NCBI GenBank assembly: GCA_946546825.1
Contig: CAMNOK010000008.1
Coordinates: 1-44,593, forward strand
Origin: an uncultured bacterium
GTDB taxonomy: Bacteria; Bacteroidota; Bacteroidia; Bacteroidales; Bacteroidaceae
Length of the DNA: 44,593 bases
Reading direction: 5' to 3'
Shown: positions 1-44,593 of the stretch, in pieces
Layout: every line of letters starts with the position of its first letter
Numbering within the stretch: the first letter of the stretch is position 1
Translations under genes and position numbers: made by a program
The notes under the pieces: generated by a model
Told to the model about the DNA's origin: nothing
Database searches by the model: none
Seen by the model: the letters and a program-made list of their open reading frames with translations, nothing else

Positions 1-45
1 GCTCTGAAGAGCTACCTCGACTTTGTGATAGAACGTGAAAACTGA
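1..45 (+). CDS. Possible C-terminal end of an upstream CDS (…ALKSYLDFVIEREN*)
   Basis: Frame 1 is open from base 1 to the TGA at 43-45; truncated by the window edge, so identity is unknown. Confidence 0.35.
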   Translation, partial: ALKSYLDFVIEREN

Positions 46-114
46 TAGAACAAAACCCTTTTTTCAACACGGAAAGCTTGGGTTTGTCATCTCAAGAGAC
101 TGCACTCATCTACC

Positions 115-219
115 AAAATAATTTATTTTACTTTGCAATATAATTTATTTTACTTTGCAATATAATTTATTTTACTTTGTAATATAATTTATTTTACTTT
201 GCAATATAATTTATTTTAC
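115..219. repeat. Tandem repeat array 1, 22-bp unit (AATATAATTTATTTTACTTTGC), about 4.8 copies
   Basis: Units at 115-136, 137-158, 159-180, 181-202 and partial 203-219 are nearly identical. Confidence 0.95.
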
Positions 220-244
220 CTGACCAAAGGCTTCTCCTTTGAGG

Positions 245-442
245 ATAAAGGGACAGCTTTTTGCAGATAAAGGATTTGCTTTCTGTAGATAAAGGATTTG
301 CTTTCTATAGATAAAGGGACAGCTTTCTGCAGATAAAGGGATAGCTTTCTGCAGATAAAGGGATAGCTTTCTGCAGATAAAGGATTTGCTTTCTGTAGAT
401 AAAGGGACAGCTTTCTGTAGAAAAAGGATTTGCTTTCTGCAG
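245..442. repeat. Tandem repeat array 2, 22-bp unit (ATAAAGGGAYAGCTTTCTGCAG / ATAAAGGATTTGCTTTCTGTAG), exactly 9 copies
   Basis: Nine consecutive 22-mers read directly; two interspersed variants differ mainly at unit positions 8-12. Confidence 0.95.
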
Positions 443-520
443 CTATCAAGCACGCGTTGAAGAAAAAGAACCACCTGCTTGACCTGACTTTTCACGATTG
501 AAACTTGATAGAAGGAAACT

Positions 521-564
521 CATCCGGAAACCTTTTCCGATAACTTGGAAAAGACTTCCGGATG
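521..564. terminator. Hairpin terminator between the repeat array and deoC
   Basis: CATCCGGAA..CTTTTCC-loop-GGAAAAG..TTCCGGATG followed by TTTTTG on the + strand. Confidence 0.7.
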
Positions 565-571
565 TTTTTGT

Positions 572-1465
572 TTAGAAGAACTTCAGTTCCTGACCTTCAA
601 TCTCGCTCAACAAGAGGTTGGCAAGACGGCTGGTACCCATGCGGAACCACTTGTTGGTGAGCCACTTTTCACCCAGCACTTCCTTGACGATGGTGTAGTA
701 GATGACGGCATCCATCACGGTGTTAATGCCACCAGCGGGCTTGAAACCAATCTGAATGCCCGTTTCATCGTAGTATTCCTTGATGGCCTGACACATCACA
801 TAGGCGGCTTCGGGAGTGGCGCTGACCTTCTCCTTACCCGTGGAAGTCTTGATGTAGTCGCCACCTGCATACATCGACAGGATGGAGGCTTTCTTGATGT
901 CACTGCAGTTGCGCAGATCGCCGGTCTCTAAGATCACCTTCATGGCGGCATCGCCGCAGGCTGCCTTCAGTTCTGTGATATCTTCACAAACGCCTTCAAA
1001 ATCGCCACTGAGAAACTTACCAACCGGCATGACGATGTCAATCTCTGTGGCACCGTCTTTTACGGCCAAGGCTGTCTCGGCAACCTTCACCTCAATCAGG
1101 GCCTGAGAAGAAGGGAACGAGCCGCTCACACAAGCCACTTCAACTCCTTCTACTTCCAAGGTCTCGCTAACGGTCTTGGCAAAGCAGGGATAGACGCAGA
1201 TGGTGGCAACGTGGGGTAGGGCGGGGTAGGCGGCGGCAAAGTCGTTCACTCGCTCGGTGAATGCCATCACGCTCTCATCGCTGTCGGTGGTCTTCAAGGT
1301 GGTCAGTTCTATGCTTCCGAAGAGAAACCGCTTCACTTCGGGAGTATCGTTTTGGGGAACTTTCTCGGCAATGATTTTCTTCACAGCCTCGCGCACTTGC
1401 GCATCATCAAGCTCTGTGTTGTACTTCTGCAGGGCTTGCTCAATCTTGCTGAATTGTTTTTCCAT
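572..1465 (-). CDS. deoC: Deoxyribose-phosphate aldolase
   Basis: 297 aa; VACVSGSFPSSQ, EIDIVMPVGKFLSG, VILETGDL, YIKTSTGK, GFKPAGGI motifs of DERA. Confidence 0.95.
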   Translation of the reverse strand: MEKQFSKIEQALQKYNTELDDAQVREAVKKIIAEKVPQNDTPEVKRFLFGSIELTTLKTTDSDESVMAFTERVNDFAAAYPALPHVATICVYPCFAKTVSETLEVEGVEVACVSGSFPSSQALIEVKVAETALAVKDGATEIDIVMPVGKFLSGDFEGVCEDITELKAACGDAAMKVILETGDLRNCSDIKKASILSMYAGGDYIKTSTGKEKVSATPEAAYVMCQAIKEYYDETGIQIGFKPAGGINTVMDAVIYYTIVKEVLGEKWLTNKWFRMGTSRLANLLLSEIEGQELKFF

Positions 1466-1503
1466 GTTTTTTTGATTTATTTGATGGGTTATAACTCTTT
1501 GGT

Positions 1504-1896
1504 TTACTTGGATTTTTCTGTTGATTTCGATGATTCAGAAGAGGCAGATGCCGGTTGGAGTTTTTTGTTTTCCTGATGCCGACAGGCGTCACGTCGGGTC
1601 TTTTTCTCTATGCTGCGACGCAGTTGTTCGGTGAGATCCACTCCGGTTTGATTGGCCAGGCAGAGCAGTACCCAGAACACGTCGGCCATCTCCTCACCTA
1701 ATGCCTGCTGACCATTGTCTTCACGGCGCGGGTCTGTGGGTTTCCAAGACTGTTCACCATAGCGGCGGCTGATGACACGTGCCAGCTCTCCCACTTCTTC
1801 TGTCAAAACAGCCATGTTGGTCAGTTCGTTGAAATAGCGTACGCCATACGACTGAATCCATTGGTCAACAGCCTGCTGGGCTTCTTTGATGGTCAT
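1504..1896 (-). CDS. MazG-like nucleotide pyrophosphohydrolase
   Basis: 130 aa; LTEEVGELARVISRRYGEQ and EEMADVFWVLLCLANQTGVDL match the EExxE…ExxD MazG motif. Confidence 0.88.
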   Translation of the reverse strand: MTIKEAQQAVDQWIQSYGVRYFNELTNMAVLTEEVGELARVISRRYGEQSWKPTDPRREDNGQQALGEEMADVFWVLLCLANQTGVDLTEQLRRSIEKKTRRDACRHQENKKLQPASASSESSKSTEKSK

Positions 1897-1915
1897 GGTT
1901 TCTTTCTTTTTTACT

Positions 1916-2368
1916 TTATTCTTTATTCTTGGTGTCCATGCAAATGGTGACAGGACCGTCGTTGAGGAGCTCTACTTTCATGTCAGCCCCGAATTCTCCT
2001 GTGGCAACGGGTCTGCCCAACGTCTTGCTTAAAAGGTCACAGAAGGCTTCGTAGAGCGGTATGGATATCTCGTGGCGGGCTGCCCGCAACCAGCTGGGCC
2101 GATTTCCTTTCTTGTAGCTTGCGAAAAGCGTAAACTGGCTAACCACCAGTGCTTGGCCTTCCGTATCCATGATGCTGCGGTTCATCACGCCGTCGGCATC
2201 GTCAAAGACACGGAGGTTGGCTACCTTCCGCACCAACCACTCTGCGTCGGCTACGGTGTCGGTTTCTTCTATTCCGAGAAGTATCAGAAAGCCTGCTCCT
2301 ATGGAAGACTTTTCTCGTCCGTTGATGGTTACGCTGGCATGGGTGACTCGTTGTATGACTGCTCTCAT
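1916..2368 (-). CDS. dtd: D-aminoacyl-tRNA deacylase
   Basis: 150 aa; MRAVIQRVTHASVTI, VVSQFTLFASYKKGNRPSW, GPVTI motifs. Confidence 0.95.
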   Translation of the reverse strand: MRAVIQRVTHASVTINGREKSSIGAGFLILLGIEETDTVADAEWLVRKVANLRVFDDADGVMNRSIMDTEGQALVVSQFTLFASYKKGNRPSWLRAARHEISIPLYEAFCDLLSKTLGRPVATGEFGADMKVELLNDGPVTICMDTKNKE

Positions 2369-2386
2369 GTTGCAAATATAAGCATT

Positions 2387-4237
2387 TTATTTGGTTTCTT
2401 CTGCTTTCGCATGGAAAAAGTCATAGACAACCTTGGCCCTTGAAGCTCCAATAACAAGTGTAAGTTCTTGAATATCAGATGTTTGCACTCTTTTGACGCT
2501 CTTAAAGTGACGGATAAGCACGTCGCGTGTCTTGGGTCCAATGCCTTTCACGTCGTCCAGGGCACTGTGGAGCGCATGTTTAGACCGCTTGTCACGGTGG
2601 AAGGTGATGGCGTATCGGTGAACTTCGTCCTGTATGCGGGTGAGGGCATGGAAGAGTTCGCTTTTCACATCCAGTCCGATGGTCTGCGCAGGGTTTCCAA
2701 AGAGCAGCTCGTTGGTGCGGTGACGGTCGTCTTTAGCCAGTCCTGCAATGGGTATCTGAAGCTTTAGTTCTCCTTCTACAACGGCACGCACAACATTCAT
2801 CTGCCCGAGTCCGCCATCGGTGATGATCAGGTCGGGAAGGTCTTCTGGTGTCTCTTCCATCATTCTGCTGTATCGCCGACGGACAACTTCCTGCATGGAG
2901 GCATAGTCGTCCTGTCCCTCTACGGTCTTGATGATGTATTTCCGGTAGTCTTTTTTCGAAGGTTTCATAGCCTTGAACACCACACATCCTGCCACTGCGT
3001 CGGTACCAGAAATGTTGGAGTTGTCGAAACATTCAATACGGTAGGGCATCTTCTCTAATTGAAGCTTCTGCTGAAGCTCTTTCATCAAGCGTGTCTGCTT
3101 TTGCTCGGGATTGAGTTTCTCTGCTTGCTTGAGGCGGTCAAACTTGTATTGTTTTCCATTCATTTGCGACAGTTCCAAGAGGTGTTTCTTGTCGCCTCTC
3201 TGGGGAATAAAAAACGCTGCGTCGGGCAGTTTCCAGTCCATGTCAAAGGGTACGATAATCTCTTTGGCATGGCTTTGGAAACGCTCCCGTATCTCCGGTA
3301 TGGCTGCTAAGAGCAGTTCCTGGTCGCTCTCGTCAAGTTTGCGCTTATATTCAAAGGTAAAGCTTTGGTTGATGGTGCCGTTGGTGACGTGGATGTAGTT
3401 AACAAACGCATTCTTGCGTGCGTCATCATCCACGATGGTAAAGACGTCCACATCGGTGATGGTCTGGCTGACCACCTCACTCTTCGCACAGAAATTATCC
3501 AGTGCCAGGATGCGGTTTTTCAACACTTCGGCCTCTTCAAAACGAAGGTCTTCTGCTGCCTTTTGCATCTCCTCGTAGAGCTGTTTCTGCACCTCACGCG
3601 TGTGACCTTTCAGAATCTCTTTTGCCTGCGCTATCTTGCTTTGGTAATCTTCGTATTGCTGGCGCCCGATGCAGGGGCCTTCACAGTTGTGAATATGGTA
3701 TTCCAGACACGCCTTAAACTTACCTTGCAGAATGCCTTCGCGTGTTAAAGACAGATGGCAGGTGCGGGGCTTATATATCTTTTTGATCAACTCCAGTATG
3801 GCATACATGCTGCCAACGTGTGAGTAGGGACCAAAATAGGTGCCAAACCGTCTGTTGATGGTTCGTGTCTTGAAGATACGCGGAAAGAATTCGTTGGTTA
3901 CGCAGATGCTGGGGTAGGTCTTACCGTCCTTTAATAATACGTTGTATCGGGGATTGTATTTCTTAATCAGACTGTTCTCCAGCAGCAAGGCATCCTCCTC
4001 GGTGTTGACAACGGTGTAGGAGATATCTTGAATCTTGCTGACAAGCACCTTGGTCTTGAACCTATCTACCTCCTTGTGGAAATACGAAGAAACCCTGCTC
4101 TTGAGACTTTTGGCTTTACCTACATAGATGATGACATGGTCAGCATCGTAGAACTGGTAGCTTCCGGGCTTCTCGGGCATGCTCAACACAATGTTTTTCA
4201 ATCGTGTCAAACGCTCTTCGTTTTCTTTCTTTGTCAT
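2387..4237 (-). CDS. uvrC: Excinuclease ABC subunit C
   Basis: 616 aa; GIY-YIG N-terminus (PGSYQFYDADHVIIYVGKAKSLKSRVSSYF), UVR region, RIECFDNSNISGTDAVAGCVVF, ALDDVKGIGPKT HhH. Confidence 0.97.
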   Translation of the reverse strand: MTKKENEERLTRLKNIVLSMPEKPGSYQFYDADHVIIYVGKAKSLKSRVSSYFHKEVDRFKTKVLVSKIQDISYTVVNTEEDALLLENSLIKKYNPRYNVLLKDGKTYPSICVTNEFFPRIFKTRTINRRFGTYFGPYSHVGSMYAILELIKKIYKPRTCHLSLTREGILQGKFKACLEYHIHNCEGPCIGRQQYEDYQSKIAQAKEILKGHTREVQKQLYEEMQKAAEDLRFEEAEVLKNRILALDNFCAKSEVVSQTITDVDVFTIVDDDARKNAFVNYIHVTNGTINQSFTFEYKRKLDESDQELLLAAIPEIRERFQSHAKEIIVPFDMDWKLPDAAFFIPQRGDKKHLLELSQMNGKQYKFDRLKQAEKLNPEQKQTRLMKELQQKLQLEKMPYRIECFDNSNISGTDAVAGCVVFKAMKPSKKDYRKYIIKTVEGQDDYASMQEVVRRRYSRMMEETPEDLPDLIITDGGLGQMNVVRAVVEGELKLQIPIAGLAKDDRHRTNELLFGNPAQTIGLDVKSELFHALTRIQDEVHRYAITFHRDKRSKHALHSALDDVKGIGPKTRDVLIRHFKSVKRVQTSDIQELTLVIGASRAKVVYDFFHAKAEETK

Positions 4238-4288
4238 CGTCCTGCCACTTGTAAATAAAGGGGTTGCCAGTATAATCTAACAAGATAA

Positions 4289-4304
4289 TGTTTCATGTGA
4301 AACA
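4289..4304. promoter_or_regulatory. parS-like 16-mer TGTTTCATGTGAAACA
   Basis: One mismatch from the widely conserved parS consensus TGTTTCACGTGAAACA; 7-bp inverted arms. Confidence 0.55.
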
Positions 4305-4319
4305 GTAGTGTTTTACTGC

Positions 4320-4847
4320 TTAAACCGTCATCAAGGTAGTAAGCTCTATTCCTTCAAAGAGGTCGCGGCCATGCAGTCCTTCGTCTGTAATTTCAATGAT
4401 GAAATTCATATAGACCTTCTTGGGGTGGAAGTGGTTCACGAGTTTCCATGTTGCCTTGGCCGTTCCGCCTGTAGCCAGTAGGTCGTCATGAATCAAGACC
4501 ACGTCATCGGGAGTAATGGAGTCAATGTGCATTTCTACAGTGTCAACTCCATATTCCTTAGAAAACTGTTCTTTGATAACAGTTGCGGGAAGCTTTCCTG
4601 GTTTTCTGGCCAAAACGACGCCGCATCCTAAGCGACCAGCCAAGGCTGAAGCCATGATAAAACCGCGACTTTCTATCCCGACAATTTTTGTAATGCCCTT
4701 GTCTTTGTAGAGTTCATAGAGCTCGTCGAGCATGATTTTCATGCACTCGGCACTCTTGTAGAGCGTCGTCACATCTCTGAAATTGATTCCTTTCTTAGGA
4801 AAATCTGGAATACACCGAAGGTTTTCAATAAGTACTTTGTTGTTCAT
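4320..4847 (-). CDS. apt: Adenine phosphoribosyltransferase
   Basis: 175 aa; IPDFPKKGINFRDVTTL, GIESRGFIMASALA, VLIHDDLLATGGTA PRPP loop. Confidence 0.96.
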   Translation of the reverse strand: MNNKVLIENLRCIPDFPKKGINFRDVTTLYKSAECMKIMLDELYELYKDKGITKIVGIESRGFIMASALAGRLGCGVVLARKPGKLPATVIKEQFSKEYGVDTVEMHIDSITPDDVVLIHDDLLATGGTAKATWKLVNHFHPKKVYMNFIIEITDEGLHGRDLFEGIELTTLMTV

Positions 4848-4904
4848 GTTTTATATTTTTAGTTATGATAAAACGGTTGTTATGTCATTTATAAAACGAT
4901 TATA

Positions 4905-4920
4905 TGTTTCACATGAAACA
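4905..4920. promoter_or_regulatory. parS-like 16-mer TGTTTCACATGAAACA
   Basis: Exact reverse complement of the 4289-4304 site; one mismatch from TGTTTCACGTGAAACA. Confidence 0.55.
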
Positions 4921-4923
4921 TGA

Positions 4924-6816
4924 TTATCTTCCCATCAGAACCAGCAAGACGTTGATGTCAGAGGGGCTGACGCCTGGAATACGGCTGGCTTGAGCCAATG
5001 TCTCCGGGTCGATGTTTTGGAGTTTTTGTCTTCCTTCTGTAGAGATTTCGTGGAGTTCTGCGTAGTTGAAGTGTCCTTTGATTCGGATATTCTCCAAACG
5101 GTGCATCTTTTCTGCCACTATTTTTTCGCGCTCTATATACCCTTGGTATTTGATTTTAATTTCGGTGGCCTCGGCAATTTCCTCTTTTCTGTTGGCAGGT
5201 TGGTTTAGCTTTTCGTGCAGAGAGGGTATGATGTCTGCCAGTTGGCTCATGGAGAGTTGTGGTCTTGCGATGAGGTCGGCAATCTTACATCCGAATTGGA
5301 GTGGGGTGGTACCTAAGTTTTCTAAGGCGCTATTGATTTCCTTCGGTTTTACTGGAGTTTCTTTACAGAATTCCAAGAGCGTTTCGATGGCTTGTTTTTT
5401 CTCCATCCACCAGTTGTATCGGTCTTGTTTGGCCAGTCCTAACTGGTAGGCCTTCTCCGTGAGTCGGCTGTCGGCATCATCTTGTCTCAGCAAGATACGG
5501 TATTCGGCTCTGGAGGTAAACATTCGGTAAGGTTCGTCAACACCTTTTGTTGTCAGGTCATCTATCAGTACGCCTATATAGGCTTCGTCGCGTCCGAGCG
5601 TGAATGTCTTGTCTTTCTCAGCGCTTGAACTGTTTTGCCCAGCCAACAATGCTGCATTGACACCAGCCAGAAGACCTTGTCCAGCTGCTTCTTCGTAGCC
5701 TGTTGTGCCGTTAACCTGTCCTGCAAAGAAGAGGCCTTTCAGCAGTTTTGATTCCAGGGTATGTTTGAGCTGGGTGGGGTCGAAGAAGTCGTATTCAATG
5801 GCGTAGCCTGGTCTGTATATTTTGACGTCGCGCAGGGCAGGAATCTTTCTCAGGGCTGCCAATTGCACATTCATGGGCATGCTTGACGAGAATCCGTTGA
5901 GATACATCTCGTTGGTATCTTCGCCTTCCGGCTCAATGAACAAAGGATGCTGGTTGCGGTCGGGGAATGTGACCAGTTTGGTCTCGATGGAAGGACAATA
6001 GCGTGGTCCGATGCTCTGTATCTGCCCGTTATACAAGGGAGAGTCTGCCAGTCCGGAGCGCAATACTTCGTGCACCTGTTCGTTGGTGTAACAGGTCCAG
6101 CAGGGCAGTTGGCGAAGTTGTCGGTGAGGTCCGAAGTAGGAGAACTGGTGGAAGTCGTTTTCTCCGGGTTGCACCTCCGTGTCTTCAAAATGGATGCTTC
6201 GTTTGTCGATGCGTACGGGTGTTCCGGTCTTCATTCGTGCAGTGCGTATGCCGTGACGGGTGATGCTTTCCGTGAAATGAGGAACGGCAGGTTCTGCACA
6301 GCGTCCACCGGGAATCATCTTACGGCCTATGTGGAGCAGTCCGTTGAGGAATGTGCCTGCGGTGATGACGGTGCTCTTGGCCCGAAGTTCCACCCCCCAG
6401 ACCGTGCGCACGCCGACCGCTTCGCCGTTTTCCACCAGTAGCTCGTCAGCCTGGTCTTGCCAGATGTCGAGGTTGTCGATACCGTCAAGCACTTCGCGCC
6501 ACTTCCAAATAAACTTTCCACGATCGCATTGGGCACGCGGGCTCCACACGGCAGGACCTTTGCCCTGGTTGAGCATGCGGAACTGGATGGCAGTGGCATC
6601 GGTCACCAACCCCATATAGCCGCCGAGGGCATCGATTTCTCTCACGATCTGTCCCTTGGCAATGCCTCCCACTGCGGGGTTGCACGACATCTGAGCAATC
6701 TTGTTCATGTCCATGGTAACCAGACAGGTCTTGGCACCCATGTTGGCTGCTGCTGCCGCTGCCTCGCAGCCGGCATGTCCACCCCCGATCACTATTACAT
6801 CGTATTGAAGAATCAT
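4924..6816 (-). CDS. mnmG: tRNA uridine-5-carboxymethylaminomethyl modification enzyme MnmG/GidA
   Basis: YDVIVIGGGHAGCEAAAAAANMGAKTCLVTM, CNPAVGGIAKGQIVREIDALGG; start set at MILQYDV, 17 codons inside the listed ORF. Confidence 0.97.
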   Translation of the reverse strand: MILQYDVIVIGGGHAGCEAAAAAANMGAKTCLVTMDMNKIAQMSCNPAVGGIAKGQIVREIDALGGYMGLVTDATAIQFRMLNQGKGPAVWSPRAQCDRGKFIWKWREVLDGIDNLDIWQDQADELLVENGEAVGVRTVWGVELRAKSTVITAGTFLNGLLHIGRKMIPGGRCAEPAVPHFTESITRHGIRTARMKTGTPVRIDKRSIHFEDTEVQPGENDFHQFSYFGPHRQLRQLPCWTCYTNEQVHEVLRSGLADSPLYNGQIQSIGPRYCPSIETKLVTFPDRNQHPLFIEPEGEDTNEMYLNGFSSSMPMNVQLAALRKIPALRDVKIYRPGYAIEYDFFDPTQLKHTLESKLLKGLFFAGQVNGTTGYEEAAGQGLLAGVNAALLAGQNSSSAEKDKTFTLGRDEAYIGVLIDDLTTKGVDEPYRMFTSRAEYRILLRQDDADSRLTEKAYQLGLAKQDRYNWWMEKKQAIETLLEFCKETPVKPKEINSALENLGTTPLQFGCKIADLIARPQLSMSQLADIIPSLHEKLNQPANRKEEIAEATEIKIKYQGYIEREKIVAEKMHRLENIRIKGHFNYAELHEISTEGRQKLQNIDPETLAQASRIPGVSPSDINVLLVLMGR

Positions 6817-7094
6817 GTCATCGTATTTTGCATGCAAAGTTACAATTAAAAGCCGAGAGGAGACCACTTTATTTCAACTTTTTTCCTACCTTTGCACGAA
6901 AATGCACTTATGGAGAAAAACGAGGAACGGCGCATAGCCTGAGATTTTGTAGAGCACATTCGTGAAAACAACACACGCTGCTTGCCGCTATGGATGAGCA
7001 AGCGTTGAAGAAACCTGTGGCAAACTAAGACAAAAGAGAACCACGAGGAAATAAAAATTTTTGGTATAAATTGCACATTTTTATATAAAAGACT

Positions 7095-7124
7095 TTGAAG
7101 AATCATTAAAAAATGGTATTTTTG
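7095..7124 (+). promoter_or_regulatory. Bacteroidota-type promoter (TTG-N19-TATTTTTG) for the sdh/frd operon
   Basis: TTG at 7095-7097, 19-nt spacer, TATTTTTG at 7117-7124; fits the TTG/TAnnTTTG consensus. Confidence 0.7.
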
Positions 7125-7233
7125 CAGACAAAACGAGGTCTTCAGTACCTAAAACGAAGTATTGAAAGGCCCTCTTCAACATGAGAAATCAAAACAATTC
7201 AAATCATTAATAATTTCAAAATCAACAATTTTT

Positions 7234-7965
7234 ATGTGGTTAATCAATTCATCAATTGGTAGAAAAGTCGTGATGTCGGTTACCGGTGTCGCACTTATTC
7301 TGTTCTTGACCTTCCACTGTGCCATGAACATTGTGGCATTGTTCAGTGGTGAGGCCTACAACATGATTTGTGAACTGCTTGGTGCCAACTGGTATGCTGT
7401 CGTAGCGACAATGGGTTTGGCTGCATTGGCAGTGATTCACATTGTCTTCGCTTTCATCCTGACGGCTCAGAACCGTAGGGCTCGCGGCGGTTCCCGCTAT
7501 GAGGTGACCGATCGTCCAGCAAAGGTAGAGTGGGCCTCCCAGAACATGCTCGTGCTGGGTATCATCATTCTGCTGGGTTTGGTGCTCCACCTGTTCAACT
7601 TCTGGTACAACATGATGTTTGCTGAACTTTTCGGCATTGAAGGACTGGCTCACACTCCCGGCGATGGCTTCGGCTGGATTCAGGAAACCTTCTCCTGCTC
7701 GCTTTATGTTGTACTCTATGTCATCTGGATTGTGGCTATCTGGTTCCACCTCTCCCATGGTTTCTGGAGTGCTATGCAGACCTTCGGTTGGAATGGCAAG
7801 ACATGGTTCTGCCGCTGGAAGATGATCGGACTGATCTACACGACCCTGCTCATGCTGGGCTTCCTGGTGGTGGTGCTCGCTTTCGCCTTCGGTTGTGCTC
7901 CCAGCCTCTGCTGTGAGAGCGGTTCCGACTGCTGTGCACAGGCTGCAGCTTGCTGCGTTCAGTAA
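7234..7965 (+). CDS. sdhC: Succinate dehydrogenase/fumarate reductase cytochrome b subunit
   Basis: MWLINSSIGRKVVMSVTGVALILFLTFHCAMN…; multiple TM helices; directly upstream of the flavoprotein subunit. Start chosen at ATG 7234 inside ORF 7162..7965. Confidence 0.92.
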   Translation: MWLINSSIGRKVVMSVTGVALILFLTFHCAMNIVALFSGEAYNMICELLGANWYAVVATMGLAALAVIHIVFAFILTAQNRRARGGSRYEVTDRPAKVEWASQNMLVLGIIILLGLVLHLFNFWYNMMFAELFGIEGLAHTPGDGFGWIQETFSCSLYVVLYVIWIVAIWFHLSHGFWSAMQTFGWNGKTWFCRWKMIGLIYTTLLMLGFLVVVLAFAFGCAPSLCCESGSDCCAQAAACCVQ

Positions 7966-8003
7966 TAGTATATTGTGAAATCGTCAAATAGTAAAATAAA
8001 ACT

Positions 8004-9986
8004 ATGGCAAAAGTATTAGATTCTAAGATTCCTGCAGGCCCCGTGGCCGACAAATGGAAAGAGTATAAAGCCCACCAGCGCCTGGTGAACCCGAAGAACA
8101 AGTTGAAGCTCGACGTCATCGTCGTAGGTACAGGTTTGGCCGGTGCCAGTGCTGCCGCATCACTCGGCGAAATGGGTTTCAATGTCATCAACCTGTGTAT
8201 TCAGGATTCTCCCCGTCGCGCACACTCCATCGCCGCACAGGGTGGTATCAACGCTGCCAAGTGCTATCAGAACGATGGTGACTCTGTCTATCGCCTGTTC
8301 TATGACACGGTAAAGGGTGGCGACTATCGTGCTCGTGAGGCTAACGTATATCGTCTGGCAGAAGTGTCCAACAATATCATCGACCAGTGTGTGGCACAGG
8401 GCGTTCCCTTTGCTCGTGAATATGGCGGCATGCTGGCCAACCGTTCTTTCGGTGGCGCCCAGGTGAGCCGTACCTTCTATGCCAAGGGACAGACTGGTCA
8501 GCAGCTGTTGCTCGGTGCCTATTCATCACTCAGCCGTCAGGTTGAGGAAGGCAAGGTGAAGCTTTACACCCGCTACGAGATGGAAGATGTGGTCATCGTT
8601 GACGGCCGCGCTCGTGGTATCATTGCCAAAAACCTTGTCACCGGCAAGCTGGAGCGTTTCTCTGGCAATGCTGTCGTTATCGCTACTGGCGGATATGGCA
8701 ACACCTACTTCCTTTCTACCAACGCTATGGGTTGCAACTGCACCGCTGCCATCCAGTGCTTCCGTAAGGGTGCCTACTTTGCCAACCCGTCATACGTCCA
8801 GATTCACCCCACCTGTATCCCTGTTCATGGAGACAAGCAGTCAAAGCTGACGCTGATGTCAGAGTCTCTGCGTAACGACGGCCGCATCTGGGTACCGAAG
8901 AATATTGAGGATGCCAAGAAGCTGCAGCGTGGCGAGATTCAGGGTTGGGAGATTCCCGAGGAAGACCGCGACTACTATCTGGAGCGTCGCTATCCTGCCT
9001 TCGGTAACCTTGTTCCCCGTGACGTGGCATCTCGTGCTGCCAAGGAGCGTTGCGACCATGGCTATGGCGTGAACAACACCGGCCTGGCAGTGTTCCTCGA
9101 CTTCTCAGAGTCTATCAACCGTCTCGGCATCGACCAGATTATGCAACGCTATGGCAACCTCTTCGAGATGTATGAAGAGATTACCGACGTGTTCCCCGGT
9201 GAGCTGGGTAAGGAAATCAATGGCGTGAAGTACTATAAGCCCATGATGATCTTCCCCGCCGTTCACTATACCATGGGCGGTATATGGGTTGACTACGAGC
9301 TGCAGACCACTATTCCTGGTCTGTTTGCCATCGGTGAGTGTAACTTCTCCGACCACGGTGCCAACCGTCTTGGAGCCTCCGCTCTCATGCAGGGTCTGGC
9401 CGACGGCTACTTCGTGCTTCCTTACACCATTCAGAACTACCTCGCCGAGCAGTCTATCTGGCCGCGTCTCTCTACCGACCTGCCTGAATTTGCGGAGGCA
9501 GAGAAGGGCGTAGAGGCTGAAATTGACCGTCTGATGGGCATCCAGGGTAAGCGTTCTGTCGATTCCATCCACAAGGAGCTCGGCCACATCATGTGGGAGC
9601 ATGTCGGCATGGGTCGCACCAAGGCTGGCCTGGAAGAGGGTCTGAAGCTGATGAAGGAACTCAAGAAAGAGTTTGATACCAACCTCTTCATCCCCGGAAC
9701 GAAGGAAGGACTCAATGTCGAACTCGACAAGGCTATCCACCTGCGCGACTTCATCCTTATGGGCCAGCTCGTGGCCTACGATGCGCTGCATCGTGAGGAG
9801 AGCTGTGGCGGACACTTCCGTGAGGAGCACCAGACAGAGGAAGGCGAAGCCAAGCGCGACGATGAAAACTTCTTCTATGTGGGTTGTTGGGAGTATCAGG
9901 GTGACGACACCAAGGCACCTGAGCTCATCAAGGAGCCGCTCGAATACGAGGCTATCAAGGTACAAACACGTAACTATAAGAACTAA
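8004..9986 (+). CDS. sdhA: Succinate dehydrogenase/fumarate reductase flavoprotein subunit
   Basis: 660 aa; [25 protein letters not shown] site, [51 protein letters not shown]. Confidence 0.97.
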
Positions 9987-9989
9987 CAG

Positions 9990-10202
9990 ATGACGCTGAG
10001 AGAGCTTTTTTCCGAATGGAGCAACCCCAAAGAATTGAAGAAGGGTGTTTTCTTATCAGGTCTTTATTGTGTTGTTTTCGTGATTCTGTATTTTTTTGAT
10101 GCGGAAAAAGAAAATAGAGGATACCTGTATGGCGCTCTTGCCTTAGCAATCTTGAACGTTGCTTGTTGGATTAGGTTATCAGTCATCAATAAAAATAAGT
10201 AA
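9990..10202 (+). CDS. Small two-TM membrane protein of unknown function inside the sdh/frd operon
   Basis: 70 aa; starts 3 nt after the sdhA stop and ends 3 nt before the sdhB start; two hydrophobic segments (GVFLSGLYCVVFVILYFF, YLYGALALAILNVACWI). Confidence 0.75.
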   Translation: MTLRELFSEWSNPKELKKGVFLSGLYCVVFVILYFFDAEKENRGYLYGALALAILNVACWIRLSVINKNK

Positions 10203-10205
10203 ATT

Positions 10206-10964
10206 ATGGCACGAAATATTTCATTTACAGTCAAGTACTGGAAGCAGAATGGTCCTAAGGAGAAAGGCCATTTTGAATCCCGCGAGATGAAGAATATTCC
10301 CGATGACACTTCGTTCCTGGAGATGCTCGACATCCTGAACGAGGAACTCATCAACGAGGGCAAGGAGCCCTTCGTCTTCGACCACGACTGCCGTGAGGGA
10401 ATCTGCGGCATGTGCTCGCTCTATATCAACGGAACGCCGCACGGCAAGACCGAGCGCGGTGCTACCACCTGTCAGCTCTACATGCGTCGTTTCAACGATG
10501 GCGACGTCATCACCGTAGAGCCCTGGCGCTCTGCCGGCTTCCCTGTCATCAAAGATTGCATGGTTGACCGCCGTGCCTTCGACAAGATTATCCAGGCTGG
10601 CGGCTATACCAGCATCCGCACCGGACAGGCTCAGGATGCCAATGCCATCCTCATTCCGAAGGAGAATGCCGACGAGGCCATGGACTGCGCAACATGTATC
10701 GGATGTGGTGCTTGTGTGGCTGCTTGTAAGAATGGCTCTGCCATGCTCTTCGTATCTTCTAAGGTGAGCCAGCTGGCTTTGCTGCCTCAGGGACGTCCAG
10801 AGGCTGCCCGCCGCGCTAAGAAGATGATTGCCCGCATGGACGAGCTCGGATTCGGCAACTGCACCAATACGCGTGCTTGCGAGGCTGTGTGCCCGAAGAA
10901 CGAAAGCATTGCCAACATCGCGCGTCTGAACCGCGAGTTCATCAAGGCCAAGCTGGCCGACTAA
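10206..10964 (+). CDS. sdhB: Succinate dehydrogenase/fumarate reductase iron-sulfur subunit
   Basis: 252 aa; [18 protein letters not shown] 2Fe-2[23 protein letters not shown] and [17 protein letters not shown] clusters. Confidence 0.97.
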
Positions 10965-10970
10965 TCATTT

Positions 10971-11006
10971 ATAAGGTTGTGAGGACTTTGTGCCTCACAA
11001 CCTTAT
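10971..11006 (+). terminator. Hairpin terminator downstream of sdhB
   Basis: Perfect 14-bp stem ATAAGGTTGTGAGG / CCTCACAACCTTAT with 8-nt loop; no strong T-tract. Confidence 0.8.
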
Positions 11007-11130
11007 ATTATATAATATGATCTTGGATGTAAGCCTAAAAGTAAAAGCTTTCGTAGGATGTATTCTTCATCAGGATACATATTATTTATGATCATTATCT
11101 TTTTATTCACAGTATCATGAAGAGATATTC

Positions 11131-11253
11131 ATGAATGAACTGATAACATCTGTCAACGACATGATATGGACCTATGTGCTCATTGTGGCGGTCAACCAAG
11201 AAGGTATGACCGCCACAACGCTTTTTACCAGAAAAGGAAAACTTTATTTATAA
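11131..11253 (+). pseudogene. Truncated N-terminal remnant of an AGCS-type sodium:alanine symporter
   Basis: 40-codon ORF MNELITSVNDMIWTYVLIVA… resembles MNELITQVNDAVWGYVLIFA at 28156; homology ends abruptly at a hairpin. Confidence 0.7.
11183..11218 (+). terminator. Hairpin terminator, T-tract on + strand
   Basis: Perfect 12-bp stem TTGTGGCGGTCA / TGACCGCCACAA, 12-nt loop, then CGCTTTTT. Confidence 0.8.
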
Positions 11254-14200
11254 AGGACTTTTTTCCCGTTTACAATGTACAGTCCTCGTTGAGGATTCAT
11301 CACCCGTCGGCCTTGCAGGTCGAACACTGCTTTCTCAGCAGGACGTGCAATGGAAGGATGCTCCGTAATGCCTGTAGCATAGAAGGGATCGATGTAAGTA
11401 AGCTGGAAGTCATCGAGACTCCACCATGCGGTGATGCGGGCACCCACATTTCCACCAACTTTCAGTATGTCGCCCTTACCAATCTCAAAGGGTTCCGTTT
11501 CCACTTTGATCCAGCCGTTCTTGTAGTCGCTGCCTGAAACGGTGGTGTTGTCGGCTCCCTTTACACTCTTGGAGAATGTCTTCTTGGTGCCATCAGCTCC
11601 AACACGGATGCCATACAATTCAAGGGCAACGTCAGTTGTTCCACGCAACAGTGCTCCCAGCATATAGGTACCTGAAGGCAGATAGTTGATGGTCTGCGAC
11701 ATGGAGGAGTAGAGTTCTTCGCTGCTCCATTTGTCCCAGTATTTGTTGCTGCTGCTGCCGTCAGAAGACTCACCCTTGTTGATGCTTAGGTTGTTGCATG
11801 TCCAGAAGTCGTTCGTTCCGCGTGAGCATCTGGGATTGGCAATGAGGCCTGTGGCGTTCATCTTGCCCTCACCGAGGTCGTCGAAGGTGTTCAGGATCTT
11901 CTGTTCGGCATTCTTCACCACGTCCTCATAGCTCTCGGTGAGCACCTCCTCCTCTGTTCCGAGATAGGTCAGCTCAAAGTCATCAGCGCCAGCCCAGCGT
12001 GCCGACATCTCACCGAAGTTTCTGACACCAATGCGCATCTTGCCGTTTCTCACCACAATCTTGTCTATGGAAAGACGGTGGTCCCAATTGATCTTTTCGT
12101 CTATGGTGACCGGTTCGAAGTAGCACACCCCGTCAGCCATGGCGTAGATTCCGACACGTCCGTTGACAGTAGCTCCGCTTACGCCGTCGGTATAGTTGAA
12201 GCCCGCTGCTGTTAACTGATACACGCCATTTTCGATTTCGTCAATGTCCTGATAGTAGTTGAAGTCTATATTCTTGGCTTTTTCATCCCAGACCTCGAAG
12301 TAGGTGTTACCCCAGTCGTCCTTGGTGTAGCCGTTCTGTGCATTACGCTCGCACGTCCATCCCTTGATCTCACTCTTGCTCTCAGTATTGATGGTTGCAT
12401 TGATAATATAGGTGGACATATTGACCTTGTCCGATTTGAGCGTCTCTCCTTTCCAGGTCTCTTCCACAACGCGGTATGTATATTTCCCGTTTTCCGAAAT
12501 CGGGTCTTCGTAAGTGAAGAACACGTCATCGGCTTTCTCCCACTTCTTCACTTCTTCCCAGTCACCGTCACCTTTCTTGCGCATCAGGGTTGTTGTCTCG
12601 GCAAGGCCGCCTGTGTTCGACTGCCATTCAACGGAGCAGATTTTCTTGGAAGGATTATAGGTAGCAAGCAGGCCAGAAGCGGCATTGCATTTCCAGTCTG
12701 TGGGAACGTAGTCGTAATAGCTGTTGTAGCCAGGTTTTGACTCCATCGTAGCAAACACTTCTCCGGCAGGTGTCAGTTCACCGTTCCACAGGATCTTCGA
12801 GCAGGGCCACTCATAGTTCCAATAGGCATAGCGCTCAACATAGTCCCACTGGTTCAGGTTCCACCAGATGCTCTCCAGCTTCTCCCTGTTCTGCCACAAC
12901 ACCCAGTCTGACGGGTTTCCGCGTTCTTCATCCGTTGTGGCAATGCCGAAGACGCCGAAGCCTCCGCTCCACGATGCTCCCCAGATGAACTCCGTAATCC
13001 ACACCGGGCGGTGGTACTTGTTTGCCCAGTTTCCCCAGATGGTCCAGAATTTGCCGATATCCCAATAGCAGTGGATGTCAACCACGTCACAACGCCAGCC
13101 GCGTTCGTCGATGGCATTGAAGAAAGCCTCGTGGAACCATTCACCGCTGTCGAAGGAAGAGGGTGATACCAAGCGGCGGCCTGTACGCATGAGTTCTGGC
13201 CAGCGCTTCAGCTCATCATCGATGCTTGCGGGATAGGGGTCGTTGCCGTTGGCCGGCTCGTTGTCGGTCTTCAGGTAAGGTGACTGGTTGTTGACACCCA
13301 GTTCGTAGGTTGTTGTGCTCCAGAGGTTGTTCAAGTGGGGCACGCACTCATAGTCAGGACCCAGGTCGCGGCCGGGACCCCAGTCATACGTCCATGTGGC
13401 GTTCAGCTTCTTCAGGTCGTCGGTGTCCATCATGGCAGCCACACCGTTCTTGCCGATATTGTCCCAGCGGAAGATGCGGTAGGAGGAGATACGCTTGTCC
13501 ATAATCTCTGGAAGAGAGCTGATCATCAGGTCGGCATCATCGGCGATGAAGCAGCGCTGGTAGCCATAGCCCTCGGCCTGCAGGGCGAAGGTCACCATGT
13601 ATCCACGCTTCAGTCTGAACGAACGGATGCGGTTGTTCAGGGTCTCATCGGTCAGCGAGTTCATGAAGCCCTTGGTATTCTCTATGCCGAAGCGGTCGCA
13701 CGATTCCCCTTGGAAGTTGCGTTCCGAATAGACCGTCAGCGGATGGAATCCTGTCTCGTTCTTGTTCTCCTTGCCATACGGGTAGAGCAGGGTGCCCTGA
13801 TTGTAGAGACGCAGTTGGCAGTTGCTTTCCGAGACGGCCTTTGCACCGTTGATCTTCACATGGCTCAAGTAGTTCTTGACTTCAGTCGGGCGCAGGTTGT
13901 CAAAGAAGATGACGGCGTGCTCCGTATTCACAATATTAATATATCCATCTTGGCTGAAAGGAATCTTGCTGGTGATGTGATAGTCGGAGCGACCTGTCAG
14001 CTGCACGTCACTCGTCACACGTTCCACGGTCTCGTTCATGTCGGGCTCGTCCGGGCTGTCACTCCAAAGACGGAAGTCATCAACATTGAACCAGCCTTTC
14101 TCTGTTTCGCTGTCACCGGTTGAGGCTACGCCAAGGGTTACGAGGGTCTCTCCCGTAAGCGTGAAGTCAACGGTCAGCTTCTCGTATTCGTCGTTACCCT

Positions 14201-14582
14201 GACTCAAATTGGAAGAGGAGTAGCTTTCCGTACCTGCTACTACATAAAGGTGCTGGTCACTGAAGCCCTGCGTGTTGGTCTTCACCTGTGTCGTCAGCGT
14301 GTACTTACCGGCTGGCAGGGAGATGGTCTGGTGCAGGTCAAGGCTTGTCACCTTCTGTGCCCAGATGTTGTAGCGCCTCTCGCCGTCGTAGGACTCGCCA
14401 TCCTTCACGGCAATGTCTTCCCAGCCTGATACGTTCTTGTCAAGCGACCAATAGGCGTCCCAGTTCTCGAAGCTCGCATTCTGAATCTTACTCGTCCACT
14501 CGTACTGATTCTGTGCGGTGGCGGTGATGGTGGTCAGCAGTAATGCCGCCAGCATCATCAGGTTTCTTGTTCTCATTTTCAT
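11244..14582 (-). CDS. Secreted GH128-like glycoside hydrolase (Glyco_hydro_cc fold) with CBM-like modules and C-terminal tail
   Basis: Signal peptide MKMRTRNLMMLAALLLTTITATAQ; KTDNEP, RLVSPSSFDSGEW, DVVDIHCYWD, KYHRPVWITEFIWG; tail FDLQGRRVMNPQRGLYIVNGKKVLYK. Start inside ORF 11244..14618. Confidence 0.75.
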   Translation of the reverse strand: MKMRTRNLMMLAALLLTTITATAQNQYEWTSKIQNASFENWDAYWSLDKNVSGWEDIAVKDGESYDGERRYNIWAQKVTSLDLHQTISLPAGKYTLTTQVKTNTQGFSDQHLYVVAGTESYSSSNLSQGNDEYEKLTVDFTLTGETLVTLGVASTGDSETEKGWFNVDDFRLWSDSPDEPDMNETVERVTSDVQLTGRSDYHITSKIPFSQDGYINIVNTEHAVIFFDNLRPTEVKNYLSHVKINGAKAVSESNCQLRLYNQGTLLYPYGKENKNETGFHPLTVYSERNFQGESCDRFGIENTKGFMNSLTDETLNNRIRSFRLKRGYMVTFALQAEGYGYQRCFIADDADLMISSLPEIMDKRISSYRIFRWDNIGKNGVAAMMDTDDLKKLNATWTYDWGPGRDLGPDYECVPHLNNLWSTTTYELGVNNQSPYLKTDNEPANGNDPYPASIDDELKRWPELMRTGRRLVSPSSFDSGEWFHEAFFNAIDERGWRCDVVDIHCYWDIGKFWTIWGNWANKYHRPVWITEFIWGASWSGGFGVFGIATTDEERGNPSDWVLWQNREKLESIWWNLNQWDYVERYAYWNYEWPCSKILWNGELTPAGEVFATMESKPGYNSYYDYVPTDWKCNAASGLLATYNPSKKICSVEWQSNTGGLAETTTLMRKKGDGDWEEVKKWEKADDVFFTYEDPISENGKYTYRVVEETWKGETLKSDKVNMSTYIINATINTESKSEIKGWTCERNAQNGYTKDDWGNTYFEVWDEKAKNIDFNYYQDIDEIENGVYQLTAAGFNYTDGVSGATVNGRVGIYAMADGVCYFEPVTIDEKINWDHRLSIDKIVVRNGKMRIGVRNFGEMSARWAGADDFELTYLGTEEEVLTESYEDVVKNAEQKILNTFDDLGEGKMNATGLIANPRCSRGTNDFWTCNNLSINKGESSDGSSSNKYWDKWSSEELYSSMSQTINYLPSGTYMLGALLRGTTDVALELYGIRVGADGTKKTFSKSVKGADNTTVSGSDYKNGWIKVETEPFEIGKGDILKVGGNVGARITAWWSLDDFQLTYIDPFYATGITEHPSIARPAEKAVFDLQGRRVMNPQRGLYIVNGKKVLYK

Positions 14583-14759
14583 TTTTGTTAATAGATTGGT
14601 TTTGAAATTCTGCTGCAAATATATACTCTATTTTCTTATCGTAAGGTGGTTTTTCATTGAAATATGGGTTAAAATAATGCAGGTGAATAGTTTTATTGCT
14701 CTTTTGAAAGATTTCCACCCTTACACGCCTGAAGAAAGAAGAAATTCGTATTTAAAAAT

Positions 14760-14789
14760 TTGCTTTTCTCACAAATTTAATTAATTTTG
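14760..14789 (+). promoter_or_regulatory. Bacteroidota-type promoter (TTG-N19-TAATTTTG) for the HTCS
   Basis: TTG 14760-14762, 19-nt spacer, TAATTTTG 14782-14789, 36 nt before the ATG at 14826. Confidence 0.7.
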
Positions 14790-14825
14790 CCAATGATTTA
14801 ACGAACTAACTTAACAATAGTCATC

Positions 14826-17800
14826 ATGAGACCTTTCGAGCATCTTACGCTTTGTGCCCTGCGCACCTTGTCGTGCATACTCTGTGTGCTGTCGTTCATG
14901 GGAACCGTTCATGCACAAAGCTCCCGTGCGATACATTGGATGGGTGCCGAGCTGGGACTTTCCAATAACACCATTCAGGGCTTGGCAGTAGATAAGCGTG
15001 GATTCATCTGGGTTTCTACCGATGACGGACTGAATAAGTTCGACGGCAACGGCTTCCGGGTGTTCAGGAAGTCCAAGCTGAAAACCAACACCCTGCCGGC
15101 AAACGAGCTCAACGGATTGGCTGACGATGCCACAGACCCCCTCCTTTGGATTGCTACCCAGCGTGACGGGCTCTGCTGCTACGACTATGACAGCCACCGT
15201 TTCACCACCTACAAGCACAGCGATGATGAGGGAAGCATTGTCGATAACAGCATCACCTCCGTCTTCAACAGTCGCGACGGCAACATCTGGCTCACCTCCT
15301 ACTGGGGCGGCCTCGACTGCTATGACAAGAAGAACCGGCGTTTCGTCCATTACAACCGCAAGACTGTGCCGTCACTTGCCGACCAGCAGCTATGGACCAT
15401 GGCAGAAGACGCTGACGGAACCTTGTATCTGGGCCATGTCTCGCATGGATTCACCGTCCTCAACCCCCATACGCGGAAGGCTGACAACTACCTGCCCTCC
15501 GACCTTCCAGGCTCCATTGCCGGTACGGAGGTGCGCACCATCCTCTGCGACAGCTACGGCAATGTGTGGATAGGTTCCAACTACGGACTCTCTTTATATA
15601 ATAAGGACACGCATACCTTCTTTAATTTTGGAGCTGTTTCCAAGACCCTGGGCAGCAGGATCAACGACATCAAGCAGATTTCTCCCCATGAGATATGGCT
15701 TGCCACCAATCATTCCTACATTGTCGTGCTGACAGTCAACGGAAAGGTGAGACAGCCGGAGACCGTCCCTGTGCGCTATATCCTGGTTGACAAGACCCTT
15801 CCCTCTAACAACATGACCCGCATCAACTGCCTGCTGCGTGACCGTTCGGGCAACGTGTGGGGAGGAACGCGCGAACAGGGACTGGTGTTCCTCAGCCATT
15901 GTGAGCCGCTCTTCAACACGCTTCGCTACTCTTCTGACGTGTCCATCCGTAACCGTTTGTGGAGCAAGCCTGCCGACGGCATCGGCTTCGATTCCAGCGG
16001 GCGCATGTATGTAGGAAGCCACGGCGATGGCGTGGGCATCTACGAGCAGGGGCTGTTCTATGAGGATTTCAATAAGCACAACGGGCGGTTCGACTACAAC
16101 TATGTCACCAATGTGTTCTGCGACAGCCAGGGCGACCTGTGGATAGGCGCGTCTCCTCAGGGAGTCCACCTCCTGCGCAAAGGTGAGAAACAGCCCAGGG
16201 AGGTGCAGGGGTGTAGTGAGGCTCGCTTCTTCAGCGAGTCAGACGGAATGATCTATGCCGGCACCAGCGAGGGGGTGTATGTCATCAACCGTGCCACGGC
16301 ACAGGTGGTCAACCGCTTCAAGTGCGATGTGCCCTACGTCTGGGCGGTTGTGACAGATGCCTCCAACCGCATCTGGATGGGAACATTCGGCGGCGGACTC
16401 TATATCCTTGACAACACAGGTAAGCAGTTGCGCCACTATATCACTGATGGCGGCTTCCCGTCGAACTCCGTTTTCGACATCTGCTGTGCTTCCGACGGCA
16501 CCGTCTATGTGGCAACGGGCGAGGGTGTGGCAAGCTTCGCCCTAGGTCAGATTGACCGTTACACGCTTTGGGACGAGACAAAGGGCTTGGACAACGACTG
16601 CATCCACAGTGTGATAGAAGACCGTCAGCACAATGTGTGGATGGCAACAAACAACGGGTTGAGCTGTCTGTTGCTCGCAACGGGCCAGTTCATCAATTTC
16701 GGCAACAGCGAAAACGTGCCACGCACCTTCTGCGATGCTTCCCGTGCCATGGCGCCTAATGGATGGCTCTATTTCGGTTCTTCCGAAGGTATCTGCTACT
16801 TCAATCCCTCTTATGTGCTGGGACAGAAAGAGCAACCCAGGGCCGTCATCACCCGCCTGATGATTCCCCTGCCTTCCACAATCCGCAATTATGCCGACTC
16901 CGTCATCTACATTGACGGCAGTGTCAGTGAGTGCCGTCTGCATTATACGGAGAGCACCTTCAGCATCGAGTTTGCCGCTGCCGACTTTGCGCTCTCCCAT
17001 CAGATGGAGTTTGAGTATTGCATGAAGGGACTTGATGACAACTGGCATGCTGCCGATGACAACAACCGGGTCAACTTTGCAGGACTCTCGCCAGGCAGCT
17101 ATGTCTTCCAGCTGCGTTCGCGCATGCACAACCAGCCTTGGGGCGACAGCGTGCAGGAGCTTGCCATCATCATAGCCCCGCCTTTCTGGCTCACATGGTG
17201 GGCAAAGTTGTTCTATGCCCTTCTGGTGGCAGCCATCGTGTTCACCATCATGTTCTTCTGGAAACGGAAAATGCAGTTGGAGACGCAGGTCAATACGGAG
17301 CGGCAGAACACTGAGCGTCAGAAGCTCTTCAACGAGGAGCGTATGACCTTCTACACCAATATCACCCATGAGCTGCGCACTCCGCTTACCCTCATCATCG
17401 GACCGTTGGAAGACATGCTCAATGCAGGAAATCTTCCTGAGAAGGAGAGCGGCCGCATCGACCTCATCCGCAAGCAGGCGCAACGGCTGTTGTCGCTTGT
17501 CAACCGCATGTTGGAGTTCCGTAAGGTGGAGACTGGCAACCGCCAGCTCAAGTTGAGCAGGCGCGATGTTTGCCAGATTGTAAGCGAGGTCTATTATAAA
17601 TACGAGACGCTGAACAGCAACCCGGAGCTGACATTCCGCCTGCATCTCGCTCCGGCACATCTGCCCATGCTCGTCGATGCCGAGGTGCTCACCATCATCC
17701 TCGACAACCTGATTTCAAATGCTGTGAAATATACGCCTTCCGGCACCATCACCGTCAGTCTTGCTCAGCATACCGATGCCTCTCCTCTTCCTAACAGGAG

Positions 17801-18947
17801 TGGGGCCGTGGAAATCAAGGTGACCGATACCGGCTATGGCATGAGTGCCGAGGCTTGCAAGCGCATCTTTGAGCGGTATTATCAGGCGGGGGGAGAACAT
17901 CAGGCAGAGGGTTCGGGCATAGGTATGTCACTGGCTCAAAGTCTTACCACCCTGCACAAGGGAACCCTCTCCGTAGAGAGCGAGGAGGGCAAGGGCAGTT
18001 GTTTCACCCTGTGTCTGCCCATTTCAGACAGTCTCTCTGATTCTGTGTATGAAGGTCAGGTTGAAGAGCCGGAAGAAGGATACGCCACAGAGGTTCCCAT
18101 TGAGCCTCCGGTGATTGATGACAACAAGCCTACCTTATTGGTGGTTGACGACAATCATGACATCCGACAGTTTGTGGCAGAAACATTCGCAGAGGAGTTC
18201 AACATTGTCCAGGCTGCCAACGGACAGCAGGCACTGGAGGAGGCACGTCGCTACATGCCCTCCATTGTGGTGAGTGATGTGATGATGCCTGTGATGAACG
18301 GTGTGGAGTTCTGCCGACACCTGAAGAGCGAGTTGCAGACCAGCCACATTCCTGTCATCCTGCTGACAGCCAAGGTGGGCATGCGCGAACAGGAGGCAGG
18401 CTACAATGCCGGTGCCGACTCTTACATCCCCAAGCCCTTCACCTCTACGCTCATCCGCAGCCGCGTGTTCAACATTGTGGAACAGCGGCGCATGCTCTCC
18501 GAGATGTTTACAAGCACACGTCAGTTACCTGTCGCGGGTGAGGAAGCCCAGCACATGATCAGCGAGATAGAGCGCAAGCATGAGATGCTCATGGAGTCTA
18601 TCGGAGAGATCGACCGCCGTTTCATCGAGCGCATTTCCAAGTATATCGAGGACAACATCAGTTCAGAGGATGTTGACGTGGGCAATCTGGCACAACAGAT
18701 GAGCATGAGCACCTCTTCCCTCTATCGGAAGCTCAAAGGGTTGACAGGACTTTCACCCAAGGAGTTTATCACCAAGCAGAAGATGACCCATGCCGAGCGG
18801 CTGATGCTCAGAGGAGAGTTGTCTATATCGGAGGTCGGCTACAGCGTAGGCTACAACCAGCTTGCCTCCTTCCGCAAGGCCTTCAAGGACGAGTTCGGAT
18901 TGTTGCCGTCGGAATATCTTGACCGCATCAAGCAACCTTCCGCATAG
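14826..18947 (+). CDS. Hybrid two-component system sensor/regulator (HTCS): periplasmic propeller repeats, Y_Y_Y, HisKA, HATPase, REC, AraC HTH
   Basis: 1373 aa; repeated 'IWVSTDDGLNKFDG'-type propeller motifs, FYTNITHELRTPLTLI H-box, GSGIGMSLAQSL, LLVVDDNHDIRQF…VVSDVMMPVMNG REC, C-terminal YSVGYNQLASFRKAFKDEFGLLPSEY. Confidence 0.96.
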   Translation: MRPFEHLTLCALRTLSCILCVLSFMGTVHAQSSRAIHWMGAELGLSNNTIQGLAVDKRGFIWVSTDDGLNKFDGNGFRVFRKSKLKTNTLPANELNGLADDATDPLLWIATQRDGLCCYDYDSHRFTTYKHSDDEGSIVDNSITSVFNSRDGNIWLTSYWGGLDCYDKKNRRFVHYNRKTVPSLADQQLWTMAEDADGTLYLGHVSHGFTVLNPHTRKADNYLPSDLPGSIAGTEVRTILCDSYGNVWIGSNYGLSLYNKDTHTFFNFGAVSKTLGSRINDIKQISPHEIWLATNHSYIVVLTVNGKVRQPETVPVRYILVDKTLPSNNMTRINCLLRDRSGNVWGGTREQGLVFLSHCEPLFNTLRYSSDVSIRNRLWSKPADGIGFDSSGRMYVGSHGDGVGIYEQGLFYEDFNKHNGRFDYNYVTNVFCDSQGDLWIGASPQGVHLLRKGEKQPREVQGCSEARFFSESDGMIYAGTSEGVYVINRATAQVVNRFKCDVPYVWAVVTDASNRIWMGTFGGGLYILDNTGKQLRHYITDGGFPSNSVFDICCASDGTVYVATGEGVASFALGQIDRYTLWDETKGLDNDCIHSVIEDRQHNVWMATNNGLSCLLLATGQFINFGNSENVPRTFCDASRAMAPNGWLYFGSSEGICYFNPSYVLGQKEQPRAVITRLMIPLPSTIRNYADSVIYIDGSVSECRLHYTESTFSIEFAAADFALSHQMEFEYCMKGLDDNWHAADDNNRVNFAGLSPGSYVFQLRSRMHNQPWGDSVQELAIIIAPPFWLTWWAKLFYALLVAAIVFTIMFFWKRKMQLETQVNTERQNTERQKLFNEERMTFYTNITHELRTPLTLIIGPLEDMLNAGNLPEKESGRIDLIRKQAQRLLSLVNRMLEFRKVETGNRQLKLSRRDVCQIVSEVYYKYETLNSNPELTFRLHLAPAHLPMLVDAEVLTIILDNLISNAVKYTPSGTITVSLAQHTDASPLPNRSGAVEIKVTDTGYGMSAEACKRIFERYYQAGGEHQAEGSGIGMSLAQSLTTLHKGTLSVESEEGKGSCFTLCLPISDSLSDSVYEGQVEEPEEGYATEVPIEPPVIDDNKPTLLVVDDNHDIRQFVAETFAEEFNIVQAANGQQALEEARRYMPSIVVSDVMMPVMNGVEFCRHLKSELQTSHIPVILLTAKVGMREQEAGYNAGADSYIPKPFTSTLIRSRVFNIVEQRRMLSEMFTSTRQLPVAGEEAQHMISEIERKHEMLMESIGEIDRRFIERISKYIEDNISSEDVDVGNLAQQMSMSTSSLYRKLKGLTGLSPKEFITKQKMTHAERLMLRGELSISEVGYSVGYNQLASFRKAFKDEFGLLPSEYLDRIKQPSA

Positions 18948-18986
18948 TCTTTTTCTTACTTTGAACTTCTAATTCATCGGAAAAGT

Positions 18987-19043
18987 TCATTCAAAAGGGC
19001 ATAGAAATCATGCAGTGCACGATTTCTATGCTTTGCTGAATGA
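18987..19043 (+). terminator. Long hairpin downstream of the HTCS
   Basis: Inner perfect 11-bp stem GCATAGAAATC/GATTTCTATGC (18999-19031), extended outward by TCATTCA/TGAATGA. Confidence 0.75.
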
Positions 19044-19126
19044 TATAATATCCTATGTACATACGCGTATTTGTTATATTTGCGCCAGAATTCAATCAAA
19101 TTAACAAATAACTAAAAATCAAGCGT

Positions 19127-22100
19127 ATGAAAAAATTTATTCAACTATTGACAATGATGACTGTCTTCTTCCACATGTCTGCCTTGGCAGATACACAGTG
19201 GACGGGCGCCAGTGAAATTGTTTCCGGCACCAAGTATTACATCGTCAATGTGGAGACGGGTATGTATCTCACCACGCACGATGATGGGAAATACTCCACT
19301 CGTGCCTGCATCGGTACCGTACCTTTTTACATTGCTACCGTAACAGAGAAAGATAATGGCGACTGTTACGAAATCAAATTTGAAAGTGATAGCCGTATAT
19401 TAAAATATGAAAATTCCGGGATTTGGACGGACGGAAGTTCCAGTACTTCTGGTGATAGAAGACGCTTTTATATCACAAAGGTAGGTGACACCAACAACTT
19501 CCGCATCCAAAACAAGCATAAGTCAGGTGATGGCGGCTATCTTGCGCCTGAAAAATCGACAGTGTATTCTAATCTCGTTTATAATAGTACTAATGAGGAT
19601 CTCACCCTCTGGCGCTTTGTGTCGGTTGATGAAATCACAAGCACGATGGAGTCTTCCACTACAGCTTTGAATCCTACAGACATAACTCTGTTATTCCCTA
19701 TTGCCGATTGTCAAAAGATATCCACAGTTCAAAGCCAATGGGATAGCTACAGCTCTAGCAATTGGGATAACAAGTCTGGTGATAATAATCCTGCAAATAT
19801 TGTAGGTGACGAAATTGAGAAATGGAGTGAAAGTGCTAATTTAGGAAATGCTACCCTCTACTATACCAAGAGTGAATTACCCAATGGATTATACCAAGTT
19901 TCTGCCAATATGATGTCTGGTCATACAAGCCATAGGGATGATGCTGAATATGGCGGATTTTATCTTGTTGCCAATGACAATCAGACCGAGGTCAAGACAA
20001 AATATAGAGAAGCTCCCGTATTCAGTGTACAGGTTCTTGTGACAGATGGAACTTTGAAGATTGGTGTAAAACGAGAGTCGTGTAAAAGTACTTGGGTGAT
20101 GGTCGATAATTTCAGTGTGGAGTATATTAAGAGTATGCGCAGTATATTACAAGACGAGATTATCGAAGCTACCACATTGGCTAACTCTGGAGAACTGAGT
20201 GCAACGGATGAGGATGATTTGAGAGCAGCCATTGCTATTGCCCAGACTGCCGCCGATGCAGTAGAATATGATAATGACGTATTGACAAAGGCCTACAATG
20301 CCCTGCTTGCAGCAGAAGCTACTGCCCGCGACGGATGGGGAACGGCTTCTGTGGATAATCCCAAGGAGGTGGATGCTGTGCAGAATGGTGATTTTGAGTC
20401 CTCTTCTGAAGGTTGGAGCAAGAGTAGCAACCTCTCTGGAAACAGAAATAATATCACACGTATCACCGAACAAGACAGCTACGACAATTCCGAAGGTGCT
20501 TTCAGCGGAGAGAAATTTTATGAGACCTGGGGAACATACGGGGATACAGGTTACCTTCAACAGGAGATTTCTGGTCTTCGTACCGGTCTCTATCGGGTTG
20601 ACATCAGTGCATTCGTGAAAGTCATCGCCGATAAGGGCACACAGTTTGTGTTTGCGAATAACGACCGGGTCTTTATCGATTCCAGGAACCCGAAGGCTTA
20701 TCAGATCCTCACATACGTTGAGGACGGCAACCTGAACATCGGTTTCCAACAGACCAATATGCAGAATGACTGGTTCGGTATTGACAATGTAGAACTCTAT
20801 TATGTAGGCACGGATGCCACACCTTATTATAATACAAATAAAGCGAAGGCTGAGGCCGTGCGTGATGGTGCTGACTTTGCCAATGTCAAGGGAACAGAGC
20901 GCTCAGCTCTGACCACTGCCATTGCTGCCACTCCTGCAGACAATGCTGAGAAGATTACAGCTGCACAGGCTCTTGCTACTGCCTGCAACACTGTGGCTGC
21001 CGCACGCTGGGCATACGACCTGCTCGCTAACGAGATTACTCGTGCCACAGCAATTGAAGCTTCTACCACGGCTGCTACTACGGCATGGAATGCCGCTGAC
21101 GCTACGGCAGAGAGCGTGAAGGAAGCCTACAATGCCCTGAACGTTGTAGAGGATGCTGCTCTTTCTGCCAAATATCCTATGGTTATCACTTCTTCCAAAA
21201 TCGGGGCTTGGACAGACTCAAAAATAAAAACCAACAGTGGCCAGCACTGGAAAGGTGGAGATAGTGGTGAAAGTTATCAAGAGTCCAACGGATGGGATGA
21301 TAGCAGTTGGAGCAGCAATCGCACCCAGGCCATTGTGCTGCCAGCTGGAGAATATCTCTTCAAGGTGGCATGCCGCGCATCCGGCAATGCTACTCTTGCC
21401 ATCACGGTGAATGGTGTTACGCAGTATGCACCGCAGAACGGAAGTTCCGGCATAGGTATCAACAGGAGCGGCGAAGCAAGCTTTAATTACAGTGACGATT
21501 TTTCCAATAGTAGTAACGGCTATGGCTGGCAGTGGCGCTACTTCCCCGTTACGTTGGAGGATGAGGGCTATCTGACCATCGACTTCAGCGGCTACAGCAA
21601 CCGCAACCATGAATACTTCTCCATCTGCGACTATACCCTGCTGGCAAAGCCCCAGGAAATCAGTCTGGATGAAGAGGTGACCTACGACTGTTATTCACAG
21701 CATTATAGTAATGTGACCATCAAGCGCACGCTGACCGCTGGAAAGTGGAACACCTTGATATTGCCCTTCGAAGTGACGAGAGCAGAACTGGAAGAGGCCT
21801 TCGGCAAGGGAACACGCGTGGCCGAATATGATGGTATCGACGGTGAGATTGTGAACTTCAAATCGAATACCGGTGACCTTGCTGCCCATACACCCTACTT
21901 GGTGAATCCTGTAGAAGTCAGCGAAGGCAACACCTATACGTTCAACCAGAAATACCTGCCCCTTGCTGAAAGCACTTCTGTGGAAAAAGACAATGTCGAG
22001 TTCGCTGGTAACTACACTGCTTGTGCTTATATTGCAGAGGGTGACTACTTCTTTGGAAGCAACAATACGTTCTACCGTTCAACAGGCATATCAAGGATCA

Positions 22101-22318
22101 ATGCCTACAGGGCATACTTCCACTATACCGGCGGAGGCGAGTTGGCACGCATCAGCAGCTTCACCATCAATGGCGAGACCATTACCGGCATCGACGGATT
22201 AACGGTGAAGGATGAAAGCGTAAAAGATTCCGCATACTATGACCTGCAAGGCCGTAAGGTTGCTCAGCCTCAGAAGGGTCTCTACATTGTGAATGGAAAA
22301 AAAGTTGTGATAAAATAA
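19127..22318 (+). CDS. Large secreted modular protein (lectin-like N-terminus, repeated CBM-like modules, FIVAR-like helical region, C-terminal sorting-like tail); no catalytic domain recognised
   Basis: 1063 aa; signal peptide, GTKYYIVNVETGMYLT lectin-like segment, NGDFESSSEGWS…IDNVELYYVG module, tail YYDLQGRKVAQPQKGLYIVNGKKVVIK. Confidence 0.8.
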   Translation: MKKFIQLLTMMTVFFHMSALADTQWTGASEIVSGTKYYIVNVETGMYLTTHDDGKYSTRACIGTVPFYIATVTEKDNGDCYEIKFESDSRILKYENSGIWTDGSSSTSGDRRRFYITKVGDTNNFRIQNKHKSGDGGYLAPEKSTVYSNLVYNSTNEDLTLWRFVSVDEITSTMESSTTALNPTDITLLFPIADCQKISTVQSQWDSYSSSNWDNKSGDNNPANIVGDEIEKWSESANLGNATLYYTKSELPNGLYQVSANMMSGHTSHRDDAEYGGFYLVANDNQTEVKTKYREAPVFSVQVLVTDGTLKIGVKRESCKSTWVMVDNFSVEYIKSMRSILQDEIIEATTLANSGELSATDEDDLRAAIAIAQTAADAVEYDNDVLTKAYNALLAAEATARDGWGTASVDNPKEVDAVQNGDFESSSEGWSKSSNLSGNRNNITRITEQDSYDNSEGAFSGEKFYETWGTYGDTGYLQQEISGLRTGLYRVDISAFVKVIADKGTQFVFANNDRVFIDSRNPKAYQILTYVEDGNLNIGFQQTNMQNDWFGIDNVELYYVGTDATPYYNTNKAKAEAVRDGADFANVKGTERSALTTAIAATPADNAEKITAAQALATACNTVAAARWAYDLLANEITRATAIEASTTAATTAWNAADATAESVKEAYNALNVVEDAALSAKYPMVITSSKIGAWTDSKIKTNSGQHWKGGDSGESYQESNGWDDSSWSSNRTQAIVLPAGEYLFKVACRASGNATLAITVNGVTQYAPQNGSSGIGINRSGEASFNYSDDFSNSSNGYGWQWRYFPVTLEDEGYLTIDFSGYSNRNHEYFSICDYTLLAKPQEISLDEEVTYDCYSQHYSNVTIKRTLTAGKWNTLILPFEVTRAELEEAFGKGTRVAEYDGIDGEIVNFKSNTGDLAAHTPYLVNPVEVSEGNTYTFNQKYLPLAESTSVEKDNVEFAGNYTACAYIAEGDYFFGSNNTFYRSTGISRINAYRAYFHYTGGGELARISSFTINGETITGIDGLTVKDESVKDSAYYDLQGRKVAQPQKGLYIVNGKKVVIK

Positions 22319-22331
22319 AAACTCTGTAAAT

Positions 22332-22508
22332 ATGAAAAGACATTATATTTGCCCCCAGTGCCTGATGATGGGCATAAGGATAGGATCCATCTTGGCAGCC
22401 TCATATAGGGTGAATAACATCTTGGGTGATGATATCACCAATGAGGGAGACGATACCGAAGGCCAATGGGCCAGTGCCAGAAACAGCAGTCTATGGGATG
22501 AAGAATAA
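22332..22508 (+). CDS. Unlisted 58-aa small ORF (MKRHYICPQCLMMGIRIGSILAASYRVNNILGDDITNEGDDTEGQWASARNSSLWDEE)
   Basis: ATG 13 nt after the preceding stop; open to TAA 22506-22508; followed by a terminator hairpin. Confidence 0.55.
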   Translation: MKRHYICPQCLMMGIRIGSILAASYRVNNILGDDITNEGDDTEGQWASARNSSLWDEE

Positions 22509-22557
22509 CGTATTTTACGTTCATCTATGAATCATTTGAAGTTAGTTGTTATGATTG

Positions 22558-22587
22558 CCTCGCCTTCCTGTGTATAGGAAGGCGGGG
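22558..22587 (+). terminator. Hairpin terminator
   Basis: CCTCGCCTTCCT-gtgtat-AGGAAGGCGGGG (12-bp stem, one G·T) followed by ATTTTCC. Confidence 0.8.
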
Positions 22588-22650
22588 ATTTTCCCTATCT
22601 GCTACGATATGACAACACTCCGTGGACTGTCAAGGTAACAAAACCAGAAA

Positions 22651-25600
22651 ATGATGAAACGGAAATTGTTATTAACAAACCTGTTATTTATGGTTATCAA
22701 TCTGACATCCAGCGCACAGACACTGCCCGTGTTCAGTGACCTCGGAAACGAGACCTGGTATTATTTGCGCTTCCGGAGAGGAGGAGCAGTGGTACAGGAC
22801 ATGGGAGAGGGTGAGCAAGCGCTTACAAAGACCATCAACAAGGGGCAACCGTCACAGCTGTGGAAACTGGTCGGCACACCAGAGTCGTTTGAACTCGTCA
22901 GTCAGGACGGACGCTACCTTTATTATAACAGCGACTCCTGGAGCAATGACGGACGCTTTAAGACTGCCAGCGGGAAAAAAGGGAAGTTCACAATGGTTAG
23001 CTCAACATCCGCTTATACCCCCGCATGGGAAATCCAAACTCTTCAGACTCCAGGCAAGTCGCTCAACCAATGGGGCGGCTATGGTTCGGACTATGAGTTG
23101 GGAGCATGGGATGCTGGTGACGTGAACAATCCGCTGGCCTTTGTCCTTGAAGAGGACTTCGGCGGCATCAACCACCGACCGGCAAGCGTGGATGAATACA
23201 TCTACAAGCCGCATCTCGACTATCGTCCTGAGCACAAACAAACACTCTGGTACACCCTGCCCGTGACCGCACAGCACTGTGATGACCCCTGGATGGACTA
23301 TGCGCTGCCGATAGGCAACGGGCAGCTCGGTGCCATGGTCTTTGGAGGTATCCGCCGTGAGATGGTGCAGTTCAATGAGAAAACCCTCTGGGAAGGGTCT
23401 TCTGACGAGAGGGGAGCCTACCAGAGCTTCGGTTATCTCTACATGGACGACTTGACCGACATGTTCTCTGCTACGAGTGCGGAGAAGCCCGTCCGAAACT
23501 ATTTCCGGAACCTCGACTTGGAAACGGCAACGGCAAACGCATCATGGACAAGTCCCGACGAAGAGGTGACCTACACCCGAGAATACATCGCAAGCAATCC
23601 CGACCGCTGCATAGCCATTCATCTCAAGGCATCGGCCCCAGGATGCATCAGCCAACACATATTCTTATATAACCAGCATGAGAACGGTGCCGTCTATGCC
23701 GATGGAGAGGGAATGTTCTGCGGGGTGCTTGCCAAGCTGAGCTACTGTGCCCGGCTCAAGGTGATTCCCACTGGTGGCACGATGAAGACCCGCGATGACG
23801 GTATCTATGTGGAGAATGCCGACGAGGTATTGGTATTGCTCACGGCTGCCACTGATTTCTCGCCGACCATCCTCGGATATGTTGATACTTCCATGGACTT
23901 GAAGGCAGAGACCAAGGCCCGGGTGCAGAATGCTGCAGAACTGGGATGGGAGGAACTCTATAGCCGTCATGAAGCGGATTATCAAGCGCTCTTCGGGCGT
24001 GTCAACTTTGAAATCAACGGTTCTGTGAACGACTATCCCACCAACGTGCTGCTCAACCTCTACAACAAGAACTACAATAAGGCAAAGTTCCGTATGTTGG
24101 AAGAGTTGTATTTCCACTACGGCCGCTACTTGCTGATTGCTTCTTCCCGAGGTGTTGACATGCCCAACAACCTGCAGGGTATATGGAACCACAGCAACAG
24201 TCCTGCGTGGCAATGCGACATGCATGGAAACATCAATGTGCAGATGAACTACTGGCCGGCAGAGGTGACCAACCTGTCAGAGACGCACGATGCCTTCCTC
24301 AACTACATCTACAACATGGCAATGGTGCAACCCCAGTGGCGCTCGTATGTGAAAGACCGCTGCGGACAGACCGAGGGATGGGTTTGCTTCACAGAGAACA
24401 ACCTGTTCGGACATTGCACCTGGTGGCACAACGACTACTGCGAAGCCAATGCTTGGGACTGCTCACACCTCTGGCAGCACTACCGCTATACGCTCGACCG
24501 CGACTTCCTGCAGCACAAGGCGCTGCCCGTGATGATTAGCTGCTGCAGATTCTGGCTGCAGAGACTGGTGAAGGCCTCAGACGGAACCTACGAGTGTCCC
24601 AACGAGTGGTCGCCTGAGCACGGACCGTCGGAGAATGCCACGGCTCATTCCCAGCAGATTGTCTGGGACCTGTTCAACACCACCCTGCAGGGCATAGACA
24701 TCATCGGGGCAGAAGAGGCAGGAGCAGACAATGCCTTTATGGAGAAGATGAACCAGGTGTTCCCTCTTCTCGACAAAGGTCTGCACAGGGAAACCTATTA
24801 CGGAAACTTCGGAAGCCCGAGATACGGTGTGGAATACGGTGACGAGATCCTTCGGGAATGGAAATATACAGATTTCGTCTCTGGCAACGGAGGTGAGAGC
24901 AACCACCGCCATCTCTCACACCTCATGGCGCTCTATCCCCTGAACAACATTCCAAATTCTTCGGAGTATTTCCAACCGGCCGTGCGGGCGTTGCGGCTGC
25001 GCGGACTACAGAGCCAGGGATGGTCCATGGGATGGAAGATGAACCTCTATGCCCGGGCCTTGAGCGGCGAGGATTGTGCCGAGTTGTTCAAACTGGCTTT
25101 CCGCCACTCCTCAGACTATGTCATCAACATGTCATCGGAAGCCGGCGGTGTGTATTATAACTTGTTCGACTCCCATTCGCCGTTCCAGATAGACGGAAAC
25201 TTCGGCGTGTGTGCAGGCATGGCTGAGATGCTGCTGCAGAGCCATACCGACACCCTGCAGCTGCTGCCGGCATTACCTGCCATCTGGAAAAGCGGAATGA
25301 TGACGGGTCTGAAGGCAGTCGGCAATTTTGAGGTGGATCAATATTGGGAGGACATGGAACTGCAAAAAGTGGTGATACGCTCAGGAAGCGGTAGGGACTG
25401 TCACGTCAACTATCCCAATATCGCCTTGGCAAGTGTCACGGACGAGTTCGGCCGACCAGTAGGATTCAGCAAGTCAGGGAACGATGTCATCCACTTCCCC
25501 ACGACTGTCGGTGGCAGGTATATCATCCTCGCCGGAGGAGTTACGGACAAGGTTGACGTGCCGAGGCAGTCGGATATCATGATCGGATTCAATGGTCGTC

Positions 25601-25773
25601 AGGTCAGCGTGCAAGGCATCCAGGTCAGGCAGATGTCGGTCTATTCCACAAACGGTATCAGGGTAGCGACATCCACCGCTCCTGTCATCACCATGCCGCA
25701 GACAAAGGGTGTCTATGTGGACAAGGTGCTGACGGAACAGGGAGACACCATGGTGAAGGTCATAGCGATGTAA
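22651..25773 (+). CDS. Secreted GH95-family glycoside hydrolase (alpha-L-fucosidase-like) with N-terminal lectin-like extension
   Basis: 1040 aa; YALPIGNGQLGAMVFGG, NNLQGIWNHSNSPAWQCDMHGNINVQMNYWPAEV, NEWSPEHGPSENATAHSQQI, SPFQIDGNFGVCAGMAEML match GH95. Confidence 0.92.
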   Translation: MMKRKLLLTNLLFMVINLTSSAQTLPVFSDLGNETWYYLRFRRGGAVVQDMGEGEQALTKTINKGQPSQLWKLVGTPESFELVSQDGRYLYYNSDSWSNDGRFKTASGKKGKFTMVSSTSAYTPAWEIQTLQTPGKSLNQWGGYGSDYELGAWDAGDVNNPLAFVLEEDFGGINHRPASVDEYIYKPHLDYRPEHKQTLWYTLPVTAQHCDDPWMDYALPIGNGQLGAMVFGGIRREMVQFNEKTLWEGSSDERGAYQSFGYLYMDDLTDMFSATSAEKPVRNYFRNLDLETATANASWTSPDEEVTYTREYIASNPDRCIAIHLKASAPGCISQHIFLYNQHENGAVYADGEGMFCGVLAKLSYCARLKVIPTGGTMKTRDDGIYVENADEVLVLLTAATDFSPTILGYVDTSMDLKAETKARVQNAAELGWEELYSRHEADYQALFGRVNFEINGSVNDYPTNVLLNLYNKNYNKAKFRMLEELYFHYGRYLLIASSRGVDMPNNLQGIWNHSNSPAWQCDMHGNINVQMNYWPAEVTNLSETHDAFLNYIYNMAMVQPQWRSYVKDRCGQTEGWVCFTENNLFGHCTWWHNDYCEANAWDCSHLWQHYRYTLDRDFLQHKALPVMISCCRFWLQRLVKASDGTYECPNEWSPEHGPSENATAHSQQIVWDLFNTTLQGIDIIGAEEAGADNAFMEKMNQVFPLLDKGLHRETYYGNFGSPRYGVEYGDEILREWKYTDFVSGNGGESNHRHLSHLMALYPLNNIPNSSEYFQPAVRALRLRGLQSQGWSMGWKMNLYARALSGEDCAELFKLAFRHSSDYVINMSSEAGGVYYNLFDSHSPFQIDGNFGVCAGMAEMLLQSHTDTLQLLPALPAIWKSGMMTGLKAVGNFEVDQYWEDMELQKVVIRSGSGRDCHVNYPNIALASVTDEFGRPVGFSKSGNDVIHFPTTVGGRYIILAGGVTDKVDVPRQSDIMIGFNGRQVSVQGIQVRQMSVYSTNGIRVATSTAPVITMPQTKGVYVDKVLTEQGDTMVKVIAM

Positions 25774-25814
25774 TCATTATAGAAAGGCAAAGAAAATTGG
25801 AAAAAGGAATAGTA

Positions 25815-27692
25815 ATGTCAGGGAAACGATGGATGGCGGCGGTGCTGGTTGCCGTCCTGCAGGTTTCGAGTTTCGTCATGCACGCCTGGGGTCAGGCTCC
25901 CGAGCCGTTGCTTACCATAGCGTGTTTGTCAGATCTGCATAACCAGACGGATCTGATACAGGGTGATGTCAGTTCCGTCAGACTACGCGGAACCATACTT
26001 ACCACTTTGGCAGCCATCCGTCAGGAAGAGGATATTGACGTGATGGTGCTGGGCGGTGACTTTACCAGCGACTGCACGATACCCGAGGCCAACTGGGCAC
26101 AGGTGAGGAAGCTGATGAGAGAGGCTACACGGGCGGCTTTTCATGGCAAGAGCCAGAGGCCTGTCATCTATGTAACAGGCAATCACGACTATGAGGTTGC
26201 CAATGTCAGCGGCATTCCCAAGCCCTACAACGCCGCACGCTACTATGACTTTACCATGAAGAACGACATTGGCGTGCTTTCCGATGACGACAGCTTCTAT
26301 GAAGAGGCCGACAACGGGTCATCAGGCACCCTGCGGCTGCTGGCTGCCTACCACTATCGCATCAAGGACTTCGACTTCGTGGTACTGAACTGCGGCAAGA
26401 ACCTCGTCCATAACAACTGGAACTATTATTACTCGATGGAATCGGTGGAATGGGTGGGAAAGAAATTAGACCAGCTCTGCCAGCAGGACAGTCAGCGTAC
26501 CATCTTTTTCTGCGTGCATATTCCTTTTAGCGACTCCAACAGCATTTCCACTTCAGAGAAGGGAATAGGACACGGTATTCAGTCTGAGTGCTCCCAGAGA
26601 TTGAAGGAAATACTGGCGGCTCATCCCAACGTGGTGATGCTCTATGGACATGACCACGGCTACGACGATGCCTACACGCGTGAGAGGACATCCCAGCGGG
26701 TAACCCGCTATGACGAGTGGGGAGAGAAAATCGCTACCATTGATGACAACCATTTCGACGAGCCGATCTCCGGTCTCACCGATAATCAGGCAGAACAAGC
26801 GACATCAAAAAACTATTCCTTCCAAAACCAGGCCGATGAAAAATTTCTCACCTGGAAAGGAGGAATGGCCATGACAGACGCTTCCGCACCCTGCCGGCTG
26901 ACAGGGACAGGCGATGGAAGCTTCTATATGGAGATGAACAGGAGCGGCAAGTTCCTGACCTGTACCGAAGGGGGGGAATTCTGGGGCGGTGACAAGGTGA
27001 GCGTCAACCTCTATGAGATAGACTCCCAGACGGAAGAAAGCCTGACGGCACACCGCGTCAAGGAAATTCCCGATGACGGAATGTATATCGTGACAGGCAC
27101 CTGCGATTCACAGGCCTATGCCCTGGCAAACGACAAATGCGACCCGACATCCATTGCCATCAAGTTTGACGGAGTTCCTGTGACAATCACGGGCGAAACG
27201 CTGCAAATGCCCAACGACCCACGGGCCGTTTGGACGATACAAGGGGCGCGTCCCTCGTTCCTGTCGCAATTCATGGGGTCCATGCGTTATTACAGCAATG
27301 CCCTTGACGGGAATGTGGGACCAGTAAACTCGAAAATCGTACAGGCCCTCATGATCTATGTCTATTCTGATAGCATCGTGTTCCGCATCAAGAACTATGG
27401 AACAAGCGGCATCTTCAACACCTCCAGCGGAAAACTCCAGATCCTCTCCTCTCCGGCAGCCTATACCGTCCTCTATCAGCAGCCCTCAGAACAGACGACA
27501 GGCATTGTCGAACGGGATAAAGCAACCCTATCCACCGATCCCTCCCAAGGGAGGGGAGACCAGAGTGTCTATGACTTGCAAGGAAGAAAAGTGAAGAATC
27601 TTTCTTCTCCCCTTGGGGAGGATCAAGAGGGGTTAAAGCCTGGAATCTACATCATCAATGGGAGAAAGGTTGTCTGCCAGGGCTTCCGGTGA
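25815..27692 (+). CDS. Secreted calcineurin-like metallophosphoesterase with C-terminal sorting-like tail
   Basis: CLSDLHNQ, VLGGDFTSD, YVTGNHDYE, YGHDHGYDD metal-binding motifs; signal peptide after MSGKRWMAAV; tail VYDLQGRKV…GIYIINGRKVV. Start set inside ORF 25797..27692. Confidence 0.88.
   Translation: MSGKRWMAAVLVAVLQVSSFVMHAWGQAPEPLLTIACLSDLHNQTDLIQGDVSSVRLRGTILTTLAAIRQEEDIDVMVLGGDFTSDCTIPEANWAQVRKLMREATRAAFHGKSQRPVIYVTGNHDYEVANVSGIPKPYNAARYYDFTMKNDIGVLSDDDSFYEEADNGSSGTLRLLAAYHYRIKDFDFVVLNCGKNLVHNNWNYYYSMESVEWVGKKLDQLCQQDSQRTIFFCVHIPFSDSNSISTSEKGIGHGIQSECSQRLKEILAAHPNVVMLYGHDHGYDDAYTRERTSQRVTRYDEWGEKIATIDDNHFDEPISGLTDNQAEQATSKNYSFQNQADEKFLTWKGGMAMTDASAPCRLTGTGDGSFYMEMNRSGKFLTCTEGGEFWGGDKVSVNLYEIDSQTEESLTAHRVKEIPDDGMYIVTGTCDSQAYALANDKCDPTSIAIKFDGVPVTITGETLQMPNDPRAVWTIQGARPSFLSQFMGSMRYYSNALDGNVGPVNSKIVQALMIYVYSDSIVFRIKNYGTSGIFNTSSGKLQILSSPAAYTVLYQQPSEQTTGIVERDKATLSTDPSQGRGDQSVYDLQGRKVKNLSSPLGEDQEGLKPGIYIINGRKVVCQGFR
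27540..27620. repeat. Two G/C-rich palindromes (CCCTCCCAAGGGAGGG and CTCCCCTTGGGGAG), REP-like, inside the 3' end of the metallophosphoesterase gene
   Basis: 27540-27555 and 27607-27620, flanking the codons for VYDLQGRKV. Confidence 0.6.
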
Positions 27693-27693
27693 T

Positions 27694-28062
27694 TCAGGGT
27701 TTGAAGCCCTTTTGCCAGACAGCTTTTACCCCTTCACAAAAGTCATAGAGGATACGCCCGTCCGGAAGCCGGCGGCTCGATGGCAGGAAGCCGCAGACAA
27801 TGCGGGTGATGTGCTTCTTGATGCTGAACTGCTTGGGGGTCTCCACGCCGACACTTTCTACGCGGAGGCTGAAACGGCCGATGCCGGGAAGGACAACCGT
27901 CTTCCCGTCTGAGAGCTGTTCCTTCAAAATGTTCTGGAGCTCTATGATAACCCCATAGATATCACTCTCTGAGAAACTGCAGTTGCGGCAAGCCTGGGCT
28001 TTCATTGCTGTTGCCACGCAGAGGATAACAGCAAGGACGAAGAGTCTTTTACTTGTTTTCAT
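27694..28062 (-). CDS. HU/IHF-like DNA-binding domain protein with predicted N-terminal signal peptide
   Basis: 122 aa; MKTSKRLFVLAVILCVATAMKAQA (signal-peptide-like), then SESDIYGVIIELQNILKEQLSDGKTVVLPGIGRFSLRVES…ITRIVCGFLPSSRR as in HU-like proteins. Confidence 0.7.
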   Translation of the reverse strand: MKTSKRLFVLAVILCVATAMKAQACRNCSFSESDIYGVIIELQNILKEQLSDGKTVVLPGIGRFSLRVESVGVETPKQFSIKKHITRIVCGFLPSSRRLPDGRILYDFCEGVKAVWQKGFKP

Positions 28063-28095
28063 AGTCTTGAGTTTTTAGTTATTACTTCGATACTG

Positions 28096-28126
28096 TTGCA
28101 AGGATAATACTTTTTTCGTAACTTTG
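28096..28126 (+). promoter_or_regulatory. Bacteroidota-type promoter (TTG-N20-TAACTTTG) for the AGCS symporter
   Basis: TTG 28096-28098, 20-nt spacer, TAACTTTG 28119-28126; overlaps the GTG start of the listed ORF, so the true start is ATG 28156. Confidence 0.75.
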
Positions 28127-28155
28127 TGGCCGACAAGTCAGAAAAAACTTATCGG

Positions 28156-29586
28156 ATGAACGAACTGATAACACAAGTGAACGATGCGGTGTGGGGCTAT
28201 GTGCTGATTTTCGCACTGGTCTGTTGTGGTATATGGTTTACATGGCGTACGCGCTTTGTGCAGTTTCGCATGATAGGCGAGATGTTGCGCTTGCTCACAG
28301 AGTCGGCTGTTGACACCGTAGAAGAGCAAGTCAAAGAACAACGTAAGGGCGGACGCAGCAAGCATATCTCTTCTTTTCAGGCTTTCGCAGTATCGGTTGC
28401 CACCCGTGTGGGCACTGGCAATCTGGCCGGTGTAGCCACAGCCATAGCCATTGGCGGACCGGGAGCGGTGTTCTGGATGTGGGTCATAGCCCTCATAGGT
28501 TCTGCCACGGCCTTCGTAGAGTCAACATTAGCCCAGCTTTACAAGTTGAAGCATAAGGATTCCTTCATCGGAGGTCCGGCCTACTATATCCAGCATGGGC
28601 TGCACCAACGCTGGATGGCGGTGCTCTTCGCCATCTTGATAACCTGTCAGTTTGGCTTATCCAACAATTCCATTCAGGCCAATACCATCTGTGAGGCCAT
28701 GTCGGAAGCCTTCGGCTGGTCGCCCGTATGGGTGGGAGTAGCCTTGGCAGCCATGGCCTTGTTCATCGTCTTTGGCGGCATCCAGCGCATAGCCCATGTC
28801 AGTTCGGTGCTGGTACCCCTGATGGCTGTGGGCTACATGGTGTTGGCTGTTGTCGTCATCGGCATGAATATCGGACAGATACCCCATGTGCTGAAAGTCA
28901 TCTTCTATGATGCCTTCGGCATAGAACAGGTAGCAGGTGGCGGACTGGGTGCCACAATCATGCACGGCATACGGCGCGGACTCTTCTCCAACGAGGCAGG
29001 CGAGGGCAGTGCACCTAATGTGGCGGCTACGGCTTCTACGACCCATCCTGTGAAGCAAGGACTCATCCAGGCGTTGGGAGTTTTCACCGACACGCTGCTG
29101 GTGTGTTCCTGTACAGCATTTATCATCCTTCTCAGCGGACTCTACCAGACACCCAACCTAAACGGTATAGCCCTCACGCAGGCCTCCCTCCAGTCGGAAG
29201 TGGGTAGCGTGGGACCTGTGTTTGTGGCCATTGCCATCTTTCTATTTGCTTTCTCCAGCATCATTGGCAATTACTATTACGGTGAGGCCAACATCCGTTT
29301 CATCACGTCAAACACCAAGGTGATGACTGTCTATCGACTCTTCTCTGGCGGTGTCATGGTCATCTTCGGTGCAATGGCCAGTTTTGAGCTGGTCTGGAAT
29401 ATCGTTGACTTCTTCATGGCCTTACTGACAGCCTGCAACCTGGTGGCCATCACACTGTTGGGCCGCTATGTCTTTCGGTTGCTTGATGACTACCGCTCGC
29501 AGAAGCGGCGCGGCATCAAGGAACCTGTGTTCCACCGCAGTCAGTTGCCAGAGATTGCCGATGAGATAGCGTGTTGGGAAGATTGA
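28156..29586 (+). CDS. AGCS family sodium:alanine/glycine symporter
   Basis: MNELITQVNDAVWGYVLI…; VATRVGTGNLAGVATAIAIGGPGAVFWMW, GLFSNEAGEGSAPNVAATA motifs. Confidence 0.95.
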   Translation: MNELITQVNDAVWGYVLIFALVCCGIWFTWRTRFVQFRMIGEMLRLLTESAVDTVEEQVKEQRKGGRSKHISSFQAFAVSVATRVGTGNLAGVATAIAIGGPGAVFWMWVIALIGSATAFVESTLAQLYKLKHKDSFIGGPAYYIQHGLHQRWMAVLFAILITCQFGLSNNSIQANTICEAMSEAFGWSPVWVGVALAAMALFIVFGGIQRIAHVSSVLVPLMAVGYMVLAVVVIGMNIGQIPHVLKVIFYDAFGIEQVAGGGLGATIMHGIRRGLFSNEAGEGSAPNVAATASTTHPVKQGLIQALGVFTDTLLVCSCTAFIILLSGLYQTPNLNGIALTQASLQSEVGSVGPVFVAIAIFLFAFSSIIGNYYYGEANIRFITSNTKVMTVYRLFSGGVMVIFGAMASFELVWNIVDFFMALLTACNLVAITLLGRYVFRLLDDYRSQKRRGIKEPVFHRSQLPEIADEIACWED

Positions 29587-29643
29587 GCAAGAGATGTTTG
29601 ACAGAAAAGACAGAATCATTGAACAAATAAAAAACAAGAAGAC

Positions 29644-30096
29644 ATGAACATTGGAGACAAAGCACCCGAGATACTGGGTAAAGACGAGCAAGGACGCGAC
29701 ATCCGTCTGAGTGACTACAAGGGCCGTAAGTTGGTGCTCTACTTCTATCCGAAGGATAACACCAGCGGCTGCACGTCTGAGGCCTGTAGCCTGCGCGACC
29801 ACTATCAGGAGCTTCAGGGAGCCGGCTATGAGGTGGTAGGTGTAAGTAAAGACTCTGCTGCCACACATCAGAAGTTCAAGGAGAAACATGAACTGCCGTT
29901 TCCACTCATAGCCGATGTTGACCACACATTGCTGGAGGCTATGGGCGCATGGGGTGAGAAGTCTATGTATGGCAAGAAGGTGACGGGCACCATTCGCACT
30001 ACCTTTATTATTAATGAGGAGGGGGTTATCGAACAAATTTTTGCGGGAAAGCAGATCAAGACCAAAGAACACGCCCTGCAGATTTTAAAATCATGA
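29644..30096 (+). CDS. bcp: Thioredoxin-dependent thiol peroxidase (peroxiredoxin, Bcp)
   Basis: 150 aa; LVLYFYPKDNTSGCTSEACSLRD peroxidatic site. Confidence 0.95.
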   Translation: MNIGDKAPEILGKDEQGRDIRLSDYKGRKLVLYFYPKDNTSGCTSEACSLRDHYQELQGAGYEVVGVSKDSAATHQKFKEKHELPFPLIADVDHTLLEAMGAWGEKSMYGKKVTGTIRTTFIINEEGVIEQIFAGKQIKTKEHALQILKS

Positions 30097-30161
30097 AGAT
30101 GACAGGGCAACCCACTCATTTTGATCATCTGGAACAGATGCCGGTGTCGGAACTGTTTATT

Positions 30162-30998
30162 TTATCTCTCGCCTATGATGATGCCAGTGTAGATACGGCC
30201 GGAGCTGATGCCCAGTCGGCGGGCAGAGAAGTAGGTGTCATGATGCAGGTAGGTGCAGACCTCACTGCTGCTGACACGCTCAGGCAGAAGACCAGCTGCT
30301 AATAGTTGCTGACGATTACATTCTGGCAGGTCGATGTGCCACTTGCTGCCTTCCTCATTGTTGGAAGGTTGCCGCCTGCTGATGACGCCCATTTCGAATC
30401 CTGCCTGACGGAAGGCCTCATAGACCTCGTCGCCCACCTCAAAGCTATCCAGGCTGATACCAGGTCCGATCTGTGCCCGCATGTGTTCGGCATGGCAGCC
30501 ATAGACACGTCTCATCTCATCCACGGCAACCTGTGAGATGCGGGCCACCGTGCCCCGCCATCCGGCATGTATGGCACAGGCCACTCGTTGCACGTCGTCG
30601 AAGAGAAGTAGTGGTATGCAGTCGGCCGTAGAAACACCTATGCACACCTTTGGAAGACTTGTCATCACGGCATCCACACCCTCCAGTGCAGTGGCTCGGC
30701 CATCACGGTCGAGACTGAAGAAAGCGTCGTTGATATCTGCCACACGAGTTTGATGAACTTGGTGGGGCACCACAAGCTTGTCATCTTCAACGGCCAGCAG
30801 CCGGCACAGCGACAGACGGTTACGCTCCACGTCATCGGGATTGTCGCCGCAGTAAGTGTTAATGTTCAGAGACGCATAGTTGCCTCGGCTCCATCCGCCA
30901 TGCCGGGTGGTGCTGAAGGCCGTCACGTCGGGGTCCAAATCATAATAAGTCAAAAGTGGTTGTCGGTCCATGTCGGTTCGGGTATTTCTCGGTTTCAT
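30162..30998 (-). CDS. pgeF: Peptidoglycan editing factor PgeF / YfiH-family purine nucleoside phosphorylase
   Basis: TTRHGGWSRGNYASLNI, ADCIPLLLFD, AIHAGWRGTVARI motifs; start set inside ORF 30162..31106, downstream of a promoter. Confidence 0.92.
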   Translation of the reverse strand: MKPRNTRTDMDRQPLLTYYDLDPDVTAFSTTRHGGWSRGNYASLNINTYCGDNPDDVERNRLSLCRLLAVEDDKLVVPHQVHQTRVADINDAFFSLDRDGRATALEGVDAVMTSLPKVCIGVSTADCIPLLLFDDVQRVACAIHAGWRGTVARISQVAVDEMRRVYGCHAEHMRAQIGPGISLDSFEVGDEVYEAFRQAGFEMGVISRRQPSNNEEGSKWHIDLPECNRQQLLAAGLLPERVSSSEVCTYLHHDTYFSARRLGISSGRIYTGIIIGER

Positions 30999-31012
30999 CA
31001 CTAATATGATTA

Positions 31013-31042
31013 CAAAAATACGAAAAGTCGGAAGCCGAACAA
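31013..31042 (-). promoter_or_regulatory. Bacteroidota-type promoter (TTG-N19-TATTTTTG) for pgeF
   Basis: On the minus strand: TTG (31042-31040), 19-nt spacer, TATTTTTG (31020-31013). Confidence 0.7.
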
Positions 31043-31084
31043 AATAAATCCATCTGTTTTTATGGCCAAGCTCTCTTTTTTTCG

Positions 31085-31092
31085 TACTTTTG
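31085..31092 (+). promoter_or_regulatory. -7 element TACTTTTG upstream of dusB
   Basis: Matches TAnnTTTG, about 60 nt before the ATG at 31153; no clear -33 TTG. Confidence 0.45.
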
Positions 31093-31152
31093 CAACACAT
31101 AATCACGACAGGTCATCAGCAGCTTCATAGAAGTGATATGTGAACAAAAGAT

Positions 31153-32106
31153 ATGAAGATTGGAAATATAGAATTGGGAGAACGACCGCTCTTTCTGGCC
31201 CCCATGGAGGATGTAACCGATATAGGCTTTCGCATGTTGTGTAAGCGGTTTGGTGCCGCCATGGTCTATACGGAGTTTGTGTCTGCTGAAGCACTGGTGC
31301 GCTCGGTGAAATCTACCATCAATAAATTGGCCATCAGCGACGACGAACGCCCCGTAGGCATACAAATCTACGGACGTGACGTGGAAGCCATGGTTGAGGC
31401 GGCCAAGATAGTGGAGCAAGCCCACCCCGATGTCATCGACCTGAACTTCGGATGCCCGGTTAAGAAGGTGGCAGGCAAGGGTGCCGGTGCCGGTATGCTG
31501 CGCAACATTCCGCTGATGCTGGACATCACCCGCGAGGTGGTAAAAGCAGTCCACACACCTGTCACCGTGAAGACCCGGCTGGGCTGGGACAAGGAAAACC
31601 TCATCATCACCGACCTGGCTGAGCAGCTGCAGGACTGTGGCATTCAGGCACTGACAATACATGGTCGTACACGTTCGCAGATGTACACGGGAGAGGCCGA
31701 CTGGACACTCATAGGTGAAGTTAAACATAATCCGCGCATCCACATCCCTATCATTGGAAATGGCGATATCAAGTCGCTTCCCGATGCTGACCGTGCCTTC
31801 AACGACTATGGCGTTGATGCCGTCATGGTGGGACGTGCCACCTTTGGTGCGCCCTGGTTCTTTCAGGCAGAACCCCTCACCATCGATGAAAAGATTGATG
31901 TTTTGGAAGAGCAGCTGCGCATCAACATAGAGCGCATAGATGAATATCGCGGCATCCTGCACACACGTCGTCACCTGGCCGCCAGTCCGGTCTTCAAAGG
32001 TATTCCCGACTTCCGTCAGACCCGCATCCGCATGTTGCGTGCCGAAACCGAGGCAGAACTCATAGACATTCTGGAGGCTTGTCGCACCCGGCTGACAAGA
32101 AGTTAA
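31153..32106 (+). CDS. dusB: tRNA-dihydrouridine synthase
   Basis: 317 aa; APMEDVTDIGFRMLCKRFGA, DLNFGCPVKKVAGKGAGAGML, LTIHGRTRSQMYTGEADW, VMVGRATFGAPW. Confidence 0.95.
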   Translation: MKIGNIELGERPLFLAPMEDVTDIGFRMLCKRFGAAMVYTEFVSAEALVRSVKSTINKLAISDDERPVGIQIYGRDVEAMVEAAKIVEQAHPDVIDLNFGCPVKKVAGKGAGAGMLRNIPLMLDITREVVKAVHTPVTVKTRLGWDKENLIITDLAEQLQDCGIQALTIHGRTRSQMYTGEADWTLIGEVKHNPRIHIPIIGNGDIKSLPDADRAFNDYGVDAVMVGRATFGAPWFFQAEPLTIDEKIDVLEEQLRINIERIDEYRGILHTRRHLAASPVFKGIPDFRQTRIRMLRAETEAELIDILEACRTRLTRS

Positions 32107-32173
32107 AGAAGCTAAACAGCGCAAAGCTGTAGCGAAAAAACATTATCTTTGCAGACAAAACAATTCAACATTG

Positions 32174-32494
32174 ATGACACAAGAAGAAAAGACACAGATA
32201 GAAAGCCGCATCGTAGAGGTCTTGAAGACTGTTTACGACCCGGAGATTCCTGTCGATATCTGGAATCTGGGGATGATCTATAGAATAGAAGTCAAAGAAG
32301 ACGGGAGTGTGGAAGTTGACATGACCTTTACGGCACCATCTTGTCCTGCCGCCGACTTCATATTAGAAGATGTGCGCACCAAGGTGGAGAGCGTAGAAGG
32401 TGTCAATGGCGCCACGGTCAACTTGGTGTTTGAGCCTGCCTGGGACCAGTCAATGATGTCGGAGGAAGCACGCGCAGAACTCGGTTTTGATTGA
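32174..32494 (+). CDS. DUF59 / MIP18-family iron-sulfur cluster assembly protein
   Basis: VLKTVYDPEIPVDIWNLGMIYRIEV, MTFTAPSCPAADFI motifs. Confidence 0.9.
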   Translation: MTQEEKTQIESRIVEVLKTVYDPEIPVDIWNLGMIYRIEVKEDGSVEVDMTFTAPSCPAADFILEDVRTKVESVEGVNGATVNLVFEPAWDQSMMSEEARAELGFD

Positions 32495-32499
32495 TAGAT

Positions 32500-33294
32500 A
32501 TGAAACAAGTATATTTTCTTGCCGATGCCCATCTGGGTTCACTCGCCATTGCCCACCCGCGTATGCAGGAGCGCCGTTTGGTGAGATTTCTTGACAGCAT
32601 CAAGGAAAAGGCTGCTGCTGTCTATCTCCTTGGCGACATGTTTGACTTCTGGAACGAGTATCGATATGTGGTGCCCAAGGGCTACACGCGATTCCTTGGA
32701 AAGCTTTCGGAGCTGACCGACATGGGTGTGGAGGTGCACTATTTCACCGGCAACCATGACATCTGGACTTATGGCTATCTGGAGCAGGAATGTGGCGTCA
32801 TCCTGCACAGACAGGCCCTGACCACGGAAATCTATGGAAAGGTGTTTTTCTTGGCTCATGGTGACGGTCTGGGCGACCCCGATCCGAAGTTCAAGTTCCT
32901 GCGACGGATGTTTCATAACCCTACCTGTCAGCGGCTGTTGAACTTTTTCCACCCTTGGTGGGGCATGCAACTCGGACTCAATTGGGCCAAGCACTCGCGT
33001 CTGAAACGCGCAGACGGCAAGGAAGCGCCCTATATGGGAGAAGACAAGGAGTTCTTGGTGCGCTTCACCAAGGATTATATGAAAACCCACCCGGAGATAG
33101 ACTATTATATCTACGGTCATCGCCATATAGAGCTCGACCTGATGGTCGGCAGAAAAAGGGAAAACAGGGGAGAGACCAACAGTCGTGCCCGCATGCTGAT
33201 TCTCGGTGACTGGATATGGCAGTTCACCTATGCTGTCTTCGACGGAGAACACATGTTTCTGGAGACATATATAGAAGGTGAGTCAAAGCCCTGA
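32500..33294 (+). CDS. lpxH: UDP-2,3-diacylglucosamine diphosphatase-like metallophosphoesterase
   Basis: FLADAHLG, LLGDMFDFWNEY, FTGNHDIW, LAHGDGLG, YGHRH motifs; start moved from 32491 to ATG 32500. Confidence 0.85.
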   Translation: MKQVYFLADAHLGSLAIAHPRMQERRLVRFLDSIKEKAAAVYLLGDMFDFWNEYRYVVPKGYTRFLGKLSELTDMGVEVHYFTGNHDIWTYGYLEQECGVILHRQALTTEIYGKVFFLAHGDGLGDPDPKFKFLRRMFHNPTCQRLLNFFHPWWGMQLGLNWAKHSRLKRADGKEAPYMGEDKEFLVRFTKDYMKTHPEIDYYIYGHRHIELDLMVGRKRENRGETNSRARMLILGDWIWQFTYAVFDGEHMFLETYIEGESKP

Positions 33295-33301
33295 CCCTGA
33301 C

Positions 33302-34915
33302 TTACCAGGGTCGAGGACTTTCAAACAGCTGGAGAGCCTGCTGAACGGTATGGTTGGACTCGTTGATGACCGTGAAATATTCGTTCATGCCCCATAGGTC
33401 GCGGGCTATCAAGGCTTTCATCTGCAGACTGATAGATGGCAGCGAACGTTGCAGTTCAGCCTCGTCACGGGGCTTCACCTTTTCTTTCTCAGCTTTGGCA
33501 ACAATGTCGTCAAGCAGATTCTGAGGCACGACATAGCGAGACAGGAAATCTTCGAAACTCTTATATTGCCGTTGCAGTTCCTTGCGGTGGCTATCCACAT
33601 ATTTCAGGTTGGTGTTGATGATGATACCTTTTGCTGCCAGTTGGCGGTGGAACGAGGTGAACTGTGTCGTGTCGAGTGGCACAAAGACATCGGGCATGAT
33701 GCCGCCACCGCCATAGACGGTGCGATGCAGAAGCAGGGTCTCATATTTCAATGAGTCGGCAAAGTGGATGCTGTCTGCCGAATAGAGTTCTCCGTGCTTG
33801 AAACGACGTTCTATATCTTCGCTATAGGCTTTGGACTCACCTTTCACATAGGGCTTCTGAATGCAGCGACCAGAAGGCGTGAAATAGTGGGAGACAGTCA
33901 GACGTATCATGGAACCGTCGGGAAATTCTATGGGGCGTTGTACCAGTCCTTTACCAAAGGAGCGCCGGCCGACAACTTCTGCACGGTCGTGGTCTTGCAA
34001 GGCTCCTGTAACAATCTCTGCTGCTGAGGCTGTATATTCGTTGATGAGCACGGTGACACGGACGCCGTTGCGCAACCGGCCGTTTCTGCGGACGCGGAAT
34101 TCCTGCCGGGGCAGGCTTCGGCTTTCGGTATAGACTATCAGGTCACCAGGACTCAAAAACTCGTTGGCCAACTCTACAGCAGCTTGTAGGTAGCCGCCAC
34201 CGTTGTCTTGCAAGTCGAGGATGAGGTTGCTGAGCTGTTGACCTTCATTCTTCATCTGGAGCGTGTCAAGGGCATTCAGAAACTCCTCGTGGGTTGTTGC
34301 ACCGAAGGAACCGATTCGAATGTAGCCTATACCGGGGCGTATCATGTAGGATGCTTCAAGCGTGTGGACGGGAATCTTGTCGCGCTTGACCGTGAAAAGC
34401 AGTTTGTCTTGTATGCCCCGACGTACAATGCCTAAGTTAACCTTGGTTCCCTTCGGCCCCCGAAGGCGTCGCATGATGTCTTCTCTCGACATTTTTACAC
34501 CGGCGATGGCAGTGTCGTTGACGCTGATGATGCGGTCGCCGGCCAGGATGCCGACCTTCTCTGAAGGACCTCCGAGCACTGGCTGAATGACAAGCAGTGT
34601 GTCTTCCACTATGTTGAACTGAACTCCGATGCCTTCAAAAGAACCTTGCAGTGACTCTGTCTGAGCCTTGCTTTCCTTGGCTGTGGCATAGGTGGAGTGG
34701 GGGTCCAGTTTGCTGAGCATACCACGAATGGCATCTTCTACCAGTTTGTTGTTATCTACAGAATCTACATACAGACTTGTGATGGCCATCTCTGCCATCG
34801 ACAGTTTCTGTAATGCGGCTTGGTTGTTCTTGTTGTTTTGTGCGCCTACTGGTGTGGTGGCAAACAGAAGGGTTGTCAGGATAGAGGCGCTTGTCCAGTG
34901 CTTAAGTATATTCAT
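33302..34915 (-). CDS. S41 family C-terminal processing peptidase
   Basis: Signal peptide MNILKHWTSASILTTLLFATTPVGA; PDZ (GDRIISVNDTAIAG), LRGPKGTKVNL, LILDLQDNGGGYLQAAVELA, EYTASAAEIVTGALQDHDRA. Confidence 0.93.
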   Translation of the reverse strand: MNILKHWTSASILTTLLFATTPVGAQNNKNNQAALQKLSMAEMAITSLYVDSVDNNKLVEDAIRGMLSKLDPHSTYATAKESKAQTESLQGSFEGIGVQFNIVEDTLLVIQPVLGGPSEKVGILAGDRIISVNDTAIAGVKMSREDIMRRLRGPKGTKVNLGIVRRGIQDKLLFTVKRDKIPVHTLEASYMIRPGIGYIRIGSFGATTHEEFLNALDTLQMKNEGQQLSNLILDLQDNGGGYLQAAVELANEFLSPGDLIVYTESRSLPRQEFRVRRNGRLRNGVRVTVLINEYTASAAEIVTGALQDHDRAEVVGRRSFGKGLVQRPIEFPDGSMIRLTVSHYFTPSGRCIQKPYVKGESKAYSEDIERRFKHGELYSADSIHFADSLKYETLLLHRTVYGGGGIMPDVFVPLDTTQFTSFHRQLAAKGIIINTNLKYVDSHRKELQRQYKSFEDFLSRYVVPQNLLDDIVAKAEKEKVKPRDEAELQRSLPSISLQMKALIARDLWGMNEYFTVINESNHTVQQALQLFESPRPW

Positions 34916-34928
34916 GTTGTATAATGTT

Positions 34929-36914
34929 TTATTGAGGGTTCTCTTCCGGCAGGTCTTCTTCGACCACAAGGTTACGGATGATGAAGTCCTGTCGTTCGGC
35001 TGTATTCTTTCCCATATAGTATTCCAGCAGTTTCTGAACCTGGTCTGTCTTGTGAAGGGTGACCTGTTCCAGACGGATGTCAGGACCTATGAAATAGGCA
35101 AACTCGTCAGGCGAAATCTCTCCAAGACCCTTAAAGCGGGTAATCTCAGGGTCGGGGCCCAGGGCTTTGATAGCCTGAAGGCGTTCCTCTTCACTGTAAC
35201 AGTAACGGGTAATAAACTCGCTTTTCTTCTGTGGAGTCTTCATGGATGCCTGCCGAATGTCTTCTTCCTGTAGCACCTGCTTGTTCTTGATCTTCGTACG
35301 GCGGTTGCGTACGCGGAAGAGGGGAGTCTGTAAGACATAGACGTGTCCTTTCTTGATGAGTTCTGGGAAGAACTGCAAGAAGAAGGTGATAATAAGCAGT
35401 CGGATATGCATGCCATCGACATCGGCATCGGTAGCGACAATGACCTTATTATAGCGCAGCGTGTCAAGTCCATCCTCAATGTCGAGAGCAGCCTGCAGGA
35501 GGTTGAATTCTTCGTTCTCATAGACCACCTTCTTGGTGAGTCCGAAGGAGTTGAGGGGTTTTCCGCGGAGAGAGAAGACGGCCTGTGTGTTTACATCACG
35601 ACTCTTCGTGATGGAGCCGCTGGCGGAGTCGCCCTCGGTGATGAAGATACACGACTCTTCCTTACGCTCGTTCTTCACGTCGCTGTAGTGAATGCGGCAG
35701 TCGCGCAACTTACGGTTGTGGAGGTTTGCCTTCTTGGCTCTTTCACGGGCCAGCTTGGTGACGCCGGCCATGGCTTTACGCTCGCGTTCGTTTTCCTTGA
35801 CTTTTGTCTCAATGGCCTCGGCTACATCCTGATGGATGTGCAGGTAGTTATCGACCTGCTGCTTGATGAAGTCGCCGACATATTTGTTGATGCTGTCACC
35901 GCCTGGAGCCATCTGTGTGGAGCCCAACTTGATCTTGGTCTGACTTTCAAAGACTGGTTCCTCTACGTTGATGGCGATGGCGGCAACCAGTCCGTTGCGA
36001 ATGTCGCCATACTCGTATTTGCCAAAAAACTCTTTGATGGTCCGGGCGATATGTTCCTTGAAGGCACTCTGGTGAGTTCCGCCCTGAGTGGTATGCTGAC
36101 CGTTGACAAAGGAGTGGTACTCCTCGCCATACTGGTTGGCATGGGTAAAGGCTATCTCAATGTCTTCACCCTTCATGTGGATGATGGGGTAGAGGCCGTC
36201 GTTGGTCATGGTGTCGGTGAGCAGGTCTTTCAGTCCGTTTCGGCTGATGATGCGGCGACCGTTATACATGATGGTGAGGCCTTGGTTCAGGTAAGTGTAG
36301 TTGCGGAGCATCGTCTCGACATAGTCATCGTGGAACTGATAGTTCTTGAACAGTGACTCCGTGTTGTCGGGCTCAAAGAAGATGAAGGTGCCGTTTTCGT
36401 CTTGAGTGGGTTGTGTCTCGTCAGAAACAAGTTCACCCCGTTCAAAGTTCAGTATGCGCACCTTACCATCGCGATAGGACTTGACAGTGAAGTGTTGGCT
36501 CAAGGCATTGACGGCTTTCACACCCACACCGTTCAGACCCACAGACTTCTTGAAAGCTTTGGAGTCATACTTACCGCCAGTGTTGAGCACGCTGACGGCT
36601 TCTACAAGCTTGCCTTGTGGAATGCCACGGCCATAGTCTCTGACAGATACCCGCAGGTTGTCTTCGATATCCACCTCTATGCGCTTTCCGGCATTCATCT
36701 TAAACTCGTCGATAGAGTTGTCGATGACCTCTTTCAGCAGGACATAGATGCCGTCTTCGGGCAAAGAGCCGTCGCCCAGTCGTCCGATATACATGCCTGG
36801 ACGCAGGCGGATGTGCTGGATGCCTGTCAGGGTTTGAATATTTTCGTCGGTGTAAGCCACGGTAGCTTGCTCCTCCGCCGGCTGGTAGTCTGATAGTATT
36901 TCGTTTTCATTCAT
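34929..36914 (-). CDS. parE: DNA topoisomerase IV subunit B (type IIA topoisomerase ATPase subunit)
   Basis: [65 protein letters not shown] 36914 preferred over the TTG at 36923. Confidence 0.93.
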
Positions 36915-36919
36915 AGTCT

Positions 36920-38056
36920 TCAAATCTCCTTGATAAAGCAGCGTAGCCGCTTGTTGATATGGGCATCAAAATATTCCCAGTTGCTCAGCACGTTGTGGTT
37001 GGTTTCCATCTGAGGCATGGCCTGTGCCCACTTGAATCCATAGCGTATATATTGTTGAATTAAATCGTTAAAGATAACAGCGTTGGCACCCTTGGCGCGA
37101 TATTCCGGCAGGACACCCAGAAGTAGCATATCCACCGTGTCGGCATGGTGCCAGTAGATGGCATCCAGCAGATGCCACCACCCCATGGGCAGCAGTCGGC
37201 CATCCGTCGTCTTTCGCATGGCCTCAGAGAGTGAGGGGAAGGTGATACCGAAGCCCACCATCTTGTTGTCATGCTCTGTGTCAACCACAATGGAAACCAA
37301 ATTGAGGTCGGCAATGCGGATGTATTGTTGCACCAGTTGGTCAACTTTCCGCTTGCCTAACTCGGCAAACCCATAGAGATCTTTGTAGGTGATGTTCAGC
37401 ATGTCGAAGACTTCCCGGCCATAGCCGTCGCGAAGCAGTTCCTTGCGCGTCAGCTTGTGTACCTTCAGATGGTAGCGCTCCTCGGCCAGTCGGGCCACAT
37501 GGGCTATCTTCTCCGGAACTGTCTCGGGCACCTTCACCAAGCATTCTACATAGTCGTTATCCTTCCGGAAGCCCAACCGGTTGATATGGTCCACATAGTA
37601 GGGATAGTTGTGGTTGGCATACATGGTGGACATGGTGTCGAAACCTTCTACAAGCATGCCTTCACGGTCGGTATCGGCAAAGCCCATCGGACCGGCTATC
37701 TGTGTCATGCCACGCTTGCGACCCCACTCTTCTACGGTCTGCAGAAGAACCTTGGACACTTCAGGGTCATCTATGAAGTCGAACCATCCGAAGCGCACGA
37801 CCTTGTTTTGCCAGCGTTCATTTGCCTGTCGGTTAATGATGGCCGCTATGCGTCCCACTACCTTCCCGTCGCGCCAAGCCAAAAAATAATCGGCCTCGCA
37901 GGACTCGAAACTTCCGTTCTTGCGTGGGTTCAGAGTCCGCTCCTCGTCCATATACAGATAGGGAACGGCAGTCGGACAGTTTTTGTATAGCTCGGTGCGG
38001 AAATCAATAAACTGTCTAAGTTGTCGTTGGTTACTGACTTTTCTGACTTCTACCAT
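36920..38056 (-). CDS. GNAT-like N-acyltransferase fold protein, paralog A
   Basis: 378 aa; [69 protein letters not shown]. Confidence 0.75.
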
Positions 38057-38059
38057 GGA

Positions 38060-39232
38060 CTATGCTTTTAACTCATGAAGGTCGGTCTCTATCAGCTTCT
38101 TATAAACGCGGCGACGCTTGTGTAGCTCCCGTTCTATATATTGCCACTGACCTTGTACCTTCTCATTGCTTTCCATCTCTACATGAGTCTCACCCCAAAT
38201 AAAACCGTACTTCTGATAACGGGGAATGAGATCGTAGAACATGAAAGCATTGGCACCTTTTCGACGATATTCCGGATCAACACCAATGAGCAGACAGTCA
38301 ACAATGTTGGTCTTATAAAATTTCAGCACGCGTAGCAGATGCCACCATCCAAAGGGCAGCAGTCTCCCTCTGCGACACTTCTGCAAGGCCCGGGTCAGTG
38401 AGGGAATGGTAATACCGACACCCACCATTCTGTGATCGGGGGTGTTCCAGTCTTCCACAACGGTGATCAGGTCCATGTTGATGTAGGGAACAAAACGCCA
38501 TAGGTAGTGCATAATCTGCTTGTCACTCAACTCCGAATACTGGTAGAGCTGGCTGAATGAATGGTTGATTATATGGAAGACTTTCAGGCCAAGACCCTTG
38601 AAAAGAACTTCACGACGGGTAAGTTTGCGGACATGAAGGTTGTAGCGCTTCTCCACCAACTGGGCTACCGACGAGAACTTCTCGGGCATTTCATCGGGCA
38701 CAAACAGCTTGTACTCTACATAGTCAATATCCTTCTCCCAATGAAGCTTTTCCATCAGTTGGGGATAGTAGGGGTAGTTGTAAATGGTGGCCATCGTCCC
38801 TAACTGGTCAAAGCCATAGGTCAGCATGCCTTCGGGGTCCATGTCGGTGAAGCCCATCGGGCCAATCACCTCTTTCATTCCTCGCTGCCTACCGTAATCC
38901 TCAACGGCTTGAAGCAGGGCTTTCATCACTTCTACATCGTCAATCAGGTCTATCCAGCCAAAACGCACACATTTGCGTTGCCACTGCTCGTTGGCCTTGT
39001 GGTTGATGATAGCTGCTATCCGACCTGCCAGCCTGCCGTCTTTGTAGGCCAGATAGCATTCGGCCTCACAAAATTCGTAAGCAGGATTCTTCTTTTCATC
39101 GAAGTTTTCCAGTTCGTCGCGAAACAGGCCCGGAGCGTCATACTCGTTTCCTTCATATAGCTCATAGTGAAATTCAACGAATGTCTTGCGCTCCTGACGG
39201 GTTTTGACTTTTCTTATCTCTATGGATGACAT
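38060..39232 (-). CDS. GNAT-like N-acyltransferase fold protein, paralog B
   Basis: Co-linear with the downstream protein: [69 protein letters not shown]; start at MSSIEIRK. Confidence 0.75.
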   Translation of the reverse strand: MSSIEIRKVKTRQERKTFVEFHYELYEGNEYDAPGLFRDELENFDEKKNPAYEFCEAECYLAYKDGRLAGRIAAIINHKANEQWQRKCVRFGWIDLIDDVEVMKALLQAVEDYGRQRGMKEVIGPMGFTDMDPEGMLTYGFDQLGTMATIYNYPYYPQLMEKLHWEKDIDYVEYKLFVPDEMPEKFSSVAQLVEKRYNLHVRKLTRREVLFKGLGLKVFHIINHSFSQLYQYSELSDKQIMHYLWRFVPYINMDLITVVEDWNTPDHRMVGVGITIPSLTRALQKCRRGRLLPFGWWHLLRVLKFYKTNIVDCLLIGVDPEYRRKGANAFMFYDLIPRYQKYGFIWGETHVEMESNEKVQGQWQYIERELHKRRRVYKKLIETDLHELKA

Positions 39233-39298
39233 TTCCTTTTGTTTACTGCTTAATTTCTGCAAAGATACATATTTTCAATTAAAAAACGACAGAAAAAT

Positions 39299-39329
39299 TT
39301 GTTATTTTAGATAAGAAGACTTAAATTTG
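39299..39329 (+). promoter_or_regulatory. Bacteroidota-type promoter (TTG-N20-TAAATTTG) for the CHASE2-CHAT operon
   Basis: TTG 39299-39301, 20-nt spacer, TAAATTTG 39322-39329, about 45 nt before the ATG at 39375. Confidence 0.7.
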
Positions 39330-39374
39330 CAGCAAATAAGTTTAGACAGAAAGCGATAACCTCTAATCATTCAA

Positions 39375-40649
39375 ATGATGAAGATTCTTCGTTATATTTT
39401 CCATATTGATCATGCTATCATTTCATTGTTGACAATATCTATCATCGGAATATTTGTCTTCATGAGTTTCAACATATCATTTTTGAGTCCCGTGAAGCGT
39501 GCCATCGGAAGTTTTAGTATGACGAGTATCTATTATCAAATCATGGATGACGAAGAGCTGAAAGATACTTCAGACATCATTACATTGGTAGATATGACAG
39601 AATTGTCACATCGTGATAGTATTGCAATGGTGATAGAACAAATCTCTTCCATGCAGCCCCGAAAGCTTGCCGTGGATATTATCTTTGAAGGATACAAGGA
39701 CGACGTCAATGCAGACCAACGCCTTACAGATGCTTTTTTTGACTGTGCGGACAAGACGGTTGTGGCTTATAAGCTATTGGACTACAACGGAAAAGGTTTT
39801 ACCAATGCTGTTCGCTCTTTTTTTGTTGAAGATGTCCCTGTTACACAAGGTTTTACCAATGCTATGACAGATGATGCAAGGGTTGTGCGTTGTTACAATA
39901 TCAGTTACGATTATAAAGGAAGGAAGTGCTATTCACTGCCAGCTCAAATTGCTATGTCCGAAGGCATCAACCTTTCTGATAAGCCTGTAGAGCATGTCAT
40001 CAATTATTCTCCTATCCATTTTCCTGTTGTCAGTTGGAAGGATTTAAAGTATCATCCAGAACTCATCAAGGATAGAATTGTTTTATTTGGAACCACCAAG
40101 CAGGAAAGTGACATGCACTATACACCACTGAAGAAAATGTCAGGATTAGAGGTTATAGCCTATGCCGTTACATCCATGTTTGAGGGCTATGACGTGAAGA
40201 AAGCTCCTTTGTGGGTTGCCCTGCTATTGGCCTTTATTGTTGGCTATATAACAAATGCCATAGACTTTTTGTTCCGCTTGCACAGCCAAAGACGTGAAAA
40301 CTTTTTGATGGTGTTTATTCGGGAATCTAATCTTTATCTCCGCATCATCTATTTCCTTTTGATGGTTGTGGTTACATGGATAACATTCTTGCTCTATATA
40401 AAAGCTCACTATTACATCAACAGCATACTGGCTCTGAGTACCATTATTCTTATTGGTGAGGGAAGATTGATATATAAAGGATTGTTGGCCGCCATCGCAC
40501 GAAAGCACCCTTGGCCGTTGTTGAAAAAATCCCTCTATGCCCCAGAAAACTTGCAGAAAACAAATAAAACGAAAGAAGAGGTGGTTGCACCAGCGGAAGC
40601 TCTGCCGGAAGTACAAGCGATAGAAACAAACATTAATTTATCAAACTAA
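39375..40649 (+). CDS. CHASE2-domain membrane protein (N-terminal TM, extracytoplasmic CHASE2, three C-terminal TMs, no output domain recognised)
   Basis: 424 aa; IITLVDMTELSHRD, PRKLAVDIIFEG, ADKTVVAYKLL, IKDRIVLFGTTKQESDMHYTPLKKMSGLEVIAYAVTSM fit CHASE2; hydrophobic segments at both ends. Confidence 0.82.
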   Translation: MMKILRYIFHIDHAIISLLTISIIGIFVFMSFNISFLSPVKRAIGSFSMTSIYYQIMDDEELKDTSDIITLVDMTELSHRDSIAMVIEQISSMQPRKLAVDIIFEGYKDDVNADQRLTDAFFDCADKTVVAYKLLDYNGKGFTNAVRSFFVEDVPVTQGFTNAMTDDARVVRCYNISYDYKGRKCYSLPAQIAMSEGINLSDKPVEHVINYSPIHFPVVSWKDLKYHPELIKDRIVLFGTTKQESDMHYTPLKKMSGLEVIAYAVTSMFEGYDVKKAPLWVALLLAFIVGYITNAIDFLFRLHSQRRENFLMVFIRESNLYLRIIYFLLMVVVTWITFLLYIKAHYYINSILALSTIILIGEGRLIYKGLLAAIARKHPWPLLKKSLYAPENLQKTNKTKEEVVAPAEALPEVQAIETNINLSN

Positions 40650-40654
40650 AAATC

Positions 40655-41104
40655 ATGAAAAAAATCCTTTTATTTATATTGTTGAGTGTGGCATGCACCA
40701 TAAATGCACAGAACTTTATAGTCTATGCCGTAACAGGTAATGTTGTTACTATAGAAAAGAGATTAAAGAGTACAGTTAGTGTGCGCCAACATTTGGATGC
40801 AAACGTAATATTAAGTATTCCCGAGGAAGGTAGTATCCGCCTTTTCGATATTGAAACGCGGAAACTTTATACACTTAAGAATAAGTGCATGGGACCCATT
40901 TCTAAACTTATTGAAACCCAGCCCAACTCAAGTAAGGTTGTTACTCCGCAGTATTTTCGTTATATAATGAAGAATCTGCGTGGTAATATGGTTACCAACA
41001 CTTGTGAGACAGATAATGCCACAACGATCTTCCGTGATGCCAATGATTCACTATATGTTGACACCCCTGCTGAAGTTGACACTATTCCCCAAAAAGAAAA
41101 GTGA
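40655..41104 (+). CDS. Small exported protein, possibly FecR-like
   Basis: 149 aa; signal peptide MKKILLFILLSVACTINAQ; VYAVTGNVV…LDANVILSIPEEGSIRLFD resembles a FecR-type beta-strand pattern. Confidence 0.6.
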   Translation: MKKILLFILLSVACTINAQNFIVYAVTGNVVTIEKRLKSTVSVRQHLDANVILSIPEEGSIRLFDIETRKLYTLKNKCMGPISKLIETQPNSSKVVTPQYFRYIMKNLRGNMVTNTCETDNATTIFRDANDSLYVDTPAEVDTIPQKEK

Positions 41105-41169
41105 GAAACGTGCTTCCCCCCCTGCGCCGAGAAACGAGATAAGTTTTTGACTTTCTAAAGAATAAAATC

Positions 41170-44100
41170 ATGCTTCGAAAAATATTTTTTTCACTCTTTT
41201 TAGTCTGTCTGTTCCCAATAATGTCGAATGCGCAGTCGAAAGCCTTGAACAATTTGTTGAACGAGGCCCAAAAAGCAGTGCGAAAGAATAAAATTGCTCA
41301 AGCAGATAGCTTGTATCAGGCGTATGTGGATTTGTTTAAGGAGTCGAAAAACAAAAAAGACTACACCTATTCTGAAGTCCTCATTTATTTAGCCCGACGT
41401 GCTGTGAATAAAGGTTTTATAGATAAAGGAATAGAGATTCAGCAGGAGGTTATAGAGGTACGAAAAACAGCAGGCGACTGCAATAATGCTCAGTGGGCCA
41501 GCGCCGTAAGCGATTTGGCAACATTTTATGCCCAAAAGGGTGACTACGACATGGCTATCAGTACGGGCGAAGAGGCCCTGAAAATTTACAAAAAGGAGTT
41601 TGGAGAGAAGCATAATTATTATAACATCACACTGGCAAACATTGCTTCATTCTACTCAGCGCGGGGAGACAGGGATGACTATTCAAAGGCTGTGGAATAT
41701 TGTGAACGAGCCCTGAAGTATATTAGCAAGGGAACTCCTGAATACGCAAATGCCCTGAATAGTCTTGTTGTCTTCTATACTCAGGCAGGAAAGTCTGGAA
41801 AGGCAAACGAGATTGCTGCCAAGGCAAAAAAAGAAGCTAAGAAACGATTGGAAGAAGACGGTGTTCAGTTTGCAACTATTCTTAACAATCAGGCCATCAG
41901 ACTCTCTAATATGGGTAACTATATAGATGCCATAGCTTATGCAGAGGAGGCTAAGGAGGGCTTTGAGAAAGCACAAAATAATAACACGCTGCCATATGCC
42001 AAGGTGCTGACAAACTTAGCAACATTCTACACCCACCAACAAGATTATGAACAGGCAAGCCAGTTGTTACGGCAGGCCATGCCTATTATTGAAGGATTTG
42101 TAGGAAAAGAACACCCTGATTATATCCGATGTGTGTCAGATTTGTCTGCTATCAATAAAAGTTCTGGAAATCTTTCAAAGGCAGACGAATTGGCTAATGA
42201 AGCTGACAAGATGGGGCAATCTCTCCTTCAATCACAAAATATAAAATATGCCAAGGCGCTTAGTAAGCAGGGTGCAATTTTTGCTTCCAATGGTAACTAC
42301 ACTCGAGCTGTTGACCAAGAAAGGAAGGCTCTTCACATTTTTGAATTGCGTAATGATAGCATAAGTATAGCCACCTCGCTCAGCCTCATTGCCACCTATA
42401 CTTTTCATGAAGGCAATCATTTGAAAGGGAGAGATATCGCAGAAAAAGCACTTTCTATTTTCCGCAATAATGGTAGAAATAGCATTTACTATGCGCAGGC
42501 TCTCAATAATGCATCCATTCTTCACTATCATGATCAAAACTACAACTATGCAGCATGGTTAGAAAAAGAGGCCCTGCGAATTTACGATGAAAGAGACGAA
42601 CGAAATGGTTCAATCTATGCAAAGATACTGGCTAACCTCGGATTGTATAGTTTCATGGAAGATAGTGTCAGCCAGGCTATTGACTATACGCAGAAAGCTT
42701 TGGATTTGCAAAGGAAAATTCTTGGTGATGACCATCCTGATAATGTTCCTTTTTTTTATAATATAGCTGTTTACTATAATAAGGTTGGTAATCACCAAAA
42801 AGCTGAGGAAAACTATACAAAGGCTCTTGTTATGCAGGCTCATCAGGTGCAAACCAACTTTCTCCATTTAACAAGTACTGAGCGAGAGCGTTATTGGAAT
42901 GCCAAACAATATGTATTCAAGTATGCGCCAACTTTGGCATACGTCGATCGTGATAATAGCCGGATGGTAACAGATGCATATAATGCGCTACTCTTCACGA
43001 AAGGCATTCTGCTTAATTCTGACATAGATTTCCGTAACCTGCTCCGTAAGAGCAATGATGAAAAGATGTTGGAGAAATTCAACCAATTGTCTAACCTTTA
43101 TGAGCAGAAGGATGCGCTTTATAAGTTACCGGCCAATGAGCGCGGTGATATGAAAAAACTCAACCGGGAAATTTATTCGCTGGAACGTGAGCTGGTAATG
43201 GGGTGCAAGGAATACGGAAGCTTTACAGAGAACCTTAGCATCACGGCAACCGATATAGCGCAGAATCTTAATGATGATGATGTTGCTGTAGAATTTACAG
43301 ACATAGATGTTGTTGGTGTCGGGAAAACCTATGTGGCTCTATATCTCCGAAAAGATTGGAAAGCACCCAAAATTGTTAAGTTGTTTAGTGAATCAGATCT
43401 TAATGATACTATTCTTTATGGTCTTCGCCGACAGCAGGAACTGGCCATGCAAGGTAATGTGAAGATGATTTATGATAACAAGAAGTTTGGACAGCAATTT
43501 TGGGAACCTCTTCTTAGCCAACTTGATGGTGTTCGTAACATCTATTTTTCTCCGTCGGGCATCATCTATCAACTTGGTATCGAATATCTCTATTGTAATG
43601 AGGAGTCTCGCATCGGAGATTTATATAGTGTTTACCGTATATCCTCTACGAAGTCTCTGGTGAATCATAGTGAACAGCGTCCCATTAAGTCGGCAACGAT
43701 TTACGGTGGCTTGGATTATGACATGAATTTGTCTGAACTGCAGGAGCAACACAGACGTATGAGTGATTTTGACAGTTATTTAGCGCTCAATAATGATGAA
43801 AGCCATTATCTTGAAGAAGACGAGATATATTTCACTGATGAACTTCGCGCCATTGACTCTCTATCTACCAGAGGAAGTGTACGCTATCTTGCGGGTACAC
43901 TCCATGAAGCAGAGATTATAGGTGAACAACTGATGATGAACAATGTGAATACAAATATGTTCCTTCACAGAGAAGGTGTAGAAGAGTCGTTTAAGGCTCT
44001 CAATGGAAGGGAACAGGGACTCATTCATATTGCCACTCATGGTTTTTATATATCGGAGAATGAAATTAAAAAGCAAAAAAAGAGTGTTGCCTTTGTAACA

Positions 44101-44547
44101 GCAGGTGATGATACAGACACCGAAAATTCTCTGAATTTCTCAGGCTTACTGTTAGCTGGGGCCAACTATACACTCCGAGGCAACCGTGTGCCTAAGGATT
44201 TGGAAGATGGAATCCTTACAGCTCGGGAAATTGCACAAGTTGATCTTAGTGGTGCTGAACTCGTTGTGCTCTCAGCTTGTCAAACAGGATTAGGGGAGGT
44301 AAAGGATGATGGTGTGTTTGGTATTCAGCGCGGCTTCAAGAAGGCTGGTGCCAAGACTCTCCTCATGAGTTTGTGGAGCGTTGACGATAAGGCTACCGAC
44401 CTGATGATGACCAGTTTCTATGCTGCCCTCATGGAGGGAAAAACAAAACAGCAGGCCTTCCAGGAAGCGCAACAACAAGTGAAAAATCAAGGATTTATAG
44501 ATCCCTATTATTGGGGAGCATTTATCTTACTGGATGGGGTGTTTTAA
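41170..44547 (+). CDS. Exported TPR-repeat CHAT-domain (caspase-like) protease
   Basis: 1125 aa; signal peptide MLRKIFFSLFLVCLFPIMSNAQS; many TPRs; LIHIATHGFY (His957) and LVVLSACQTGLGEVKDDGVFGIQRGFKKAGAKTLLMSLWSVDD (Cys1037) form the CHAT His/Cys dyad. Confidence 0.93.
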   Translation: MLRKIFFSLFLVCLFPIMSNAQSKALNNLLNEAQKAVRKNKIAQADSLYQAYVDLFKESKNKKDYTYSEVLIYLARRAVNKGFIDKGIEIQQEVIEVRKTAGDCNNAQWASAVSDLATFYAQKGDYDMAISTGEEALKIYKKEFGEKHNYYNITLANIASFYSARGDRDDYSKAVEYCERALKYISKGTPEYANALNSLVVFYTQAGKSGKANEIAAKAKKEAKKRLEEDGVQFATILNNQAIRLSNMGNYIDAIAYAEEAKEGFEKAQNNNTLPYAKVLTNLATFYTHQQDYEQASQLLRQAMPIIEGFVGKEHPDYIRCVSDLSAINKSSGNLSKADELANEADKMGQSLLQSQNIKYAKALSKQGAIFASNGNYTRAVDQERKALHIFELRNDSISIATSLSLIATYTFHEGNHLKGRDIAEKALSIFRNNGRNSIYYAQALNNASILHYHDQNYNYAAWLEKEALRIYDERDERNGSIYAKILANLGLYSFMEDSVSQAIDYTQKALDLQRKILGDDHPDNVPFFYNIAVYYNKVGNHQKAEENYTKALVMQAHQVQTNFLHLTSTERERYWNAKQYVFKYAPTLAYVDRDNSRMVTDAYNALLFTKGILLNSDIDFRNLLRKSNDEKMLEKFNQLSNLYEQKDALYKLPANERGDMKKLNREIYSLERELVMGCKEYGSFTENLSITATDIAQNLNDDDVAVEFTDIDVVGVGKTYVALYLRKDWKAPKIVKLFSESDLNDTILYGLRRQQELAMQGNVKMIYDNKKFGQQFWEPLLSQLDGVRNIYFSPSGIIYQLGIEYLYCNEESRIGDLYSVYRISSTKSLVNHSEQRPIKSATIYGGLDYDMNLSELQEQHRRMSDFDSYLALNNDESHYLEEDEIYFTDELRAIDSLSTRGSVRYLAGTLHEAEIIGEQLMMNNVNTNMFLHREGVEESFKALNGREQGLIHIATHGFYISENEIKKQKKSVAFVTAGDDTDTENSLNFSGLLLAGANYTLRGNRVPKDLEDGILTAREIAQVDLSGAELVVLSACQTGLGEVKDDGVFGIQRGFKKAGAKTLLMSLWSVDDKATDLMMTSFYAALMEGKTKQQAFQEAQQQVKNQGFIDPYYWGAFILLDGVF

Positions 44548-44593
44548 CTTTTTTTATATTTCATCTTTTTTATCCTTTAACTTTTTTTTGTTT

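Follow-up and report, generated by a model that had tools for sequence, protein, structure and literature searches.

The Lap switch couples an inner-membrane sensor to a periplasmic cysteine protease, whose substrate consists of a beta domain, a helix, a cleavage site and a disordered stretch, as in LapD-LapG-LapA and DvhG/DvhA (PMC13090378, PMC6890996). The adhesin substrates of LapG and DvhG contain a beta-stranded retention domain, a helix, a cleavage site with DP and [T/A/P]AAG, and an unstructured segment, and this anatomy was first described in the Marinomonas primoryensis adhesin (PMC13090378). The protease DvhG carries D316-C317-E318 (PMC13090378).

The caspase-like signalling known from bacteria, namely the Craspase and the orthocaspase models in reviews, is assigned to the cytoplasm, and membrane-bound orthocaspases are drawn with cytosolic catalytic parts (PMC7475262). 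The Craspase is RNA-activated; its Csx29 protein combines a TPR array with a CHAT caspase-like domain bearing a His/Cys dyad, and its substrate is encoded next door (PMC9729208). Separase, a eukaryotic and intracellular peptidase of clan CD, has substrates with P1 Arg (PMC4626109), and the separase Asp that binds this Arg is a Lys in Craspase (PMC9729208).

The ligands of CHASE2 are unknown (PMC5192318). In Trichodesmium, CHASE2 is fused to a metacaspase, with four transmembrane (TM) segments and a caspase domain predicted to be cytoplasmic (PMC3501461). In the BiofilmReg CHASE2-FecR operon of Burkholderia, a periplasmic FecR protein accompanies a CHASE2 histidine kinase with cytoplasmic output and a response regulator (PMC5192318). 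Here, a three-gene cassette of a Prevotella-type gut bacterium is described, which is probably a sense-and-cut switch outside the cytoplasm. No description of it was found in the open-access literature, in which CHASE2 and 'CHAT domain' never occur in one paper (a subscription paper may exist) and periplasmic or extracytoplasmic caspases lead solely to Craspase, other defence and eukaryotic work.

The cassette and its surroundings

The window, which is the whole stretch of DNA that was analysed (44,593 nt), is one whole contig. It ends 46 nt 3' of the CHAT gene, so that the downstream genes lie outside the view. Three ORFs on the + strand, separated by gaps of 5 and 65 nt, encode the CHASE2 protein, a small middle protein (MID) and the TPR-CHAT protein (424, 149 and 1125 aa). 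The features are as follows:

39298..39329, + strand: promoter-like site of the Bacteroidota type, TTTG-N20-TAAATTTG (consensus match only)
39375..40649, + strand: CHASE2 inner-membrane protein, 424 aa (ORF, Pfam, TM segments)
39579..40238, + strand: CHASE2 domain PF05226, predicted to be extracytoplasmic (Pfam)
40655..41104, + strand: MID, a 149-aa exported protein with beta domain 20-95, helix 98-109 and disordered tail
41018..41050, + strand: conserved tail motif ATTIFRDANDS of MID, residues 122-132, a proposed cleavage or docking site
41033-41035, + strand: Arg127 codon of MID (invariant 21/21; pLDDT <50)
41170..44547, + strand: TPR-CHAT protease, caspase/separase-like, predicted to be exported, 1125 aa
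41170..41235, + strand: TPR-CHAT signal peptide MLRKIFFSLFLVCLFPIMSNAQ (sequence)
43489..44529, + strand: CHAT domain PF12770, residues 774-1120 (Pfam)
44038..44040, + strand: codon of the catalytic His957 (invariant in homologues)
44278..44280, + strand: codon of the catalytic Cys1037 (invariant in homologues)

The ORF coordinates agree with an earlier sequence-only reading of this DNA as to three co-directional genes and their spacing, and the TTG-N20 promoter that it placed ahead of them was recovered as a consensus match, such promoter-like sites being enriched in the window (4 vs. 0.5 expected from shuffles; 0/100 shuffles gave 4). The AT-richness that it had noted by eye holds within the window, where GC is 40.5% in the cassette vs. 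50.7% upstream, but it does not characterise the cassette in general: of 24 homologous loci, no more than 13 have a lower GC than their flanks, and the two differ by 1.6 points on average. The AT-richness therefore gives no ground for regarding the cassette as mobile or acquired horizontally. By eye, genes for a GyrB/ParE-like and an acetyltransferase-like protein adjoin the cassette similarly in the three closest relatives. A role in anti-phage defence was rejected because no anti-phage defence profile of PADLOC 2.0 matches any of the three cassette proteins.

In the 424-aa protein, Pfam places CHASE2 at residues 69-288 (E 1e-22). The domain is located between one N-terminal TM segment and about three further TM segments, as in a CHASE2 sensor, and a short C-terminal tail follows. 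Pfam and other domain profiles found no kinase or cyclase output domain in this protein, as had been proposed, and the domain profiles found no GGDEF or EAL. In the whole set of 62 CHASE2 proteins, about four TM segments are followed by a C-terminal tail of 11-80 aa, in which a cytoplasmic output domain cannot fit. Without such a domain, CHASE2 must act on a membrane or periplasmic partner.

The CHAT domain of the third protein (residues 774-1120, E 2e-48, Pfam) stands behind many TPRs. The His957 in IATHGF and the Cys1037 in LSACQTG are at the exact positions reported earlier, and this significant profile match, with both residues in their motifs, places the protein in the CHAT family PF12770. 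Both residues are kept in 26/26 intact CHAT homologues (the gene of locus L162 is split) and are invariant again in a second set (n = 25). The AlphaFold2 model (mean pLDDT 81.8) has its best PDB matches in human separase (9hn0), then in the transmembrane anti-sigma factor DdvA (8rot, 8rw5) and in Csx29. DdvA acts as anti-sigma factor on the ECF factor DdvS (PMC4374960), whereas the cassette has no such factor; the match suggests that a membrane-linked relative may exist. By eye, Asp1077 aligns with the P1-Arg-binding Asp of separase, but the orthologues have D/E/N/Q/R/V there. The enzyme therefore gives no support to an Arg cleavage preference, and a P1-Arg specificity by way of the separase S1 Asp was dropped.

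With Csx29, the protein shares the TPR array and the CHAT domain with its His/Cys dyad, at 11-14% identity. In contrast to the cytoplasmic Craspase, it begins with a signal peptide and is encoded beside a membrane sensor, and domain profiles found neither CRISPR domains nor a link to gRAMP/Cas7-11 or Csx30 in the three cassette genes, so the distinction from Craspase made by the sequence-only reading stands. The Trichodesmium fusion likewise couples CHASE2 to a caspase-fold peptidase; there the peptidase is fused and cytoplasmic, while that of the cassette is separate and predicted to be exported, which would put the signalling in the opposite compartment.

Conservation of the trio and exchange of the peptidase

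Each window protein was used to search 149 relatives. Three of them (G014, G067 and G023) carry the trio in the window's gene order, and in each an OmpA-family gene lies 65-174 nt past it. In four further genomes, which belong to the same genus, another kind of exported protein takes the peptidase slot beside CHASE2 and MID; it is a Sel1-repeat caspase C14 in two cases and a transglutaminase-like protein in two, one of the latter being fused to MID. An OmpA-family gene also adjoins many of the homologous loci.

When 400 genomes from the family to which the window belongs were surveyed with nothing but the CHASE2 Pfam model, 53 further loci emerged. MID lies on the same strand in 47 of these (local profile searches), and a cysteine-peptidase gene is present in 44 (CHAT 22, C14 15, transglutaminase-like 17; some loci have two). 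The remaining nine include two loci, L126 and L164, that are cut by contig ends. Up to 6 kb from CHASE2, 591 kb of sequence hold 61 genes of the three peptidase kinds, as against 3 in the 207 kb farther out, so that these genes are about seven times denser near CHASE2. The named genomes were scanned with CHAT as the query, the 16-sequence CHASE2 alignment being too diverged, and CHASE2-MID-CHAT occurs in this order at 20/26 loci, from Prevotella, Paraprevotella, Prevotellamassilia, other Bacteroidaceae and Muribaculaceae. One carrier of the trio is the culturable Prevotellamassilia timonensis An873 (locus L189). In the window's own genome, a single CHAT relative was detected and a single CHASE2, and the two are neighbours. 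The trio that had been picked out in a single contig is thus found together elsewhere.

The peptidase slot is exchanged between the unrelated CHAT, C14 and transglutaminase-like folds, and in this interchangeability the system is larger than first noted. On a 62-row CHASE2 tree, a quick tree in which near-copies inflate the clustering, the peptidase label needs 10 changes vs. a shuffled mean of 29.5, and 0/200 shuffles were as low. A CHAT clade (L156, L160, L162) is nested in a 99%-supported transglutaminase-like clade. The label is clustered on the tree yet changing, which indicates that the protease type is inherited with the sensor and has been replaced several times.

The transglutaminase-like proteins have a Cys-His-Asp triad in 24/24 cases and D-C-E around the Cys, and keep a D-C-E/H/D set like LapG/DvhG. 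As D-C-E-like motifs are common in transglutaminase-like proteins, the resemblance to DvhG is only a lead. None of them matches the LapG Pfam family, and no profile links them to a solved LapG.

Export was judged by a hydropathy rule on the sequence. Signal-peptide-like N-termini were found in 26/27 CHAT, 53/53 MID, 18/18 C14 and 23/24 transglutaminase-like proteins, and those of the window MID and CHAT show K/R, a hydrophobic run and an A-Q boundary, in accord with the signal peptides that the sequence-only reading had given to both. Judged from its sequences, the cassette is real, conserved and modular, and all its predicted parts point to the periplasm. The conserved co-occurrence, the CHAT signal peptide and the aligned catalytic residues together lead to a putative extracytoplasmic sense-and-cleave module, which is well supported as a hypothesis.

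The middle protein and its arginine motif

The 149-aa MID has no match among Pfam, NCBIfam and PADLOC families. It had been read as FecR-like, a membership that was rejected by sequence, since a search of the window's genome with PF04773 gave no match even at E<=10. The Burkholderia BiofilmReg operon likewise encodes a signal-peptide beta-domain protein beside a CHASE2 sensor, but there CHASE2 has a kinase output, and MID is without a FecR match.

Among 21 MID orthologues, solely Met1, Ala18-Gln19 and Arg127 are invariant, with Asp131 and Ser132 at >=90%. Ala18-Gln19 is the presumed signal-peptidase site, which leaves Arg127 as the sole invariant residue of the mature protein. The structure model has a confident beta domain (20-95) and helix (98-109) and is disordered at 113-128 and 134-143, so that Arg127 lies in a predicted flexible tail.

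An [A/T][T/S]xxR motif recurs in the MIDs of C14 loci, in MID-transglutaminase fusions, where it is located in the interdomain linker, and in MIDs without a linked protease. The motif was read sequence by sequence, as a single global MID alignment misplaced that of the fused MIDs. A strict Arg-motif pattern occurs in 35/57 MID tails vs. 10 in shuffled tails; it was chosen after viewing the alignments, so this enrichment is descriptive, and the window's own TTIFR form escapes it. In the MIDs of transglutaminase-like loci, SDPATVTR is found where the Arg motif stands. Since the 7 MIDs without a peptidase in view also keep the motif, its role could be to bind CHASE2 or to meet a protease from elsewhere.

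The best PDB fold match of MID is 5ix9, a cell-surface anchoring domain, which we take to be the Marinomonas primoryensis adhesin domain. The match is weak (E 0.15, probability 0.99, 10% identity). MID could not be tied to retention modules by any sequence profile, and the PDB searches with MID and transglutaminase-like sequence profiles gave no convincing relative. In the CHAT-type MIDs, a short tail follows the motif, with no adhesin attached. Substrate, adaptor and inhibitor had been offered as roles for the middle protein; in view of the invariant Arg motif, substrate becomes the likeliest of them.

A proposed Lap-like switch and its rivals

The cassette resembles Lap in having an inner-membrane sensor, a predicted periplasmic cysteine protease and a small protein whose predicted parts follow the same order as in retention-module substrates, with SDPATVTR at the matching position in the MIDs of transglutaminase-like loci; the fold match is weak and there is no match at the sequence level. 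It differs in that neither the LapD c-di-GMP receptor nor a giant adhesin is present, and the window has, in place of a LapG-type transglutaminase-like protease, one of another fold (CHAT). By analogy, the cassette would work like the Lap switch, which implies no membership of the Lap family.

In the proposed mechanism, CHASE2 would be an inner-membrane sensor that takes the place of LapD, while TPR-CHAT would take that of LapG. The exported protease may be kept inactive or localised until CHASE2 responds, and the three proteins would meet in the periplasm. The MID, with its periplasmic beta domain and flexible tail, would be the cognate substrate (most likely) or a substrate-like inhibitor, and the [A/T][T/S]xxR motif around Arg127 would be its point of cutting or docking. 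The downstream effect may be envelope or adhesin remodelling, possibly with the OmpA-family protein encoded beside many loci. We give about an even chance to this whole scheme, an extracytoplasmic Lap-like proteolytic switch of CHASE2 sensor, TPR-CHAT protease and MID as probable substrate.

The same periplasmic module could instead use MID as an adaptor that unites sensor and protease, with an unlinked envelope protein being cut; the tail motif would dock on CHASE2, or else find its partner in peptidoglycan or OmpA. This is rather unlikely, though it would account for the Arg motif in CHASE2 and MID loci without a peptidase in view, for the adjoining OmpA-family genes, and for MID being more constant with CHASE2 (47/53) than any single protease type; a residue that never varies, in a linker that is predicted to be disordered, and that recurs between the domains of MID-transglutaminase fusions and in C14-locus MIDs, is more typical of a cleavage site. 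The persistence of MID where no protease is present counts against a securin-like pseudosubstrate inhibitor, which would hold the exported protease until a ligand binds CHASE2. Securin does hold separase (PMC9729208), to which the CHAT model is structurally related, and MID is small, co-expressed and encoded ahead of the protease, but one MID family serving unrelated protease folds is hardly expected of a specific inhibitor, and we consider this role improbable.

Most improbable is that nothing but a shared envelope location or common regulation links the genes, with the CHAT protein serving as a structural TPR scaffold or acting on an unrelated substrate, without control by CHASE2. Many TPR-CHAT relatives in the order do come from genomes without a detected CHASE2 relative, and CHASE2 of the phylum is found mostly in proteins of ~730 aa with an extra domain. 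Against this stand the clustering of peptidases around CHASE2, the invariant catalytic residues and the peptidase slot, which has repeatedly been refilled with other cysteine peptidases.

The Lap-like switch may further represent an undescribed Bacteroidota family, in which a CHASE2 receptor has periplasmic proteolysis as its output, by an exchangeable cysteine protease and with one conserved kind of substrate cut at an Arg motif; this broader proposal is tentative and falls somewhat short of an even chance. The swapping of CHAT, C14 and transglutaminase-like proteins is a natural experiment, and the conserved function that it implies points to proteolysis itself, not to one fold. If true, CHASE2 would gain a directly testable output, and the cassette would be a caspase-type cascade in the periplasm that has its sensor built in. 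Equipped with a receptor of its own and a predicted substrate, such a conserved periplasmic system would be a new way of signalling across the membrane in bacteria that are abundant in gut and rumen.

OmpA-family neighbours and separate TPR-CHAT genes

In all three closest relatives of the window, CHAT is followed directly downstream by a gene for an OmpA-family exported beta-barrel (coordinates run within each homologous locus):
L050:15819-16970
L051:11571-12719
L052:6046-7179
About 14 other CHAT loci (e.g., L120, L124, L130, L132 and L146) have such a gene immediately upstream of CHASE2. In one genome from the Muribaculaceae, there are several TPR-CHAT paralogues (L194, L195 and L196, on contigs CALUMI010000014.1, CALUMI010000005.1 and CALUMI010000027.1, respectively), near which no CHASE2 or MID, the small exported middle protein of the cassette, was found.

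Small exported proteins

Loci of a divergent CHASE2 clade encode small exported proteins of a second family, either in place of MID or besides it. These proteins are about 200–260 aa long, with a similar G-x-x-x-x-V-G stretch close to the N-terminus, and are encoded at:
L163:1633-2238
L164:1381-1992
L165:8480-9265
L166:8329-8985
Four loci of one genus (g247), L119, L126 (truncated by the contig end), L135 and L137, contain CHASE2 and MID and retain the G-S-x-S-R motif despite having no peptidase gene in view; their protease may be located elsewhere or have been lost.

Peptidases and possible peptidases

Transglutaminase-like loci often encode, in addition, an exported protein of the caspase C14 type that is about 500 aa long, thus combining two cysteine-peptidase folds within a single locus. 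Examples are L138, L140, L149, L152, L155, L158 and:
L122:3822-5354, LRR_5 and C14
L127:1748-3298, caspase C14
Two further proteins are encoded at:
L165:9277-12201, exported WD40 and caspase C14 protein, occupying the peptidase slot and adjoining CHASE2
L144:9904-11298, 464-aa protein after CHASE2-MID
The latter has a weak caspase-type match and an autotransporter-like beta domain at its C-terminus, and is possibly a caspase-like protein bound to the outer membrane.
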